A stretch of 64,000 nt of DNA from the NCBI RefSeq assembly GCF_030283145.1, contig NZ_JASNWE010000004.1, positions 682,001 to 746,000 on the forward strand, written 5' to 3'. Of this stretch, positions 1-64,000 are shown piece by piece; the first letter of the stretch is position 1, and every line of letters starts with the position of its first letter. The notes beneath the pieces are model-generated. The model saw only the letters and a list, made by a program, of their open reading frames with translations, had not been told where the DNA came from and searched no databases. The DNA is from Actinomadura xylanilytica (GTDB lineage: Bacteria; Actinomycetota; Actinomycetes; Streptosporangiales; Streptosporangiaceae). Made by a program: the position numbers and the translations under genes.

Positions 1-725
1 GCGAGGAAGAAGTCGCGGACGTGCGCGGCCGAGTCGGCCGCCGCCCGCGAGACGTCGGCCAGGACGTGGTTGCGGAAGGCGGGCAGCGCGCGCCAGCTCT
101 CCTCGTTGTCGGCCGGGGCGGTGAAGGTCAGCCCGGACTTGCGGAACCGCCGGACGGACGGGTCGCGCCCCTTGCCTGGCGGCTCGTGCAGGCGGAAGCC
201 GGTACTGCTGTTGCCCGGTCCGAGGCGCGCCTCGGCGAGGATGCCGTGCTCGAACTGGAGCTGGTCGAGCAGTGCCTCCGCGCCGCGGAGGTAGTCCTCG
301 TCCAGCTCGGTCCGCAGGGAGGCGAACAGCCGGGTGAAGCCGGGCGAGCGGAAGGCGCGCGCGTGTCCGGACGCGAGGTCGCGGAGCCGCCGGAGCTGCC
401 CGCAGGACTGCTCCAGCATCCGCAGCGACCGGCTGAAGGTCGCGCCGTGGAAGATCCGCTGCTGCTCGGTGACCGCCTCGGTGGCCAGCGCGTGCAGGGA
501 CCGGACGGCGGACGGGTTCTCCAGGCAGTCGCCGAGCACCCGCTGCCGGTGGGCGATGGCCGCCGGGTCGGTGAGCGGGGCGAGGGTCACCGTCCGGGAC
601 GCGGCGTACAGGCCCTCGTCCCCGCGCGCCATGGCCGCCCACAGGCCGTCGAGCTGAAGGTCGTCGGCGTCGGCGTCGGCGGGCGGCGCAGCGCCGTCGC
701 CCGCGAACAGCAGTCCGGGCCTCAT
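1..725 (-). CDS. MutS-like protein, N-terminal part (cut by window edge)
   Basis: The 241 visible codons begin at an ATG that overlaps the stop of the upstream MutS-like gene (ATGA, 722-725), so the two are translationally coupled. The visible part is the helical core of a MutS-related protein: an early IAHRQRVLGDCLENPSAVR segment corresponds to the FRQHIFRDLEDPAVR segment of its neighbour. The Walker A/ABC-type ATPase domain expected at the C terminus would lie beyond position 1. Family members are DNA-binding ATPases related to mismatch repair MutS but lack the mismatch-recognition domain, and their role in actinomycetes is not established. The pairing suggests a heterodimer; that is inference. 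Confidence 0.75.
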   Translation of the reverse strand, partial: MRPGLLFAGDGAAPPADADADDLQLDGLWAAMARGDEGLYAASRTVTLAPLTDPAAIAHRQRVLGDCLENPSAVRSLHALATEAVTEQQRIFHGATFSRSLRMLEQSCGQLRRLRDLASGHARAFRSPGFTRLFASLRTELDEDYLRGAEALLDQLQFEHGILAEARLGPGNSSTGFRLHEPPGKGRDPSVRRFRKSGLTFTAPADNEESWRALPAFRNHVLADVSRAAADSAAHVRDFFL

Positions 726-2257
726 CGGCGCACCCTTCCGATGATCTGCGCGTGGGTGAGGCCGTGCCGCTCGGCGATGGCGAGCGCGTGGGCGCGGCCG
801 TCGGCGGGCCGCCGGACCACCTTGTAGGTGCGGGTCGTGCTGTCTCCGGCCACGGTGCCGACCATGCTCACCGCCGTGGGGCTCATCAGGGACAGCTCGT
901 CGACGAAGCTCACCCACAGGCAGGGCGCGTCCAGTCGGACGATCGAGGCGAGCAGGGCTTCGCTGAGCAGGCGCGCGTCGTCCGGGGTCGTCGAGCTGAG
1001 GATCTCGTTGAGGACGATGACGCTCCGCGGGGTCGCGTGCTCAAGGATCGTGCGCATCCGCAGCAGCTCCTCCTCCAGCTTGCTGGCCAGCCCGCCGAAG
1101 GTCTCCCTGCGCTCGAAGTGGGTGAAGACGCGGTCCGGCAGGAAGATCCGCACCTCTTGTCCCGGGACGGGGCAGCCCAGCGCGGCGAGGTGGTGCAACT
1201 GGCCGAACGCGCGCGCCAGGGTGGTCTTGCCGCCCTGGTTCGGCCCGGAGACGACCAGGACGCGCTCGGCACCGTCCAGGCGCAGGTCGTTGGTCACCGC
1301 GCGTCCGCCGTCGGCGGCCAGCTTGGCGGCCAGCGCCAGATCGTAGACGTCGCGGGCGAGCAGCTCCCCGCCGGTGGCCGAGACCGCCGGGTAGCAGGTC
1401 GGCATGCCCGCCTCGCGCACGGGCGCGAGGAAGGCCAGGTAGCCGAGGTAGAACCGCAGTTCGCGGTCGGCGCGGACGATCTCCGCGGACACGAAGTCCC
1501 GGTGCGCACCGTGGAACGCGGCCAGGTCGCCGAACAAGGCGGGGAACAGCTCGGCGACCAGGTCCAGGATGCCCGCCTCGACGACGTCCAGGCCGAGCGC
1601 GGGCGCCGTGTCCTCGTGCTCCTCGGGCGGCGGCTCCTGCCGGAACCGCTCGAACGTCGCCAGGACGCGTTCGGTGTAGTCGAACCGTCCGTCCTCGTCG
1701 TGCGGGGCGACGCCGGCCTGGTCGCCGCGCAGGAGGATGTCGTAGCGGACCTCGCCGAGCCGGTCGCGCAACCGCCGCGCCCCCTCGCGCAGAGCGCCGA
1801 AGGGCGCGGCCCGGACGTGCTCGGCCACGTCGTCGCGGAGCGCCCGCAGGCCGGGCGAGGTCGCGGCGGACGTGTCGAGTCCTTCGGCGAGCCCGCTCAC
1901 CGCCGCGGTGTAGTCGAGCACGATCTCCAGGAACCAGCGGTGCGCCTGCGGCGGGTGCTTCCTGCGCGCCAGCGCCTCCAGCCGGGTGCGCGTCCGGGCG
2001 ACCGACGCGGTGAAGCGCTCGGCGACGCGGCGCACCGCCGGGTCCTCCAGGTCGCGGAAGATGTGCTGGCGGAAGGCGACCAGACCGGGGTCGCGCAGCG
2101 GGCGGCGGAAGTACGGGGCGACCGCCTCCGCGCCGGCCGCCTCCGTGGCCGCGCGCACGATCTGGTCGAGGTTCAGGTCGCGGAAGTGCCCGGGTTCCGC
2201 GACGCCCGGTTCCCCGGCGTGCTCGAGCGTTTCGAACAGGATGCTGCGAACGCCCAT
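722..2257 (-). CDS. MutS-like ATPase
   Basis: This 511-residue protein belongs to the MutS-related family. A helical core (FRQHIFRDLEDPAVRR near residue 55) is followed by a MutS domain V ATPase with Walker A SGPNQGGKTTLARAFGQ. A Walker B-like stretch ending in VIVLNEILSS and a conserved CLWVSFVDELS segment lie further on. The N-terminal mismatch-recognition domain of true MutS (about 850 residues) is absent. I chose the ATG at 2257 (MGVRSILFE) because homology starts there; the longer reading frame upstream has low-complexity codon use unlike a gene. The following MutS-like gene overlaps it by four bases. Function is unknown beyond ATP-dependent DNA binding, which is inferred from family. 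Confidence 0.8.
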   Translation of the reverse strand: MGVRSILFETLEHAGEPGVAEPGHFRDLNLDQIVRAATEAAGAEAVAPYFRRPLRDPGLVAFRQHIFRDLEDPAVRRVAERFTASVARTRTRLEALARRKHPPQAHRWFLEIVLDYTAAVSGLAEGLDTSAATSPGLRALRDDVAEHVRAAPFGALREGARRLRDRLGEVRYDILLRGDQAGVAPHDEDGRFDYTERVLATFERFRQEPPPEEHEDTAPALGLDVVEAGILDLVAELFPALFGDLAAFHGAHRDFVSAEIVRADRELRFYLGYLAFLAPVREAGMPTCYPAVSATGGELLARDVYDLALAAKLAADGGRAVTNDLRLDGAERVLVVSGPNQGGKTTLARAFGQLHHLAALGCPVPGQEVRIFLPDRVFTHFERRETFGGLASKLEEELLRMRTILEHATPRSVIVLNEILSSTTPDDARLLSEALLASIVRLDAPCLWVSFVDELSLMSPTAVSMVGTVAGDSTTRTYKVVRRPADGRAHALAIAERHGLTHAQIIGRVRR

Positions 2258-2418
2258 CCGGCCCCCGGTCTCTCGCCTGTACCGAAGATTCCAGCGAACG
2301 CCCAAAGTACAACGGAACGTCGACAGCGTGGGTGGGAATGTGGGCGCGTGATCCTCTGCCGGGTCCCGGGAGCGTCGGTGAGTGGGGCAGCCACAGGGGC
2401 TGCCCCGGTTCACGGCGC

Positions 2419-3093
2419 TCAGCCGATCAGGAACTTGCCTCCCCTGCTGATGGACGACCAGGACTTCGACAACGACGCCTTGTGGCGCGAGTTGTCGATC
2501 GGGTCCCACCAGTAGATGTACTTACCGCCGGTCGTCGAGTAGCCGTAGGCGACGATGATGTGACCGGTCTTGTCGCTGGTCGTGCGGCCGTAGGGACGGT
2601 GGCCGTACTGGACACCCCCCGCCATCACCCAGCCCTTCTTGGTGGAGTTGATGACGAACGTCCACAGGTTCCCGGCGTTGCTCGGGTGGGTGTTGATGAA
2701 CTCGTGCTTGTTGCGGATGCCCGTGTTGTTCAGGCCCTTGATGTTATTGCTTCTGGTGGTACCTGACGTCTTCGTCGACATCTTGCCCGCGATGTACTTC
2801 TGCGAGGGCAGCTTCGACTTGCTGAGGAACCGGGACAGCAGCACCCGTCCAGCGGCGGGCGCGCAGTAGTAGCCGGTCGACTGCGTCTGCGTGACGATCG
2901 AGAGCGTCTTGGTGGTCTGGATCGAGATGCCGCCGGACGCGGGCGCGACCGGGGCGGTGACGGGCGCGCGCATGGGCGCGGTGGGCGCGGCGGGCGCCGC
3001 GGCGTGCGCGGCCGTCGGAATCGAGACGAGCAGAACGGTGGGGGCGAGGGCGAGCGCGCCGACGAATGCGCGCATGCCCGGAGGCTTGGCCAT
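2419..3093 (-). CDS. Secreted C39-like cysteine peptidase family protein
   Basis: This 224-residue protein has a signal peptide: a positive start, a hydrophobic stretch (AFVGALALAPTVLLVSI) and an AHA-A type cleavage site. An Ala/Pro linker and a peptidase_C39_2-like domain follow. Likely catalytic residues are Cys in QSTGYYCAPAAGR, His in KTGHIIVAYGY and Asp in YWWDPIDNS, in the papain-fold order. It probably acts outside the cell on peptides, but the substrate is unknown. The ATG at 3093 gives a complete signal peptide; a second ATG at 3075 would still leave a shorter one, and neither has a strong ribosome site. It is divergent from the HNH nuclease gene, and both encode secreted proteins. 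Confidence 0.75.
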   Translation of the reverse strand: MAKPPGMRAFVGALALAPTVLLVSIPTAAHAAAPAAPTAPMRAPVTAPVAPASGGISIQTTKTLSIVTQTQSTGYYCAPAAGRVLLSRFLSKSKLPSQKYIAGKMSTKTSGTTRSNNIKGLNNTGIRNKHEFINTHPSNAGNLWTFVINSTKKGWVMAGGVQYGHRPYGRTTSDKTGHIIVAYGYSTTGGKYIYWWDPIDNSRHKASLSKSWSSISRGGKFLIG

Positions 3094-3249
3094 GGCGGGA
3101 ATTCTGCTCGAATCGATCACCTGGGAAATAGAGTCCTCGGGCCCTAGATCACGCGCGCGGCGGCCGGTCCGGGATCCCGGAATCGCGTCCAAGCGTGCCG
3201 GACTGAGGCTTGTCGCCCGGACGCGCCCTGATCATCACCTCCCGGCCCC

Positions 3250-3277
3250 GGAGGGAGATTCGATCTACATGTAGATC
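3250..3277 (+). promoter_or_regulatory. Shine-Dalgarno, 16-bp palindrome and start-stop codon pair before the HNH gene
   Basis: A GGAGGGAGA ribosome site at 3250-3258 is followed by a perfect palindrome GATCTACATGTAGATC at 3262-3277, directly abutting the ATG at 3278. The SD lies 19-20 bases from that ATG, too far for normal use. It is optimally spaced, however, from an ATG inside the palindrome (3269) that is followed at once by TAG. Either the palindrome folds into a hairpin that brings the SD close to the real start, or the minimal ATG-TAG pair modulates translation. It could also be an operator. Observation is from sequence; the role is inference. Confidence 0.4.
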
Positions 3278-3919
3278 ATGATCAGAACATCCGCCCGGCG
3301 GATCGCCGCCGGTCTCGCCGCGTCCCTGTCCGTGACCGCGTGGACGGCCACCGCCGCGTCCGCGCGCGAGCTGCCCGAGCCCTCGTCCGCCGCCAAGGCG
3401 CGCACCGAGCTGAGCGGACTCACCGTGGCCGCGCCGCATTCGATGACCGGCTACAGCCGTGCCAAGTTCCCGCACTGGGCCCAGCAGGGCGCCGACTGCG
3501 ACACCCGCGAGGTCGTGCTGAAGCGCGACGGCAGGAACGTCGCCCAGGACGCCAAGTGCCGCGCGGTGTCGGGCACCTGGCTCAGCGTCTACGACGGGAA
3601 GACCTTCACCTCCGCGTCCCAGCTCGACATCGACCATGTCGTCCCGCTCGCCAACGCCTGGAGGTCGGGCGCCGACACCTGGACCACCCCGCACCGCAAG
3701 GAGTTCGCCAACGACCTCGTCCACCCGCAGCTCGTCGCGGTCTCCGCCGCGTCCAACCGCTCGAAGGGCGATCAGAGCCCCGACCAGTGGAAGCCGCCGC
3801 TACGGTCCTTCTGGTGCACATACAGCCGAGCGTGGATCGACATCAAACACCTCTATCGCCTGAACGTCACCGCGGCGGAGCGGAGCAGCCTGACCGAGAT
3901 GCTCGACACCTGCCGATGA
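3278..3919 (+). CDS. Secreted HNH nuclease, DUF1524 (GmrSD C-terminal) type
   Basis: The 213-residue product has an N-terminal signal peptide (AAGLAASLSVTAWTATAASA, cleavage near residue 28) and then a DUF1524/HNH domain. The core metal and catalytic motif is QLDIDHVVPLANAWRSG near residue 115, followed by EFANDLVHPQLVAVSAASNRSKGDQSPDQWKP, split here only by description; the N and K of NRSKGDQ complete the HNH fold. Such proteins are extracellular nucleases in actinomycetes, possibly used in nutrient scavenging or competition; no immunity gene is obvious. It overlaps the next small gene by four bases (ATGA at 3916). Confidence 0.8.
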   Translation: MIRTSARRIAAGLAASLSVTAWTATAASARELPEPSSAAKARTELSGLTVAAPHSMTGYSRAKFPHWAQQGADCDTREVVLKRDGRNVAQDAKCRAVSGTWLSVYDGKTFTSASQLDIDHVVPLANAWRSGADTWTTPHRKEFANDLVHPQLVAVSAASNRSKGDQSPDQWKPPLRSFWCTYSRAWIDIKHLYRLNVTAAERSSLTEMLDTCR

Positions 3920-4173
3920 CCCATGAGGATCAGGTGACCGCGGGGCCCGGCGGGGTCATGACCGTCGAAGTCGGAGTGGTCACCGGGGACCTGACCGTCG
4001 TGACCACCGTCCGGGACGACAAGGCGCACATCGCCGTCCAGTACACCGGCGCGGACGAGTGGTACACGCTGCAAGGCAGCCCCGTTCCGCTCAGAGGACG
4101 CACTGGTGCGGACGTGCACCGGGAGGTCCTGGAGCGCGTCCGGGCCGGTGGCGAGGCCACGGCGCCGGACTGA
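3916..4173 (+). CDS. Small hypothetical protein coupled to the HNH nuclease
   Basis: This 85-residue protein starts at an ATG overlapping the nuclease stop (ATGA), the coupling seen throughout this window. It is predicted soluble, with alternating hydrophobic stretches (VEVGVVTGDLTVVTTVR, HIAVQYTGADEWYTLQG) consistent with a small beta-sheet domain and a C-terminal helix (DVHREVLERVRAGG). No catalytic motif, signal peptide or cysteine is visible. I do not recognise a family. The close coupling to a secreted nuclease makes a cytoplasmic partner or inhibitor conceivable, but this is only inference from position. An internal ATG at 3958 could also be the start. Confidence 0.6.
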   Translation: MTHEDQVTAGPGGVMTVEVGVVTGDLTVVTTVRDDKAHIAVQYTGADEWYTLQGSPVPLRGRTGADVHREVLERVRAGGEATAPD

Positions 4174-4180
4174 AGGGCCG

Positions 4181-4217
4181 GGGTGGAGGGGCCGGGAATT
4201 GCTCGGCCCCTCCATCC
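4181..4217. terminator. Strong hairpin between convergent genes
   Basis: A perfect 10-bp stem (GGAGGGGCCG at 4185-4194 with CGGCCCCTCC at 4204-4213) is extended by further pairs on the outside, with a nine-base loop. It lies between the rightward small gene and the leftward dehydrogenase gene, so it could terminate from both sides. There is no clear T tract, as is common in actinomycetes. Confidence 0.6.
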
Positions 4218-4258
4218 GAAGCGTTCACGTTCGCGGCGGGTCCCGCTGCCCGCGGACG

Positions 4259-5302
4259 CTAGGCGAGCCGGAGGACCTCCGGGTTCGCGCAGTGCACCGG
4301 GGCGGCGCCGTCCAGGTAGCGGCGGACGTCGGCGGCGATGATGTCGGCGGCGTTCGCCGCGGTCTGCTTGCTCGCCCCGGCCAGGTGCGGCGTCATCACG
4401 ATGCCGGGAGTGGTGAGCAGGCGCGATCCGGCCGGGATGGGCTCCTCGGGGAACACGTCGAACGCCGCCGCGAACAGGTGGCCGGAGTCGAGCGCGTCGC
4501 AGACGGCGGAGTAGTCGAGCAGCGCGCCGCGGGCGCAGTTGACGATGACCGACCCCTCGGGCATCGCGGCGAGCTGCGCGGCGCCGATCAGGCCGGTCGT
4601 CTCGGGCGTGACGCGGGCGTGCAGGGTGACGATGCGCGAGCGGCCCAGCGTCTCGTCGAGCGAGGCGAGGCGGGCGGAGCCGGCGAGCGCGTCCTGGGTG
4701 ACATAGGGGTCGTACACCAGGACCTCGGCGCCGAGGGCCTCCAGCATCCGGGTGACGCGGCGTCCGATCGCGCCGTGGCCGACGAGGCCGACGGTGCTGC
4801 CCTCGATCTCGGGGCCGACCTCCTTGTACTGGTAGTAGTCGCTGCGCCAGCGCCCGGCGGCGAGCTCGGCGTGGGTGGCGGGGATCCGCCGCACCGCGGC
4901 GAGGATCATCGCCAGGGTGTGCTCGGCGGTGGCGGTCGCGTTGCGGCCCGGCGCGAACGACACCAGGACGCCGTGCTCGGTCGCGGCCTCGACGTTGGCG
5001 TTGACCGGCCCGCCGCGGCCGATGCCGAACAGCTTCAGGTCGGGGGACGCCGCCAGGATGCCGCGGGTGAGCGGCGCCATCTGGGTGAGGCAGATCTCGG
5101 CGCCCTGGAGGGCCTCGATCAGCTGGGCCTCGGTGCCGGACGCCTCGTCCACCTCGCCGACCCGGCCGAACGGCTCCAGCGGCCACGGCAGGGTCAGCTC
5201 GGCGATCTCCAGCCCGCCGTCCGGGACCTCGCGGCGCAGGGCCTCGATGAGCAGGCGGTTCTGGACGAAGTGGTCGCCTGCGGTCAGCACGCGGACGGTC
5301 AT
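4259..5302 (-). CDS. D-isomer-specific 2-hydroxyacid dehydrogenase
   Basis: This 347-residue NAD(P)-dependent oxidoreductase has the expected layout: an N-terminal catalytic half, the dinucleotide-binding motif [13 protein letters not shown], the [14 protein letters not shown] region with the conserved Arg, and the FPEEP...TPHLAGAS end carrying the catalytic Glu and His. It is the last gene of a sugar/polyol operon and overlaps the phosphatase gene by four bases. In that context it probably reduces or oxidises a 2-keto or 2-hydroxy acid derived from the imported sugar; related dehydrogenases occur in tetritol and sugar-acid operons. The exact substrate cannot be read from sequence. Confidence 0.85.
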
Positions 5303-5922
5303 GAGGTCTCCAGGGCGGAAGCGGCGTGGTCGAGGGGGGTGTTGAACTCCAGCACCGACACCTGGCCGGGCCGGAGCGCGATCTCGCTGATGGCGCAGTT
5401 GCCGAGGCTGGGGAACAGCCGGCGGTACTCGCTCAGCGGCACCCCCATCAGGTGGCACAGCGACAGGCGGATCACGGTGGTGTGCGCGACGACCAGCACG
5501 CGGCCGTCGCGGTGCGCGGCGGCGATGTCGTCCAGGCAGGCGGTGAAGCGCTTGACGGCGGCGGCCGGGTCCTCGCCGCCCGGGAAGTGGTCGCGGACCG
5601 GGTCGCGGCGGAACGCCTCCAGCACCCCGGGGTCCATCTCGCCCACGGTCAGCCCCTCGCCCACGCCGAAGTCGAGCTCGCGCAGCCGCTCGTCGGACCG
5701 CAGCTCCAGGCCGGTGGCGTCCGCGCAGGCCCGGCCGGTCACCCGGGCGCGGCCGAGGGTGGAGGACCAGACGGCGTCCAGCCCGGCGGCGGCGGCCCAG
5801 ACGGCGAGCCGCCCGGCCTGCGCCACGCCGCGCGCCGTGAGGCCGACGTCGCTGACTCCGGCATAGCGGTTCTCCCGGTGCCACTCGGATTCACCGTGGC
5901 GGACCAGTACGAGGCGGGTCAT
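5299..5922 (-). CDS. Histidine phosphatase family protein
   Basis: At 207 residues it fits the phosphoglycerate-mutase-like branch of the histidine phosphatases. The RHGES motif near residue 8 holds the phospho-accepting His. Further conserved features are the [11 protein letters not shown] segment with its Glu and the [12 protein letters not shown] segment with the second His. It probably removes phosphate from a sugar phosphate made by the neighbouring FGGY kinases, or acts as a house-cleaning phosphatase. ATGA overlaps with the kinase before it and the dehydrogenase after it indicate one polycistronic, coupled unit. Confidence 0.85.
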
Positions 5923-7403
5923 TCAGGGTTCCTTTTCCGGACGTGTGCGGCGGACGCGGGCGGGAGCCATCCACGGCGCTCCAGCTCGCCGACCAGCCGC
6001 AGGTACGAGTGTGCGTGGCGGGCCGCGGCGCCCGGCCGGGGGTCGATCGTCTCCTTCACCCGGACCATCCGGGCGGCGACCTCGGCCGGGTCCCGCCCCG
6101 CAGACGCCGCGAGGACGGCCATGCCGAGGGCGGGCTCCGCGTTCTGCGGGATGGTCAGGGAACGGCCGAGGACGTCGGCCCGGAGCCGGCACCAGTAGGC
6201 GCTCTTGGTCGCGCCGCCGGTGAGGACGATCCGGCCGTCCAGGGGCGCGCCGAGGGAGTCCAGGTGGTCGTAGGCGAGCCGCTCGACGTACGCGACGCCC
6301 CTCAGGACGGCCGCGTAGCGTTCGCCGTCGTCCGCGGGGGCGCCGAGGACGAACGGGCGGGCGTCGGGGGCGACGAACGGGAACCGCTCACCGTCGGCGC
6401 CGAGCGGGTAGGCGACCACATCGGTGTCCTCGTACGCGCGCGCGTCGGCTTCGAGCCGGTCCAGGTCGCGTCCGGCGAAGTCGCGCGCGATGACGCCGGC
6501 GCCCGTGCTGGACGCGCCGCCGGGCAGCCAGGTGCCGTTGGGCGCCTTGTGCGAGTAGACGGCGCCCGCCGGGTCGTGCAGCAGGTCGCGGGTCACGCCC
6601 TTCAGGACCAGGGTGGTGCCGAGGACGGAGTTCCAGCTCCCCGGCTCGACCACCCCGGCGCCGAGCTGCGCGGCGCAGCCGTCGGTCGCGCCGCCGAACA
6701 CCGGAGTCCCGGCGGGGATGCCGGTGGCGTCCGCCGCGTCCGCGCCGACGGTGCCGAGCCGCGCGCCGGACCGGACCAGGGGCGGCAGCAGGCCGTCCGG
6801 CACGCCGAGGGCGGCCATCACCTCGTGCGGCCAGTCCTCCTCGATGAGGTCGGCGCCGGTCTTGAGGGAGCTGCTGAGGTCGGCCGCGACATCGCGGCCC
6901 ACCAGGCACCGGTTGACGAAGTCGGTCTGCGACGCCAGCCGCGCGCCCGGGACCAGGGACGGCTCGTTCCGCAGCAGCCACATCAGCTTGGGCAGGCCCC
7001 ACACGTCCTGCATGCGGCCGTAGCCGAGCCTGGCCCAGACGGCGCGTCCGGCCTCGTTGACGCGGGCGGTCTCGGCGGAGGCGCGCCGGTCGTCGTACAT
7101 GAGGGCGGGCGTCAGCGGATTTCCGGAACGGTCCATCAGCAGCACCGTGCCGGACGTGCCGTCCACGGCGACGCCGCGCACGGCGCCCGCCGGGACGGTG
7201 CTCAGCGCCTGCCGGCAGGCCGTCCGGACCGCCGCCCACCAGGATGCGGGGTCCTGCTCGTGGCGGGGGCCGTCGCGCACACTGGTCAGCGGCTCGGCGC
7301 CGCTGCCCGCGATGCGGCCGTCACCGGTCACCGCGAGCGCGCGCACGCTCTGGGTGCCGAGGTCGATCCCCAGCCACACCTCGTCGTCTCCGGGAGTGGT
7401 CAC
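5919..7403 (-). CDS. FGGY-family carbohydrate kinase (second of pair)
   Basis: The 494-residue protein has the FGGY architecture: an N-terminal phosphate-binding [15 protein letters not shown], the catalytic Asp region [12 protein letters not shown], and the C-terminal adenosine site ending in [20 protein letters not shown]. It uses a GTG start overlapping the upstream kinase stop (GTGA, 7400-7403). It resembles xylulokinase-like enzymes, but substrate cannot be assigned. Two different FGGY kinases in one operon suggests either a sugar and an isomer handled separately or sequential phosphorylation. The phosphatase gene follows with a four-base overlap. Confidence 0.85.
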
Positions 7404-8902
7404 GCCACCCCCTTGGCGCGGTCCCGCAGCCCCGCGAGACGGGAGCCGTGGGCGCGGACGTCGTCGCGCAGCACCAGCACGTCGCGGTACAGCTCGCGGT
7501 AGAAGCCGGTGTGCGCGGGGTCGGGCTCGAACGCGTCCCGCAGGGTCACGTACCGGTCGACGGCGTCCTCGATCCGGGAGACCCGGCCGGTGGCGGCCAG
7601 GCCCATCAGGAACGCGCCGCGGGCGCCCGGCTCGGCGTCCGCCGAGCGCAGCACCCGCAGGCCCGTCACGTCGGCGATGAGCTGCGCCCAGACCGCGCTG
7701 GACGCGCCGCCGCCGCAGATCCGCAGTTCGGTCGGCTGGGCGAGCGTCGCTGCCAGGCAGTCCTGGACGACCAGGCTCAGCCCCTCCAGGACGGCCAGCG
7801 CGATGTCCTCGCGCCGGTGCTCGAACGACAGGCCGAGGAACCCGCCCCGCACCAGCGGGTCGAGGAACGGCGAGCGCTCCCCGGCGGGCGACAGGTGCGG
7901 CAGGAAGACCAGGCCGCCCGCGCCCGGCCGCGCGCGGCTGGCGAGCTCGCCGAGCTCCGCCGGATGCGACAGCCCGAGCAGGTCGCAGGCCCACTGGACG
8001 ACGTCGCCGCCCGAGAGCGTCGGGAACGCGCGCAGGTAGCGGCCGGGCAGGCCGAGCGCGATGGTGAACCCGGCCGGCTCGGCGTCCGGCGCCACCCCGC
8101 CCGCGACCGCCTGCGTGCACAGCGTCGTGCCGAGCACGCTGCACGCCTGCCCCGCCGAGACGGTGCCGCAGCCGATCGAGGTGGCGGCGATGTCGTAGGG
8201 CGCCATCACGACCGGCGTCCCGGCGGGCACCCCGAGCCGGTCCGCGGCGGCGCCGGTCAGCTCGCCGGTCCGGCCGTCGTCGGCCGCGATCGGGGGGAGC
8301 AGCCGCCGCGCCCACGGCATGCCGTAGAGGGCGAGCAGCTCGTCGGAGTAGGCGCCCCGGCGGATGTCGGTGAAGGGGGCGGAGGCGTCGGAGGTGTCGA
8401 CGGCGACCCGTCCGGTCATCCGCGCGAAGAGCCAGCCGCCGCAGGTCAGCGCCGCCGCCGACCGCTCCAGCCGGGCCGGCTCGTGTTCGGCGAGCCAGGC
8501 CAGGATCGCGCTGGTGACGCCGGGGAACGGCAGCGAGCCGTTCAGCCGGAACGCCTCGCCCGGGACGCCCGCCTCATGCCAGGCGCGCACCACGTCGGCG
8601 GCGCGCCCGTCGTTCCACAGGATCGCGGGGCCGGTCGGCTCGGCGGCGCCGTCGACCAGCCAGACGCCGTCGCCCTGCGCGGTCACCGAGATCACCTCGA
8701 CCGGCGCGTCCAGCCCGCCGGCCACCTGCCGGACGGCGGACGCGACGGTCTCCCAGACCAGGCCCATGTCCTGCTCGGCCCAGCCGGGCCGCGGCCGGTC
8801 CAGGTGCAGCGGCCGGCGGGCGACGACCGCCTCCCGGCCGGCGTCGTCGTACCCGACCGCCTTGATCACGGTGGTGCCCGCGTCCACGCACACCATGGCC
8901 AT
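7400..8902 (-). CDS. FGGY-family carbohydrate kinase (first of pair)
   Basis: This 500-residue kinase has VCVDAGTTVIKAVGYD at the N terminus, the GDGVWLVDG substrate-side motif, and a C-terminal ATP site with ELRICGGGASSAVWAQLIADV. It is similar to erythritol/xylulose-type kinases and phosphorylates an imported sugar or polyol in the cytoplasm. Only about 30% similarity to its neighbour is apparent by eye, so it is not a recent duplicate. A GAGGGGG ribosome site precedes the ATG at 8902; a start two codons later is also possible. It is separated from the permease gene by 79 bp containing 14-bp tandem repeats. Confidence 0.85.
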   Translation of the reverse strand: MAMVCVDAGTTVIKAVGYDDAGREAVVARRPLHLDRPRPGWAEQDMGLVWETVASAVRQVAGGLDAPVEVISVTAQGDGVWLVDGAAEPTGPAILWNDGRAADVVRAWHEAGVPGEAFRLNGSLPFPGVTSAILAWLAEHEPARLERSAAALTCGGWLFARMTGRVAVDTSDASAPFTDIRRGAYSDELLALYGMPWARRLLPPIAADDGRTGELTGAAADRLGVPAGTPVVMAPYDIAATSIGCGTVSAGQACSVLGTTLCTQAVAGGVAPDAEPAGFTIALGLPGRYLRAFPTLSGGDVVQWACDLLGLSHPAELGELASRARPGAGGLVFLPHLSPAGERSPFLDPLVRGGFLGLSFEHRREDIALAVLEGLSLVVQDCLAATLAQPTELRICGGGASSAVWAQLIADVTGLRVLRSADAEPGARGAFLMGLAATGRVSRIEDAVDRYVTLRDAFEPDPAHTGFYRELYRDVLVLRDDVRAHGSRLAGLRDRAKGVA

Positions 8903-8914
8903 GGTTCCCCCTCT

Positions 8915-8970
8915 GTGCTGCTCGGACGGTGCTGCTCGGACGGTGCTGCTCGGACGGTGCTGCTGGAACG
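8915..8970. repeat. 14-bp tandem repeat, four units
   Basis: Three identical copies of GTGCTGCTCGGACG (8915-8956) are followed by a fourth with two changes (8957-8970). They fill most of the gap between the permease stop and the first kinase start on the minus strand. Because expression runs through the gap, the repeats would be transcribed; copy number may vary by slippage and alter spacing or mRNA structure. Confidence 0.85.
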
Positions 8971-8981
8971 GTGCCGGCCGG

Positions 8982-10247
8982 TCAGGCGCGGCCGTGCGAG
9001 GCCCGCGACTTCCTGGCCACCGAGTCGAGCATGACCGCGAGCAGGAGCACCACGCCGGTCACCGTGAACCGGTAGGCCGAGTCGAGGTTCAGCAGCGTCA
9101 GGCCGCTGGAGATCGACTGGATGACCAGGATGCCGAGCAGCGCCGAGAACGCGCTGCCGCGCCCGCCGAACAGGCTCGTCCCGCCGATGACGACCGCGGC
9201 GATCGCGTTGAGGTTGACGTCGCCGCCGCCGCTGCTCTGGTTGGCCGCGGCGAGCCGCGCCGCAGCCAGCACGCCGCCGGCCGCCGCGAGCGAGGTGCCG
9301 AGCACGAACACCGAGGTGTAGATGGCGTTGACATTGATGCCGGCGCGGCGCGCGGCCTCGACGTTGCCGCCGACCGCGTACACCGACTTGCCCCACCCGG
9401 TCCGGGTGAGCGCGTAGTTCAGCAGCAGCGCCAGCACCACGAACAGCACGAACATCCAGCCGATGCCGCGCCCGCGGTCCAGGTACCAGACGACCGCGCC
9501 GAACCCGATCAGCACCGCGACGCTGCGCGCCGCGAGCACCGCCGTGGACGTGGCCGACAGCTTGGCCAGCCGCCGCTCGCGGGCGCCGAGCCAGCCGGTG
9601 CCGAACAGCCCCGCGGCGATGGCCACCACGAACACATACGACAGCCAGCCGGGCACGAAGTCGAGCTGCGCGAACCTCACCAGCCCCGAGTCGAACGGCA
9701 GGTTGATCGAGCCGTCCTTGCCGAGCACCTTGAGCTGGACGCCCATGAACGCCAGCAGCCCGGCGAGGGTGATGACGAAGCTCGGCACCCCGAAGCGGAT
9801 GAACACCTGGGAGTAGACCAGCCCGATGATCGCGCCGCCCGCGACCGCGGCGGCCACCGCCAGCCACGGCGACATGCCCTGGTTGACGAAGAGCACCGCG
9901 GTGATCGCCGAGGACAGCCCGCTGACCGATCCGACCGACAGGTCGATCTGCCCGGTGAGCAGCACGCACACCAGGCCGAGGGAGATCATCCCGACCGGGA
10001 CGCTCTCCATCAGCAGGTTGCCCAGGTTGGCGCTGGACAGGAAGTTCTGGTTGAGCGACTGGAACACGATCGCGATGACGACCAGGCCCAGGATCACCGG
10101 GACGAGCCCGAGGTCGCCGCCGCGGATCCGGTCGAGGCCGCCCGCGAGCGCGCCCTTCACGCCGGTCCTCCGGCGCAGCCGCTCGTCCTGGAGGTCGGTG
10201 GCCACCGCGGCGGCGGTGGTGCCGGTGTCGGTATCGGTGTCGGTCAT
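8982..10247 (-). CDS. Sugar ABC transporter permease (XylH/RbsC type)
   Basis: The 421-residue inner-membrane protein has about ten hydrophobic helices and the branched-chain/ribose permease family motif LTGQIDLSVGSVSGL near residue 100. The cytoplasmic coupling segment with NVEAARRAGINVNAIY lies near residue 300, followed by AAVVIGGTSLFGGRGS. The length matches XylH-like permeases. It forms the channel of the importer with the ATPase (four-base overlap, 10244-10247) and the lipoprotein upstream. The N-terminal 25 residues are a Thr/Asp-rich cytoplasmic tail. Confidence 0.88.
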   Translation of the reverse strand: MTDTDTDTGTTAAAVATDLQDERLRRRTGVKGALAGGLDRIRGGDLGLVPVILGLVVIAIVFQSLNQNFLSSANLGNLLMESVPVGMISLGLVCVLLTGQIDLSVGSVSGLSSAITAVLFVNQGMSPWLAVAAAVAGGAIIGLVYSQVFIRFGVPSFVITLAGLLAFMGVQLKVLGKDGSINLPFDSGLVRFAQLDFVPGWLSYVFVVAIAAGLFGTGWLGARERRLAKLSATSTAVLAARSVAVLIGFGAVVWYLDRGRGIGWMFVLFVVLALLLNYALTRTGWGKSVYAVGGNVEAARRAGINVNAIYTSVFVLGTSLAAAGGVLAAARLAAANQSSGGGDVNLNAIAAVVIGGTSLFGGRGSAFSALLGILVIQSISSGLTLLNLDSAYRFTVTGVVLLLAVMLDSVARKSRASHGRA

Positions 10248-11110
10248 GACGGGTCGTCCTCTCCCGGCGGGGTGTCCCCGCCCGGCACGGTGTCGCTCTT
10301 CGTCCCGGGCGCGGCGCCGCCCGAACGCTCCGCGCGGCGCGTCACCACGTTGTCGGTGGCGCCGGTGATGGCGGCGATGATGTCCTCGTTGGACACGTCC
10401 CGGACGGGGAAGACCCCGTTGTTGCGGCCGAGCCGCAGCACCGCGACGGTGTCGGCCACGGCGCGCACGTCCGGCATGCTGTGGCTGATCATGATGACGG
10501 CGTGCCCGTTGTCGCGGAGCCGCTCGACCAGGTTGAGCACCTCGGCGGTCTGCGCGACGCCGAGCGCGGCGGTCGGCTCGTCCAGCACGACGACCTTGGG
10601 GTCGCCCAGCAGCGACCGCGCGATCGCGACCGTCTGCCGCTGCCCGCCCGACAGCGAGGCGATCGGGATCCGCAGGGTCGGCAGCTTGGCCGAGAGCTGC
10701 CGCAGCAGCTCCCAGGAGCGGACCTCCATCGCCACCGAGTTCAGCCGGGTCGGGCGGATCTCCTGGCCGAGGAACAGGTTCTCGATGACGTTGAGGTTCT
10801 CGCAGAGCGCGAGGTCCTGGTAGACGGTCGCGATGCCGAGGCGCTGCGCCACCGCGGGGCTGGAGATGGTGACCTGCTCGTCCTGGAAGGTGATCGTCCC
10901 GGCGGTCGGGGCGTGCACCCCGGACAGGACCTTCACCAGCGTCGACTTGCCGGCGCCGTTGTCGCCGACCAGGGCCAGGACCTCGCCGGCCGAGACGTCC
11001 AGGTCGATGTCGGCGAGCGCCGCGACCGCGCCGAACGTCTTGGAGATCCCCCGGAGGCTGAGGACGCCGCGCGTCCCGGCCTCCGGGGCCTCTGCTGCTG
11101 GTTGCCGCAC
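10244..11110 (-). CDS. Sugar ABC transporter ATP-binding protein, single cassette
   Basis: At 288 residues this is one nucleotide-binding domain, unlike the double cassettes (about 500 residues) of RbsA or XylG. Walker A is GDNGAGKST, the signature is LSGGQRQ, and Walker B is VVVLDEPTAAL, followed by the switch His in MISHS. The C-terminal 30 residues are Pro/Gly/Asp-rich and probably disordered. It energises uptake together with the permease, presumably as a homodimer. The gap upstream to the binding-protein gene is about 80 bp; the permease gene overlaps its stop. Confidence 0.88.
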   Translation of the reverse strand: MRQPAAEAPEAGTRGVLSLRGISKTFGAVAALADIDLDVSAGEVLALVGDNGAGKSTLVKVLSGVHAPTAGTITFQDEQVTISSPAVAQRLGIATVYQDLALCENLNVIENLFLGQEIRPTRLNSVAMEVRSWELLRQLSAKLPTLRIPIASLSGGQRQTVAIARSLLGDPKVVVLDEPTAALGVAQTAEVLNLVERLRDNGHAVIMISHSMPDVRAVADTVAVLRLGRNNGVFPVRDVSNEDIIAAITGATDNVVTRRAERSGGAAPGTKSDTVPGGDTPPGEDDPS

Positions 11111-11188
11111 GCGCGGTACCTCCTCGGTCAGGGGGGGGACGGGGCGGCGGCGCCGGACCGGCGCCGCCGTCTCGGATGGATCGTCCGG

Positions 11189-12238
11189 CTACTTGAGGCC
11201 GAGCTCGTCGCAGCCGGCCTTGTAGTCGCCGGTGCAGATGTCGGCGACCTTCAGCGCGAAGCCCGGCTCGGTGACGACCTTGGTGAGGTTCTCGCGGCTG
11301 ACCACCGTCGGGACGAACAGCTGCGACGGGGTGTCGAACAGCGTCGCCTTGGCCTCGGGCTTCTTGCCCTGGGCGAAGGTGGTGGCGACCTCGGCCGCCG
11401 CCTCCGCGACGATCTTGATCGGCTTGGAGATGGTGTTGTACTGGTCGCCCTTGACGATCCGCTGGATCGCGGCCAGCTCGGCGTCGTTGCCGGTCACCGG
11501 GGGCACCTTGGCCCCGGCGGCCTTGAACGCGGCGATGGTGGCGCCGCCGGTGCCGTCGTTGGCGGCGACCACGCCGGCGATCTGCCCCTTGAACTGGGTG
11601 ACCTGGCCGGCGACCCAGTTCTGCGCCTTGGCCGGCTCCCAGCCGGGGGTGTCGAACTCGGCCAGCAGCTTGAAGCCGCTGCTGTCCACCGAGGTGTGGA
11701 TGCCCTTCTTGATCAGCCCGGCGGCGGCGTCGGTCGGCGAGCCGTTGACCTCCAGGATCCCGCCCTCGGCCTTGGTCGACTTGAGCTGGTCGACCAGCGA
11801 CTGGCCGATCATGGCGCCGATCTTCTCGTTGTCGAAGGAGACGTAGTAGTCGGCCTTGGCCTTGGGGATCGGCCGGTCGTAGGCGATGATCGGCACGTTC
11901 TTGGTCCGGGCCGAGTTGACGATGGTCGCCGCCGCGGCGGAGTCGACCGGGTCGATCACGATCGCCTTGACGCCCTGCGCGAGCATCGAGTCGGCCTGCT
12001 GCTGCTGCTTGGCCGCGTCGGCGCCGGCGTTCTGGTAGAGCACCTCGCACTTGGCGCAGAGCTGCTTGACCTTCGCCTTGAACAGCGGCGCGTCGAACAG
12101 CTCGTAGCGGGTGGAGGCGATGTCGGGCATCAGGAACGCGATCTTCGTGGCGCCATCGTCCGACGATCCGCATGCGCTGACCGTGGTGAGGGCGACGACC
12201 GAGGCGGCCAGCACGGCCGACAGGCGACGAGCCTTCAT
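11189..12238 (-). CDS. Sugar-binding lipoprotein (XylF-like) of ABC importer
   Basis: The 349-residue precursor has a lipoprotein signal peptide ending in the lipobox VSAC, with the acylated Cys near residue 23. The periplasmic-binding-protein type 1 fold is shown by ADSMLAQGVKAIVIDPVDS and NVPIIAYDRPIPKA, typical of xylose/ribose binders. It would capture the sugar outside the membrane and deliver it to the permease. The ATG at 12238 is preceded by a TAGGAG ribosome site. It is the first gene of the operon and diverges from the DeoR-type regulator. Ligand identity is unknown. Confidence 0.87.
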   Translation of the reverse strand: MKARRLSAVLAASVVALTTVSACGSSDDGATKIAFLMPDIASTRYELFDAPLFKAKVKQLCAKCEVLYQNAGADAAKQQQQADSMLAQGVKAIVIDPVDSAAAATIVNSARTKNVPIIAYDRPIPKAKADYYVSFDNEKIGAMIGQSLVDQLKSTKAEGGILEVNGSPTDAAAGLIKKGIHTSVDSSGFKLLAEFDTPGWEPAKAQNWVAGQVTQFKGQIAGVVAANDGTGGATIAAFKAAGAKVPPVTGNDAELAAIQRIVKGDQYNTISKPIKIVAEAAAEVATTFAQGKKPEAKATLFDTPSQLFVPTVVSRENLTKVVTEPGFALKVADICTGDYKAGCDELGLK

Positions 12239-12321
12239 GGGAACACTCCTAGGGGGCACGGGGGAACCTCCCGGTTTCACATGCGGATCACTCATCCGCC
12301 CGAACCCGGACGCTTCCAAAG

Positions 12322-12460
12322 TGTTAAGGAGTTAACATTTGGGACCGTGACAACGTCAAGTTTGCAACATAGATCAACTCATGGATGTGACGAAAACGTG
12401 ATGAAAACCGGCCATCTTGGCGCTGAGCTGGAGCTTTGATCTCACATCCCAGGTGTTAAC
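12322..12460. promoter_or_regulatory. Intergenic operators between the sugar operon and its DeoR-type regulator
   Basis: The 308-bp divergent gap holds an inverted repeat TGTTAA-GGAG-TTAACA at 12322-12337 and a second GTTAAC palindrome at 12455-12460, about 120 bp apart. The region between is relatively AT-rich and should contain both promoters. Two shared half-sites on either side of divergent promoters fit binding by the adjacent DeoR-family repressor, perhaps with looping. The operator assignment is inference from symmetry and position. Confidence 0.55.
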
Positions 12461-12546
12461 TTCTGGTGGGCGCGTGACGCTCCGGCCGGCCGCCGGCGCG
12501 ATGAGCGGAACCCACCTCAGAGGAACCCGCCTCCGAAGGGAGCACG

Positions 12547-13425
12547 TTGTCGACCAAGGACGATCCCGGGACCCCGCCGCCCTCCTCCCCCGACGGCCTG
12601 GCACTGCGGGTGCGGAGCCGGCGCCAGCGGATCCGGCAGCGGGTCAACCAGGAGGGCTTCGTCAGGATCGACTCCCTCGCCGAGTCGCTCGACGTCAGCA
12701 TCATGACCATCCACCGCGACCTGGACGCGCTGGAGAGCGAGGGCTGGCTCCGCAAGGTGCGGGGCGGCGCCACCGCCCAGCCCTCCGCGTTCCACCACGG
12801 CGACGTCGCCTACCGCGCCGACGTGATGACCGACGCCAAGGGCCGGCTCGCGCAGGCCGCCCTCGAGCTGGTCCGGCCCGGCTCCTCGATCATGATCGAC
12901 GAGAGCACGACCTGCCTCGCCCTCGCCGCGCGGCTGCCCGAGCGCGAGCCGCTCACCGTCATCACCAACTTCATGGCGATCATGAAGCTGCTGGCCCCCG
13001 AGCCGGGCATCGACCTCATCGGCCTCGGCGGCGCCTACTACCCGGCCTACGACGCCTTCCTCGGCATGCGCACCTGCGAGGCCGTCCAGTCGCTGCGCGC
13101 CGACGTGCTGTTCATGTCGACCACGGCGGTCACCGAGGGGTTCTGCTACCACCAGTCGCAGGAGACCGTGGCGGTCAAACGGGCCCTGATGCAGGCCGCG
13201 ACCCTGCGGGTACTGCTCATCGACCACACCAAGTTCGGCAAGCACGGGCTGCACCAGCTCGCGCCGCTGTCGGACTTCGAGGCGGTGATCGTCGACGCGG
13301 GCGCGGCCGAGCGCGACCTCGCCCCGCTGCGCGCCCAGGGCGTCCGCCTGCACGTCCTCGGCCGGGACGAGGGTGCGGATCAGTCGCCGGACGTGCCCGC
13401 CTCGAGGATCGAGACGATCGAGTAG
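12547..13425 (+). CDS. DeoR/GlpR-family transcriptional regulator
   Basis: This 292-residue protein has an N-terminal DeoR helix-turn-helix (RIDSLAESLDVSIMTIHRDLDALESEGWLRKVRGG, described here as the region of residues 42-75), followed by the sugar-phosphate-sensing DeoR C domain with IDESTTCLALAARL and TNFMAIMKLL. Family members usually repress sugar operons and respond to a phosphorylated sugar made by the pathway kinases, so it is the probable regulator of the divergent importer/kinase operon. The start is a TTG preceded by AAGGGAG. Its last 46 bases overlap the 3' end of the convergent membrane-protein gene. Confidence 0.85.
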   Translation: MSTKDDPGTPPPSSPDGLALRVRSRRQRIRQRVNQEGFVRIDSLAESLDVSIMTIHRDLDALESEGWLRKVRGGATAQPSAFHHGDVAYRADVMTDAKGRLAQAALELVRPGSSIMIDESTTCLALAARLPEREPLTVITNFMAIMKLLAPEPGIDLIGLGGAYYPAYDAFLGMRTCEAVQSLRADVLFMSTTAVTEGFCYHQSQETVAVKRALMQAATLRVLLIDHTKFGKHGLHQLAPLSDFEAVIVDAGAAERDLAPLRAQGVRLHVLGRDEGADQSPDVPASRIETIE

Positions 13426-14426
13426 AGGGTGAAGCAGACCGCGCCGAGCCCGGCCGTCACCCGCGCCGGCACGAAGAAGGCGGGGTCGCCGGACGCCGCC
13501 TCGGACAGGAACGCCGAGAAGAACAGGCAGGCGAGCGCGGTCACCACCGGGATGATCGGGATCTGGCCGGCCAGCGCGGACGAGCGCCGCCACACCAGCC
13601 CGAGCAGCAGCACCTTGGACAGGATGCTGAAGCAGATCAGCCCGAGCGCGATCAGCACGCAGCCCGGCGCGATCCGGGCCGGGGAGTCCGAGCCCCACAG
13701 CACCAGCAGCCCGACCACGACCGCGATCGTCCCCATCGCGACGACGACCCAGCTCCACCGGTAGCGCTCGGCCTCGCCGTACTCGTTGCGGATCTGCCGG
13801 ACGATGCTCGCCACCAGCGCGATCAGGCTGGTGCACACCAGCGCCAGCCCGAACACCACGTGCGCGGCGACGACGCGGAAGGTGCCGCCGGCGATGTAGA
13901 GCCCGATCGCCATCAGGAAGCCGACGACCGCGCAGGCCGCCGGGATGATGATCAGCACGGTGCCGGTCATGGCCGGGTAGGCGCCCTCGGGCGCGCCGGC
14001 CCCCGGCCGGGACGCGGCGCTCACCTTGATCAGATCGAACGCCGACGACGCCGTCGCCACCGTGCTCACGCAGGCGGCGACCAGCCCGACGCCGATGACC
14101 ACGAAGCCCGCCACCTCGTGCGCGGGCGCGTCCCCCCACACCACCATCGTGATGCCCCAGATCACGGTGGCGAGCACCATCAGGTAGCCCGACACCGGCA
14201 GCGCCACCCGCCAGCGCGGCCCGTACCGGCCGATGATCTGCCGGATGATCGTCGCGGCGGTGGTGAAGAGCGCGTAGCAGATCGCGGTCAGCGCCACGCA
14301 GACCTGCCCGGCGGTGTAATGCGCGGACGTGTCGCCGCCGGTCCTGATGTAAATGCCGAAGGCCAGGCAGATCGCCGCCATCACCAAGGGAACGGCGCGA
14401 TAGAAGATACTCATCCCGATGTTCAC
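13380..14426 (-). CDS. DUF2776-like integral membrane protein
   Basis: The 348-residue protein is almost entirely membrane: around ten hydrophobic helices, beginning IFYRAVPLVMAAICLAFGIYI. The repeated segment TTAATIIRQIIGRYG, echoed later as ALVASIVRQIRNEYG, suggests an internal duplication of two five-helix halves. I relate it to DUF2776 from memory of the N-terminal pattern; function is unknown. A GTG start is preceded by GAGGAGG. It lies directly downstream of the ammonium transporter gene (28-bp gap) and probably shares its transcript, so a role in ammonium or nitrogen physiology is plausible. Confidence 0.7.
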   Translation of the reverse strand: MNIGMSIFYRAVPLVMAAICLAFGIYIRTGGDTSAHYTAGQVCVALTAICYALFTTAATIIRQIIGRYGPRWRVALPVSGYLMVLATVIWGITMVVWGDAPAHEVAGFVVIGVGLVAACVSTVATASSAFDLIKVSAASRPGAGAPEGAYPAMTGTVLIIIPAACAVVGFLMAIGLYIAGGTFRVVAAHVVFGLALVCTSLIALVASIVRQIRNEYGEAERYRWSWVVVAMGTIAVVVGLLVLWGSDSPARIAPGCVLIALGLICFSILSKVLLLGLVWRRSSALAGQIPIIPVVTALACLFFSAFLSEAASGDPAFFVPARVTAGLGAVCFTLYSIVSILEAGTSGD

Positions 14427-14454
14427 AATTCCTCCTCACGGTCGGGTGGCACGG

Positions 14455-15666
<1,212 letters not shown>

Positions 15667-15713
15667 TCTCAGCCCCCTTTCCTCAATGGTCGATTCATGG
15701 TCTGCCACCCACG

Positions 15714-16076
15714 TCAGGTGATGCCGCGGCCGATGGCGTAGAAGAGCTCGGCGCACAGCAGGCCGATGACCAGGCTGCCGACGGCGTTCACCCCCGCCTT
15801 GGCGTACGAGCCGTCCTCCATCAGCGTCACGGTGTCCTTCTCGAAGGTGCTGAAGGTCGTGAGCGCGCCGCACAGGCCGGTGCCGAACAGGTGGTCCACC
15901 GAGTCGGGCGCGGCGGTGCCGACGATGAGGCCGAGAATGGACGTGCCGATCAGGTTGGCGGCCAGGGTGCCCCACGGGAACCCGTCCCCCGCCGCCTTCT
16001 TGAAGAACTCGGTGAGCAGGTAGCGGGCGGGCGCGCCGACCGCGCCGCCGATGACCACCAGAACGGCCGCGCCCAT
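15714..16076 (-). CDS. crcB: Fluoride exporter CrcB/FluC, second copy
   Basis: The 120-residue, four-helix protein has the CrcB signatures GAPARYLLTEFF, GTLAANLIGTSILG and GALTTFSTFEKD. Two FluC subunits form an antiparallel dual-topology dimer channel that lets fluoride leave the cell. Its start overlaps the stop of the preceding crcB by one base (TGATG), so the two are co-translated. Paired, adjacent crcB genes of different sequence usually make an obligate heterodimer with fixed opposite orientations. Confidence 0.87.
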   Translation of the reverse strand: MGAAVLVVIGGAVGAPARYLLTEFFKKAAGDGFPWGTLAANLIGTSILGLIVGTAAPDSVDHLFGTGLCGALTTFSTFEKDTVTLMEDGSYAKAGVNAVGSLVIGLLCAELFYAIGRGIT

Positions 16077-16483
16077 CAGCGCACCCCCCGCGCGACCGCG
16101 TGTCCGGCCCGCTGGCCGAGCCAGACCGCGAACCAGCCGAGCAGGACGCACAGCACCGTGTAGCCGATGCCGAGCGGCCAGTGCCCGTCCCCGAGCATCG
16201 TCCGGACCTGCGTCATGAAGTGCGAGAACGTCGTGAATCCGCCAAGGAACCCGGTGACCAGCAGCGCGTTGGCGTACTTCCCGGACGGCCACAGCTCGCT
16301 CAGCGACATCGACAGGAACCCGATGAACAGGCATCCGGAGATGTTGACCAGGAAGGTGCCGAGCAGCGCGGTGTGGTCGGGCTCGGAACCGACCGCCTCC
16401 GACACCAGGTAGCGGCACAGGCTGCCGGCCGCGCCGCCGACGGCGACGGCCGCGATCGCGGTGAGCTCCTTGGCGGGGATCAT
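16076..16483 (-). CDS. crcB: Fluoride exporter CrcB/FluC, first copy
   Basis: This 135-residue homologue has GGAAGSLCRYLVSEAVG, GTFLVNISGCLFIGFL and GFTTFSHFMTQV, with the Phe-box and polar track of FluC channels. It overlaps the ureD stop by four bases (ATGA, 16480-16483), so it is translated as an extension of the urease operon. A direct link of fluoride export with urease is unexpected; fluoride is a known inhibitor of urease at the nickel centre, which offers a possible reason for co-expression. No fluoride riboswitch is expected within this coupled arrangement and none was seen. Confidence 0.87.
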   Translation of the reverse strand: MIPAKELTAIAAVAVGGAAGSLCRYLVSEAVGSEPDHTALLGTFLVNISGCLFIGFLSMSLSELWPSGKYANALLVTGFLGGFTTFSHFMTQVRTMLGDGHWPLGIGYTVLCVLLGWFAVWLGQRAGHAVARGVR

Positions 16484-17439
16484 GACCGGCGCCGGTCCGG
16501 TGCGGGGACGCCGATGAGCAGCCGCCGCACCGCGTCCCACGCGGCGCGCATGGCGGCGGCGACCTCGGGCGACTCGGCGCCGAGGACGCGCGCCCAGGCG
16601 CCGCTGTCCTCCGGCAGGACGCTGGCGCCCGCGGGCAGGCCGGTGTCCGCGAGCGCTGTGTGCAGAGCGGCCGCCACCACGTCGGCCGGGGCCTTCCGGG
16701 TGACCACGAACAGCGAGGCCATCACGCCGTGCCCGCCGAGCACGGCGGGCCCCGTCACCCCGTCGCGCCCGCCCACCCCGTCGCGCCCGCTCACGGCGTC
16801 GCCGTCCGGCAGCAGGCGGAGCGGGTCGGCGAACAGGGTCCGGCCGTCCGGGGCGCGCACCTCCAGATCGGTGCAGAACGCCGCGTAGTCGTTGCGCTCG
16901 CCCCGGGCGAGCCGTCCCAGGATGACCGTCTCGCCCAGCACGACGGTGGCGGACGGGTCGGCGGTCAGGACGGTCCGCTGGTAGAAGCGGGAGTCCTTGA
17001 ACGGGATCGTGGGATCGGGCAGGTACTCCAGGTAGGCACCGGGGCCGGCGGTGAGGTTGACGAGCTGGGAGGCGTAGTCGGCCTCCATCCGGTAGATCTT
17101 GCCGGCCGCCTGCGTGGTCAGGTGGACCGCGGTGTCCGGGCCGCACTCGACGTCGATCCGGTACCGGTCGCCCTGGAGGACGCCGCCACCGGACTGCATG
17201 ATCAGCAGGAACGGCATGTCCGGGCGCTCGGGGTCGTAGTACAGCGGCTGCATGATCTGCAACGGCGTCTTCTGGTAGTGCCCGGTCAGCTCGGTCCGCG
17301 TCGCGCGCCGGGAGAACGCCAGCTCCAGCAGCCCGACCTTCCCGGGGCTGCCGACGGGCAGGGTGTCCGGGACCGACGCGTAGCGGGTCACCGGCTCGGG
17401 CGTCCGCTCGATCGTGTAGTGGTCGGGGTGGAGCCTCAT
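16480..17439 (-). CDS. ureD: Urease accessory protein UreD (UreH)
   Basis: This 319-residue protein is recognised by QSGGGVLQGDRYRIDVECG, HLTTQAAGKIYRME and YLPDPTIPFKDSRFYQRT, the conserved UreD core. UreD binds the urease apoprotein and, with UreF and UreG, forms the complex through which nickel reaches the active site. The start overlaps the ureG stop by four bases. A run of Gly/Asp-Gly repeats near residue 235 (encoded by short repeated GCCCACCCCGTCGCGCCC-like units around 16760) is a local low-complexity insertion. Confidence 0.9.
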   Translation of the reverse strand: MRLHPDHYTIERTPEPVTRYASVPDTLPVGSPGKVGLLELAFSRRATRTELTGHYQKTPLQIMQPLYYDPERPDMPFLLIMQSGGGVLQGDRYRIDVECGPDTAVHLTTQAAGKIYRMEADYASQLVNLTAGPGAYLEYLPDPTIPFKDSRFYQRTVLTADPSATVVLGETVILGRLARGERNDYAAFCTDLEVRAPDGRTLFADPLRLLPDGDAVSGRDGVGGRDGVTGPAVLGGHGVMASLFVVTRKAPADVVAAALHTALADTGLPAGASVLPEDSGAWARVLGAESPEVAAAMRAAWDAVRRLLIGVPAPDRRRS

Positions 17440-18053
17440 GCCGGCGCCATCCGGCGGCTGTCCACGAAGTCGGCGACCTCGGCGACGCCGGCGCCGGTCA
17501 GGCAGTCGGTGAGGATCACCGGGCCGTCGCCGCGGACCGCGTGCGCGTCCCGCTCCATCACCGCCACGTCGGTCCGCACGTACCGGGCGATGTCGATCTT
17601 GTTGATCACCAGCAGGTCGGAGTCGGTGATGCCGGGCCCGCGCTTGCGCGGCATCTTCTCGCCCTCGGCGGTGTCGAGCACGAACACGTACACATCGGCG
17701 AGGGCCGGGCTGAAGGTGAGCGTCAGGTTGTCGCCGCCGCTCTCGAACAGCAGGGTGTCCATGTCGCCGAACCGGTCCCGCATCTCCGCGGCGGCGGCCA
17801 GGTTCATCGTCGGGTCGTCCCGGACGGCGGTGTGCGGGCACGCGCCCGTCTCCACGCCGACGACCCGCTCGGGGTCCAGCACCCCGGCCAGCTCGCGCCG
17901 GACGTGCTGGGCGTCCTCCTGGGTGTAGATGTCGTTGGTGATCACCCCGACGCTGTGCCCGCGCTCGATCAGCAGCGGCACCAGCGCCTCGATCAGCGCG
18001 GTCTTGCCGGAGCCGACCGGGCCGCCGATGCCGATCTTGAACACGTCGTCCAT
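17436..18053 (-). CDS. ureG: Urease accessory GTPase UreG
   Basis: The 205-residue SIMIBI GTPase has Walker A GPVGSGKT, the invariant nickel-binding CPH motif in GVETGACPHTAVRDD, and the guanine-specificity motif NKID. GTP hydrolysis drives nickel delivery to UreABC through UreD/UreF. Unlike some UreG proteins it has no His-rich N terminus, so it cannot obviously store nickel itself. A TAGGAGGAC ribosome site precedes the ATG. It lies between ureF (9-bp gap) and ureD (overlap). Confidence 0.93.
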   Translation of the reverse strand: MDDVFKIGIGGPVGSGKTALIEALVPLLIERGHSVGVITNDIYTQEDAQHVRRELAGVLDPERVVGVETGACPHTAVRDDPTMNLAAAAEMRDRFGDMDTLLFESGGDNLTLTFSPALADVYVFVLDTAEGEKMPRKRGPGITDSDLLVINKIDIARYVRTDVAVMERDAHAVRGDGPVILTDCLTGAGVAEVADFVDSRRMAPA

Positions 18054-18062
18054 GAAGTCCTC

Positions 18063-18800
18063 CTAGGTGGTGAACAGGCGCGCGGGCGCGCGCTCGTGCA
18101 CGGCCGACAGGACGTCGGCCAGCGGCACCGTCCCGCCGATGTCGCCGGGCGACTCGCGCGCCAGCGCGGCGCGGGCGGCCTCCTCGATCACCGGCGCCAG
18201 CCCTCGCAGCACGGCCTGCGCCTGCCGGAAGTCGATCCGGCCGAGGCGGACCGCGGCGGTGGTGCAGCTCAGCGCGAAGGCGAACAGGTCGCCGACCACC
18301 GCGTCGTCCGCGGGCACCTCCTGGCCCGCGTACACGACGCCGACGACGACCGCGTGGTTGCCGAGCGCCGCGCCCTGCCGGACGAGGGCGGCCAGCGTCT
18401 CCAGCTCCGGCCCCCCGAACACCACGGCCGCCGTCTCCAGCACCTGCCGCCCGGTCCGGACGGAGGCGCGGCGCAGCTCGCGGTTCAGCTTGACCGCGTG
18501 CAGCCGCCGGTCGACCGCGGCGACGGCCGCCCAGTCGTCCCGCCGGACGGCCCGGTGCGCCTGCGCCAGCGCGGTCGCGTCGCCGGGCCCGGCGGAGTGC
18601 CGCAGCAGGTCGGCGACGACCGCCGCGATCTCCTCCGGCCCCGACGCCGCGGACGCCTCCAGGCCGTGCGACAGCGTGTAGAGCCCGCTCGGGAAGGCCG
18701 AGTCGGTGAGCTGGAGCTGGGCCAGCAGCGGGCCGTGCCCGTCGGCGCGGCCCGGCCCGCTCACCGGCTCGGCTCCGCCCGTGCGGCCTGGCCCGCTCAC
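18063..18800 (-). CDS. ureF: Urease accessory protein UreF
   Basis: UreF is an all-helical protein that bridges UreD and UreG and checks GTPase activity during nickel insertion. The 245-residue frame contains [21 protein letters not shown] and the helical body to FFTT-like ARLFTT end. Two GTG starts are possible: 18800, overlapping the ureC stop as GTGA, and 18764, which has its own GGAG eight bases upstream. The two lie in a 36-bp imperfect tandem duplication (both begin GTGAGCGGGCC), so a start site seems to have been duplicated. I list the longer form because coupled overlaps are the rule in this operon. Confidence 0.88.
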
Positions 18801-20521
18801 GCGATGAAGTAGCGCTGGGTCAGCGGCAGCTCCTGGGCCGGCGCGATGGTGGCCCGCTGGCCGTCGACCGTGACCGCGTAGGTCTCCGGATCGACCTCGA
18901 TCCTCGGTACGGCGCTGTTGCGGATCATGTGCCGCTTGTCGACGGTGCGGCAGTGCGACACGCCCTCGATCTGGCGGCGCAGCCCGAGGGCCTCGGGCAC
19001 CCCGGCATCGATCCCGGCCTGCGACATGAACGTGACGCAGGTCGACTGGAGCGCGCCGCCGAACGCGCCGAACATCGGCCGGTAGTAGATCGGCTGCGGG
19101 GTGGGCAGCGAGGCGTTCGGGTCGCCCATCGGCGCCCAGTTGATCACGCCGCCCTTGATCACCATGGCCGGCTTGGCAGCGAAGGCGTTGATCGGCCACA
19201 GCACGACGTCGGCGAGCCTGCCGTCCTCCAGCGAGCCGACCGTGTCGGCGATGCCGGTGGTGCGCGCCGGGTTGATGGTGCACTTGGCCAGGTAGCGCAG
19301 CACCCGCTCGTTGTCGTTGCGCGCCGAGTCCTCGGGCAGCTTGCCGTGCTGGTCCTTGTTGTGGTGCGCGACCTGGAAGGCCCGGGTGAACGACTCGCCC
19401 ACCCGGCCCATCGCCTGCGAGTCGGACGAGACCATGCTGATCACGCCGAGGTCGTGCAGGACGGTCTCGGCCGCGATCGTCTCGGCCCGCACCCGGCTGT
19501 CGGCGAACGCGACGTCCTCGGGGACGTTGTAGTTCAGGTGGTGGCAGACCATCGTCATGTCGAGCAGCTCGTCGACCGAGTTGACCGTGTACGGCAGCGT
19601 CGGGTTGGTCGAGGACGGCAGCACGTTCGGCTCGCCCGCGATCCGCATGATGTCGGGGGCGTGCCCGCCGCCCGCGCCCTCGGAGTGGTAGGTGTGGATC
19701 GCGCGGCCGTCGATCGCGCTGATGGTGTCCTCGAGGAACCCGCCCTCGTTGAGGGTGTCGGTGTGGATCGCGACCTGGACGTCGTACTCGTCGGCGACGG
19801 TCAGCACGCAGTCGATGACGGCCGGGGTCGCGCCCCAGTCCTCGTGCACCTTGAGCGCGCAGGCGCCGGCCTCGAGCTGCTCGTGCAGCGGTCCGGGCAG
19901 GCTGCTGTTGCCCTTGCCCATGAGGCCGATGTTGATCGGCAGGCCCTCGCACGCCTGGAGCATGCGGGCGAGGTTCCACGGTCCGGGCGTGCAGGTCGTG
20001 CCGCGGGTGCCGTCGGACGGGCCGGTGCCACCGGCGATCAGCGTGGTGATCCCGTTGGTCAGCGCGGCCTGCACCTGCTGCGGCGAAAGGAAGTGCATGT
20101 GCGGGTCGATCGCGCCGGCCGTGGCGATCAGGTGCTCACCGGAGACCACCTCGGTGCCCGGCCCGACGATGAGCCGCCGGTCGACCCCGTTCTGCACGTG
20201 CGGGTTGCCGGACTTGCCGATCCCGGCGATCCGGCCGTTCTTGATCCCGATGTCGCCCTTGACCACCCCGATCATCGCGTCGATCACCACCACGTTGGTG
20301 ATCACCATGTCCAGCGCCAGGGTGTGGTTGCGCGACCCGGGGTCGGCGCCCATGCCGTCGCGGGCGGTCTTGCCGCCGCCGTAGAGGATCTCGTCGCCGT
20401 ACAGCCCCTCGCTGTGGTCCTTCTCCACCTCGACGACCAGGTTGGTGTCGGCGAGCTGGAACCGGTCCCCCACGGTGGGGCCGTACATGTCGGTGTACTG
20501 CTTGCGGGTCAGGGTGGCCAT
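18797..20521 (-). CDS. ureC: Urease alpha (catalytic) subunit
   Basis: The 574-residue amidohydrolase has every active-site element: nickel ligands His141 and His143 (DPHMHF), the carbamylated Lys224 (ALKVHEDWG), His253 and His279, Asp367 (SSDSQAMGR) and the flap with catalytic His327 (CHHLN). It hydrolyses urea to ammonia and carbamate. Its ATG overlaps the ureB stop by one base (TGATG) and ureF overlaps its own stop. The length and motifs are standard, so the enzyme should be active if nickel is inserted. Confidence 0.96.
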
Positions 20522-21234
20522 CAGGATTTGCCCTTCTTGGTGGTACGGGTGCGTGACGACCGGCTCGGCGCCTTGGCCGTCACGGCCCCCTTGCTCGTTC
20601 TGGCGGCGGCCGTCCGCTTCGGCGCGGCCCTGCCCGCGGTCTTGGCCGCGGCCTTCGGCGCCGCCTTGCCCGCCGCCTTCGGCGCCGCCTTGCCCGCCGG
20701 CTTCGGTGCGGCCTTGCCCGCCGGCTTCGGTGCGGCCTTGCCCGCCGGCTTCGGTGCGGCCTTGCCCGCCGGCTTCTTGGCGGCCGGCCGCTTCGCCGCC
20801 GCCCGCGCCGCCTTCGGCACTTCAAGCTCGGTCTTCGCGGACTTGGGCTTGCGCACCTTGACCGTGGCGTCCCTGACGTTCTGGAAGCCCTGCTCGGCCA
20901 TCCGGGCCACCGCGTTGCGGTGCGTCTGCTCCGAGCGGAGGCCGCCGTTGACCAGGCCCGCGAAGCCGACCACCCGCATGCCGCCGCCGTACTCCACCAG
21001 GTCCACCCGGTGCGAGTCGCCCGCCTCGATCCGGACCGCGGTGCCCGCCGGGATGTCCAGCCGCCGCCCGTAGGCGCGCTCGCGGTCGAAGCTGAGCGCC
21101 CGGTTGGCCTCGAAGAAGTGGTAGTGCGAGCCGATCTGGACGGCCCGGTCGCCGGTGTTGCGGACCGTCATCGTGACGACGGACCGGCCGGCGTTGATCT
21201 CGATCGAGCCCTCGCCGTAGATGTAGTCGGGCAT
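20521..21234 (-). CDS. ureB: Urease beta subunit with histone H1-like Lys/Ala/Pro tail
   Basis: Residues 1-100 are a standard UreB ([50 protein letters not shown]). After a helical link, residues 126-237 form an extremely basic tail in which KAAPKPAG-type octads repeat five times, ending [13 protein letters not shown]. Typical UreB has about 100-110 residues. The tail is in frame, keeps codon phase through the repeats, and ends exactly at the TGATG junction with ureC, so it is not a frameshift artefact. Tails of this type in actinobacterial proteins bind nucleic acid or polyphosphate; here the purpose is unknown. The ATG at 21234 has an AAGGGAG ribosome site. Confidence 0.92.
20648..20767. 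repeat. Five 24-bp tandem units encoding the UreB tail
   Basis: Units at 20648, 20672, 20696, 20720 and 20744 are 24 bp each; the last three are identical and the first two differ at a few sites. Each encodes an eight-residue Gly-Lys-Ala-Ala-Pro-Lys-X-Ala type octad. Multiples of three keep the frame, so slippage would lengthen or shorten the tail without disrupting ureC coupling. Confidence 0.9.
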
Positions 21235-21254
21235 GACGTCTCCCTTCGGAGTGG

Positions 21255-22004
21255 TCAGTGGACGTGGTCGTGGTCGTGGTGGTGTGCGGTCCCGGCCGCG
21301 GCGAGCCCGTCGCCGCCGCCAAGGTCCCAGTGGCGCTCGGCGACCGCGACCCGCTCGGCGACCAGGCGCCGCAGCGCGGCCGGGGCGAGCAGCGGGCCGC
21401 CGTAGCGGACCGCGGGCGCCCGTCCGCGCGCGCTCGTGTCCAGGCCGAGGGCGCGCCGTCCGACGAACGAGGCCGGCACCACGGTGACGCCGTGCGCGCC
21501 GAGCCTGCGGCACCGGTCCACGGCCTCGGGGACGTCCGGGTCGCCGCCGCTCAGCGCCACCTCGGCCCACCGCAGGGCGCTGTACTGGCGGACGAGCCGG
21601 GCGATCCGGAACAGCTCGGCGTCCTGCTCGGGCGACGACGCCGGGGCGGTGATCAGCGCCGCGTGGCCCTCGGGCGTGCGTCCGGCCGCGGCGCGCAGCC
21701 AGCCGACCAGGTGGGTCGGCGTGCCGAGCGGACGGGTCAGCAGCAGTTCGCCCGGCGCCCGGTGGCCGGCGAGCCGGCCCAGGGTCTGCGCGGCGTGGGC
21801 CGCCAGGCCCGGGTCGCGGCCGAGCGTCATCGGCACCACGGCGAGCGGCCCCGGCAGCGCGGCGGCGGCGTACAGCTCGCGGCCGGTGCCGATCACGTCC
21901 GGTATCGGCCCGTCGGCGGTGCCGTCCGGGCCGCCCGCACCGCCCTCGCCGCCGGCGGCGAGGGTCTCGTGCCCGCCGACCAGCACGACGCGGCGCGCGG
22001 TCAC
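21255..22004 (-). CDS. CbiX-like (sirohydrochlorin chelatase family) protein with His-rich tail
   Basis: The 249-residue protein lies between ureA and ureB. It resembles the CbiX/SirB metal-chelatase family in two half-domains: [12 protein letters not shown] with [23 protein letters not shown], and [23 protein letters not shown]. The C terminus ends HHHDHDHVH, seven possible metal ligands in nine residues, like the tail of UreE. As no ureE is present, it may be the nickel metallochaperone for urease; that is inference. The GTG start lies two bases after the ureA stop. The family assignment is by pattern only and moderate. Confidence 0.7.
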
Positions 22005-22006
22005 GG

Positions 22007-22312
22007 TCAGCCGCCGACCGGGTCGTGGCAGGAGACCAGCTTGGAGCCGTCCTTGAAGGTCGCCTCGATCTGGATCAGCGGCGCCATCCCCCGCACCCCG
22101 GGCATGACGTCCTTCTCGCCGACGACGTGCTTGCCGAGCTCCATGCAGTCGGCGACCGACTTGCCGTCGCGGGCGCCCTCCAGGATGGCGACGCTGATCA
22201 GCGCCACCGCCTCGCTGAAGTTGAGCTTCAGGCCGCGGGCCCGGCGTTTCTCCGCCACGTCCGCGACGACGTAGATCAGCAGCTTGTCCAGCTCTCGCGG
22301 TGCGAGATTCAT
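22007..22312 (-). CDS. ureA: Urease gamma subunit
   Basis: This 101-residue protein is a full-length UreA ([56 protein letters not shown]). It forms the outer edge of the urease trimer with UreB and UreC. A GAGGAGG ribosome site precedes the ATG. It starts the enzyme part of the operon, 60 bp after the urea transporter gene. Confidence 0.95.
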
Positions 22313-22372
22313 CGTTCACCCTCCTCAGAAGCGAGTCCGCCGGGCGCGCGCCCGGCGGCGGGACGGTCCTGG

Positions 22373-23335
22373 TCATCCGGTTCGGCGCAGCGCGTGGGCG
22401 GTGCCCACCGAGGCGAGGAAGATCCAGGTCACCAGCACGAACGGCCACGTCAGGGTGTGGCCGCCGACCGGCGTGAAGAAGTTGGTCAGGGCGGCGGTGA
22501 GCCCGGCCGCCGCGGCGGCGCCGACCAGCGCGAACACCCCCGCCGCCGGGGTCAGCACAACGAAGATCCCGGCCAGCGCCATCGCGGTCAGCACGGCGTT
22601 GTAGCCGTACAGCCCCTTGCCGATCGACTCGGTCGGGGCGCCGAGACCCCAGCCGACCAGGATCCCGACGATGCTGGCGAGCACCGCGGCGACGGCCGCG
22701 ATCCGGCTGGCGACCGCGATGCCGACCAGGAAGATCAGCCCGACGTACCACTTGTCCTGGAAGAAGATCTGGCCGATCCCGTTGAACAGGCCGTGCCAGG
22801 CGTCGCTCCAGGTCAGCGTCGTGCTCGTGGAGACCGGCGCGGGCAGGGCGGCCGAGGTGTGGCCCCTCCACACCCGCTCGAAGGTCGGGGCGGCGACCAC
22901 GATCACGGTGGTGATCACGCAGAACGGCGCGGTGAACGTCGGCAGGTTGTACTGCGTGAGGACGGTGACCATGGCGGCGGTGAGGACGCTGCCGGCGATG
23001 CAGCCCGCGATGGTCAGCACGACGGTCATCCAGTTGGTGCCCAGGTAGAGCACCAGCGAGACGCCGATCAGCGCCCCGCAGAACCCCTCGAGCCCGATCA
23101 GGACCCGCTTGCGGTCGATCCCGAGCGCGACCGCGGTGAGCGTCGCGACGACCGTGCCGAGCAACCCGAACACGCCGAACTGCCAGCCCCCGACGAACAG
23201 GGCGATGATGAACAGCACTCCGGTCCACGGGTTGCTGATGAACTCGACCTGCGCGACCCCCCGCAATATGGCGAGTGGATACTCTCTGGCCGCCACCGGG
23301 CCCTGCGCCGAAGCCTCTGAAGTATCCGAGGTCAT
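22373..23335 (-). CDS. Urea transporter (UT family)
   Basis: The 320-residue membrane protein has the duplicated UT fold: LEGFCGALIGVSLVLYL and later GKGLYGYNAVLTAMAL are the paired pore-lining motifs, and LPTFTAPFCVITT is the conserved LPXXTXPF urea-channel signature. It conducts urea down its gradient to feed the urease encoded downstream. I take the ATG at 23335 (MTSDTSEA) because the upstream extension is not family-like. It is the first gene of the urea operon. Confidence 0.88.
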   Translation of the reverse strand: MTSDTSEASAQGPVAAREYPLAILRGVAQVEFISNPWTGVLFIIALFVGGWQFGVFGLLGTVVATLTAVALGIDRKRVLIGLEGFCGALIGVSLVLYLGTNWMTVVLTIAGCIAGSVLTAAMVTVLTQYNLPTFTAPFCVITTVIVVAAPTFERVWRGHTSAALPAPVSTSTTLTWSDAWHGLFNGIGQIFFQDKWYVGLIFLVGIAVASRIAAVAAVLASIVGILVGWGLGAPTESIGKGLYGYNAVLTAMALAGIFVVLTPAAGVFALVGAAAAAGLTAALTNFFTPVGGHTLTWPFVLVTWIFLASVGTAHALRRTG

Positions 23336-23779
23336 AGCCCGACTTGTTTCCTGCAGATCAAGACCGAACCTCGCACCGCAGGACATCCCGAATGCGTTGC
23401 CCTCGCAATAATGGGACTCATAGAAGATTCCTTTGCCGGGGCGGTGAAAATATGCGCGGTCCGGTGACTTGATCTTGGGATGACGAGGTCACAGGGTGGG
23501 CAGCATGGTTCGCATATCTTTGCCAAGATGGCAGTCGACGCACACGTCGAAGGCGCTCACCGGCCGAGAGGGACACCAAGTGCGGGGGGTCAGATTTTAC
23601 TCTGGACAAGCTTTATCAGAATGGATGGAGGGGATCGTAGAGATGCAAAGCGACGGCAAGGCCCGGGCCGGGCCGCCGCAGGTACGGCCGGTTTTGGCCG
23701 CGGCCGGGCCGACCGGACCGGACGCCGGCCGCCGGAAATGCGGGACGCGCTCATGCGCCTGAACGGGAGGGCCGGCACG
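23336..23779. other. Divergent promoter region upstream of the urea operon
   Basis: No convincing gene is present in these 444 bases. GC content is lower than around it, with AT-rich patches near 23410, 23450 and 23600 that could hold promoters for the urea operon on the left and the membrane protein on the right. I found no clear long palindrome or riboswitch fold. Confidence 0.5.
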
Positions 23780-24436
23780 ATGCGGGAACGGAATCCGGAC
23801 GGCACGTCCGTCACCTCGGTCATCGCGCGGCTGGCGGCCGGGGGCGGGCTGCTGATGGTCGGCATCTCCGGCATCGTCACGGGCATCGACGACCTCGCGG
23901 GCCATCAGGTCAGGACGTACCTGGAGGTCGGAGAGGGGGGCGATCCGGCGCAGCTCGTGCTGTACCCGGTGCTGCTCGGGCTCGACACGCTGGCCAGCCT
24001 GGCGCTGGTGTGGGCGGGCATCCACGGCGTCTGCGCGCTGCCGGTCAACGAGGGCTGGCGGCGGTGCCGCAAGGGCGTGGTCGTCGGCGCGCTGGTCAAG
24101 GTGGCGGCGCTGGTCACGGGCCTGCTGGTCCTGCGCGGGAGCTGGCGCGGCCTCTACCTGGACCCGGGCTGGCCCGCCGCCGACCGGATCGTCCTCGCCG
24201 GCGCGGCCGTGCTGCTGGTGCTCGGCGTGCTCAGCCTGCCCCGCCCCTGGCCCCGGACGCCCGGCCCGCTCCAGCCGCCGGCGGCGCCGGACGACGACGA
24301 CCCGCGGCACCGTCCGGGAGGCCGGATGGACGACGACCCGTTCCCCTACACCGGGCCCTACTCCGGCCCGTACACGCTCAGCGAGGGGGACGACGGCCCG
24401 CGCACGACCGCACCCACGCGCACGCTGAGCGGCTAG
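23780..24436 (+). CDS. Hypothetical four-helix membrane protein
   Basis: This 218-residue protein has four hydrophobic helices (ARLAAGGGLLMVGISGIVTGI; VLYPVLLGLDTLASLALVWAG; VVGALVKVAALVTGLLVL; ADRIVLAGAAVLLVLGVLSL). An acidic, Pro/Tyr-rich cytoplasmic tail of about 60 residues follows (PFPYTGPYSGPYTLSEG). No enzyme or transport motif is visible. The ATG at 23780 is chosen because GGGAGG lies nine bases upstream; earlier in-frame starts give non-protein-like extensions. It converges on the SepF-like gene with only 10 bp between the stops. Function not recognised. Confidence 0.7.
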   Translation: MRERNPDGTSVTSVIARLAAGGGLLMVGISGIVTGIDDLAGHQVRTYLEVGEGGDPAQLVLYPVLLGLDTLASLALVWAGIHGVCALPVNEGWRRCRKGVVVGALVKVAALVTGLLVLRGSWRGLYLDPGWPAADRIVLAGAAVLLVLGVLSLPRPWPRTPGPLQPPAAPDDDDPRHRPGGRMDDDPFPYTGPYSGPYTLSEGDDGPRTTAPTRTLSG

Positions 24437-24446
24437 CGAGCGGACG

Positions 24447-24734
24447 CTAGGCGGACGGCCGAGCGGCGCCGGGCGGACGGCCCGCCGTCGCCGCCTCGAC
24501 GACCCAGCCGGACGGCACGAGCAGGAACACCTTGCGGTCGACCCGCTCCATCGTCCCGCAGCGCCCGATCACCAGCCCCGCGGCGAAGTCGACGAGGGGC
24601 TTGGCCTCGGCGTCGGTCAGGGCCGAGAGGACCATGACGACCGGCACGTCCTCACGGAAGAGGCGACCGACCACGGCGACCTCGCCGTAGTCCTTGGGAC
24701 GCACCGTCTTGACCACCGCCTCAGTGTGCCGCAC
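24447..24734 (-). CDS. Short SepF-like protein
   Basis: The 95-residue protein matches the globular C-terminal domain of SepF: residues from VRPKDYGEVAVVGRLF through VPVVMVLSALTDAEAKPLVDFAAGLVIG to RKVFLLVPSGW. Full SepF proteins (150-220 residues) have an N-terminal amphipathic membrane helix and linker, which is lacking here, so it could not anchor FtsZ to the membrane as canonical SepF does. Actinomycetes often carry several SepF-like paralogues; it may modulate the main one. The start is a GTG with only a weak ribosome site. Confidence 0.75.
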   Translation of the reverse strand: MRHTEAVVKTVRPKDYGEVAVVGRLFREDVPVVMVLSALTDAEAKPLVDFAAGLVIGRCGTMERVDRKVFLLVPSGWVVEAATAGRPPGAARPSA

Positions 24735-24789
24735 GCCGCCCCCGGTGAGAAGCGCGGATCCGGCCGGCGGGCGGCCGGATCCGCGCCGC

Positions 24790-27222
24790 TCACCGGCGCA
24801 CGGCCAGCGCGATCCGGGCGGGCAGGTAGGTCGCCGCGAGGGTGAGGGCCCCGGCCGCGCCGAGCACGGCCAGGAAGGTGAGCGGCGGGATGTGCGGGAG
24901 CCCGCCGGTCATGCCCGCGGCGAACGCGGTGAGGGTGGCCAGTGCGATCGCGGCACCGAGCACGGCGGAGATCAGCAGCACCGCCAGGGTCTCCCAGCCG
25001 AGCATCCCGAGCACCTGCCGCCGGGTGGTGCCGATCAGGCGCAGCACGGCGAACTCGCGGGCCCGGTCCGAGGTGGCCATGGCGAGGGTGTTGACGGCCG
25101 CGATGACGGTGAACGCGATGATCAGGCCCATCGCGACGTAGTTGACCTCGGCGTTGGCGGCGGCCTGGTCCGCGGCGAGCGCGGTGCCGTCCAGCAGGGC
25201 GGTGCCGGGGTGGGCCAGCGCGGCGGCGGGGGCCGTCCCGGCGATGAGCAGGGAGCCGCGCGGATCGTCCACATGGGCGGCCAGGACCGCGTGCGCGACG
25301 GTGAGGTCGCCGAACCCGAGGCCGCGTGCGTAGACGGCGATGACCTGCGGGGCGAACGGGGTGCCGTCGCCGAGCGTGAGGCGGAGCCGGTCGCCGGGCG
25401 CGACGCCGAGCCGGTCCGCGGCGGTCGTGCTGACCGCGACGGTGCGGCCGTCCAGGCGGTCGAGGGAGCCCGACCGGACGTCCAGGTCCATCGTGGCGGA
25501 GAGCCCGGCGGGGGTGACGCCTTGGATCCCGTAGTTCTCCAGCCCGACGCGGACGGTGCTGCGCACGACCTCGGTGGCGGTGGTGACGCCGGGAGTGCTC
25601 CGGACCTTGGCGGCGACCTGGGCCGGGACCTTCGGGCCGAGCACGTGGGCGGCGCGGATGCCGGCGCCGGCCTGTGCGGTGGCGGCATGGCCCATCGTGG
25701 TCTGCACGAACAGGATCGTGGCGGTCAGCCCCATCATCAGGCACAGCGGGGTGATCACCGAGGCGAGCCGGCGGGCGCCCGCGCGCAGGTTCGCCGCGGC
25801 GAGGTAGCCGCCGGCCGGCGACAGCCGCAGCGGGACGCTGAGCAGTCCGACGGCGGCGCGGGCGATGAGCGGGCCGAGCAGCGCGACGGCGACCGTCCAG
25901 ACGAGCGCGGTCAGCATCGTGACCGGGCTGGACGCGGCCTCGGTGTGCAGCATCGACAGCAGCACGGTGAGCGCGACCGCGACCGCCGTGACGGCGAGGC
26001 CGGCCACGGTCCGGGCCGTGCCGAGCCCGGCGGGACGGAGCGCGGCGTCGCCGAGCGCCTCCACCGGGCGGATCCGCGCGGTCCGGCGGGCCGAGACGCG
26101 GGCGGCGGCCCAGGCGGCGACGGCGGCGGCGAGCAGCGCCGCGGCGAACGGGAACGGGCTGAGCACCAGGTCCAGATTGGGCGGCAGCGCGCCGAGTCCG
26201 CGGAACCGGTCGCGCAGCCAGAACGCCAGCGGCAGCCCGGCGGCGGCGCCGGGCACGCCCGCGGCGAGCGCGACCAGCAGCGCCTCGCCGCCGATCATCC
26301 GGCGGATCTGCCGGGGCGTGGCGGCGACAGCGCGCAGCAGGGCGATCTCCCGTTCGCGCTGCTGGACCGAGAGCGCGAAGGTGCCGGCGACGACCATGAT
26401 CGCGACCAGCAGCGCGGTGCCGCCGAGCGCGCCGCCCATGCTGATCAGCTTGATCCGGGAGTTCTCCGCGCCGGGGAACTCGGCGGTGCCCCGGGCGTCG
26501 CCGGTGTGCACGGTCGCGGTGGTGCCGCGCACCGCCGCCGCGATGGCCGGTCCGGCGGACGCGGGGGACGCGCCGATCGCGGTCACCATGCCGGGACGTC
26601 CGGACAGGGCGGCGGCGCGGGCGGTGGTGAAGAAGATCGCGGCCTGGTACTCGGGCGACTCCCGGGTCACTCCGGCGACCCGGTACGTGCCGGGTACGGC
26701 GGAGGCGACCGCGACGCGCGCCCCGACAGCGAGCCGCGCCGACCGGGCCGTCCCGGCGTCGATCACGATCTCGTCGTCGGCGGTGGGCGCGCGCCCGGCC
26801 GCGAGGGTGAACGGGGTGAGCGCGGCAGACTCCCAGCCGTGCCCCCACGAGGCGCGGTCTCCGCCGCCCGGGATCTCCGCCGGGAAGCTCACCTCGGTCA
26901 GCACCGACCTGACGCCCGGCGCCGACCGGACCCGGCCCGCCACCGAGGCGGGCAGCCACGCCCGCTCGGCGATCACCTTGGCCTTGTGCTTGACCTTGCT
27001 CTTCCCCTTCTTCTTCTTGATCGTCGTCTGGTGCACGTACTGGTCACCGGACACCACGACCGGGGCGCCCGCGTAGCGTTCCGGCGCGACCGAGCCGCGC
27101 AGTCCGGTGTCGAGCAGGACGCCGCAGGCGCAGACGAGCGCCGCGGCGCACAGGAGCGCGGCGAACGCTCCGGCGAAGGCGGCCTTGCGGTGCCGCAGGG
27201 TGCTGAGCACGATCCCGGGCAT
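24790..27222 (-). CDS. FtsX/MacB-type ABC transporter permease
   Basis: This 810-residue protein has the MacB/FtsX plan twice: a first helix with a large extracytoplasmic domain, three helices around residue 265-390 (REREIALLRAVAATPRQIRRM), a fourth near 480, a second extracytoplasmic domain, and three terminal helices (REFAVLRLIGTTRRQVLGML). Near residue 70 a lysine run (KKKKGKSKVKHKAK) is inserted in the outer domain. It likely exports a lipophilic compound or peptide with the coupled ATPase. The ATG at 27222 overlaps the ATPase stop as TGATG; a GTG nine bases earlier is the alternative. Confidence 0.85.
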   Translation of the reverse strand: MPGIVLSTLRHRKAAFAGAFAALLCAAALVCACGVLLDTGLRGSVAPERYAGAPVVVSGDQYVHQTTIKKKKGKSKVKHKAKVIAERAWLPASVAGRVRSAPGVRSVLTEVSFPAEIPGGGDRASWGHGWESAALTPFTLAAGRAPTADDEIVIDAGTARSARLAVGARVAVASAVPGTYRVAGVTRESPEYQAAIFFTTARAAALSGRPGMVTAIGASPASAGPAIAAAVRGTTATVHTGDARGTAEFPGAENSRIKLISMGGALGGTALLVAIMVVAGTFALSVQQREREIALLRAVAATPRQIRRMIGGEALLVALAAGVPGAAAGLPLAFWLRDRFRGLGALPPNLDLVLSPFPFAAALLAAAVAAWAAARVSARRTARIRPVEALGDAALRPAGLGTARTVAGLAVTAVAVALTVLLSMLHTEAASSPVTMLTALVWTVAVALLGPLIARAAVGLLSVPLRLSPAGGYLAAANLRAGARRLASVITPLCLMMGLTATILFVQTTMGHAATAQAGAGIRAAHVLGPKVPAQVAAKVRSTPGVTTATEVVRSTVRVGLENYGIQGVTPAGLSATMDLDVRSGSLDRLDGRTVAVSTTAADRLGVAPGDRLRLTLGDGTPFAPQVIAVYARGLGFGDLTVAHAVLAAHVDDPRGSLLIAGTAPAAALAHPGTALLDGTALAADQAAANAEVNYVAMGLIIAFTVIAAVNTLAMATSDRAREFAVLRLIGTTRRQVLGMLGWETLAVLLISAVLGAAIALATLTAFAAGMTGGLPHIPPLTFLAVLGAAGALTLAATYLPARIALAVRR

Positions 27223-27953
27223 CAGTTCCACGCTCCCAGCCGCGTCATCCGGGCCGCGACCCGCTCGCTGGACGGCGCGTCCATCGTGTCGACCACGCGG
27301 CCGTCCGCGAGGAACAGGACCGTGTCGGCGTAGGACGCGGCGACCGGGTCGTGAGTGACCATCACGACGGTCTGCCCGGTCGCGTCGACCGTCTCGCGCA
27401 GCAGGGTGAGCACCTCGCGGGCCGTCATGGTGTCGAGCGCGCCGGTCGGCTCGTCCCCGAACACCACGTCGGGACGGGTGACCAGCGCCCGCGCGATCGC
27501 CACCCGCTGCTGCTGCCCGCCGGACAGCTCCGCCGGGCGGTGCCCGGTGCGGCCGGTGAGCCCGACCCGGGCGACCACCTCGTCCACCCAGGCCTGGTCG
27601 GCGCGGGTCCGGGCCAGGCGCAGCGGGAGCGTGATGTTCTGCATCACGGTCAGCGAGGACACCAGGTTGAACGCCTGGAACACGAACCCGACGCGGTCGC
27701 GGCGCAGCTCGGTCAGCTCGGTCTCGCTCATCGCCGACAGCTCGGTGCCGCCGAGCCGCACCGAGCCGGACGTGGGGGTGTCCAGCCCGGCCGCGCAGTG
27801 CAGGAACGTGCTCTTGCCCGAGCCGGACGGCCCCATCACCGCGGTGAACCGCCCGCGCGGAATACCCGTCGTCACCTCACGGAGCGCGGCGACCGCGCCG
27901 CTGCCCTTCCCGTACACCTTGCTGACCGTGTCCATCCGTACCGCTTCGTCCAT
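27222..27953 (-). CDS. ABC transporter ATP-binding protein (LolD/MacB type)
   Basis: The 243-residue ATPase has Walker A GPSGSGKST, Q-loop FVFQAFNLVSSLT, signature LSGGQQQ and Walker B VVFGDEPTGALD, with switch His in VMVTHD. The FNLVSSLTV segment is characteristic of the MacB/LolD group that partners FtsX-type permeases, and the permease follows with a one-base overlap. A divergent response-regulator gene lies 122 bp away, so two-component control of this exporter (for example by an antibiotic or envelope signal) is likely. Confidence 0.92.
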   Translation of the reverse strand: MDEAVRMDTVSKVYGKGSGAVAALREVTTGIPRGRFTAVMGPSGSGKSTFLHCAAGLDTPTSGSVRLGGTELSAMSETELTELRRDRVGFVFQAFNLVSSLTVMQNITLPLRLARTRADQAWVDEVVARVGLTGRTGHRPAELSGGQQQRVAIARALVTRPDVVFGDEPTGALDTMTAREVLTLLRETVDATGQTVVMVTHDPVAASYADTVLFLADGRVVDTMDAPSSERVAARMTRLGAWN

Positions 27954-28075
27954 GCCTCAATCCTGCTGACCTGCGGCTTCATCGGCCAGAGACGGCATCA
28001 CCGGCGACCCGTGATCTCGTCATGCCCGGGCGGTGAACGGTCCATGGCGGACATATCACCTGATAGACATAGGGC

Positions 28076-28681
28076 GTGATCAAAGTGCTGCTGGCGGACG
28101 ACCACGTCGTGGTGCGCAGCGCGCTGGCCTCGCTGCTGGGGCTGGAGCCCGACCTGACCGTGGTCGCCGAGGTGTCGCGGGGCGACCAGGTGCTGCCCAC
28201 CGCCCGGACGCACCACCCCGACGTCGCGGTCCTCGACGTCGACATGCCCGGGCTGGACGGGCTGGAGGCGGCGGCGCTGCTCAACGCCGAGTTGCCCGAC
28301 ACCCGGGCGCTGATCCTCACCGGGCACGGCAAGCCCGGCCACCTGCGCCGCGCGCTCGCCGCGAACGTGCGCGGGTTCCTGCTGAAGACCGCGCCGCCGG
28401 ACGAGCTGGCCGCCGGGATCCGCGCCGTCGCCGCCGGCGGGCGGGTGCTCGACCCCTCGCTCGCCGTGACCGCGTGGGACCTGGCCGACAACCCGCTCAC
28501 CCCGCGCGAGACCGACGTGCTGCGGCTCGCCGCCGAGGGCGCCGAGGCCCCCGAGATCGCCGAGCGACTGTTCCTGTCGGCCGGAACGGTGCGCAACTAC
28601 CTGACCGCCGCCGTCGCCAAGCTGAACGCCCGCAACCGCACCGACGCCGCCCGCATCGCCCGCGAGGCCGGCTGGCTGTAA
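28076..28681 (+). CDS. NarL/LuxR-family response regulator
   Basis: This 201-residue regulator has a receiver domain (acidic pair DD8-9, phosphoacceptor Asp54 in VAVLDVDMPG, Thr in ILTGHG, Lys in FLLKTAPP) and a C-terminal LuxR helix-turn-helix (PLTPRETDVLRLAAEG, LSAGTVRNYLTAAVAKL). Its partner is very probably the double histidine kinase encoded nearby on the opposite strand. The GTG start has no ribosome site and follows a GATAGACAT-like -10 box by only a few bases, suggesting a leaderless mRNA. It probably controls the divergent ABC exporter. Confidence 0.92.
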   Translation: MIKVLLADDHVVVRSALASLLGLEPDLTVVAEVSRGDQVLPTARTHHPDVAVLDVDMPGLDGLEAAALLNAELPDTRALILTGHGKPGHLRRALAANVRGFLLKTAPPDELAAGIRAVAAGGRVLDPSLAVTAWDLADNPLTPRETDVLRLAAEGAEAPEIAERLFLSAGTVRNYLTAAVAKLNARNRTDAARIAREAGWL

Positions 28682-28701
28682 CACTAAGTCCCGGCCTGCG
28701 G

Positions 28702-29072
28702 CACTCGCCTGGCGGCTCGCGCCTAACCGGGCCCTGGCGAGCGCGGCATCGCTTCGCGATCCGCCCGGTGAGACTCGCCTTCGGCCTCGCCTCGCCGGGC
28801 AGGTCACGCGCTCAGGCGGGCGCTGAGGTCCTCGGAGCAGGAGCCCCGAAAGCCCCGGCCCACGACACTCGCCTGGCGGCTCGCGCCTAACCGGGCCCTG
28901 GCGAGCGCGGCATCGCTTCGCGATCCGCCCGGTGAGACTCGCCTTCGGCTTCGCCTCGCCGGGCAGGTCACGCGCTCAGGCGGACACTGAGATCCTCGGG
29001 GCAGGAGCCCCGAAAGCCCCGGCCCACGACATTCGCTTTCGGCCTCGCCTCGCCGGGCAGGTCACGCGCTCA
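28702..29072. repeat. 164-bp tandem structured repeat ending in the kinase gene
   Basis: Copies start at 28702 and 28866 (period 164 bp); a third at 29030 lacks about 95 internal bp and runs into the 3' end of the histidine-kinase gene. Each full copy holds a small hairpin (ATCGC-TTC-GCGAT) and a larger GCCCGG...CCGGGC stem. On the minus strand every copy ends with codons equivalent to the kinase's last residues and a TGA, so the duplicated unit includes the terminal codons of the gene. A diverged inverted copy lies at 39.99-40.13 kb. Confidence 0.85.
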
Positions 29073-31247
29073 GGCGGACACTGAGATCCTCGCGGCAGGG
29101 GCCTCTGGAGAGGCGCCGGCGTCCAGCGTCACGGTGGCCTCCAAGCGGAAGCGGCCGTGCCCGTCGGCGCGGGCGGTGAGCGTGCCGCCGAACGACGCGA
29201 GCCGGGTGGTGAGGTTGCCGATCCCCGCCCCGGGCGGAGTGCGCGGCGCGCGCGGGTCGAGGCCGTCGTTCTCCACCGTCAGCAGCACCGTGCCGTCCTC
29301 GCGGCGCACGGTGGCGATCGCGCAGTGCCGGGCGGCGCTGTGCCGCAGGATGTTGGTCACCGCCTCGCGCAGCACCGTGCCGAGCACCGCCGACGCCGGG
29401 GCGGGCAGGTCGCCGTGCCCGAGGTCGAGGACGACCTCCGCGCCCGCCGCCGCCAGCACCGAGCGGGCCGAACGGGCCTCCTCGTCCAGCGACGTCTCCG
29501 GGTCGTCGCCGCCGGTGGCGGTGCGCAGGTCGGCGCGGGCGCGTCCGGCCATCTCCACCACCTCGGCGAGCTCGGCCCGCGCCCGGTCCGGGTCCGGCAC
29601 CGCGAGCCGCCGGGCCAGCTCGCACTTGAGCAGGATCGCGGCGAGGCTGTGGCCGAGCAGGTCGTGCAGGTCGCGGGCGGCGCGGAGCCGTTCCTCGACG
29701 GTGGCCGCGCGGGCCAGCCCGGCGCCGGCGTCCTGGAGGTCGCTCACCAGCCGGGCCAGGCGCACCAGCCCGTACACCACCAGCGCGGTCACCAGCGTGC
29801 TGATCACGTAGTTGACCAGCCGCGCCGGGTCGGGCGACAGCGCGCCCCCGGCCACCGCCACGCCCGCCAGGACCGCCGCGACCAGCGGTGTCCCGGCCCG
29901 GCCCGGCAGCACCACCAGCAGGGTGCCGGCGAAGAAGCCCGGCACGCCGAGCCATCCGGCGCCGAACCACAGGAGCGGCACGAAGGTCAGCAGCGCCTGG
30001 ACGGTAAGGATCAGCGTCCAGACGCGGGGCCGGAAGGCGCCGCCCGTCCGGTGCAGCCGGAGCGCGGCGACCAGCGGCAGCACCGCCGTCGCCGCCGCCA
30101 GCGCCCCAGGGCCCGGCTCGAGCTGGAGCAGGCCCTTGGCGCAGAACCCGGCGAGCACCGCCGCGAGCACTGTGACCGACAGCCAGTACGCGGCCCGGTC
30201 GGGCACGTTCACCGGACGGTCGCCGGCCGCGGCGGCGGCCTCCACCGCGAACCACCCGTCCGGCCCGAGCCCGGTGGCGAAGGCGCCGCCGGCCGCCTCG
30301 ACCCGCGCGGCGGCCTCGGCCAGCCCGTCCGCGCCGCGCGCCGCGGTCGGCTCGCCGTCGTTGGCCACGCGCAGCCGGACGGTCCCGTCCGCCTCGGCGG
30401 TCTCGATCACGCAGCGGGCCGCGGTGCCCTGCCGGACGACGTCGGTCACCGCCTCGCGCAGCACCGTCGCCAGCAGCGCCCCGCCCGGCCCGAGCGGCTC
30501 GGCGTGCCCGGTGCGGATCTCGGCCTCGATCCCGGCCGCCGCGAGCAGCGCCCGCGCCGCCGCCGCCTCGGGCGCCAGCGACAGGCCGCGGAAGGCAGCG
30601 GCGGCCGTCCGCGCGTCGGCGAGGGAGCGCCGCGCCACCTCCAGCACCGCGCCGATCTCGGCGGGCCGGTCCAGCGCGCGCCGGCTCCCCTCGATGATCG
30701 TCTCCAGCCCGCGGCCGAGTCCCTCGTTCAGCTCGGCGGCGATCCGCAGCCGCTCCCGCTCGACGGCCGCCACGGTGAGCGGCAGCCGCGCCGCGGCGGT
30801 GTCGGCGGCGCGGTCGGCCAGCCGCACCAGCCCGTACACCAGCAGGCCGGTGAGCACCATGGTGATCGTGGCGTCCACGGTGCCGGCCGCCCCGGCCGAG
30901 CGGCCCGCCTCGATCACCGCCGCGGTGCCCGCCACCGCGATCGCCGCCGGCCAGGCCGACACCAGCAGCAGGCTGCCCGCGACGAAGCCGAGCAGCCCGA
31001 CCGACGTCCCGGACGCCAGCACCGACGCGTACGCGAGACCGCCCTGGAGGGCCACAGCCCACGGGCCGCGGAACCGGGCGAGGCCGGGCACGATCCAGAC
31101 GAGCTGGACGGCGCACGCCGCCACGATGACCACGACCGCGGCGCCGAGCCGGACGCCCCCCTCGGTGCGGGACGGCGCGGCCAGGAGATAGACGGCGGCG
31201 CACGACGCCAGCACGGTCACGACGGTCAGCCGCGCCGTCCTCGTCAT
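29070..31247 (-). CDS. Tandem double NarL-type histidine kinase, first module degenerate
   Basis: The 725-residue protein contains two complete kinase units, each a set of membrane helices plus HisKA_3 and HATPase domains. In the C-terminal unit the phosphoacceptor region is canonical (RAARDLHDLLGHSLAAIL, His528) with N-box EAVTNILRHS. In the N-terminal unit the same site reads RIAAELNEGLGRGLETII, with Asn174 in place of His, and the N-box reads EAVTDVVRQG. That half is a pseudokinase, perhaps a sensor or allosteric partner. The last helix of both units reads VYGLVRLA, evidence of internal duplication. It should phosphorylate the nearby response regulator. Confidence 0.88.
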   Translation of the reverse strand: MTRTARLTVVTVLASCAAVYLLAAPSRTEGGVRLGAAVVVIVAACAVQLVWIVPGLARFRGPWAVALQGGLAYASVLASGTSVGLLGFVAGSLLLVSAWPAAIAVAGTAAVIEAGRSAGAAGTVDATITMVLTGLLVYGLVRLADRAADTAAARLPLTVAAVERERLRIAAELNEGLGRGLETIIEGSRRALDRPAEIGAVLEVARRSLADARTAAAAFRGLSLAPEAAAARALLAAAGIEAEIRTGHAEPLGPGGALLATVLREAVTDVVRQGTAARCVIETAEADGTVRLRVANDGEPTAARGADGLAEAAARVEAAGGAFATGLGPDGWFAVEAAAAAGDRPVNVPDRAAYWLSVTVLAAVLAGFCAKGLLQLEPGPGALAAATAVLPLVAALRLHRTGGAFRPRVWTLILTVQALLTFVPLLWFGAGWLGVPGFFAGTLLVVLPGRAGTPLVAAVLAGVAVAGGALSPDPARLVNYVISTLVTALVVYGLVRLARLVSDLQDAGAGLARAATVEERLRAARDLHDLLGHSLAAILLKCELARRLAVPDPDRARAELAEVVEMAGRARADLRTATGGDDPETSLDEEARSARSVLAAAGAEVVLDLGHGDLPAPASAVLGTVLREAVTNILRHSAARHCAIATVRREDGTVLLTVENDGLDPRAPRTPPGAGIGNLTTRLASFGGTLTARADGHGRFRLEATVTLDAGASPEAPAARISVSA

Positions 31248-31520
31248 GGGATCGGTCCTGTGGAACAACCGGTCTACCTCCGCCTTCCCCCGTCCGGCCC
31301 GCCCTCGGCGGACGGGCCGGTCACAGCCTAGGCCGCGCCGTCCGTCCCCCGGGCGGGCGGGCCCGCGACGCCGTCGGCCATGCCTCCTCCTCGCCCAGAG
31401 AAATGGGATCTCGATACGAGCGATATAGGTAATTAATTTCGCCCTGATATGATAAAGAAAATGGCGAGTAGCCTCCAGTTCTCCCGGGAGACCGATCCCG
31501 GGGGAACGGAGGGTCGAGCG

Positions 31521-32393
31521 ATGATCGATGGACGGCCCAGCCGGACCGCGCTGTTCACGGCGGCGGCACGGGCGGCGCACCCAGAGGTCGACGGCGAGCC
31601 ACTGCTGTTCCGCGACACCCTCGCCGCGCCGCTGCTCGGGGACCTGGCGGCCGAGATGGTCGGCTACCACCGCGCGCAGGGCGACCACCCCATCCTGTCC
31701 GGCACTCGGACGCTGACGGTGACACGGTCGCACTACACCGAGCGCCGGCTCGGCGAGCTGGCCGGGCGGGGCCTCGGCCAGTACGTGATCCTCGGCGCCG
31801 GGCTGGACACCTACGCCTACCGGGCGGGCGACGGCGCGGGCGACGGCGCGCGGGGCGGCGGCCCGCGGGTCTTCGAGGCCGACCATCCCGCGACGCAGGA
31901 ATGGAAGCGCGGCCTGCTGGCGGCGGCCGGGATCCCCGTCCCGGACGGGCTCACGTTCGTCCCGGTCGACTTCGAGTCGGACGAGCCCGTGCGGCGCCTG
32001 GCGGACGAGGGCTTCGACCCCGGGCGGCCCGCGCTGGTGAGCTGGCTCGGCGTCAGCGTCTACCTCACGCCGGACGCCCTGCACGCGGCGCTCGCCGAGT
32101 TCGGCCGGCTCGCCCCCGGCAGCGAGCTGATCATGGAGTACCTCCTGCCGCCGGCCCTGCGCGACGAGGCCGGCGCCGCCTACGCGGACTTCTCCGGCCG
32201 GGCGGTGTCCGATCTCGACGAGCCGCACCGGACCTTCCTCGCCCCGGCGGAGGTCGCCGACGCCATGGCGGCCCACGGCCTGAAGGTGGTCGAGGACGTC
32301 GGGACGCGGGAGGCCGTCCCCGCCCCGTCCTGGCGGAGATCTGACGCGCTGTGCCCGTTCGACTTCGCTCGATTGGTCAGGGCGACTATCTAG
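31521..32393 (+). CDS. SAM-dependent methyltransferase, PPM1/LCMT-like (TIGR00027 type)
   Basis: This 290-residue protein resembles the actinobacterial leucine-carboxyl-methyltransferase-like family. It has SRTALFTAAARAAHPEVD, TRSHYTERRLGELAG, the SAM-binding QYVILGAGLDTYAYR, the FEADHPATQEWKR motif with its Asp, and ALVSWLGVSVYLTPDA. Such enzymes O-methylate small molecules, often in secondary metabolism; the substrate is unknown. GGAGG lies eight bases before the ATG at 31521. A short Gly/Asp repeat (GDGAGDGARGGG) interrupts residues 100-115. It diverges from the kinase gene over an AT-rich gap of about 270 bp. Confidence 0.85.
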   Translation: MIDGRPSRTALFTAAARAAHPEVDGEPLLFRDTLAAPLLGDLAAEMVGYHRAQGDHPILSGTRTLTVTRSHYTERRLGELAGRGLGQYVILGAGLDTYAYRAGDGAGDGARGGGPRVFEADHPATQEWKRGLLAAAGIPVPDGLTFVPVDFESDEPVRRLADEGFDPGRPALVSWLGVSVYLTPDALHAALAEFGRLAPGSELIMEYLLPPALRDEAGAAYADFSGRAVSDLDEPHRTFLAPAEVADAMAAHGLKVVEDVGTREAVPAPSWRRSDALCPFDFARLVRATI

Positions 32394-32528
32394 ATAGGAC
32401 CGTTCAGCGGACGGCCGAAATCTTCACATGAAAGGCCCTCCGACCAGACCAGTCCAGCGTGGCAACCGGACCAGAACAGCCCCGCAAAACCCGTCGGTAA
32501 CGGTTAAGACTCGTGCGGAATGCAGCCC

Positions 32529-32558
32529 TTGAACTGGTACGGACCAGTTGCCTATCTT
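32529..32558 (+). promoter_or_regulatory. Promoter with DasR/GntR-like operator for the CUT1 importer
   Basis: A perfect inverted repeat AACTGGT-ACGG-ACCAGTT (32532-32549) fits the ACTGGTCTAGACCACT-type site of the GntR-family regulator DasR. It lies within a plausible promoter: -35 TTGAAC at 32529-32534 and -10 TATCTT at 32553-32558, 18 bp apart. Bound repressor would cover the spacer. This is sequence observation; the regulator is inferred from the known consensus. Confidence 0.6.
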
Positions 32559-32703
32559 CAGGGCCACGCGCGTTCGTGCTCACTGAGCAATCGCACCGCG
32601 CACGTTCTTTCATGTGCGATCGCGGGAGCCCGGACGCGCGGACCGAACACGGCACGGACGCCCGGACGCGCCCGTGCGTGCGAGCCGGAGAAGGCGGGGA
32701 ACG

Positions 32704-33954
32704 ATGAAACGGCACCTCATGGGCGCCATCGCCGCGGGCCTGACAGTGGCCCTCAGCGTGAGCGGCTGCGGCAAGGGGAGCTCGTCGAAGGGCGACGGCT
32801 CCGACGGCAAGACGATCAAGTTCGTCGCGGCGATCTACAGCGACAACACCGAGCCGTACTGGCAGGCTCTGATCAAGGACTTCGAGGCCAAGAACGCCGG
32901 CTACAAGGTGCAGCTGGAGATGGTCGACTGGGCCCAGATGGACGCCAAGGTCAAGACCTACGTCCAGACCAAGCAGGTCCCCGACCTGCTCAACTACAAC
33001 GCCTTCTCCGACTTCGCCCGGGACGGCCTGATCTACAAGGCGTCCGAGGTGGTCTCGCCGCAGGTGCTGAGCGACTTCAGCCCGACCTTCGTCGACCAGG
33101 CCAAGTACAGCGGCGAGCAGTACGCGCTGCCGTTCATCTCCAGCGCCCGGCTGCTGTTCTACAACAAGGCCCTGTTCAAGAAGGCCGGCATCGCCGACCC
33201 GCCCAAGACCTGGGCGGACGTCAAGACCGACGCCGAGAAGGTCAAGAAGTCCGGCCAGATCGGCTACGGCCTGCCGCTCGGACCCGAGGAGGCCCAGGCC
33301 GAGTTCTACTCCTGGGCGATGAACAACGGCGGCGACTGGGTGGACGGCTCCGGCAAGTGGGCCATCAACCAGCCGGCCAACATCGAGACGCTGGCCTTCC
33401 TCAAGGACCTCAACAAGTCCGGGCTGACCCAGCCCAACCCGGAGACCACCGACCGCAAGACGGTCTTCAACCAGTTCGCCCAGGGCAAGATCGGGATGTC
33501 CATCGGCGGCCCCTTCACCAAGGCCAGCTTCATCGACCCGGCCAAGAAGAACATCGACTTCGGCGTCGCGCCGCTGCCGACCAAGGCCGGCGGCGACCCG
33601 AGCACGCTCGGCGTGATGGACGTGCTCGCCTCGTTCAAGAAGGACGGCGGCAAGAACAAGGAGGCCGTCACCAAGTTCCTCGACTTCTTCTACCAGAAGG
33701 ACAACACCGCCAAGTTCCTCACCAAGGAGGGCTTCCTCCCGGTGACCAAGTCGGCGAACGACCTCCTCAGCGCCGACCCGTACATGAAGCAGTTCGTGGA
33801 CGCGCTGCCGACCTCCAAGTTCGCCCCGACCGGCAACCCGGCGTGGACCGCCGTGGCGGGCGCGGTCAAGCAGAGCCTCGGCACCTCGGTGGCGGACGGC
33901 GACCCGAAGAAGGTTCTGGACGAGATCCAGAAGACGGCCGAGAAGAGCGGCTGA
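32704..33954 (+). CDS. CUT1 sugar-binding lipoprotein
   Basis: The 416-residue precursor has a lipoprotein signal with lipobox VSGC (Cys near residue 22) and a type 2 extracellular solute-binding fold (VPDLLNYNAFSDFARDGL, ALPFISSARLLFYNKALFKKAG, GKIGMSIGGPFT). Family members bind oligosaccharides such as chitobiose, maltose or N-acetylglucosamine. With the DasR-like operator upstream, an aminosugar oligosaccharide is the leading guess, as for DasA of Streptomyces. Two permease genes follow without gap; no ATPase gene is present, consistent with use of a shared MsiK-type ATPase. Confidence 0.88.
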   Translation: MKRHLMGAIAAGLTVALSVSGCGKGSSSKGDGSDGKTIKFVAAIYSDNTEPYWQALIKDFEAKNAGYKVQLEMVDWAQMDAKVKTYVQTKQVPDLLNYNAFSDFARDGLIYKASEVVSPQVLSDFSPTFVDQAKYSGEQYALPFISSARLLFYNKALFKKAGIADPPKTWADVKTDAEKVKKSGQIGYGLPLGPEEAQAEFYSWAMNNGGDWVDGSGKWAINQPANIETLAFLKDLNKSGLTQPNPETTDRKTVFNQFAQGKIGMSIGGPFTKASFIDPAKKNIDFGVAPLPTKAGGDPSTLGVMDVLASFKKDGGKNKEAVTKFLDFFYQKDNTAKFLTKEGFLPVTKSANDLLSADPYMKQFVDALPTSKFAPTGNPAWTAVAGAVKQSLGTSVADGDPKKVLDEIQKTAEKSG

Positions 33955-34902
33955 GTGCACGACGTCAAGCCCGGGGTGCGGGATCTCGGGGCCCCGGCCC
34001 CGAGGTCCCGCCCCTCCGCCGCGCGGCGGGCCGGCCGCGCGCTGGCCCCCTTGCTGTGGCTCGGCCCGGCCCTCGTCCTCATCGCCGTGGTGGTGCTGTG
34101 GCCGGTCGTGGAGATGGTCCGCACCTCGCTGCTGAAGATCAGCTCGTCCGGCGTCACCCTCGGCTCCACCGGCTCGCGCAACTACCTCGACCTCTTTGAC
34201 GAGACCGACCTGATCCCGGTGGTGCTGCGCACCCTGCTGTGGGTGGCCGGCGTCGTGGCGATCACGATGGTGCTCTCGCTGGCGCTCGGCCAGCTCCTGA
34301 ACGCCCGCTTCCCCGGCCGCCGGCTGGTGCGCTGGACGGTCATCGTGCCGTGGGCGGCGTCGGTGCTGATGACCGCGCTGGTCTGGAAGTGGATGCTCGA
34401 CAACTACTCCGGGCTGGTCAACCGGCTGCTGCTGGACCTGCACGTGATCGACCACCCGGTGAACTGGCTGGCCCACCCGGACCAGGCGATGCTGTGGATG
34501 ATGTGGGTGGCGGTGTTCGTCTCGCTGCCGTTCACCTCGTTCGTCATCCTGGCCGGGCTCCAGACGATCCCCGGCGAGGTGTACGAGGCGGCGCGGGTCG
34601 ACGGCGCCGGGACGCTGCGCACCTACTTCGGCATCACGCTGCCGCTGCTGCGCCCGTCGGTGCTGATCGCCTCCATCGTCAACGTGATCAACGTGTTCAA
34701 CTCGTTCCCGATCATCTGGACGATGACCCAGGGCGGTCCCGGGCACGCCACCGACACCACCACCACCTTCATGTACAAGATCGCCTTCTTCGACCAGAAC
34801 GTCGGCGAGTCCGCCGCCATGGCCGTGGTCAACTTCGTGCTGATCCTGGTGATGGTGCTGCTCTACCTGCGCGCCTCGCGCTGGCGGGAGGAGATCCGAT
34901 GA
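33955..34902 (+). CDS. CUT1 sugar ABC transporter permease (first)
   Basis: The 315-residue permease begins with a GTG immediately after the binding-protein stop. Six helices are predicted, with the EAA coupling loop EAARVDGAGTLRTYFGITLPLLRP near residue 210 and a conserved FPIIWTMTQGGPG after it. It corresponds to the MalF/DasB position and pairs with the following MalG/DasC-type protein. The first 35 residues form a Pro/Arg-rich cytoplasmic tail. Confidence 0.9.
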   Translation: MHDVKPGVRDLGAPAPRSRPSAARRAGRALAPLLWLGPALVLIAVVVLWPVVEMVRTSLLKISSSGVTLGSTGSRNYLDLFDETDLIPVVLRTLLWVAGVVAITMVLSLALGQLLNARFPGRRLVRWTVIVPWAASVLMTALVWKWMLDNYSGLVNRLLLDLHVIDHPVNWLAHPDQAMLWMMWVAVFVSLPFTSFVILAGLQTIPGEVYEAARVDGAGTLRTYFGITLPLLRPSVLIASIVNVINVFNSFPIIWTMTQGGPGHATDTTTTFMYKIAFFDQNVGESAAMAVVNFVLILVMVLLYLRASRWREEIR

Positions 34903-35747
34903 CCCGGACGCCCGCGGGCCGCCGCCCGCCGCGGCTGCGCACCGTCCTGCTGACCGGCGCCGGCTGGCTGGTCGGCCTGGTGTTCCTGCTGCCGTACCTC
35001 CAGATGGGCCTGACCGCCCTCAAGTCCGGGGACGAGCTGAACGAGTCGCCGGGCAGCTACCTTCCGCACAGCTGGCAGTGGTCCAACTTCGTCGACGTGT
35101 GGTCGGACGCGCCGATCTGGAAGAACATCCAGGTCTCGCTCCTGGTGGCCGCCGTCGCGACACTGGTGACCCTGCTGTGCGCGCTGCCCGCCGCCTACTA
35201 CACCGCCCGCAACCGGTTCCGCGGCCGGAACGCGTTCCTGCTGCTGGTGCTGGTCACCCAGATGTTCGCGCCGACCGCGCTGGTGATCGGCATCTACCGG
35301 GAGATGGTCGCGCTCAACCTGACCGACACGCTGATGGCGCTGATCCTGGTGAACGCGGCGTTCAACCTGCCGTTCTGCGTCTGGATCCTGCACGGCTACT
35401 TCTCCAGCATCCCCAAGGAACTGGAGGAGGCCGCGTTCCTCGACGGCGCGGGCCGGATCGGCGCGCTCACCCGGGTGACGCTCCCCATCTCGATGCCGGG
35501 CGTGGTGACGGCGGTCGTCTACACCTTCATCTCGGCATGGAACGAGTACATCGTCGCGCTCACCGTGACGGCCTCGCCCGACCGGCGCCCCCTCACGGTG
35601 GCGATCCCGTCCTTCGTGACGCAGTACCAGGAGCACTGGCAGTACCTGTTCGCCACCTCGCTGATCGGGATCGTCCCCGTGGTGATCCTGTTCATCTTCA
35701 TCGAGCGCTTCCTGATCGGCGGCCTCACCGCCGGCTCCATCAAGTGA
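34899..35747 (+). CDS. CUT1 sugar ABC transporter permease (second)
   Basis: This 282-residue MalG/DasC-type protein overlaps the first permease by four bases (ATGA). It has six helices and the EAA loop EEAAFLDGAGRIGALTRVTLPISMPG near residue 185, followed by FISAWNEYIVAL, typical of the second CUT1 permease. It completes the transmembrane channel. The importer operon ends here; a broken small gene lies convergent just downstream. Confidence 0.9.
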   Translation: MTRTPAGRRPPRLRTVLLTGAGWLVGLVFLLPYLQMGLTALKSGDELNESPGSYLPHSWQWSNFVDVWSDAPIWKNIQVSLLVAAVATLVTLLCALPAAYYTARNRFRGRNAFLLLVLVTQMFAPTALVIGIYREMVALNLTDTLMALILVNAAFNLPFCVWILHGYFSSIPKELEEAAFLDGAGRIGALTRVTLPISMPGVVTAVVYTFISAWNEYIVALTVTASPDRRPLTVAIPSFVTQYQEHWQYLFATSLIGIVPVVILFIFIERFLIGGLTAGSIK

Positions 35748-35785
35748 TCCCGTCGCCGTCCCCCACCGGGGGGCGGCGGCACCCA

Positions 35786-35882
35786 CGACCGCCCGACCCC
35801 GACCGTCGGTCACACCACGCGAACGGTCGGCGTCCTAGGCATAGAACTCGGGCGGGTCGGCGGCGGCTCTCGGCTCGACCAT
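35786..35882 (-). pseudogene. Broken 5' copy of the small gene at 37682-37963
   Basis: The first 35 or so codons match the intact 93-residue gene located two kilobases away: PRAAADPPEFYA here against PRASADPPEFYAWDAD there. The Trp codon TGG has become TAG (35834-35836 on the plus strand reads cta), giving a stop after 15 residues. Similarity then continues through GVTDGRGRAV and stops near 35786. The upstream flank to about 35940 is also about 85% alike to the flank of the intact gene, so the duplication included its promoter region. Confidence 0.8.
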
Positions 35883-36436
35883 CGTGACCGTCCTGTGCGA
35901 CTTGGAGTCTCTGTTCGGTCACGTCCAGTGAAGTCATGACGGATGCCACAACGACAGGGGAGGATCGGAGGAGGAACAGGGGAGGGTATCTCCTCCCCCC
36001 TGCGAGGAGGTGCATCGCAGTGTTCACCGCCGACCGCAAGGCCATAGCCGCGACGTCACCCGCCCGGCTCCCCGCGGCGCCCGCGGGCACGACCGACTAG
36101 TCCGCCACAACGCCGACGAGCACGACCTCCAGTCCGCCGTCGGGGAGTCCGGAGAGATCGCCGCGTGGTGCCTCAATAACAGTGACCGGCTGGCCGGGTC
36201 CCGTGCCATCACACGAGGCGATGCTGATCTCCCGCCTCGCGCGCTGGCGCAGGGCGAGGAGCGCGAGCGCACGGCCCACAACGACCTGGTGCATCTACTG
36301 CTGGACCACCAGGGCGACCCGTAGACCCCTTCGGGCGGGCGGCGTTCCCGAGCGAGTCACAACACCCCGCGCCCTGTCCGCCCGGAGGTTCCAAGCGTGG
36401 CATCCGGCCGCGCCGGCATCGTGGAGGAGTACGGCA
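35883..36436. other. Spacer with duplicated regulatory DNA and an uncertain short reading frame
   Basis: Positions 35883-35940 repeat the upstream region of the intact small gene (37964-38028). Further on, a 26-codon frame at 36020-36100 (GTG start, MFTADRKAIAATS) is preceded by a strong GAGGAGG site, but it ends quickly. The same plus strand offers a 104-codon frame (36010-36324) and the minus strand a 65-codon frame (36097-36294). Codon bias does not choose between them. The region may be the 5' leader of the peptide-methyltransferase operon or a decayed gene. Confidence 0.4.
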
Positions 36437-36571
36437 ATGGGCAAGCATGGCGACAAGGACAATCCGAAGGACGACCCCAAGGGCGGCGACGGCAGCAGTC
36501 CCCAGGGCGGCAAGCGTGGCAGCGGTGGGGACGACGGCGGCAACAAGGGGGACGGGAAGAGTCCCAAGTGA
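36437..36571 (+). CDS. Candidate RiPP precursor peptide (imiditide-like)
   Basis: A 44-residue peptide with an excellent ribosome site (GGAGGAG, eight bases before the ATG). It is made mainly of Gly (13), Lys (8) and Asp (8), plus Asn, Pro, Ser, Gln, one Arg and one His; it has no Cys, Thr, aromatic or aliphatic side chain beyond the start Met. Asp-Gly pairs occur at residues 18-19, 33-34 and 39-40, the dipeptide most prone to aspartimide formation. The stop overlaps the GTG of a protein-isoaspartate-methyltransferase-like gene (GTGA). This layout fits RiPPs in which the methyltransferase converts Asp to aspartimide; the assignment is inference. Confidence 0.7.
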   Translation: MGKHGDKDNPKDDPKGGDGSSPQGGKRGSGGDDGGNKGDGKSPK

Positions 36572-37635
36572 TCGAATCTGTTCCTCGGCATCTGTTCGTC
36601 CCTGATCGCGCGTTGGCGATGCCGGACAGCGACGAACCGAACCATCCGATCGATCGGGAGGCGCGGCCGGAGGAGTGGCGGGCAGCGGTGGACTCCAACA
36701 CCGCGATCATCACCCAGTTCGATGACGGGGCTGAGGGCGGCGCCGGCCTGTTCAGCTCGTCGTGCTCTGCTCCGGCCACCGTGCGGGACTTCCTGTCCGC
36801 GCTGGACCTGCGAGATCGTGACCGGGTCCTGGAAATCGGGACCGGGACGGGCTGGACGGCCGCTCTGATCTCGCATCGAGTCGGGTCCGAGAACGTGACC
36901 AGCATCGAGATCGATCCGGAGGTACTGGCCCAGGCAGAGAAGAACCTGAAACAGGCCGGCTACCTTCCCCGCCTGGTCCAAGGGGACGGGACGGCCGGCC
37001 AACCTGACGGAGCCCCCTACGACCGTGTTCATGTGGCCTGCGGAGTCTCCGAAGTTCCCCATGCATGGGTGGAGCAGGCCCGGCCGGGCGGGGTGATCGT
37101 GCTTCCGTGGAATCCCCTGTACGGCAACGGTCACCTGGCACGCCTGACCGTGGCCGGAAACGGCACTGCGCTGGGCCGGTTCCCTGAGTTCGCCAACTAC
37201 ATGATGGCCAGAGGGCAGAGGATCACCGGACGGTCCGTCTCCTCCTACACGGAAGGTACCGAGCCGGCCCGCAGCACGACCGAGCTCGATCCCCGCACCG
37301 TCGCGTGGGACTCCTACGGAGCGGACATCGCCATCGGGACTCTTGTCCCCGGTGTGGAGAAGCGGATGTGCGCCGCAGATGACGACTCTGGGGAGTGGAC
37401 GTTGTGGCTCCTGGAGCCCGGCTCCGGTTCCTGGGCATCAGTGGACTACGAACCGGGCCGCGCAGCGTTCACGGTGGAGCAATGGGGAGACCGCCACCTG
37501 TGGCACGAGGCAGCGGCGGCTTACCTTCAATGGGTCGACTGGGGAAGCCCGTCCCAGGACCGCTTCGGCATGACCGTGGCCTCAGAAGGCCAAACGATCT
37601 GGCTCGACTCCCCGGACAACCCCATCAACCCCTGA
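36568..37635 (+). CDS. Protein L-isoaspartate methyltransferase-like RiPP modification enzyme
   Basis: The 355-residue protein starts VIESVPRHLFVPD, the typical PIMT N terminus, followed by FSSSCSAPATVRDFL in place of the SQP segment of repair PIMT, SAM motif I VLEIGTGTGWTA (residues 87-98) and an acidic motif II (TSIEIDPEVL). About 150 extra C-terminal residues (from near 205) are absent from housekeeping PIMT (about 215 residues) and are usual in the PIMT homologues of RiPP clusters. It would O-methylate Asp of the coupled peptide, which then cyclises to aspartimide. It could instead be a stand-alone repair enzyme, but coupling to the charged peptide argues otherwise. Confidence 0.8.
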   Translation: MIESVPRHLFVPDRALAMPDSDEPNHPIDREARPEEWRAAVDSNTAIITQFDDGAEGGAGLFSSSCSAPATVRDFLSALDLRDRDRVLEIGTGTGWTAALISHRVGSENVTSIEIDPEVLAQAEKNLKQAGYLPRLVQGDGTAGQPDGAPYDRVHVACGVSEVPHAWVEQARPGGVIVLPWNPLYGNGHLARLTVAGNGTALGRFPEFANYMMARGQRITGRSVSSYTEGTEPARSTTELDPRTVAWDSYGADIAIGTLVPGVEKRMCAADDDSGEWTLWLLEPGSGSWASVDYEPGRAAFTVEQWGDRHLWHEAAAAYLQWVDWGSPSQDRFGMTVASEGQTIWLDSPDNPINP

Positions 37636-37650
37636 AAGGGTGGGACTCTG

Positions 37651-37677
37651 GCCCCTGTCGCTTCGTGCGGCAGGGGC
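37651..37677 (+). terminator. Terminator after the peptide-methyltransferase pair
   Basis: An 11-bp stem (GCCCCTGTCGC with GCGGCAGGGGC, one G-T pair) around a TTCGT loop lies 15 bp after the methyltransferase stop and is followed by TTCGTC. It marks the end of the two-gene unit. Confidence 0.75.
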
Positions 37678-37681
37678 TTCG

Positions 37682-37963
37682 TCACCTGGCCCCGACCAGA
37701 CCGGACTCACCGTCTGTCCAGACGACGGAGCCGGACGCCCCGTCCCGCCGGGCGACTCCGACGACGCCGAGCGTGACGTAGTCGCCGCTCACCGCGCCGA
37801 CCTGAACGCGGCGGACGAGCCCAGACGTGTCCGGGGGGGCGTCGGCGAGGACCTCGTTCACGTGGTTGACCGCCCGGCCCCGGTCATCGGTCACACCGCC
37901 CGCGCGGTCGGCGTCCCAGGCATAGAACTCGGGCGGGTCGGCGGAGGCTCTCGGCTTGAACAT
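37682..37963 (-). CDS. Small conserved hypothetical protein next to XRE regulator
   Basis: This 93-residue protein begins FKPRASADPPEFYAWDAD, continues GVTDDRGRAVNHVNEVLADAPP and ends in a beta-rich region (GLVRRVQVGAVSGDYVTLGVVG). Similar small proteins lie next to XRE-TPR regulators in actinomycetes, as far as I recall, but no function is known. It is transcribed divergently from the XRE regulator gene, and its 3' end meets the terminator of the methyltransferase gene. The 5' end and promoter are duplicated, in broken form, near 35.8 kb. Confidence 0.65.
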   Translation of the reverse strand: MFKPRASADPPEFYAWDADRAGGVTDDRGRAVNHVNEVLADAPPDTSGLVRRVQVGAVSGDYVTLGVVGVARRDGASGSVVWTDGESGLVGAR

Positions 37964-38113
37964 CGTGACCGTCCCGTGTGACGTGGAGTTCTGATCTGGT
38001 GACGTCCAGTGAACTTGTGGCGCGCGTCACGCCGCCAGGGGAGCATTGCGGGTGACCGGGACGGAGACTTTCGCGTCTCCGCCCCACGGGCGATCAGCGA
38101 ATGGTGCACGCCG

Positions 38114-39403
38114 ATGACCGACCATCGACCGCTGTGGGCGAAGAGATTGCAGGCCGAGCGCGAGGCGCGCGGGTCTCAGCCGAACGGATGGAGCAAGAGA
38201 GAGATGGCCCGGCAGTTGCTGCGTGCAGCCGGACACGAGCACGGATCTGTGGACAACCTCGCCCGGCAGATCCGAGACTGGGAGCGTGGCCTGCACTTCC
38301 CGCGCGACTGGGCCGATGCGTACGCCAGAGCGTTCGGCCTGGCCCGAGGTGACCTGTTCCCCGAAAGGGAGGACGATGAAGTGAAACGCCGTACCATGCT
38401 CGGCCTCATCGCAGCCGCTGCGGCGGGGCCGCTCGGCCGCGACGCCGAGCCACTGCGCACCACTCTGGACGACGCCGTCCACGCAGAGGCGACCGAACGG
38501 GACGCGGACGCTTGGGAACGCGTGGCGTTCGACTACGCCCACGAGGTCGACTCCGTGTCGAACGCGCTGCTCCTGCCGGAACTCCTCACCGACTTCACGG
38601 AGATCAGTGCCCTGATCGGCCGCGCGTCGGGGCTGACCCGACAACGCCTCGTGCACGCGGCCGCTCAGATGGCAGCTCTCACCGCGATCACGCTGATGGG
38701 CCTCGGTGAGCAGCGCAGCGCGCGCCGCTGGTGGCGAACCGCCGGTCGCGCAGCGGACGAATCCGGCGACCAAGCCGTCGCGTCCCAGGTCCGTGGACGG
38801 CAGGCGGTCTTCTCCCTGTACGGAGACGCCCCTACCCTGTCGACCTTGGACATCGCGGACGAGGCGATTCGTCTCAGCCGGGGAATGGCCTGTGCCGGGG
38901 CCGCGAGCGGGCACGCGGCCAGAGCCCAGGCCCTCGCCCAACTCGGCCGTCACCAAGAGGCATCGGGAGCCCTCACCGACCTGGAGGACGTGTTCGTGTG
39001 CCTGCCCGACCGGACCCGCGACGACCGCGCGTCGCAATGGGGATGGTCTGAACAGCGGCTCCACCATGTCGCCAGCTACGTCCACACCTTCGCCGGCGAC
39101 GCCGAGAAGGCGGGCCGCGCACAAGACCTCGCCATCGCGCTCTACCCCGAACGCAGCCACCTGGGCCGCGCCCAGGTCGAGCTACATCGGGCGGGCTGCC
39201 TGCTCCGCGCCGGAGACGCCGAAGAGGGCGCGCGGCACGTGGTTCGGGTCTTCCAAGAAATCCCGGCCGAACTCAGCGGGAACGTAGTGGTACGCCGTAC
39301 CGCGTTCACCTCGCTCGGCCTGGCGCCTCCGGCCGACAGCGGACGCACGGCGGTCCGCGACGCACACGAACTTCTCGCGGCGACGACCTCGGGAGACCTA
39401 TGA
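38114..39403 (+). CDS. XRE-family regulator with TPR-like C-terminal region
   Basis: The 429-residue protein has an N-terminal helix-turn-helix region (LWAKRLQAEREARGSQPNG, SKREMARQLL, DNLARQIRDWERG), a short RRTMLGLIAAAAAG segment, and then helical repeats to the C terminus (LVHAAAQMAALTAITLMGLGEQ, SGHAARAQALAQLGRHQEASGAL). This design is common among actinomycete signal-dependent regulators, which may bind a peptide or small molecule. The ATG at 38114 fits the domain start; an upstream extension is not protein-like. A coupled GNAT gene follows (ATGA). The target may be the divergent small gene or the peptide operon. Confidence 0.8.
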   Translation: MTDHRPLWAKRLQAEREARGSQPNGWSKREMARQLLRAAGHEHGSVDNLARQIRDWERGLHFPRDWADAYARAFGLARGDLFPEREDDEVKRRTMLGLIAAAAAGPLGRDAEPLRTTLDDAVHAEATERDADAWERVAFDYAHEVDSVSNALLLPELLTDFTEISALIGRASGLTRQRLVHAAAQMAALTAITLMGLGEQRSARRWWRTAGRAADESGDQAVASQVRGRQAVFSLYGDAPTLSTLDIADEAIRLSRGMACAGAASGHAARAQALAQLGRHQEASGALTDLEDVFVCLPDRTRDDRASQWGWSEQRLHHVASYVHTFAGDAEKAGRAQDLAIALYPERSHLGRAQVELHRAGCLLRAGDAEEGARHVVRVFQEIPAELSGNVVVRRTAFTSLGLAPPADSGRTAVRDAHELLAATTSGDL

Positions 39404-39966
39404 CTCCGCGCATCACCTTCACCCGGCACGACTCGGGCTCGGCGGAGCAGAGCCTCATGAGCGTGATCGTGCCGCTGTACGAGGCCAGCCACGCCGACGT
39501 CATCGCCGATCCCTTCTACTCCAGCGACCGGTTCGCCGAGCGCGTCCGCGGCTACATGAAGGCACCCGGGTTCGAGATCATCGTCGCGTACGTGGACGAC
39601 GTTCCCGTGGGGCAGGCGTTCGGGTACGCGCTGCCCGTCGGCGCGCGGTGGTGGGAGGGCCTCACCACGGCCGTGCCGAGCGGCTTCACGGCGGAGACCG
39701 GGGACCGGACGTTCGCGTTCAACGAGCTCATGATCGTCCCGGCCTGGCAGCGCCGGGGCGTGGCGCACGCGCTCCACGACAAGCTGCTGAACGGCCGGGA
39801 CGAGGAGCGTGCCACGCTCCTCGTACGCGAGGACAACGACTCCGCGCAGGCCGCGTACGCCCGGTGGGGGTGGAAGAAGATCGGGAAACTCAGGCCCTTC
39901 GCCGATGCCCCGGACTTCGACGCGATGATCTTCGACCTCGCGGCGGCGGCCGGGCCCGGGGCTTAG
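39400..39966 (+). CDS. GNAT-family N-acetyltransferase
   Basis: The 188-residue protein has a GNAT fold: a central ELMIVPAWQRRGVAHALHDKLL segment forms the acetyl-CoA pyrophosphate-binding (Q/R-x-x-G-x-A) loop, and DNDSAQAAYARWGWKKIG is the conserved C-terminal helix. The substrate may be a small amine, an antibiotic or a protein N terminus. It overlaps the XRE regulator by four bases, so the two are co-expressed. A role in acetylating the peptide product encoded upstream is possible but not shown. Confidence 0.85.
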   Translation: MTPRITFTRHDSGSAEQSLMSVIVPLYEASHADVIADPFYSSDRFAERVRGYMKAPGFEIIVAYVDDVPVGQAFGYALPVGARWWEGLTTAVPSGFTAETGDRTFAFNELMIVPAWQRRGVAHALHDKLLNGRDEERATLLVREDNDSAQAAYARWGWKKIGKLRPFADAPDFDAMIFDLAAAAGPGA

Positions 39967-39989
39967 GGCCTGTCTCAGAGTGCCTCGGC

Positions 39990-40130
39990 CGTCGCGTGAG
40001 CGTGTTACCTGGCCGGTGGGGCGAAGCCGGAGGCGAGCCCCACCGGCCAGATCGCGAAGCGATGTCGCGCTCGCCCAAGCCAGGTCGGCGTCCGAGCCGC
40101 CAGGCGAGGATGCCGGGCCGGGCGTTTGGA
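39990..40130. repeat. Dispersed structured repeat, inverted copy
   Basis: In reverse complement this region matches the 164-bp repeat at 28.7-29.0 kb: it shares TCGCCTGGCGGCTCG, GGCGAGCGCG and the ATCGC-TTC-GCGAT hairpin. It also carries a perfect 14-bp inverted repeat (CTGGCCGGTGGGGC at 40009-40022 with its complement at 40037-40050). It lies between the convergent acetyltransferase and ABC exporter genes and may act as a bidirectional terminator or REP-like element. Confidence 0.75.
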
Positions 40131-40141
40131 AACACAGCCGG

Positions 40142-42034
40142 TCAGCCGACGGGCTCCAGCGGGGTCTCCGACGTGGGCCGCTGGTCGAACTGGGTGCGGT
40201 GGAGTTCGGCGTAGCGGCCGTTCAGGGCGAGCAGGTCGTCGTGGGTGCCGCGCTCGACGATCCGGCCCGCCTCGATGACCAGGATCAGGTCGGCGGCGCG
40301 GACGGTGGACAGCCGGTGCGCGATCACCACGGCGGTGCGGCCTTCGAGGGCCTCGCCGAGGGCCTCCTGGACGGCCGCCTCCGAGGTGGAGTCGAGGTGC
40401 GCGGTGGCCTCGTCGAGGATCACCACGCGGGGGCGGTTGAGCAGCAGGCGGGCGATGGTGAGGCGCTGCCGCTCGCCGCCGGACAGCCGGTAACCGCGCT
40501 CGCCGACGATGGTCTCCAGGCCGTCCGGCAGGCTCGCGATCAGGGTGTCGAGGCGGGCCCGGCGCAGCACGTCCCACAGGTCGTCCTCGGTGGCCTCGGG
40601 ACGGGCGAGCAGCAGGTTCTCGCGGATCGACTCGTGGAACAGGTGACCGTCCTGGGTGACCATGCCGAGGGTCTCGCGGATCGACTCGAAGGTCAGGTCG
40701 CGCACGTCGACGCCGCCGAGCCGGACGGCGCCCTCGTCGGCGTCGTACAGGCGGGGCAGGAGCTGGGCGATGGTGGACTTGCCCGCGCCGGACGAGCCGA
40801 CCAGCGCCACCATCTGGCCGGGCTCGGCGCGGAACGAGACCTCGTGCAGTACCTGGACGCCGCCGCGGGTGTCGAGGCTCGCGACCTCTTCGAGCGAGGC
40901 CAGCGACACCTTGTCGGCGGACGGGTAGGCGAACGAGACGGCGTCGAACTCGACCGCGGCCGGTCCGTCCGGCACGGTGCCGGCGGTCTCGCGCTCGGCG
41001 ACCAGCGGCTCGAGGTCGAGCACCTCGAAGACCCGCTCGAAGCTGACCAGCGCGCTCATCACCTCGACGCGGGCGCTGGCGAGCGCGGTGAGCGGCGCGT
41101 ACAGCCGGGTGAGCAGGAGCGCGAGGGAGACCACCGCGCCCGCGTCGAGCTGGCCGCGCAGGGAGAAGAAGCCGCCCAGGCCGTAGACGAGGGCGAGCGC
41201 GAGCGCCGACACGACGGTGAGGGCGGTGACGAAAACGTGCTGCACCATCGCGGCGCGGACGCCGATGTCGCGGACCCGGCCGGCCCGCGCGGCGAACTCG
41301 GCGGACTCGCGGGCGGGACGGCCGAACAGCTTGACCAGCGTCGCGCCAGGAGCGGAGAACCGCTCGGTCATCTGGGTGCTCATCGCGGCGTCGTGCGCGG
41401 CGGCCTCGCGCTGGAGCCGGGCCAGCTTGCGGCCCATCCGGCGGGCGGGCAGCACGAAGACCGGCAGCAGCACCAGGGCGAGCAGAGTGATCTGCCAGGA
41501 GATCCCGACCATCACCGCGAAGGTCAGCAGCAGCGTCACCAGGTTGCTGACCACGCCGGACAGCGTGTCGCTGAACGCGCGCTGCGCGCCGATGACGTCG
41601 TTGTTGAGCCGGCTGACCAGGGCCCCGGTGCGGGTGCGGGTGAAGAACGCCACCGGCATCCGCTGCACGTGGTCGAAGACGGTGGTGCGGAGCTGGAGGA
41701 TCAGGCCCTCGCCGAGCCGGGACGACAGCCAGCGGTTGGCCAGCCCGAGCGCGCCCTCGGCGAGCGCGAGGACCGCGATGACCACGGCGAGCCACACCAC
41801 CGTGCCGGTGCCGGACCCGTCGACGATCGCGTCGACCACCCGGCCGGCCAGTACCGGGGTCGCGACCGCGAGGACGGCCATCAGCACGCTGAACACCAGG
41901 AACGCGGCCAGCATCCGGCGGTGCGGGCGGGCGAACCGGCCGATGCGGCGCAGCGTCGCGCGGGACAAGGGCCTGCGGTCCTGCGCGTTCATCGCGTGGT
42001 GCAACGACATCCACGCGGTCACTTCCATGTCCAT
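40142..42034 (-). CDS. ABC exporter, fused permease and ATPase
   Basis: This 630-residue half-transporter has six N-terminal helices (FLVFSVLMAVLAVATPVLAG onward) with the intracellular loop segment FDHVQRMPVAFFTRTRTGALVSRLNNDV. The cassette follows: Walker A GSSGAGKST, Q-loop MVTQDGHLFHESIREN, signature LSGGERQ, Walker B VVILDEATAHLD and switch His in AHRLS. It probably works as a homodimeric exporter of a lipid, drug or peptide. A 20-residue stretch rich in Ser/Leu links the domains (DKVSLASLEEVASLDTRGG). The ATG at 42034 (MDMEVTAW) is chosen from family pattern; 41992 is an alternative. Confidence 0.88.
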   Translation of the reverse strand: MDMEVTAWMSLHHAMNAQDRRPLSRATLRRIGRFARPHRRMLAAFLVFSVLMAVLAVATPVLAGRVVDAIVDGSGTGTVVWLAVVIAVLALAEGALGLANRWLSSRLGEGLILQLRTTVFDHVQRMPVAFFTRTRTGALVSRLNNDVIGAQRAFSDTLSGVVSNLVTLLLTFAVMVGISWQITLLALVLLPVFVLPARRMGRKLARLQREAAAHDAAMSTQMTERFSAPGATLVKLFGRPARESAEFAARAGRVRDIGVRAAMVQHVFVTALTVVSALALALVYGLGGFFSLRGQLDAGAVVSLALLLTRLYAPLTALASARVEVMSALVSFERVFEVLDLEPLVAERETAGTVPDGPAAVEFDAVSFAYPSADKVSLASLEEVASLDTRGGVQVLHEVSFRAEPGQMVALVGSSGAGKSTIAQLLPRLYDADEGAVRLGGVDVRDLTFESIRETLGMVTQDGHLFHESIRENLLLARPEATEDDLWDVLRRARLDTLIASLPDGLETIVGERGYRLSGGERQRLTIARLLLNRPRVVILDEATAHLDSTSEAAVQEALGEALEGRTAVVIAHRLSTVRAADLILVIEAGRIVERGTHDDLLALNGRYAELHRTQFDQRPTSETPLEPVG

Positions 42035-42220
42035 CGGACCTGCCGCCCCTCGGGTAGGTGTTCCTGCTCTCGTCCGAACATCATCGGACCTCAATGAAGG
42101 TTGAGGTCAATCCCCGGTCCAGCCCGAGTGTCCCCCGCGGGTCCGACACTTTTGCCTCCCGGCCGCCCGGCGGCTTGAATGACGGCAGGACCGGCCACCG
42201 TCGAAGGGCGTCACGATCAC

Positions 42221-43381
42221 ATGGACATCGAGAAGCTGCGCGCGGACACGCCGGGCTGCGCGGGCGTCGCGCACCTCAACAACGCCGGGGCGGCGCTGCC
42301 GCCCCAGCCGGTGATCGACGCGGTCGCCGGGCACTTCGCGCTGGAGTCGTCGATCGGCGGCTACGAGGCCGCCGACCGCGGCGCCGCCGCCATCGCGCAC
42401 TTCTACGACGCGGTGGCCGGGCTGATCGGCGCGCACCGCGACGAGATCGCCTATGTGGAGAACGCGACCCGCGCCTGGGACATGGCCTTCCACTCGATCC
42501 CGTTCGCGGCGGGCGACCGCATCGTCACCACCACCAGCGAGTACGCCAGCAACGCCATCGCCTACCGGCAGGTCGCCGGGGCGCGCGGCGTCCGCGTCAC
42601 CGTGCTCCCCGACGACGAGCACGGCACGCTGTCCCTGGAGGCGCTCGCCGCCGAGCTGGCGCGCGGCGACGTCCGGCTGGTCTCGATCAACCACATCCCG
42701 ACCTACAACGGCCTGGTCAACCCGGCCGCCGAGGTCGGCCGGCTCTGCCGCGAGACCGGCACCCTCTACCTGCTGGACGCCTGCCAGTCGGTCGGGCAGC
42801 TCGGCGTGGACGTCCGCGAGATCGGCTGCGACATGCTGTCGTCCACCGGCCGCAAGTACCTGCGCGGGCCGCGCGGCACCGGGTTCCTCTACGTGCGGCG
42901 GCAGATCGTCCAGACACTGGAGCCGCCGTTCCTCGACCTGCACTCGGCCGAGTGGACGGGCCCCGACACCTACGAGATCGCCGCCGGGGCGCGGCGGTTC
43001 GAGACCTGGGAGTGGTACGTCGCCGGGCAGATCGGGCTGGGCGTGGCCGCCGAGTACGCGGCCGGCATCGGCGTCGCGGCGATCGAGGAGCGCGTCACCG
43101 CGCTCGCCGCGACGCTGCGGGACCGGCTCGCCGAACGCCCCGGCGTACGGCTGCTCGACCGGGGCGCCCGGCGCTCGGGCCTGGTCACGTTCACGGTGGA
43201 CGGGCACGGGTCCGACGCCGTCAAGGCCGCGCTGCGCGCCGCGGGCGTCAACGTGAGCGTCACCACCGGCTCGCACTCGCGGTTCGACCCGAAGGCCGTC
43301 CCCGCCGCCGTGCGCGCGTCCGTGCACTACTACAACACCGGCGACGAACTGGGCCGCCTGCTGGACGCGCTCCCCCGCTGA
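42221..43381 (+). CDS. Class V aminotransferase-fold PLP enzyme
   Basis: The 386-residue protein has the class V fold: HLNNAGAALPP at the N terminus, the YLLDACQSVGQLGVDV PLP-pyridine Asp/Gln region and the Schiff-base Lys212 in SSTGRKYLRGPRGTGFLYV. It resembles isopenicillin-epimerase- and cysteine-desulfurase-like enzymes, but no sulphur-accepting Cys loop is evident, so the reaction (lyase, epimerase or aminotransferase) is undecided. It is transcribed divergently from the ABC exporter across 186 bp. I placed the start at the ATG at 42221, with AAGGGCG upstream. Confidence 0.82.
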   Translation: MDIEKLRADTPGCAGVAHLNNAGAALPPQPVIDAVAGHFALESSIGGYEAADRGAAAIAHFYDAVAGLIGAHRDEIAYVENATRAWDMAFHSIPFAAGDRIVTTTSEYASNAIAYRQVAGARGVRVTVLPDDEHGTLSLEALAAELARGDVRLVSINHIPTYNGLVNPAAEVGRLCRETGTLYLLDACQSVGQLGVDVREIGCDMLSSTGRKYLRGPRGTGFLYVRRQIVQTLEPPFLDLHSAEWTGPDTYEIAAGARRFETWEWYVAGQIGLGVAAEYAAGIGVAAIEERVTALAATLRDRLAERPGVRLLDRGARRSGLVTFTVDGHGSDAVKAALRAAGVNVSVTTGSHSRFDPKAVPAAVRASVHYYNTGDELGRLLDALPR

Positions 43382-43399
43382 CCCGCCGGCGGCCCCGGC

Positions 43400-44545
43400 T
43401 CAGGAGCAGAGCGCCGGCGCCAGCGAGGACGCGGCGGTCTTGTAGACCTTCTCGCCCTCGTCGAAGGAGAGGTTGCCCGCGACGACGGCCGACTTCGCGC
43501 CGTCGCGGGTGCCCGCGACCAGGCTGGAGTAGCCGAACACGATGCCGTCGTGCCCCCAGGCGACGCCGCCGGGCGCGCACGGCGCCTTGATCGGCAGGAT
43601 GCCGAGGCCGTATCCGAACGCTCCGGTGTCGAGCATCTGGCCCATCGCGCTCGGGGGCAGCAGCCGGCCGGCCATCAGCGCGCGCAGGAACGTCGCCTCG
43701 TCCTCGGCGGTCGAGATCACCGCGCCCGCCGTCCAGGCCCAGCTGAAGTTGTAGACCGTGGTGTCGAACCGCGTCGGGTCGGACGAGCCGTCGACCAGCG
43801 CGCGCGGCACGTAGCCCGACAGGTGGCGGCCGGCCACGTGCGTGGTGTCGCGCGGGAAGGTGGTGCCGCGCATCCCGAGCGGCCTGAAGATCCGCCGGGT
43901 CAGCTCCGCCTCGGCGCTGTGCCGGGTGACCCGCTCGATCAGCATCCCGGCCAGGACGTAGTTGGTGTTGGAGTACTCCCACTTGGTGCCGGGGACGGCG
44001 CGCGGCGCGGGGTTGGTGAGCGCCGTGCGCACCACCCGGGCGGGGGTGAACCGCTCGAAGCGGTGGTCCTTGAACGAGGACGTCTCGCGCCAGAGCATCT
44101 GGTCCTGGTGCAGTCCGCTGGTCTGCTGGAGCAGGTGCCGGACGGTGATCCGCCCGTCCAGCCCCAGGCCGGGCAGCCGGGCCGCGACCTTGTCGTCCAG
44201 GCCGAGCCGCCCCTCGGCGACCAGTTGCAGGACGACGGTCGCGACCATCGTCTTGGTGTTGCTGCCGATGCGGTACCGGTCGCCGGCGCGGGCGGGACGC
44301 TTGGTCCGCAGGTCGGCGACGCCCCGCGCGGCCTCCCTCGTCCCCGCGCGCGTCTGCACGGCCACGAGCGCGCCGGGCGCCCCGGCCTTCACGACCTGTT
44401 CGGCGAGCGTCCCCGGGGAGACCGGGGCGGGCGCGGGCGCACCGGCGGGCGCGGGGGCCGCGAGCGCGGAGGTGGTGCCGAGGGTGAGCGACGCGGCGGC
44501 GAGGGCCGTGGCGATCCACCGTTTCCGCGGGATTCCGGGCAGCAC
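43400..44545 (-). CDS. Secreted serine hydrolase, class C beta-lactamase/D,D-peptidase family
   Basis: This 381-residue precursor has a signal peptide (KRWIATALAAASLTLGTTSALA) and then the beta-lactamase family core: nucleophile Ser in RIGSNTKTMVATV (SxxK), Tyr in WEYSNTNYVLAGML (YxN) and WGHDGIVFGYSS (HxG). Such proteins include D-alanyl-D-alanine carboxypeptidases, esterases and AmpC-like enzymes; a carboxypeptidase or esterase is most likely. I prefer the GTG at 44545, which lies nine bases after GGAAGGAAGG, over the GTG at 44554. It is convergent with the PLP-enzyme gene. Confidence 0.87.
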   Translation of the reverse strand: MLPGIPRKRWIATALAAASLTLGTTSALAAPAPAGAPAPAPVSPGTLAEQVVKAGAPGALVAVQTRAGTREAARGVADLRTKRPARAGDRYRIGSNTKTMVATVVLQLVAEGRLGLDDKVAARLPGLGLDGRITVRHLLQQTSGLHQDQMLWRETSSFKDHRFERFTPARVVRTALTNPAPRAVPGTKWEYSNTNYVLAGMLIERVTRHSAEAELTRRIFRPLGMRGTTFPRDTTHVAGRHLSGYVPRALVDGSSDPTRFDTTVYNFSWAWTAGAVISTAEDEATFLRALMAGRLLPPSAMGQMLDTGAFGYGLGILPIKAPCAPGGVAWGHDGIVFGYSSLVAGTRDGAKSAVVAGNLSFDEGEKVYKTAASSLAPALCS

Positions 44546-44617
44546 GAAGCACACCTTCCTTCCGAAGGCCGTCGACCTTTTCGCAGGTCGTTGAAAAGGG
44601 TTTCGTGAGGGGCGCGG

Positions 44618-45013
44618 TCAGCCGCGCCGCGACAGGACGATGAGCGCGCCGGCGAAGCTGGCCCCGCCCACGCCGCAGATGACCGCCCAGGGCATCCCGT
44701 CGCCGCCCCGGGCGAGGTCGACGACGAAGCCGCCGACGCAGAAGACCGCGAGCACGCTGAACCCGAAGTCGGAGGCGCGCAGCCGCAGCGTCCGCTGGCG
44801 CTCGTCGCCCTCGTCGCCGCCCAGCAGGGCGACCGATTCGGACCGCCGGAACAGCAGCAGCACCGCGGCGTACACGACCATGATCCCGAGCAGCAGCGAG
44901 CCGAGGACCCAGTCGCCGTTCAGCCCGACGGCCAGGAACATCGCCAGGCCCCCAACCACCGAGGTCACCGGCACCAGCCAGCGACCGCCCTTCCCGTCAT
45001 TCTTGGTCGACAT
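44618..45013 (-). CDS. Small four-helix membrane protein (DUF2178-like)
   Basis: The 131-residue protein has two hydrophobic helices, a soluble loop carrying GGDEGDERQRTLRLRASDF, and two more helices. That loop motif (D-E-R-Q plus an Arg/Ala run) is typical of small membrane proteins encoded next to an XRE regulator. The 65-residue XRE gene overlaps its start by 17 bp, and a GGAGGAGG ribosome site precedes the ATG. Function is unknown; the pair may sense membrane state. Confidence 0.75.
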   Translation of the reverse strand: MSTKNDGKGGRWLVPVTSVVGGLAMFLAVGLNGDWVLGSLLLGIMVVYAAVLLLFRRSESVALLGGDEGDERQRTLRLRASDFGFSVLAVFCVGGFVVDLARGGDGMPWAVICGVGGASFAGALIVLSRRG

Positions 45014-45194
45014 GGAATACCTCCTCCACCGCACGCTCGAAGAAACGCGCCAAAGTGATCGCCAACGGCAGGGACGGGCTGTACCTGCCCGTCTCGATGG
45101 CGTTGACCGTCTGGCGGGAGACGCCGAGCACCTTGCCGAGATCCCCCTGGGAGAGCCCTCTGGTGAGCCGGAGCTCCCTGACGTCGTTCCGCAT
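44997..45194 (-). CDS. Short XRE/Cro-C1-type regulator
   Basis: At 65 residues this is a lone helix-turn-helix: LRLTRGLSQGDLGKVLGVSRQTVNAIETGRYSPSL, the region of residues 8-42, is a textbook XRE motif. Similar single-domain regulators repress their own promoter and the linked membrane-protein gene. Two 22-bp direct repeats lie just upstream. Its stop overlaps the start of the membrane-protein gene by 17 bp, so both are on one transcript. Confidence 0.88.
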   Translation of the reverse strand: MRNDVRELRLTRGLSQGDLGKVLGVSRQTVNAIETGRYSPSLPLAITLARFFERAVEEVFHVDQE

Positions 45195-45195
45195 G

Positions 45196-45245
45196 TGTCA
45201 AGGATGCTTTACATCGGCCGCCCTGTCAAGCGTCCTTTACATAGG
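45196..45245 (-). promoter_or_regulatory. Direct-repeat operator and promoter of the XRE/membrane pair
   Basis: Two 22-bp repeats of the form TGTCAAGSRTSCTTTACATMGG start at 45196 and 45224 (28-bp period). On the minus strand they read as -35-like TTGACA boxes followed by ATGTAAAG. The inner one lies directly before the start codon. Autoregulation by the short XRE protein is the simplest reading. Confidence 0.6.
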
Positions 45246-45306
45246 CCCGGGCCGCCCGCGCGCTCCCCCGGTGCGCGCGGGCGGCCCCGGCCTGTCCCGC
45301 CTGCGG

Positions 45307-46347
45307 TCAGCCGCCCGCTTCGAACTCCGCGAACAGCCGCGAGGCGGCGGGCTGGTCCCAGGCGAGCAGGAGCGGATCGGCCCGGTCGGGGCGGCTGGGC
45401 ACCACTCCGATGCGCACGTCGTCGGCGCCCGTACGGCCCAGGCTGTCCGCCAGGGAGCGGAACCCGGCCAGGTCCAGCTTCGGCGACACCTCGATTGCCC
45501 CCGCCGCGACCTTGAGGAAGGACGCGAACCGCACCGGGTTCCGGAGCTGCTCCCGCTTCGCCTGCCCGACCAGCGCGGCCATCAGCCGCTGCTGCCGCCC
45601 GACCCGGTCCAGGTCGGACCCGTCGCTCCCCGGCAGGTGGCGCGCGCGGGCGTAGGCGAGGGCCTGCGCCCCGCCCAGCAGGAGGTGCCCGGCGTGGACG
45701 CGCAGGCCCGAGTTCCGGTCGGCCAGCGCGCGCGGCATCGTGATCTCGACGCCGCCGAGCGCGTCCACCATCCGCCGGAACCCGTCGAACTCGATCACCA
45801 TCGTCCGATCGACGCGCACCCCCGTCATCGCCTGCACGGTCTTGACCAGGCAAGACGTCCCGCCTGCCGCGTAGACCGCGCCGAGCCGGGCCGTCCCGGC
45901 CGCCCTGGGCCCGCCGCCTGCCGGATGGCCGCAGGCGGGGGCCCGCACCTTCGAGTCGCGGGGCAGGCTGACCACGCTCACCTTCGCGCGGTCGGCGGGC
46001 AGGTGCGCCAGCACCACGCTGTCCGCCCGCGCGGGCCCCGGACGCCGCGCGTCCGAGCCGACCAGCAGCAGGTTCATCGCCGTGCCCGCGCCCGCCGCGG
46101 GGTCCGCGTGCCGGGCCGGGTCCGCACCGCCCCCGGCGCTCAGCAGGACGGAGGGCACCAGGATGAGCGCGGCCGTGCCCGCCGCCACCGCCCCGAACAG
46201 GCCCCACCGTCCGGGACGCCGCGCGCCCCGGACGCGCACCGTCCCGGCCGCCGCGTCGGCGAGCCGCCGCCGCTGCCGGGCGAGCGAGGCGGGCGGCTCG
46301 TGCTCCAGTTCACCGCCGAGGTCGCGGAGCATTCCAAGGTCGTCCAT
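45307..46347 (-). CDS. LytR-CpsA-Psr (LCP) family protein coupled to a sigma factor
   Basis: The 346-residue protein begins with a cytoplasmic region (MDDLGMLRDLGGELEHEPPA then SLARQRRRL) that resembles the N terminus of the CU044_5270/anti-sigma-like proteins often found after sigma factors. One membrane helix (residues 50-70) and an extracellular LCP domain follow (NLLLVGSDARRP, VSLPRDSKV, GGVEITMPRALADRN, ALAYARARHLPGSDGSDLDRVGRQQ). LCP enzymes attach polymers to peptidoglycan. Its ribosome site GAGGAGGAG is formed by the last Glu codons of the sigma gene, two bases before the ATG. Confidence 0.85.
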   Translation of the reverse strand: MDDLGMLRDLGGELEHEPPASLARQRRRLADAAAGTVRVRGARRPGRWGLFGAVAAGTAALILVPSVLLSAGGGADPARHADPAAGAGTAMNLLLVGSDARRPGPARADSVVLAHLPADRAKVSVVSLPRDSKVRAPACGHPAGGGPRAAGTARLGAVYAAGGTSCLVKTVQAMTGVRVDRTMVIEFDGFRRMVDALGGVEITMPRALADRNSGLRVHAGHLLLGGAQALAYARARHLPGSDGSDLDRVGRQQRLMAALVGQAKREQLRNPVRFASFLKVAAGAIEVSPKLDLAGFRSLADSLGRTGADDVRIGVVPSRPDRADPLLLAWDQPAASRLFAEFEAGG

Positions 46348-46349
46348 CG

Positions 46350-46967
46350 CTACTCCTCCTCGTGCATCGGGTTGGTGTCCCCGAGCGCGGCGCGCACCTT
46401 GCGGCGCGCCCGGTTGAGCCGGGACCGGACGGTGCCGACAGGGACGCCGAGCGCCCGCGCGACCTCCTCGTAGGTCAGGTCACCCCACGCCACCAGCAGC
46501 AGGACGTCCAGGTCGCGCCGGGGCAGCCGGGCCAGCGCCGCGCTGAGCGCGGGCCGCGACGCCGTCGCGGTCACCCCGTTGGCGACCCGATCGGCCGGGC
46601 CCTCCACCGGGCCCTCGACGGGGCTGCGCCGCAGCGCCCGGTACCGCGCGCCCTCGGTGCGGTGGTGCCGGGACACCAGCTTGGTCGCGATCCCGAACAG
46701 CCAGGGCCTGGCGTCGCCCTGCGCGACGTCGTAGCGGTCCCTGCGGCTGAACGCGGCGAGGAACGTCTCGCCGACCAGGTCCTCGGCCGCCTCGGGCCCG
46801 AGCCTGCGCGAGACGTACCGGTAGAGCATTCCCGAATAGCGGTCGAACAGGGCGCCGAACGCCTCCGGGTCGTCCCGCGACCGTTCGATGAGCTCCGCGT
46901 CGCTCCCGGTGGCGGGGGCGTCGATGGAGAGCGCACCGGTGCCGGGCGCGGTCATCGCGGACACCAT
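46350..46967 (-). CDS. ECF-type RNA polymerase sigma factor
   Basis: The 205-residue protein has region 2 (AFGALFDRYSGMLYRYVSRR, LVGETFLAAFSRRDRYD, PWLFGIATKLVSRHHR) and region 4 (LPRRDLDVLLLVAWGDLTYEEVARALGVPVGTVRSRL, described as residues 150-190). The linker between them contains a repeated VEGPVEGPADR. The following LCP gene is translationally coupled and carries an anti-sigma-like N-terminal region, so it may control this factor and its envelope targets. The start could be the ATG at 46967 or at 46955. Confidence 0.88.
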   Translation of the reverse strand: MVSAMTAPGTGALSIDAPATGSDAELIERSRDDPEAFGALFDRYSGMLYRYVSRRLGPEAAEDLVGETFLAAFSRRDRYDVAQGDARPWLFGIATKLVSRHHRTEGARYRALRRSPVEGPVEGPADRVANGVTATASRPALSAALARLPRRDLDVLLLVAWGDLTYEEVARALGVPVGTVRSRLNRARRKVRAALGDTNPMHEEE

Positions 46968-47031
46968 GGCATGAAGGCTGGCCTTCCCGTGGGGGCATTG
47001 TCAGCGGTGTATCTCCACTCGTCCCCGGGAG

Positions 47032-47073
47032 GGTTCACGCGGATGGGGTTCATGCGGATGGGGTTCACGGGGG
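47032..47073. repeat. Short 15-bp tandem repeat upstream of the sigma factor gene
   Basis: Two units of GGTTCAYGCGGATGG (47032-47046 and 47047-47061) are followed by a partial third. They lie in the divergent gap between the sigma factor and the carboxypeptidase gene. A GATAGACT -10-like box near 47163 lies closer to the rightward gene. Role unknown. Confidence 0.6.
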
Positions 47074-47255
47074 TTCGCGGCGCCCGGCCCGTTCGCCGGC
47101 ACCCCGAATGAGCATTCCCGACATAAACGCTAGATCAACGATTCAGAATGAAGGGACCTTCCCGATAGACTGCGCGTCCTTCAAGGTGCACGGGGGTCAC
47201 CGGCGAGAGGCCGCACCGTCCACGCGTGGAGGCTGGAGCCGAGGAGGTCGCGCCG

Positions 47256-49370
47256 TTGAAGGACGCACAGCAGGAACCGGAGACGGCCGACCCGACCGAG
47301 CCCGCCGAGGAGCCGGCCGAGAAGTCGGAGAAGGCCGAGGTCCGGGAACCCGCCGAAGCCGGAACCGAGGACGAGGCTGAGGCCGAGGACGGAGCCGAAG
47401 CCGAGGACGGAGCTGGAACCGAGGTCGAGGACGAAGCCGAGGACGGAGCCGGAGCTGAGGCCGAGGCCGAGGAGCCGGAGAAGGCCGAGGAGCCGGAGAG
47501 GACTCCGGTGCGGACGGCCGCCGGGAAGGGGACGCCCCGCGCGGCCACCGCGGAGTTCCGCGCCGTCACACTCCCGGTCGAGCCTCCTGAAGAGGAGCCG
47601 CCTCCCCCCGCGGAAGAGCCGGACCCGTACCTGACACGGCCAGACATCTCCCTCCCCCGCCTTGAGACCCTCCCGCCCGAGCCGGAGGCCGAGCCGGAGC
47701 CGGAGGCCGAGCCGGAGCCGGAACCCGAGCCGGAACCTGTACCCGAGCCGGAACCCGCGCCCCAGGTCGACGAGACGGTGACCGAGTTTCCCGCCGAGGC
47801 GCTTCCGGAACCGGCGAAGAAGGCCGCCGGGCCGTCGGCGAACTCGTCCGGGCAGTGGACCGTCTCGTGGCAGAACGCCCCCGTACCGAGTGCCAGCCCG
47901 ACGGTGCAGGAGCCGATCCCGGCCCTGCCCCAGCCCGAGCCGCTCCCCCAGCCTGAGCCGCCCGTCCAACCCGAGCCGCTCCCCCGGCCCCAACCGCTGC
48001 CCCAGCCGCAGTCGTACGCTCAGCCCCAGCCGTATGCCCAACCGCAACCGCAACCGCAACCACAGCCGCAGGAGCGGCGGCTTCCTCCGCCGCCGCTGCC
48101 GGAGGCTCCACCGGCACCGCCCGTGGTGCCGCCGCAGTATCAGCACCCCATCGCGCCCAAGGCCGCGCCGAAGGGCAGGCGGGGACGGCGGGCGCTGATC
48201 ACGGTGATCGCCGCGCTCGTGCTCATCGCGGGCCTGGTGACGGGTCAGCTCGTGCGGACGGTGCCCGATCCTGCGCTCGACCTCACGCTGTCCTCGTCCG
48301 CCCACACCTTCACGGGGAGCCCTCCGCGGCTGCCGCTGCCGGTGCAGGGCCAGTCCGCGATCTCCGTGGACGGGCTCGGCACGATGGGCTCGTCCGGCGG
48401 TTCGTCGCCGACCCCGACGGCCAGCGTCGCCAAGGTGATGACCGCGTACGTGTTCCTGCGCGACCATCCGCTGAAGTCCGGCGAGCCCGGTCCGGTCTTC
48501 ACCGTTTCGCCCGCGGCGGCGGCCGAGATCCCGGCGCGCAGGCAGCGCGACGAGTCGCTGCTGGGGGTGACCGCGAACCAGCGGCTCACCCAGCGCAAGG
48601 CGCTCGAGGCGCTGATGCTCATCTCGGCGAACGACGTCGCGCACGAACTGGCCCGCTGGGACTCGGGCGGCGACCAGGCGTTTGTGCAGAAGATGAACGA
48701 CGCCGCGCGGTCGCTCGGCATGACCGGCACGACCTACACCGATCCGAGCGGGTACGACTCGGGCACCGTGAGCACCGCGGCCGACCAGGTCAAGCTGCTG
48801 AGCGCGGCGATCAAGACCGCCTCGTTCGGCGAGATCGTGAACAACCGCGCCTACGTTCCGAGCGACGGCGGCCCGGCGCGTCCCGGCGGCAACGCCCTGC
48901 TCGGCCAGTACGGCGTGATCGGCGGGAAGACCGGCTACACCGACGCGGCGGGCGGCAACTACGTCTTCGCCGCCCGCAAGCGGGTCGCGGGCGTCACGAC
49001 GCTGGTCGTGGGCGCGGTGATGGGGCAGCGCTCGACCAGCGCCATGGCGGCCATCACGGTGGGGGCGCGTCTGGTCGCCGCCGCCGAGAACGCGCTGACC
49101 GCCGCCGAGCTGGCGCCCGCGGGCGCGCGCGTGGCGGTGGTCGACGACGGGCTCGGCGGCCGGACGCCGCTGCGCGCCGCGTCCCCGGTCACCGTGGTCG
49201 GCTGGGCGGGGCTCACCGTCCCGGTCGGCGTCACGGACGACCCGCCGCACGAGGCCGGCAAGGGCGAGAAGGTCGGCGCGGTGACCGCCGGAGCGGCCCG
49301 TATCCCCCTCACCCTGGACGCCGATCTCGGCGCGCCGTCCCTGCTGCACCGCCTCATCCGCCTCGGCTGA
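47256..49370 (+). CDS. D-alanyl-D-alanine carboxypeptidase (S11) with long acidic and Pro-rich cytoplasmic region
   Basis: About 310 N-terminal residues are low complexity: first an acidic Glu/Ala/Asp-rich section, then Pro-Glu repeats, then Pro-Gln repeats. A transmembrane helix (residues 313-333) and an extracytoplasmic S11 peptidase follow, with Ser390 in SVAK, the SAN motif (Ser457) and KTG (Lys558). It trims the last D-Ala of peptidoglycan stem peptides. The disordered cytoplasmic region could interact with divisome or polar-growth proteins. I prefer the TTG at 47256, eight bases after GAGGAGG, to the GTG at 47226, which lacks a ribosome site. Confidence 0.87.
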   Translation: MKDAQQEPETADPTEPAEEPAEKSEKAEVREPAEAGTEDEAEAEDGAEAEDGAGTEVEDEAEDGAGAEAEAEEPEKAEEPERTPVRTAAGKGTPRAATAEFRAVTLPVEPPEEEPPPPAEEPDPYLTRPDISLPRLETLPPEPEAEPEPEAEPEPEPEPEPVPEPEPAPQVDETVTEFPAEALPEPAKKAAGPSANSSGQWTVSWQNAPVPSASPTVQEPIPALPQPEPLPQPEPPVQPEPLPRPQPLPQPQSYAQPQPYAQPQPQPQPQPQERRLPPPPLPEAPPAPPVVPPQYQHPIAPKAAPKGRRGRRALITVIAALVLIAGLVTGQLVRTVPDPALDLTLSSSAHTFTGSPPRLPLPVQGQSAISVDGLGTMGSSGGSSPTPTASVAKVMTAYVFLRDHPLKSGEPGPVFTVSPAAAAEIPARRQRDESLLGVTANQRLTQRKALEALMLISANDVAHELARWDSGGDQAFVQKMNDAARSLGMTGTTYTDPSGYDSGTVSTAADQVKLLSAAIKTASFGEIVNNRAYVPSDGGPARPGGNALLGQYGVIGGKTGYTDAAGGNYVFAARKRVAGVTTLVVGAVMGQRSTSAMAAITVGARLVAAAENALTAAELAPAGARVAVVDDGLGGRTPLRAASPVTVVGWAGLTVPVGVTDDPPHEAGKGEKVGAVTAGAARIPLTLDADLGAPSLLHRLIRLG

Positions 49371-49386
49371 GCCGCCCGCGCCTCCG

Positions 49387-49410
49387 CCGGGCCGCCCGCG
49401 GGCGGCCCGG
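49387..49410. terminator. 24-bp GC palindrome between convergent genes
   Basis: The 24 bases form a perfect palindrome with half-site CCGGGCCGCCCG. It lies between the stops of the carboxypeptidase and the decarboxylase genes, so it can form the same hairpin in both transcripts. No T tract follows; a bidirectional terminator is the likely role. Confidence 0.6.
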
Positions 49411-49415
49411 GGCGG

Positions 49416-50870
49416 CTACAGGTGGCCGGAGTACAGGACGGACAAGAAGCGGATCAGCAGGGCCTCGCGGAGGTCGGGGGGCAGGGCGTTCAGGACGGCG
49501 TTCACCATCGCCATCTCCGGCCCGCCGGCACCGTTCAGGTCGACCCCGACGGTGCCGAGGAGCCCGGCGAACCCGGCGTCGTCGAGGCTGTCGAGATCGA
49601 GGCCCGCGAGGGCGTCCACCAGGCCGTCCGGGACACCCGCCGGGCCGGCGGCGCGGGCGGCGGCGGCCGAGTCGGCGAGCGCGGCCAGCAGCGCGTCGAC
49701 CCCGGCGAGGCTCACCCCGGTCAGGGTGAAGTGCAGGTTGGCCGGGCTGCCCTGGAACGAGAGCTGGGGCTGAAAGAACCAGCCGCGCGATCGGGCCTCG
49801 CCCGCGACGACGAAGACGTCCAGCTCGGGATCGGCCGAGGCCACCGCGACCAGCGGGGCGCCCGGCTCGCCGAGGACGCGCAGGCCGGGGATCCGCGCGA
49901 CGCCGGCGATGAGCCGCTCGGCCGCGCGCATCGCCTCGGCGGCCAGGTCGCGGTAGCCGTTCGCGCCGACGGCGTTCAGCGTCGCCCAGGCGGCGCCGAG
50001 CGGGCCCGCGCTCCGGCTGCTCTGCACGGTCGCGTTGATGACGGTGTAGCCGGGCCAGGCGGCCGAGGCGAAGTAGGCGTGCCGGCGGAGCGCCTCGTCG
50101 GCGAACAGCACCACCGACGCGCCCTTCGGCGCGTACCCGTACTTGTGCAGGTCGCAGGAGAGCGAGGTCACCCCGGGCACCGACAGGTCGAACGGCGGGA
50201 CGGGCCGTCCGCCCTCGCGCAGCCAGGGCAGCACCCAGCCGCCGACGCAGGCGTCCACGTGGCACAGGACGCCCGCCTCGGCGGCGAGCGCCGCGATCTC
50301 CGCGACCGGGTCGAGGACCCCCTGCGGGTAGGACGGCGCGGACGCCACGACCAGCACCGTCCGGGGGGTCAGCGCCGTGCGGGTCGCGGCGGGGTCGGCG
50401 CGGAACGTCGCCGGGTCGACCGGCACCGCGACGACCTCCATCCCCAGGTAGTGCGCGGCCTTGTGGAACGCGGGGTGCGCGGTGGCGGGCAGCACCAGCT
50501 GCGGGCGTCCCTCGACGGGACGGGCGTCGCGGGCGGCCTTCACCGCGAGCATGATCGACTCGGTGCCGCCGCTGGTGAAGATCCCGGGCGTGTCCGCGCC
50601 GCCGCCGAGCCGCCCGGCGACCGCGCCGACCACCTGCCGCTCCAGCGCGACGATGCTCGGGAACGCGGTCGGGTCCAGGCAGTTGACCTCCAGCATCTCC
50701 AGGTAGGCGCGGGCGGCGACGTCGTGCACCTCGGCGCGTCCGGTGTCGTAGACGTAGGCGGTGACCTGCCCGCCGCGCACGGGCAGGTCGGCGGTGCGGT
50801 ACCGGGCGAGTTCGGCGAGCAGCTCCCCGGCCGGGCGGGAGGTTTCGGGGAGGGACGGTTCAGACGGCAT
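49416..50870 (-). CDS. PLP-dependent decarboxylase/sphingosine-phosphate-lyase-like enzyme
   Basis: This 484-residue fold-type I PLP enzyme has TSGGTESIMLAVKAARD (PLP phosphate site), CHVDACVGGWVLPW, and Schiff-base Lys243 in LSCDLHKYGYAPKGAS, the order typical of group II decarboxylases and sphingosine-1-phosphate lyase. About 90 extra C-terminal residues (AMVNAVLNALPPDLREALL) form a small helical domain. Possible reactions are C-C cleavage of a phosphorylated amino alcohol or amino-acid decarboxylation. The start overlaps the end of the MFS gene by 11 bp, making a TetR-MFS-PLP operon. Confidence 0.83.
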   Translation of the reverse strand: MPSEPSLPETSRPAGELLAELARYRTADLPVRGGQVTAYVYDTGRAEVHDVAARAYLEMLEVNCLDPTAFPSIVALERQVVGAVAGRLGGGADTPGIFTSGGTESIMLAVKAARDARPVEGRPQLVLPATAHPAFHKAAHYLGMEVVAVPVDPATFRADPAATRTALTPRTVLVVASAPSYPQGVLDPVAEIAALAAEAGVLCHVDACVGGWVLPWLREGGRPVPPFDLSVPGVTSLSCDLHKYGYAPKGASVVLFADEALRRHAYFASAAWPGYTVINATVQSSRSAGPLGAAWATLNAVGANGYRDLAAEAMRAAERLIAGVARIPGLRVLGEPGAPLVAVASADPELDVFVVAGEARSRGWFFQPQLSFQGSPANLHFTLTGVSLAGVDALLAALADSAAAARAAGPAGVPDGLVDALAGLDLDSLDDAGFAGLLGTVGVDLNGAGGPEMAMVNAVLNALPPDLREALLIRFLSVLYSGHL

Positions 50871-52308
50871 GGCGGTGGGTGTCTCCGGTACGTCGGTGGG
50901 CGGCGGCCAGCCGGCGGTAGGCCAGCAGCATCGGGACGCTGAGCGCGAGCAGCAGCGCCGGCAGGAGGGTGAACCCGGCGGTGAGCCCGGTCAGCGCGGA
51001 CCCGGACTGGTCGGCGGGGGCGTCGAAGCCCGCGGACTTGAACGAGGTCACGGCGAGGATCAGCGCGAACGCGCCGGGGCCGAGGGCGAGCGCACCGGTC
51101 TCGGCCGCCGTCCACAGCCCGGTGAACGCGCCCGACTGGGCGTGCCCGGTGCGGCTGGTGTCGGCGTGCACGGTCTCGGGGAGCAGCGTCAGCGGGAACA
51201 GTTGCGCCGCGGCGTAGCAGCCGCCCACGAGCACGGTCAGCCCGAGCACGGCGCCGGTGGATCCGGCGGAGACGGCCGGGTAGAGGGCGGCGGCCGTCAG
51301 GGCGAACGCGATGAGCGCCGCCGTGTAGCAGGGCACCGGCCCGTACCTGCGGGCCAGCAGCCGCCACAGCGGGACGGCGACGGCGCTCGGCCCGACCATG
51401 CAGACGAACATCAGCGAGGTCAGCCCGTAGTCGCCGAGCCGGTAGGTCGCCGCGTACGGGGCGCCCGCCAGCATCACCGCCACCGCGAGCGTCTGCGCGA
51501 CGTACGCGCCGAGCAGGGCGAAGAACGGCCGGTTGCCACGCGCGGTGCGCAGCGCGTCGACCAGGCGGAGCGGGCGCGGCCCCGGGCTGGACGGGACCCA
51601 GCGGGTGGACAGGGCGCTGGCCAGCATCGCGGCGCCCATGAGCAGCCCGATCACCGCGCCCATCAGCGCGTACCCGCCGCGGCCTCCGCCGGCGCCGTCC
51701 GCCACCGCGGGCGCGAGGCCGCCGGCGAGCAGGATGCCCGCGGTCAGGCACACCACCCGCCAGGCCATCGCGCGGCCCCGCTGCGCGGGCAGCGGCGAGA
51801 TCTCGGCGGGCAGCGCCACGTAGGGCACCTGGAAGCAGGCGAACGCGCTGGCCGCCAGCAGGAACGCCAGGCCGACCCAGACGGCGGCGAATCCCGGGGA
51901 GTCGACCGGCACGGCGAACATCGCGGCGAACAGCACCGGCAGCGCGACCGCGCCGGTCAGCAGCAGCCGGGTGCGCCGCCCCGTCCGCACGGCCTCGCGG
52001 TCGCTCGCGGCGCCGACGACCGGGTTGAGCACCACGTCCCACGCCTTCGGCACCACCAGCACGAACCCGGCGATCACGGCGGACACACCGAGCACGTCGG
52101 TCAGGTAGTAGAGCAGCAGCAGTCCGGGGACGGCATTGAACACGCCGGTGCCGACCGACCCGACCCCGTACCCGAGCAGCCGCCCCCGCCCCAGCACACC
52201 CCCGTCCACCACGCCGCCTTCCACCGCGCCGCCCGTCCGCACGCCGCCCTCCGCCGCGCCACCCGCCCGCACGCCGTTCCCCCGCGCGTCTTCCTCCGAG
52301 GCGGTCAT
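50860..52308 (-). CDS. MFS transporter, GPH/MFS_2 type
   Basis: The 482-residue protein has 12 predicted helices. The first loop reads VPKAWDVVLNPVVGAASDR, the GPH-family signature (D-x-x-x-D/N-P...G-x-x-S-D), indicating a cation-coupled symporter for glycosides, pentoses or related organic solutes. The 35-residue N-terminal tail has Gly/Val repeats (GGAAEGGVRTGGAVEGGVV). It lies between its probable repressor (ATGA overlap with the TetR stop) and the PLP enzyme, and may import that enzyme's substrate. Confidence 0.86.
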   Translation of the reverse strand: MTASEEDARGNGVRAGGAAEGGVRTGGAVEGGVVDGGVLGRGRLLGYGVGSVGTGVFNAVPGLLLLYYLTDVLGVSAVIAGFVLVVPKAWDVVLNPVVGAASDREAVRTGRRTRLLLTGAVALPVLFAAMFAVPVDSPGFAAVWVGLAFLLAASAFACFQVPYVALPAEISPLPAQRGRAMAWRVVCLTAGILLAGGLAPAVADGAGGGRGGYALMGAVIGLLMGAAMLASALSTRWVPSSPGPRPLRLVDALRTARGNRPFFALLGAYVAQTLAVAVMLAGAPYAATYRLGDYGLTSLMFVCMVGPSAVAVPLWRLLARRYGPVPCYTAALIAFALTAAALYPAVSAGSTGAVLGLTVLVGGCYAAAQLFPLTLLPETVHADTSRTGHAQSGAFTGLWTAAETGALALGPGAFALILAVTSFKSAGFDAPADQSGSALTGLTAGFTLLPALLLALSVPMLLAYRRLAAAHRRTGDTHRHAV

Positions 52309-52907
52309 CCCTCGACTCCCGGCAGCCGCAGCGATCCGGCGACCAGCCGGTGCAGATGCGCGCGGAACCGGGCGAGCTCGCGCGGATCGCGCAGCCCGCG
52401 GCGCCGTCCGTCGTCGTCGAGGACGCCTCCGCGGCAGAACCCGTGCGTGCACCAGACGACGGTGTAGGCCGTGTACTCCACGTCCACCCCGGGGCCGACG
52501 ACCGTGCGGACGGCGCCCGCGACCATCTCCATCAGCGGCTTGGCGTAGAGGCCCTCCAAGTGCGCGACGTCGGCGGCGTCCGAGAGCCAGCGGTGCATCC
52601 ACAGCGCGGGGACCTCGGGGTGCTCGACGCAGAAGTCGAGGTAGCGGTCGAGGATGAGCAGCACCCCGGCCGCGTCCGGGGTGCTCTCGGCGACCGCCGA
52701 TTCGAGCGCGTCCCGCTCCAGCCGGTGCGCCTGCTCCATCACCGCGAGGTAGAGGTCGCGCTTGCCCCCGACGTGGTAGGCGACGGTGGCGATGTTGAGC
52801 CCGGCCGCCTCGGCGATCAGGCGGGTGGACGTGCCGTCGTAGCCGAGCGCGGCGAACAGCCTGGTGGCGGCGCCGAGGATGCGCTCACGGCCGGATTCGC
52901 TGGTCAT
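52305..52907 (-). CDS. TetR-family transcriptional regulator
   Basis: This 200-residue repressor has the TetR helix-turn-helix (RILGAATRLFAALGYDGTS, STRLIAEAAGLNIATVAYHVGGKRDLY, residues 6-50) and a ligand-binding C-terminal half with PEVPALWMHRWLSDAADVAHLEG. It is the first gene of the MFS/PLP-enzyme operon and probably controls it in response to the transported compound. I take the ATG at 52907 because the helix-turn-helix begins right after it; the ATG at 52943 would add 12 residues. Confidence 0.87.
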   Translation of the reverse strand: MTSESGRERILGAATRLFAALGYDGTSTRLIAEAAGLNIATVAYHVGGKRDLYLAVMEQAHRLERDALESAVAESTPDAAGVLLILDRYLDFCVEHPEVPALWMHRWLSDAADVAHLEGLYAKPLMEMVAGAVRTVVGPGVDVEYTAYTVVWCTHGFCRGGVLDDDGRRRGLRDPRELARFRAHLHRLVAGSLRLPGVEG

Positions 52908-52939
52908 CCGCCCACGGTAGGCACCGACCCGGGCGCCGG

Positions 52940-53667
52940 TCAATCACTTGATGGAGACTCCTGCGACGTGCCCGGCCAGACCGTCAGCACCATCTCCATC
53001 TCCAGCCGGGACTCCGGCCGGCATGTGCTCGGCGCAGCGGATCAGCCGCTCGGACGGGAGGATCCCGCGGCGGGCCAGCGGCAGCGCCTCGCGGGCCCAG
53101 CGCAGCGACCGCGCCGTGTCCTCGGTCCGGACCGTCGGGCCCATCGCCGCCCCCCAGTCGCGCAGGGCCGGGTCGAGCAGCCGGCGGCGCCGGTGCTCCA
53201 GCTCGCCCGCCTCCTGCGCGCGCCTTGGTGTAGCCCTCGGGGGCCGCGCGGGCGATCTCGTCGAGGAAGGCGAAGATGGCCTCGGCGATGCTGGCCAGGG
53301 TACGGCGCGAGACGTTGGTCTGCTCGGACTCGGCGGCCAGCCGGCGCCAGGCGACCCGGGCGCCGAGCCGCAGCAAGGTCTGGAGCACGTCGAGGCTGCG
53401 GCCCTCCCAGGCCTCGGCCCGGCCGATCTCCCGGTAGACCCCGGCGACCGCCTCCCAGGACGACTCGGGGGTGCCGATGAGGTCGACGAACTGCTGGAGC
53501 GCGCCCTCCACGGCCAGCCGCACCAGCCGCGCGTACTCCCCGTCGTGCGGACGCGAGTACTCGGGGATGCCGGCCAGGATCTCGTCGATCATCTCCTCGG
53601 CCAGCGTGTCCAGGTGGGGCCGGAACAGCTCGGACAGTTCGCACGGAACGCCGACCCAGGGCTTCAA
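52940..53667 (-). pseudogene. Eroded PucR/CdaR-type regulator
   Basis: A TTG start (53667) with AAGGGCGGG upstream opens the usual N-terminal domain (FRPHLDTLAEEMIDEILAGI onward, to APEGYTKA). A two-base gain near 53220 shifts the frame; the next frame continues correctly with AQEAGELEHRRRRLLD. It then jumps, with about 80 residues missing, to GPTVRTEDTARSLRWAREAL and IRCAEHM, and jumps again into a third frame ending PESRLEMEMVL, the normal C-terminal end. The helix-turn-helix is lost. At least one frameshift and two internal deletions mark it as a dead gene. Confidence 0.8.
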
Positions 53668-53680
53668 TGAGAGCCCGCCC

Positions 53681-53698
53681 TTGTCACCGCATTGACAA
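53681..53698. promoter_or_regulatory. Inverted repeat upstream of the eroded regulator
   Basis: TTGTCA-CCGCAT-TGACAA is a perfect 6-bp inverted repeat placed 14 bp before the TTG start of the pseudogene. It could be the former autoregulatory operator or a -35 element read from either side. Confidence 0.45.
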
Positions 53699-53780
53699 AG
53701 GGACTCCCCTGACCGCCCGGCCGACCGGGCCCTCCGGAGGACCGCCTCTCGGGTCTCCTCCACGCGTCGCCGGGCGTCCG

Positions 53781-54503
53781 TCAGACTCCGGCTTGGAGGC
53801 GGAGGCCTGCCAGGGTCAGGTCCAGCGCGGCGAGGAACTGCTCCTTGTCGTCGTGCCCGTCGAACTCCTCGACGATCTCGTGCACGAAAGGGAACTCCCC
53901 GGCGTCGAGCGCACGCCAGGTCTGGGCGTAGCGGCTGAAGAACTCATCGCGGTCCACGGTGCCGTTGAGCACTTCCGGGGGAGGCTCTTGCCCCATGTCG
54001 ATGGCGTTGCCGACCACGACGCCGACGATCGCCGACACGGCGTGGAACTGCTGCAGCGGCGTGAGGTCGAGGCGGAGCGTCTGCTGCCCCAACGCCTCGT
54101 AGAGCCGCAACGAGTTGCCCTGGACCTCGATGTTGCTCATGAAGTTCCCCCCCAGCCAGGGCCGGTCGACGATCGCGTCGAACAGCGTCACGGCCATCAC
54201 GCGCAGGTCGTCGATCGCGTCGCTGCTCCCCCTCTGCCTCTCGATGTCGGTCAGCACCCCGCCGAGCACATGATCGATGGCGCGGTCTACAAGATCGTCT
54301 TTGCCCGAGACATACCAGTAGATGCTGCCGACGCCGGTGCCGAGCCGGGCCGCGAGGGCCCGGAGCGTCAGCGCCGACTCACCCGCCTCGTCGAGCAGGG
54401 CCACGGCCCCGGCCAGCACGGCCTCCATGGAGTGCGAGGCGCGTCGACGTCCCCGTGAAGGACGGTCGGCGGGTCGTGGTCGCGTGCCTGTCATGGCACT
54501 CAT
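53781..54503 (-). CDS. TetR/AcrR-family regulator of the divergent efflux pump
   Basis: The 240-residue protein has an N-terminal helix-turn-helix (AVALLDEAGESALTLRALAARLGTGVGSIYWYVSGKDDLVD, residues 33-73) and a TetR_C-type ligand domain. The GSIYWYVSGKDDLVDRAIDHVLG segment is typical of regulators of drug pumps. It diverges from a DHA2 transporter gene with a 35-bp palindromic operator between them, the classical TetR arrangement. The ATG at 54503 has no strong ribosome site; ATG at 54494 is also possible. Confidence 0.9.
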   Translation of the reverse strand: MSAMTGTRPRPADRPSRGRRRASHSMEAVLAGAVALLDEAGESALTLRALAARLGTGVGSIYWYVSGKDDLVDRAIDHVLGGVLTDIERQRGSSDAIDDLRVMAVTLFDAIVDRPWLGGNFMSNIEVQGNSLRLYEALGQQTLRLDLTPLQQFHAVSAIVGVVVGNAIDMGQEPPPEVLNGTVDRDEFFSRYAQTWRALDAGEFPFVHEIVEEFDGHDDKEQFLAALDLTLAGLRLQAGV

Positions 54504-54524
54504 TCAATCACGATTTGCATCATC

Positions 54525-54559
54525 ATCGAACCGCGTTCTATCATGGAACGTCGTTCGAT
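54525..54559. promoter_or_regulatory. 35-bp palindromic TetR operator
   Basis: The arms are perfect: ATCGAAC (54525-54531), GTTC (54535-54538), centre, GAAC (54546-54549), GTTCGAT (54553-54559). The whole block is symmetrical about 54542, with nested palindromes, enough for two TetR dimers. It sits between the divergent TetR and DHA2 genes, 31 bp from the GTG of the pump. Confidence 0.8.
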
Positions 54560-54589
54560 AGTCGGCGACGTTCTGAGAGGAGGTCGACC

Positions 54590-56053
54590 GTGACCACCAC
54601 CGACGATCCAGCTACAGCCTCTGCAACCCGCACCTACCGGTCCCTGCACGCGGCGTGGATTCCCCTGACCGCGCTCTGCCTGGCCTTCTTCGTCGAGATG
54701 GTCGACAACACGCTGCTCTCGATCGCGCTGCCCACGATCGGCCGCGACCTGGGCAGCGGCACGACCGCCCTGCAGTGGGTCACCGGCGCGTACTCGCTGA
54801 CGTTCGGCGGCCTACTGCTGACGGCGGGTTCGATGGCCGACCGTCTTGGGCGCCGGCGTGTGCTCCTGATCGGCCTCGCCGTGTTCGGCCTGCTGAGCCT
54901 GTGCGTTGTCGCCGTCACCACCGCAGGGCAGCTCATCGCCTTGCGGGCCGGTCTCGGCATCGCTGCTGCGGCGATGGCGCCCATCACCAACTCGCTGGTC
55001 TTCCGGCTGTTCGACGACCAGGCGCTTCGCATGCGCGCGATGACTTTGATGATCGTCGTCGGCATGTCCGGGTTCGTCCTCGGCCCGCTGCTGGGCGGCA
55101 CCGCCCTGGCCCACGTGCGGTGGGAGTGGCTCCTGGTGGTCAATGCCCCGATCGCCCTGATCGCGGCCATCGGCGTCCGGCTCGGCGTCGCGGCCGACCG
55201 GTCCGAGGACCTGACCGACGACAAGCTCGATCTGCCGGGCGCCATCCTGAGCGTCATCGCCATCGGCCTCGCCTGCTACTCGCTGACCAGCGGTGTCGAG
55301 CAGGGATGGCTCTCCACGATCACGCTCGGGTCGATCCTCGGCGCCGTGGCCGCGGCCGTCGCGTTCGTGCGACACGAGCGCCGCAGCGCATCGCCCATGC
55401 TGGACCTCGGCCTCTTCTCCAACGGCACCGTCCGCGGCGCCGCCATCGCGCAGATCGGGACGTCCATCGCGATGGCCGGCGTGATGTTCGGGCTGATCCT
55501 CCACTTCCAGTACGCCTACGGTTGGAGCCCCGTGCGGGCCGGCCTGGCGAACCTGCCGATCATCGTGACCATGATCGCCGCGACCCCGCTGTCCGAATGG
55601 CTCGCGAAAAGGTTCGGCCACCGCATCGCCTGCCTGGTCGGCGCGGCCTGCCTGGCCGGATCGCTGGCCGGCCTGGCCTGGGGCGTCGACCATGGGTACA
55701 CCGCCATCGCGATCTCCATGGTCGTGATGACCATCGGACTGCGCACCGTCATGACGATCTGCGCCATCGCACTCGTCTACGCGATGCCGGACAACCGCAC
55801 CTCGATCGGCACCGCGCTCAACGACACCGCACAGGAGGTCGGAAGCAGCGTCGGCACCGCCGTGATCGGCACCATGATCGCCGCACTGGTCACCACACAA
55901 CTGCCCGCAGGCACCTGGAGCAGTGGCCTCGTGGCATCGTTCTTCCGCGGCGAGCGGATCACCTACGCCGTACTGGCGGTGATCGTCGGCCTGATCGCGG
56001 CAGGCGGTGCGCTCACCCTCACCGACTCGCACTCCACCGAGGAGCACGGCTGA
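54590..56053 (+). CDS. DHA2-family MFS drug efflux pump
   Basis: The 487-residue protein has 14 predicted helices and family motifs: FFVEMVDNTLLSIALPTIGRDL (D1), GSMADRLGRRRVLLIGL (motif A), and GFVLGPLLGG (motif C of antiporters). It should export toxic compounds by proton antiport, under the adjacent TetR repressor. The GTG start at 54590 has GAGAGGAGG seven bases upstream. The C terminus is short and polar. A downstream AT-rich region separates it from the STAND cluster. Confidence 0.9.
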   Translation: MTTTDDPATASATRTYRSLHAAWIPLTALCLAFFVEMVDNTLLSIALPTIGRDLGSGTTALQWVTGAYSLTFGGLLLTAGSMADRLGRRRVLLIGLAVFGLLSLCVVAVTTAGQLIALRAGLGIAAAAMAPITNSLVFRLFDDQALRMRAMTLMIVVGMSGFVLGPLLGGTALAHVRWEWLLVVNAPIALIAAIGVRLGVAADRSEDLTDDKLDLPGAILSVIAIGLACYSLTSGVEQGWLSTITLGSILGAVAAAVAFVRHERRSASPMLDLGLFSNGTVRGAAIAQIGTSIAMAGVMFGLILHFQYAYGWSPVRAGLANLPIIVTMIAATPLSEWLAKRFGHRIACLVGAACLAGSLAGLAWGVDHGYTAIAISMVVMTIGLRTVMTICAIALVYAMPDNRTSIGTALNDTAQEVGSSVGTAVIGTMIAALVTTQLPAGTWSSGLVASFFRGERITYAVLAVIVGLIAAGGALTLTDSHSTEEHG

Positions 56054-56223
56054 GCGCGCCGGTCCCGCGTTCGTTCTGATGTGGTCGTCGAGTTGTCGGC
56101 TGTTTCTAAGTAGGGTGATCGTCTGAGTCAAATGCTATTTGACTTGCCTCATATCACTACTTTTGCCGGACCTTAATGGGTGATTTCAACTCCCGATGGG
56201 AAACGTTCGGCCTAGACTGTTAG

Positions 56224-56253
56224 CTGTTCAATGATCGGACGACCATTGAACAG
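56224..56253. promoter_or_regulatory. 10-bp inverted repeat upstream of the STAND-NTPase cluster
   Basis: CTGTTCAATG (56224-56233) and its exact complement CATTGAACAG (56244-56253) flank a 10-base spacer. It lies 31 bp before the first gene of the cluster and just after a TAGACT-like -10 box near 56212. The surrounding 150 bp are distinctly AT-rich for this window. A repressor site is likely. Confidence 0.6.
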
Positions 56254-56283
56254 CCCGCCGACTGTTGACCTTGGAGGACACGG

Positions 56284-56553
56284 ATGGCCCGAGGGTGGGA
56301 GGCCGACCCGACCGCGTCGTTGTCACGACGGCTTGGCCTGTCGGCGAAGGACCTGGACAGTACAGGTGGGCGAGATGGCTGCCCTGACATCTGGGAGCTG
56401 GACAACGGCGACATCGCGGTGATCGGGCGCGATCTCACCACCTCCTATCGTGGACGGCTCCCAGCGGATGTGAGTGTTGCCGCTGATGAGCGGCTCGTGG
56501 TGATCCCGCGCCGTATGCTGCTGGCCGCCAAGCCGGACATCCCGGATGCCTGA
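56284..56553 (+). CDS. Small hypothetical protein of the DUF6879/STAND cluster
   Basis: This 89-residue protein (SLSRRLGLSAKDLDSTGGRD, CPDIWELDNGDIAVIGRDLT, RLPADVSVAADERLVVIPRRM) is typical of the small proteins found directly upstream of DUF6879 genes in actinomycetes. No catalytic motif is visible. GGAGGA lies eight bases before its ATG. It overlaps the DUF6879 gene by eight bases. Function unknown; it may partner the DUF6879 protein. Confidence 0.75.
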   Translation: MARGWEADPTASLSRRLGLSAKDLDSTGGRDGCPDIWELDNGDIAVIGRDLTTSYRGRLPADVSVAADERLVVIPRRMLLAAKPDIPDA

Positions 56554-57175
56554 TCCCTACGTTCTGGACGACGCCGCGGGGACCCGGCTCCAGCTCCAGG
56601 ACTACAAGGAGGACTTCAAGGTCAGCCAGTGGGACGTCAAGGGCCAGGCGTCATGGAAGCTCGAACGCGGTCAGCATTTCCGCGAGCCGGGCTTTCCAAG
56701 CTGGGAGGCATTCGCCCGCGGCGATTGGGATAAATCCCTCCAACTCATGGACGAGGAAAGAGAGTTCCTTGCCGAGTTCACCGGGAAGGCGAAGGACAAA
56801 GGGATAGACCTGTACCGCGTACGCGTGGTGCAGCAGCCCATTGATCCCTACCTGCAATGGGAGCTCCACCTGCTGAGGCTCCGGGCGGAATGCGGCGAGC
56901 TGATCCGTGTCGCCAGCATGGAACATGTCACCGAATACGAATCTCAAGGACCACTCCCAGAGCTCGTGACGTTCGGCTCGAAGATCCTCTACCGGGTCGT
57001 CTACAACGACCGAGGCGAGCTTGCCGGCGCCGTGAAGTTCTCCTCGCCCGAGACCATCGCCCAGGCCGCGAGTTTGACTCGCGAGCTCTACGAGCACGGC
57101 GAGGACCTGGAGTCCTTCTTCCACCGCGAGGTCGCCCCGCTTCCACCACCGCACGGCGAATCGGCCGGAGGTTGA
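56546..57175 (+). CDS. DUF6879-family protein
   Basis: The 209-residue soluble protein contains the DUF6879 pattern: WKLERGQHFREPGFPSWEAF, EEREFLAEFTGKAKDKGIDLYRVRVV, PIDPYLQWELHLLRL, VTFGSKILYRVVYNDRGELAG. The family occurs next to XRE regulators or signalling proteins and has no established function; a signalling-phospholipase-like fold has been suggested for relatives, which I cannot confirm. It is overlapped at both ends, by the small gene and by the STAND gene (TGATG), so the three proteins should be made together. Confidence 0.8.
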   Translation: MPDPYVLDDAAGTRLQLQDYKEDFKVSQWDVKGQASWKLERGQHFREPGFPSWEAFARGDWDKSLQLMDEEREFLAEFTGKAKDKGIDLYRVRVVQQPIDPYLQWELHLLRLRAECGELIRVASMEHVTEYESQGPLPELVTFGSKILYRVVYNDRGELAGAVKFSSPETIAQAASLTRELYEHGEDLESFFHREVAPLPPPHGESAGG

Positions 57176-59532
57176 TGGACCAGCCCTCGGATGGGAAGAC
57201 CTCCTCGACATTCTCCGGGAACGCGGGAGAGGTCGTGCAGGCCCGTGACATCAGCGGAGGGGTCCACCTCCACCAGCGGGGGAGCGTACCTCGCACACCG
57301 CGGCAACTCCCGGGGAGCGCAGCGGGGTTCGTCAACCGCCGCCAGGAACTCAAGGCGCTCAACACCGCGCTGGCCTCAGGCGGGCATCCACTGACAGTGG
57401 TCGTCGGCACGGCCGGAGTCGGCAAGACCTCCCTGGTTCTCCGTTGGGCGCACGACATCCGCGACCGCTTTCCCGACGGGCAGCTGTATGTAAACCTTCG
57501 CGGCCACGACCCCGGCCTCCCCATCACACCGAGCAGAGCCCTTGAAAGCTTCCTTTCAGCGCTCGGCATCCCGCGTACCGAGATCCCCAGCGGCACCGAC
57601 GAACGATCGGCCCTGTACCGCTCGCTTCTGGCCGGACGGCGCATGCTCGTGGTCCTGGACAACGCAGCGACGGTTCCACAGATACGACCGCTGCTCCCCG
57701 GCACGCCGGAAAGCCTCGTGCTGGCGACGAGCCGGAACCGGTTGTCAGGCTTGGTCGCCCGGGACGGCGCCCACCGGATCACCCTGGGGCTGCTGAACGA
57801 GCCCGACGCGATCGAACTCCTCGGCAAGGTGGCCGGCGGCCACCGCCCGAAGCAGGACGTCACACGGTTCCCCGAACTGGCCCGCCTCTGCGCGCGGCTG
57901 CCCCTGGCACTGAGCATCGCCGCCGAGCGCGTCGCAAGCCACCCGTGGATGACACTCGACGATCTCATCAGCGAACTGCACAGCGAGACCGCACGATGGA
58001 CCGCGCTGACCGCCGAAGAGGGTGAGGAGACCGACGCCGTCCACACCGTGTTCTCGTGGTCCTACCGCGCGCTGCCGACGGCGGCGGCCCGGCTGTTTCG
58101 AACCTTGGCGTTGCATCCCGGCCCGGACTTCGGAAGCCGCGCGGCCACCGCGCTGGCCCCGGCCGAGCCGGGAGAGGTCCAGCACTGGCTGGATATCTTG
58201 ACCGGAGCGCACCTTCTCGAACAACACGCGCGTGACCGATATCAGTTTCACGACCTGCTGTGGAGTTTCGCGATGGACCAGGCCCGGCGGGAGGAGGCTC
58301 CAGAGAGCCGGCGGGTGCTCTCTCAGAGGGTCCTCCTCTGGTACCTCCGCACGGCCGATCAGGCACAGAAATGGATCAACCCGAACGAGCCGCGCGTAAC
58401 TCTCGACCCGCCCGACGACGCCCCTGAGCCGATTGCGTTCGACTCCTACGCCGAGGCTGTCGGCTGGTACGACCTCGAACGCGGAAACCTGGTCACCGCC
58501 ACCAGATCGGCAGCCGCAGCAGGACTGCTCGACATCGCCTGGAGACTTGCCATCGTGCTACGCGCGATGCACATGCGGTTCAATCAGTTCGACGACTGGA
58601 TCACCACCGCCGACCTCGGTCTGAAAGCAGCCAGGCGATCCGGGAACCGTCCCGCCGAAGCCGAGCTGCTGGAGAGCCTCGGCATGGCCTACGCGCAAAG
58701 CCACGACCTCCCCCGAGGCGCCGAACACCACCAGGCCGCCCTGGAGATCCGCCGCGAGCTCGGCGACCGGACCGGCGAAGCGCTCTCATTGAACGATCTC
58801 GGCCTGCTCCACCTGCGCAGCCACCAGCTCAACGAAGCCAAACACATGCTCGAACAGGCCCGCGCCCTCTTCGGCGACCTACAGGACGCCTCCTGGACAC
58901 CGGTCGTCACAGCCAACCTCGCCGAAGTGCTCGCCGAACTCCAGCAGTACACCACGGCCGAGGACCTGATCCACAGCGCCCTGGCCTCCTTCCGGGCCGC
59001 CGCGGACGCCGGCGGAGAAGGCAACGCGCTCCGTCTACTCAGCCTGTCCCGGCGCGGACACGGCGACGCGGCAGGCGCCCTGAACGCCGCCGAGTCAGCG
59101 GTGGCGATCTCCCTCCAGCACCGCAACCAGATGTGGGAGGGCTACTGGCTACTCGAACTCGGCCACGCCCAACACCTCGCCGGAAGCCCCGACGATGCGT
59201 TGGCCACATACGACCGGGCCGCCCTACTCCAACGACGCATCGGCGACCGAGTCCGCGAAGCACTCGCATGGAAGCACGCCGCCGACGTCCACCACGGCCA
59301 AGGCCGGCACGACAGGGCGACCGAGCTCCATACCCGCGCCGCCGAGGTATTCCAGAACCTCGGAACCCACTGGCCGCACGCGACCACACTCGCCTGCCTC
59401 GCCGAGGCCCAATACGCCGGCGGCCGTCACGCCTCCGCCCAGGACACCTCAACGGAGGCCCTCCGGCTACTCGCCCCGTTCACCGACCCCACCGCACAAG
59501 CCGTGAAAGCGCGCATCCGCGCCCTGGGTTAG
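57175..59532 (+). CDS. STAND-type NTPase (NB-ARC) with TPR repeats
   Basis: This 785-residue protein has a short N-terminal motif (GEVVQARDISGGVHLH, residues 18-33), an NB-ARC domain with Walker A GTAGVGKTS (78-86) and Walker B RMLVVLDNA, a winged-helix region, and then TPR repeats to the C terminus (LLESLGMAYAQSHDLPRGAE, SLNDLGLLHLRSHQLNEA and others). It has no SARP DNA-binding domain, so it is a signal-transducing ATPase rather than an AfsR-type activator. The N-terminal motif resembles RHIM-like bacterial amyloid-signalling sequences that recruit an effector. Upstream genes are coupled to it. Confidence 0.85.
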   Translation: MDQPSDGKTSSTFSGNAGEVVQARDISGGVHLHQRGSVPRTPRQLPGSAAGFVNRRQELKALNTALASGGHPLTVVVGTAGVGKTSLVLRWAHDIRDRFPDGQLYVNLRGHDPGLPITPSRALESFLSALGIPRTEIPSGTDERSALYRSLLAGRRMLVVLDNAATVPQIRPLLPGTPESLVLATSRNRLSGLVARDGAHRITLGLLNEPDAIELLGKVAGGHRPKQDVTRFPELARLCARLPLALSIAAERVASHPWMTLDDLISELHSETARWTALTAEEGEETDAVHTVFSWSYRALPTAAARLFRTLALHPGPDFGSRAATALAPAEPGEVQHWLDILTGAHLLEQHARDRYQFHDLLWSFAMDQARREEAPESRRVLSQRVLLWYLRTADQAQKWINPNEPRVTLDPPDDAPEPIAFDSYAEAVGWYDLERGNLVTATRSAAAAGLLDIAWRLAIVLRAMHMRFNQFDDWITTADLGLKAARRSGNRPAEAELLESLGMAYAQSHDLPRGAEHHQAALEIRRELGDRTGEALSLNDLGLLHLRSHQLNEAKHMLEQARALFGDLQDASWTPVVTANLAEVLAELQQYTTAEDLIHSALASFRAAADAGGEGNALRLLSLSRRGHGDAAGALNAAESAVAISLQHRNQMWEGYWLLELGHAQHLAGSPDDALATYDRAALLQRRIGDRVREALAWKHAADVHHGQGRHDRATELHTRAAEVFQNLGTHWPHATTLACLAEAQYAGGRHASAQDTSTEALRLLAPFTDPTAQAVKARIRALG

Positions 59533-59644
59533 CACCCAGGTACGGCATCGCCTCAACCAGCGGTACGACCAGAGTGTGACCCAACTCGGTGAGCGTGTAC
59601 TCGACCCGTGGCGGCAACTCCGGGTACATCGTCTGGACCCACCA
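59480..59644 (-). pseudogene. Relic of an HxlR-family regulator
   Basis: On the minus strand 54 codons read WWVQTMYPELPPRVEYTLTE, then LGHTLVVPLVEAMPYL, the unmistakable C-terminal wing of an HxlR winged-helix regulator. An in-frame TAG lies immediately upstream (about 59645), and no helix-turn-helix is found beyond it. Its 3' part overlaps the end of the STAND gene. It is adjacent to the epoxide hydrolase gene and may be the remnant of that gene's former regulator. Confidence 0.75.
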
Positions 59645-59687
59645 CTACCATCGGCCCCACACCGCCTGCGGCGATCAGCCGTCGGCC

Positions 59688-60869
59688 TCATGACCGACTA
59701 CCGCTAGCGGCCAGCACTGCCGCGAGGCCTTCTTGTAGATCCTTGACGAAATACTCGGGAATCTCCAGCGACGGGAAATGTCCCCCAGTTTCGGGCGACT
59801 TCCATCGGACGATCTGTCGGTACCGCTCCTGTGCCCAGGGGCGCGGACACTTCTCGACGTCGCGCGGATACATACTGATTGCCGACGGGACGTCGACCCG
59901 AAGTTCTGGGTCGAGTGAGTTGTGGCTTTCGTAGTAGATGCGGGCCGCCGATGCACCGGTCCTGGTCAGCCAATACAGGGTGACGTTGTCAAGGATGCTG
60001 TCCATGGAGATCGTCTCGAACGGGCTGTCTTCGGTGTCTGTCCACTCAGCGAACTTGTCGAGGATCCAGGCGAGAAGACCGACTGGTGAGTCGACGAGCG
60101 AGTAGCCGATGGTCTGCGGTCGGGTCGCCTGCTGCTTCGCGTACGCCGCGCGGTGGCGCCAGAAATCGCGGGTTTCCTCGGTCCACTCGCGCTCGACCGC
60201 CGTCAGCCCGTCCGTTGTCAACCCGGGTGGCGCCTCCGCGAACGTTGTGTGGATGCCGAGAACGTGCGCCGGGAACCTGCCGCCGAGAACCGTGGTGATA
60301 TTACCTCCCCAGTCGCCGCCGTGGGCTGCGAACTCGCTGTAGCCGAGCCTTCCCATCAGTTCCACCCATGCGGCCGCGATCTTTTCGGTTCCCCACCCGG
60401 TGGTGGCCGGCTTGTCGCTGTAACCAAAGCCTGGTAGCGACGGCAGCACGACGTGGAACGCCGGCGCGTCTGCATCTTTCGGATCTGCCAGCTCGTCTAC
60501 TACATGGACGAACCGTCCAATGCTGTCTGGCCAGCCGTGTGTCAAGAGCAGAGGAGTGGCATCTGCGCGCGCGGATCGGCGGTGCAGGAAGTGGATTCCC
60601 AGATCGTCAATGGTCGTGCGGAACTGGCCGATCCGGTTGAGGCGCTCTTCGAACGACCGCCAGTTGTACCCGGTGCGCCAGTAGTTCACGACGTCCACGA
60701 GGTCGGCGAGAGGAACTCCCTGTTCCCATCGGCGCGGGTCGGGTGCGGCGCGGTAGACCGTCTCAGCTTCCGGCAGCCGTGCTGCGGCCAGTCGCGCGCG
60801 CAAGTCGTTGAGGTCAGTGTCGGTCGCGTGGGCTTCGAACGCTTGCACGTCGCTGGTTTGACGGTTCAC
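59688..60869 (-). CDS. Epoxide hydrolase (alpha/beta fold, EHN domain)
   Basis: The 393-residue enzyme has an N-terminal EHN domain (FEAHATDTDLNDLRARLAAARLPE) and the hydrolase core: oxyanion-hole HGWPDS (residues 111-116), nucleophile Asp186 in AHGGDWGGNI, a lid with ring-opening Tyr candidates, and catalytic His in GGHFPSLEIPEYF. It converts epoxides to diols and is cytosolic; a signal peptide is absent. The GTG start at 60869 has GGTGGGGG upstream and fits the family length. It diverges from the CGNR regulator gene. GC and codon bias are slightly lower than in the left part of the window. Confidence 0.88.
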   Translation of the reverse strand: MNRQTSDVQAFEAHATDTDLNDLRARLAAARLPEAETVYRAAPDPRRWEQGVPLADLVDVVNYWRTGYNWRSFEERLNRIGQFRTTIDDLGIHFLHRRSARADATPLLLTHGWPDSIGRFVHVVDELADPKDADAPAFHVVLPSLPGFGYSDKPATTGWGTEKIAAAWVELMGRLGYSEFAAHGGDWGGNITTVLGGRFPAHVLGIHTTFAEAPPGLTTDGLTAVEREWTEETRDFWRHRAAYAKQQATRPQTIGYSLVDSPVGLLAWILDKFAEWTDTEDSPFETISMDSILDNVTLYWLTRTGASAARIYYESHNSLDPELRVDVPSAISMYPRDVEKCPRPWAQERYRQIVRWKSPETGGHFPSLEIPEYFVKDLQEGLAAVLAASGSRS

Positions 60870-61001
60870 GAGATGCCCCCACCGGGGTGAGCTGACGTGG
60901 CGACAACGCCACGACCGATGACGTCCGCGGCGTCGGTGACGCACCGGTGTGTGGACATGAGACCTCCTGGTCATCAGTGGAACCGACTTGGGGCCTACCG
61001 G

Positions 61002-61060
61002 AACCGGCTAAGACGGTTCTAACAGGTCTCGGCGTCGGCGTGCAACCGGCTAAGGTGGTT
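61002..61060. promoter_or_regulatory. Repeated operator between the epoxide hydrolase and CGNR genes
   Basis: AACCGGCTAAGACGGTT (61002-61018) and AACCGGCTAAGGTGGTT (61044-61060) are 17-bp near-identical sites 42 bp apart (four helical turns), each with partial dyad symmetry. The second abuts the CGNR start codon. A weaker AACCGACTTGG occurs at 60981. Binding by the CGNR protein itself, with control of the divergent hydrolase, is the likely meaning. Confidence 0.65.
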
Positions 61061-61062
61061 CC

Positions 61063-61638
61063 ATGAGCGCTCGATTCCCTGACTTCCGTCTCGGTAAGGT
61101 GCTGGCGACCAGCTTCACCGGGACCCTGTCGGAGCGTCATGGCGACGCTGTGGAGCGCATCCCCGCGCCGAACCGACTCGTCGACTGGCTGGCGGTGAGC
61201 GGCCTGGCCGTGGAGTCCTGCACCACCGTCCAGCTCGAACGCGCCTGGGAGCTGAGGGAGTCAGTTCACGCCGCTGCGACAGCGGCCGCGCGCCGAGACC
61301 CTCTCCCCGTAGCTGCCGTCCATGTCATCAATGGCTGCAGCACTCAGGGTCGAGCCGCGGCCATCTTGACGCCCGAGGGCGATCGGCAATGGCGACTTGG
61401 CTCGGCTTCCTCCGTGGAGGATGCCCTAGGCGTTATCGCCGCCGACGCGATCAGCATCATCGCAGGCGAACGAGACGGAAAATTGGCCTTGTGCGCATCG
61501 CCAACCTGCCAGGCCGCCTTCTTCGACACCAGCCAAAGCCGCACCCGCAAATGGTGCGAGATGAATACGTGCGGGAATCGTCAGAAGAAGGCGCGCTTCA
61601 ATGCCTACAAGCACGAGAACTCCGAATCAGCAAAGTAG
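61063..61638 (+). CDS. ABATE/CGNR zinc-finger transcriptional regulator
   Basis: The 191-residue protein has an ABATE domain (RLVDWLAVSGLAVESC, LERAWELRESVHAAATAAA) and a C-terminal CGNR zinc finger with Cys ligands in LCASPTCQAAFFDTSQ and the motif CGNRQKKARFNAYK. These proteins are putative stress-related regulators in actinomycetes. It likely represses its own promoter and the divergent epoxide hydrolase through the repeated 17-bp sites. The ATG follows the second operator directly, so the message may be leaderless or the operator may overlap the ribosome site. Confidence 0.88.
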   Translation: MSARFPDFRLGKVLATSFTGTLSERHGDAVERIPAPNRLVDWLAVSGLAVESCTTVQLERAWELRESVHAAATAAARRDPLPVAAVHVINGCSTQGRAAAILTPEGDRQWRLGSASSVEDALGVIAADAISIIAGERDGKLALCASPTCQAAFFDTSQSRTRKWCEMNTCGNRQKKARFNAYKHENSESAK

Positions 61639-61698
61639 TCGTTGCTCTCGGTGCATCCAGGTGGGCCGCGCCCCGCACCCGACCCACGGAGGATCACC

Positions 61699-62490
61699 AT
61701 GCCCCCCGCACTCCCGCTTGTGACGCTCACCGGCGCGCAGGCCAACACCATCGCCCAGCACATGCATTCCGGGATCGCCATCGAACCCCAGCGGGGCGAC
61801 CCGCGTGGCATCGCGGCCGACTGTCTAGCCATCCAGGAATCCATCGGCTGGCACGATGAGGCCCTGCCACAGGTCCACATAGCACTGACCGCGCGGCAAT
61901 GGGACATCGCCGTCGCCGAAATCGACCGGGCCACGCTCGCCTGCTTGAGCGCCGGTGAATCCGAAGAAGCCGACGCATGCCTGCACGCCCGCGACACCAT
62001 CCTTGACCATTTACGGCTACCGGCGCACGACCCGGGACCACCACAGCACGCGGAGCTGCGGTTCGGCCTTGGCGGCGCCGCCGGCTACGTGCTGCGCCAA
62101 CCCGCATGGCGGGGGAAACACATCGCCATCGACACCATGCCTGCCCACGACGACCCCCGCGCGACACGGATCGGCGGCACCTTTGGCGGAGCGGCCCTCC
62201 TCGTCACGACGCGGGTGCGAGAAATTGATCTCGACCTTCACGTCCTGCCGACGGCGCCCGAGCCACCCACCGGGGGAACGGTCGCCGAAACCAGCCAGCA
62301 ATGGACCAGCTATCCCCACCCGGAACTCGTGTGCGTGGTCCCCGGAGGGCAGCACGAACATGTGGCGACGCTTTCCACCCACATCTGGCCGCATGTCATC
62401 TACCGGGTACGACTCACCGTCACCACGACCGCCACCATGGAGAAGCACCTCGTACAGATCTGGCCCGGACACGTCACGACGGGCTGGTAG
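61699..62490 (+). CDS. Hypothetical protein
   Basis: The 263-residue protein has a helical N-terminal half (TLTGAQANTIAQHMHSGIAI, QESIGWHDEALPQVHIALTA, AEIDRATLACLSAGESEEAD) and a beta-rich C-terminal half (HAELRFGLGGAAGYVLRQPA, WTSYPHPELVCVVPGG, HVIYRVRLTV). I do not recognise a family. GGAGGA precedes the ATG at 61699 with good spacing. It is 60 bp downstream of the CGNR gene and may share its transcript. A small minus-strand frame overlaps its 3' end by 91 bp. Confidence 0.65.
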   Translation: MPPALPLVTLTGAQANTIAQHMHSGIAIEPQRGDPRGIAADCLAIQESIGWHDEALPQVHIALTARQWDIAVAEIDRATLACLSAGESEEADACLHARDTILDHLRLPAHDPGPPQHAELRFGLGGAAGYVLRQPAWRGKHIAIDTMPAHDDPRATRIGGTFGGAALLVTTRVREIDLDLHVLPTAPEPPTGGTVAETSQQWTSYPHPELVCVVPGGQHEHVATLSTHIWPHVIYRVRLTVTTTATMEKHLVQIWPGHVTTGW

Positions 62491-62636
62491 CGCCGCTGTC
62501 CGAGACCCCACCACCTCTCCGGCCATGCCGGCCAGTAGAGCCGAGTAGCCCATCGGGCCGAGCGTGGTCGCTTGCGCAACTCCCTCATGGCTTCGAGCTC
62601 CGACGCGAGCCGCCCGAGCATCAGCCGGGCCGTCAT
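62400..62636 (-). CDS. Possible small protein at the end of the right-hand operon
   Basis: A 78-codon frame starts at an ATG overlapping the upstream gene's stop (ATGA, 62633-62636), as its neighbours do. The first 25 residues (TARLMLGRLASELEAMRELR) look like a real helix; the rest is rich in Trp and Arg and overlaps the plus-strand gene by 91 bp. A shifted frame (GYSALLAGMAGEVVG) looks more protein-like, so a frameshift is possible. Function unknown. Confidence 0.35.
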   Translation of the reverse strand: MTARLMLGRLASELEAMRELRKRPRSARWATRLYWPAWPERWWGLGQRRYQPVVTCPGQICTRCFSMVAVVVTVSRTR

Positions 62637-62959
62637 GGGGTCGTCCCCACCGTCCGGAGCGCGCTCTTCACCTGAAGCACGGCCACGGTCGGGTTGTCGG
62701 CCTCGCACAACCAGACGGGACTGTCGCCCCAGGTGAACCAGCAGCGGTCGCCGTCGCTCGCGCGGCGGCGGCACCCGACCTCCACCCCGCGAGAGCCCGC
62801 CCCCGCCGTCACACGCACGAGCCGCTCACCGAGCCTCTCGACCGTGAGCTTGTGCCCTTGCAGCATGACCGCCAACACGGTCGCCAACGCCGCCTCTTCC
62901 GATGGGGCCAGCTTGGGGGCATCGTTCTGAGGAGCGTCGGCCGCCGTGTCCTTCGTCAT
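62633..62959 (-). CDS. Small hypothetical protein
   Basis: This 108-residue protein has an acidic N terminus (TKDTAADAPQNDAPKLAPSE), an amphipathic helix (EAALATVLAVMLQGHKLTVE) and a beta-rich C-terminal half with RCWFTWGDSPVWLCEADNP. No family is recognised. It overlaps the upstream gene by four bases (ATGA, 62956-62959). It is part of a leftward operon of at least four small genes. Confidence 0.65.
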   Translation of the reverse strand: MTKDTAADAPQNDAPKLAPSEEAALATVLAVMLQGHKLTVERLGERLVRVTAGAGSRGVEVGCRRRASDGDRCWFTWGDSPVWLCEADNPTVAVLQVKSALRTVGTTP

Positions 62960-63270
62960 TTTGCGCCGCCCGATCCCTTGCGGCGCTGCACGTAGCGGCG
63001 GACGGCGGGTAGGTTCAGCGGCCCGTCCGTCGCCAGCTCGGCGACCGCCTCCATCTCCGGCCTCAGATACTGCCGCGGAGCGTTCTCGACGTTCTGGAAG
63101 ACCGAGATCACGCACGTCTCCTCCCAGCGCCCCACTGCCTTGGTCGTGATGCCGGTGAGGGCGGACGCCTCACGCCCAGCGATCCATGGGCCCTCAGCGG
63201 AGGTCATGCCGTTGGCCTCGGCGACTTGGCCGAGTTGCCTGCGCGGATACTTCGAAATCGTCAAGGTCAT
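62956..63270 (-). CDS. Small protein with possible DNA-binding (excisionase/MerR-like) helix-turn-helix
   Basis: The 104-residue protein has GPWIAGREASALTGITTKAVGRWEE, then PRQYLRPEMEAVAELA and a basic C terminus (VRRYVQRRKGSGGAK). The pattern resembles the winged helix of excisionase or MerR-type proteins, suggesting DNA binding. GGAGGGG lies ten bases before the ATG at 63270; an alternative start at 63207 would reduce the 77-bp overlap with the preceding gene to 14. Role in excision of an integrated element is possible but no integrase is in the window. Confidence 0.6.
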   Translation of the reverse strand: MTLTISKYPRRQLGQVAEANGMTSAEGPWIAGREASALTGITTKAVGRWEETCVISVFQNVENAPRQYLRPEMEAVAELATDGPLNLPAVRRYVQRRKGSGGAK

Positions 63271-63634
63271 GACGCTGCTTCCCCTCCATCTGGGTCCTGA
63301 TCTGGTGTGCTGCCGCGCTCACGCCGTTCGCCGGCCGGATGGCCTTGCCACTGCGCAGGTAGACGAACCACCACACGCCACGGAAATAGACGAGCCCGAT
63401 AGTCACCGCCCATTCCGGCGCTTTCACCGGGACCACGTCCAAGGCCACGTAGCTGTTGATCACGGTGAACGCCGTGATCAACCCGGGAGCCCGATCGAGC
63501 TCCCGCGCGAGGCCACCGAGGAGCGCGACCCGCTCGCTCTGCGGGATGACCGTCTCGGGCGCGCGCATCCGCACCACTGCGGGCGAAGGCTGCGAGGCGC
63601 GGTGTTCTGCCGAACCACGTGTGTGGGTTCCCAC
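63194..63634 (-). CDS. Hypothetical protein of the right-end operon
   Basis: This 146-residue protein has a central beta-rich domain (APGLITAFTVINSYVALDVV, EWAVTIGLVYFRGVWWFVYL) followed by GKAIRPANGVSAAAHQIRTQ. It is probably soluble, with no signal peptide. A GTG start lies three bases after the stop of the 32-codon gene. No family is recognised. Its 3' end overlaps the next gene by 77 bp. Confidence 0.6.
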   Translation of the reverse strand: MGTHTRGSAEHRASQPSPAVVRMRAPETVIPQSERVALLGGLARELDRAPGLITAFTVINSYVALDVVPVKAPEWAVTIGLVYFRGVWWFVYLRSGKAIRPANGVSAAAHQIRTQMEGKQRHDLDDFEVSAQATRPSRRGQRHDLR

Positions 63635-63637
63635 GAC

Positions 63638-63736
63638 TCACACTCCCGGCGCGCTGTTGTTGTCTGCGGGCTTGGTGATCGCCGCTATCTCTTCGCCGTG
63701 GTCGACGGTGTCGCTGCGGGGCATGTCGGAGTTCAT
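63638..63736 (-). CDS. 32-residue peptide gene heading the right-end operon
   Basis: A short frame (begins MNSDMPRSDTVDHGEEIAAI, ends NNSAPGV) has a good ribosome site, AGAGGAC, seven bases before its ATG. The next gene's GTG follows its stop by three bases, so it heads the leftward operon. The peptide is acidic and hydrophilic, with no Cys. It may be a translational leader or a small structural peptide; nothing more can be said. Confidence 0.5.
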   Translation of the reverse strand: MNSDMPRSDTVDHGEEIAAITKPADNNSAPGV

Positions 63737-64000
63737 GAAGCGTCCTCTGTTTCGGTGAGGGCACCAAGTGGATCCGGGCGCTCGGGGATGACGGCGTCGT
63801 ACGGCACCAGTAACAGGCTGTTTGTGAACTTCTAGCGGGCCTGCCGTCGATATGGTTCACTGCTTAAACATTTACTGTGTTGCTCAGCGTCGCCGTCTCT
63901 GGACGAACGGTCAACGATCTATACAGAAGGGGTATGAGCTTCAATCAGTTCCTCCACTGAGTGAATGTTTGACCTAACTGATCGGGGAAGCTGCCGTAGT
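63737..64000. other. AT-richer promoter region at the right edge
   Basis: This 264-bp stretch is clearly poorer in GC than the rest (AAACATTTACTGTG, ATCTATACAGAAGG, GAATGTTTGACCTAACTG). It should contain the promoter of the leftward operon. A minus-strand frame ending at 63919 (SVEELIEAHTPSV) may be the tail of another gene beyond the edge, but 26 codons are too few to judge. Confidence 0.4.

Follow-up and report, generated by a model that had tools for sequence, protein, structure and literature searches.

The window, a 64,000-nucleotide stretch of an Actinomadura xylanilytica contig, contains two overlapping genes on the forward strand. The first encodes a 44-aa peptide (MGKHGDKDNPKDDPKGGDGSSPQGGKRGSGGDDGGNKGDGKSPK) and the second a 355-aa methyltransferase (VIESVPRHLFVP...), whose GTG start shares the tetranucleotide GTGA with the stop codon of the peptide gene (36568-36571). 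The features of the locus are as follows.

36423 to 36436, forward strand: ribosome-binding site GGAGGAG (36423-36429) with its 7-nt spacer, read from the sequence
36437 to 36571, forward strand: gene for the probable imiditide (type I pamtide) precursor, 44 aa, from ATG at 36437 to the end of the stop codon at 36571
36488 to 36493, forward strand: codons of the predicted target Asp18-Gly19 of the precursor, from the precursor alignment
36568 to 37635, forward strand: gene for a PIMT-type protein L-aspartyl O-methyltransferase (PAMT), 355 aa, GTG start
37159 to 37635, forward strand: C-terminal extension of the PAMT, about 158 aa, with the acidic loop DDDSGE and WVDWGSP (WXXXGXP)
37650 to 37678, forward strand: 12-bp G+C hairpin with no T-run, from folding energy and the right edge of the block shared with a second genome

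A preliminary description of this DNA had proposed a tiny gene with an optimal ribosome site, fused by GTGA to a methyltransferase gene and followed by a terminator. The ribosome site, 7 nt before the ATG, and the overlap are as described. The terminator was borne out only in part: the region 37625-37690 with the hairpin folds strongly (-36.4 kcal/mol, z -4.1), but the hairpin lacks a T-run, and a simple scan found no intrinsic terminator at 37650-37678. We interpret the hairpin as a probable transcription end, but not as a typical terminator.

Both genes recur in A. oligospora (locus L020), where the enzyme is 88% identical to the focal one. The blastn block common to the window and L020 covers 36423-37678 only, with the ribosome-binding site at its left edge and the hairpin at its right, and the 1.5 kb of window on either side gave no match in the 9-kb L020 locus. 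The gene pair thus behaves as a self-contained cassette. Between the two species, the peptide codons show eight synonymous and three non-synonymous differences (NG86 dN 0.039, dS 0.368), and the enzyme genes have a dN of 0.063 and a dS of 0.333. These comparisons indicate purifying selection on the peptide gene (dN/dS near 0.1) and argue that the gene pair is more than a chance arrangement. One of the three amino acid changes abolishes the Asp33-Gly34 pair of the A. oligospora peptide.

A 179-nt direct repeat lies on either side of the cassette (35787-35965 and 37868-38046, 80-83% identical), with weaker copies elsewhere in the genome. The downstream copy overlaps the start of a 93-aa ORF with no family match (37682-37963, reverse strand). 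The upstream copy has the same ORF start but runs early into an in-frame stop, and therefore looks like a remnant.

Upstream of the pair are sugar-type ABC transporter genes and, beyond them at a distance of about 4 kb, a TIGR00027 SAM-dependent methyltransferase gene (31449-32393, 135.8 bits, over the cut-off). Downstream come a small ORF that matched no family and genes for an NsdA-family regulator and a GNAT acetyltransferase, followed by desulfurase-like and esterase/beta-lactamase-like genes. An NCBIfam scan of 11 neighbouring window proteins, some of which had no match at all, found no class-defining RiPP enzymes, and no match to the ATP-grasp maturase model TIGR04187 was present in the window. 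This agrees with the earlier claim that the locus has no other modifying enzyme.

The methyltransferase matches Pfam PCMT over residues 64-197 (1.7e-28), leaving about 158 residues on the C-terminal side. Together with the VPRHLFVP segment near its start and EIGTGTGW at residues 89-96, this upholds the proposal of a PIMT-like enzyme with an extension. The nearest NCBIfam model was TIGR04188 (ATP-grasp peptide maturase system methyltransferase), although the 280 bits scored do not reach its cut-off of 380. An AlphaFold2 model built from 42 aligned sequences had a mean pLDDT of 93.5, and both Foldseek and VIA-align returned 1dl5, the T. maritima PIMT, as its best PDB match. The Foldseek superposition is loose overall (351 columns, TM 0.53, rmsd 7.9 Å). 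VIA-align gave a Z of 24.2 and an rmsd of 2.8 Å for 213 residues within model positions 1-351; the alignment reaches the end of the extension, but its rows lie mainly in residues 1-218, so that the fold of the extension alone is barely covered, and PIMTs without an extension score within 1 Z unit of 1dl5. Like the focal enzyme, 1dl5 has a C-terminal domain, which Lee et al. (PMC10787088) single out as being of the RiPP type. However, 1dl5 has WXXXG only, according to a recent review (PMC13001092), whereas the focal enzyme carries the full WXXXGXP as WVDWGSP, plus the acidic loop. W322, G326 and P328 of this motif are invariant in the 42 sequences, and the same review describes WXXXGXP for lasso, graspetide and imiditide PIMTs.

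The focal enzyme is 50% identical over 352 columns to a methyltransferase from Nonomuraea maritima (L074). The latter has a DEDGD loop that aligns with the focal DDDSGE, and the L074 precursor has two Asp-His pairs, the second near the C terminus. We take L074 to be the NmaA/NmaM locus because an acidic DEDGD loop in NmaM and Asp-His in the NmaA precursor are what the review reports (PMC13001092).

The 44-aa peptide contains 14 Gly, 8 Asp, 8 Lys and 4 Pro residues (32%, 18%, 18% and 9%) and gave no match when searched against plasmids. As the preliminary description stated, it lacks Cys, Thr, Tyr, Phe and Trp, and the translation contains three Asp-Gly pairs (18-19, 33-34 and 39-40). The same description considered the composition unlike any known, which does not stand: published type I precursors are about 45 residues long, and Gly, Pro, Asp and Lys are abundant in them (PMC10787088, PMC13001092). 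Type I pamtides were described by Lee et al. in 2023 as two-gene systems with a precursor of about 45 residues and a conserved Asp near Pro/Gly, and the published averages are 17.3% Gly, 16.8% Pro and 10.2% Asp (PMC10787088).

Our set of homologues comprised 202 distinct loci with upstream sequence, which we typed by rule, using the composition of the last 28 residues and patterns for ATP-grasp and zinc-ribbon proteins. This gave 119 type I-like loci, 8 type II, 7 graspetide and 68 others. The 119 candidates represent 117 distinct ones, from which we removed ten loci that were spurious, truncated or resembled type II (L036, L048, L137, L143, L147, L151, L152, L191, L224 and L229), leaving 107 cleaned type I peptides. 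In the named collection (79 loci, 78 with enough upstream sequence, spurious candidates being moved to the "other" class), a type I peptide adjoins the methyltransferase gene at 55 of the 78 loci and a graspetide signature is found at 5, but 18 have neither. The "other" class includes at least two filter misses, as L166 and L167 contain a peptide-like stretch. At L033, a type I-like peptide (2612-2794) lies about 1.2 kb upstream of its methyltransferase gene rather than adjacent to it.

A conserved third gene, such as a protease or transporter, was sought in a Pfam scan of 122 of the 162 neighbouring ORFs in type I loci, a partly hand-picked sample. No Pfam family occurred in more than 4 of the 122 proteins, and no export or leader-removal gene common to the examined loci was found. 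There is thus no sign of a common exporter or protease, which matches the published two-gene description.

These data bear on whether the enzyme could be an isoaspartate repair PIMT with an extension, the small upstream ORF being incidental. The PCMT catalytic domain and the PIMTs among the best PDB matches fit such a function. However, the enzyme scores 80.9 bits against TIGR00080 (repair PIMT), far under the cut-off of 159.05, the peptide is conserved with a dN/dS near 0.1, and similar peptides recur beside the relatives. Furthermore, the near relatives L035 and L110, sisters in the enzyme tree (100/100), have no peptide detectable by our rules and their enzymes also lack the TQxDDG segment. 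Loss of the peptide along with TQxDDG is expected if enzyme and peptide work together. We consider a repair function highly improbable.

The focal peptide belongs to a recurrent and recognisable subfamily, which we call PQGG (M-G-[KR]-H ... D-G-x-x-P-Q-G-G) and which comprises 14 of the 107 cleaned type I peptides. In the focal enzyme four residues precede VPRHLFVP, whereas the N terminus of many relatives is 20-30 residues longer, and a second group of PQGG loci has an enzyme N terminus nearly as short (27 loci compared). PQGG enzymes do not group in one clade: in a FastTree phylogeny with 193 leaves, the smallest clade to contain them all has 63, and they are split as well in an IQ-TREE subset of 76. 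The suggestion of a possible new branch is not supported by the composition and, since the enzymes are split, "branch" suits the peptide motif better than the enzyme.

We aligned 14 PQGG-type peptides, including L173, which lacks PQGG but was admitted by its ends, and leaving out L121. Nine positions are invariant (M1, D12, G19, G24, G28, G30, N36, D39 and G40), and six more are at least 90% conserved (G2, D18, P22, Q23, G25 and R27). Asp18 is present in 13 of the 14 peptides and absent from L173, Asp39-Gly40 is present in all 14, and Asp33-Gly34 is not conserved among the aligned relatives. Beyond the subfamily, DGxxP occurs in 46 of the 107 cleaned type I peptides, compared with a mean of 11.9 and a maximum of 22 in 300 shuffles.

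The alignments make Asp18-Gly19 the likeliest target. The choice is not settled, because Asp39-Gly40 and Asp12 are invariant and Asp18 is missing in L173. Modification of Asp39, which lies in Asn-x-x-Asp-Gly near the C terminus, or of both Asp18 and Asp39, is an alternative that we regard as rather unlikely, even though Asp39-Gly40 is the better conserved pair (14/14 versus 13/14) and the second Asp-His of the N. maritima precursor is likewise near the C terminus. Against it, the D-G-x-x-P around Asp18 is common to many type I peptides and to most of the graspetide cores seen.

After removal of Met, the peptide would begin with Gly-Lys-His, an N-terminal sequence of the Cu(II)/Ni(II)-binding ATCUN type. 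Of the 117 distinct type I candidates, a total that still includes the ten loci removed above, 72 have His at exactly position 4 (2000 shuffles: mean 5.1, maximum 13), and in 71 of these Gly or Ala stands at position 2. A peptide that acts mainly in metal binding or regulation, with methylation secondary, could account for this position. However, GKH is internal or missing in other relatives, and several graspetide cores have GKR instead. We therefore rejected metal binding as the main function and keep it as a minor and very unlikely alternative. The main text of neither pamtide paper (PMC10787088, PMC13001092) contains the word "copper", and the word "metal" does not appear in the review; among the literature listed in our searches, we found no related work joining ATCUN with aspartimide or with ribosomally synthesized peptides.

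Internal duplication of the precursor, with the N-terminal GKHEG... repeated at the C terminus, was considered as a general feature and rejected (mean z of 0.63 for the 107 peptides versus 0.37 for 400 mismatched pairs). The Spongiactinospora precursors L066 and L082 do have an obvious GKHEGxPKD-like motif at both ends, with a central Asp between.

Returning to the class of the locus, we assign the focal pair to the imiditides (type I pamtides), as a further member of a class known since 2023, with a probability of roughly 0.85. The kinship to imiditides suggested in the preliminary description is supported by the two-gene layout of short precursor and PAMT, by the C-terminal domain motifs of the enzyme (WXXXGXP and the acidic loop) and by the 50% identity to the N. 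maritima enzyme. The precursor, at 44 aa, has the expected length and its Gly/Pro/Asp/Lys-rich character, with Pro under the published average, and its candidate Asp lies close to conserved Gly and Pro residues (Asp18 in 13 of 14 peptides, Gly19 and Gly24 in all 14, P22 and Q23 in at least 90%). The review (2026, PMC13001092) counts 1,414 imiditides, with Streptomyces and Actinomadura as the genera in which they are most frequently found.

NmaA-NmaM from N. maritima and SpaA-SpaM from Streptomyces sparsogenes are likewise two-gene systems with a linear Gly/Asp/Lys-rich precursor of about 45 aa, and have the PAMT C-terminal domain, acidic loop and WXXXGXP in common with the focal pair. The focal peptide differs from known imiditides in its PQGG motif, in having more Gly and Asp and less Pro than the type I averages, and in having Gly, not His, after the candidate Asp; the focal enzyme lacks the N-terminal stretch that many relatives have. 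Cysimiditides (type II pamtides) also consist of two genes including a PAMT, several with an N-terminal GKH, but have two CxxCxGxG motifs around the Asp, whereas the focal peptide has no Cys. Graspimiditides (group 13 graspetides), in which an ATP-grasp enzyme ester-links Thr to Asp in a core that follows a leader and in which the aspartimide lies in a loop, resemble the focal locus in their related PAMT, in D-G-x-x-P and in a 20-column profile match to PQGG peptides. Unlike them, the focal cluster has no ATP-grasp gene, no match to the maturase being present in the window, and its peptide has no Thr and, at 44 aa in all, no graspetide leader.

The focal genome contains 15 places that match the enzyme at E <= 0.001. 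Among the 11 loci examined, type I peptides were found at L009, L013 (the focal locus) and L016, and type II zinc-ribbon peptides at L012, L015 and L018. L017 is a graspetide cluster (TIGR04187, 372.5 bits, over the cut-off) with the core AGKHEGGTNETSGDPDGNKPG, and no peptide was found at L010, L011, L014 and L019. Two of the type II peptides begin with MGKH and one has an in-frame MAKH start. The L012 enzyme match (C4:747400) lies about 1.4 kb beyond the window. The genome has TIGR04187 matches at C4:139914-140867 and at C3:216353-217261, neither of them within the window; the C3 match (contig C3 of G000) is a second ATP-grasp maturase-like gene, under the cut-off and with one in-frame stop.

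PAMTs have been described as transmitted to unrelated RiPP subclasses (PMC10787088), and some of our enzyme phylogenies place certain graspetide enzymes near the focal one. In an IQ-TREE analysis of 76 trimmed enzymes, an 11-member mixed clade (SH-aLRT 96.8, UFBoot 96) comprised the PQGG imiditide enzymes L013, L020, L021, L023, L024 and L025, the peptide-less L035 and L110, and the graspetide-cluster enzymes L022, L026 and L049. The order of the graspetide group and its neighbours within this clade had a support of 8.7/18 only. With FastTree, 193 enzymes gave the same 11 plus L029 at a support of 0.357, with a 9-leaf mixed subgroup at 0.896, and 77 untrimmed sequences placed L022, L026 and L049 with other graspetide enzymes (0.634), breaking the mixed clade. 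An AU test did not reject a tree with all graspetide enzymes together (p 0.091), although the fast search used for the constrained trees left them under-optimised, a compatible constraint also losing 31 log units. The mixed imiditide-graspetide clade suggested by these trees is thus not robust.

The enzymes of L049, L026 and L022 are 49-57% identical to the focal enzyme and lie beside cross-linked (graspetide) precursors that end in ...EGGSxxTSEGSPDGSxPQ..., for which TIGR04186 gave no useful match (10.9 bits for L026). DGxxPQ is found in all nine precursors concerned, the six PQGG imiditides and the L022, L026 and L049 graspetides. Among the 17 distinct graspetide cores seen, the other 14 lack DGxxPQ, having G, S, T or E after P or P out of place, and some DS or DN. 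Only L017, L069 and L078 represent the enzymes of these 14 in the IQ-TREE tree, as a separate graspetide clade, and most remaining graspetide enzymes, compared as fragments, are 32-36% identical to the focal enzyme. L278 is a misfit, with 53% identity to the focal enzyme over residues 4-149 yet DNQNPE in its core. The motif does not simply track the enzyme, since imiditides outside this group have DGxxPQ as well (L029, L105, L112, L116-L118, L120, L121, L140 and L235).

We compared a profile of 13 PQGG peptides with one of 12 graspetide cores (L259, L262, L271, L278 and L279 left out), the subfamily having been picked for this comparison after the resemblance was noticed. The profiles matched without gaps over 20 columns that begin at the GKH Gly and end one residue past Pro, in a stretch where the focal peptide itself has two extra residues. 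The score of 19.06 was reached by none of 200 column permutations (maximum 17.6), but the HHalign probability was only 44%. Scored against their own shuffles with the graspetide-core profile, the 14 PQGG peptides gave an AUC of 0.90 and the 93 other type I peptides 0.74. Homology between imiditides and graspetide cores at the level of single sequences was rejected, as the best shuffled score (15.0) exceeded every real one (11.6). Masking G-x-H lowered the mean PQGG score from 4.89 to 4.59, and masking DG..P lowered it to 1.58; the match therefore rests mainly on the target motif.

As a lead from these comparisons, PQGG imiditides may derive from, or have given rise to, the graspetide core, or the two may have converged on one recognition motif. 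The more specific proposal that a PQGG imiditide is a leaderless graspetide core minus its cross-linking residues, modified by the same PAMT branch at the same D-G-x-x-P-Q target, we regard as doubtful. In L088, L089, L094 and L096 (Streptomyces, Kitasatospora) and in L140, the C-terminal half of the precursor (NKHGGGGSxEGGNTxDGxxP) resembles a graspetide core, and these precursors may be intermediates.

By analogy with the characterised relatives NmaA and SpaA, which serve as the model for its chemistry, the focal methyltransferase would bind the peptide, which is linear and highly charged, and would recognise it partly through the C-terminal domain. It would methylate one Asp side chain, most likely that of Asp18 within D-G-x-x-P-Q, and the methyl ester would cyclise onto the main-chain nitrogen of Gly19, forming an aspartimide. 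The aspartimide would then hydrolyse slowly, mostly to isoaspartate.

On its own, the focal locus, in which the candidate residue is clear, extends a class of more than a thousand members by one. Its value lies in comparison, and swaps of enzymes and substrates with the L049, L026 and L022 pairs would be informative whatever the tree. If the link to graspetides is true, the two kinds of substrate would share ancestry or have converged on a single recognition motif, and this PAMT branch would have moved from dependence on a cyclised substrate to use of a linear one, or in the opposite direction.
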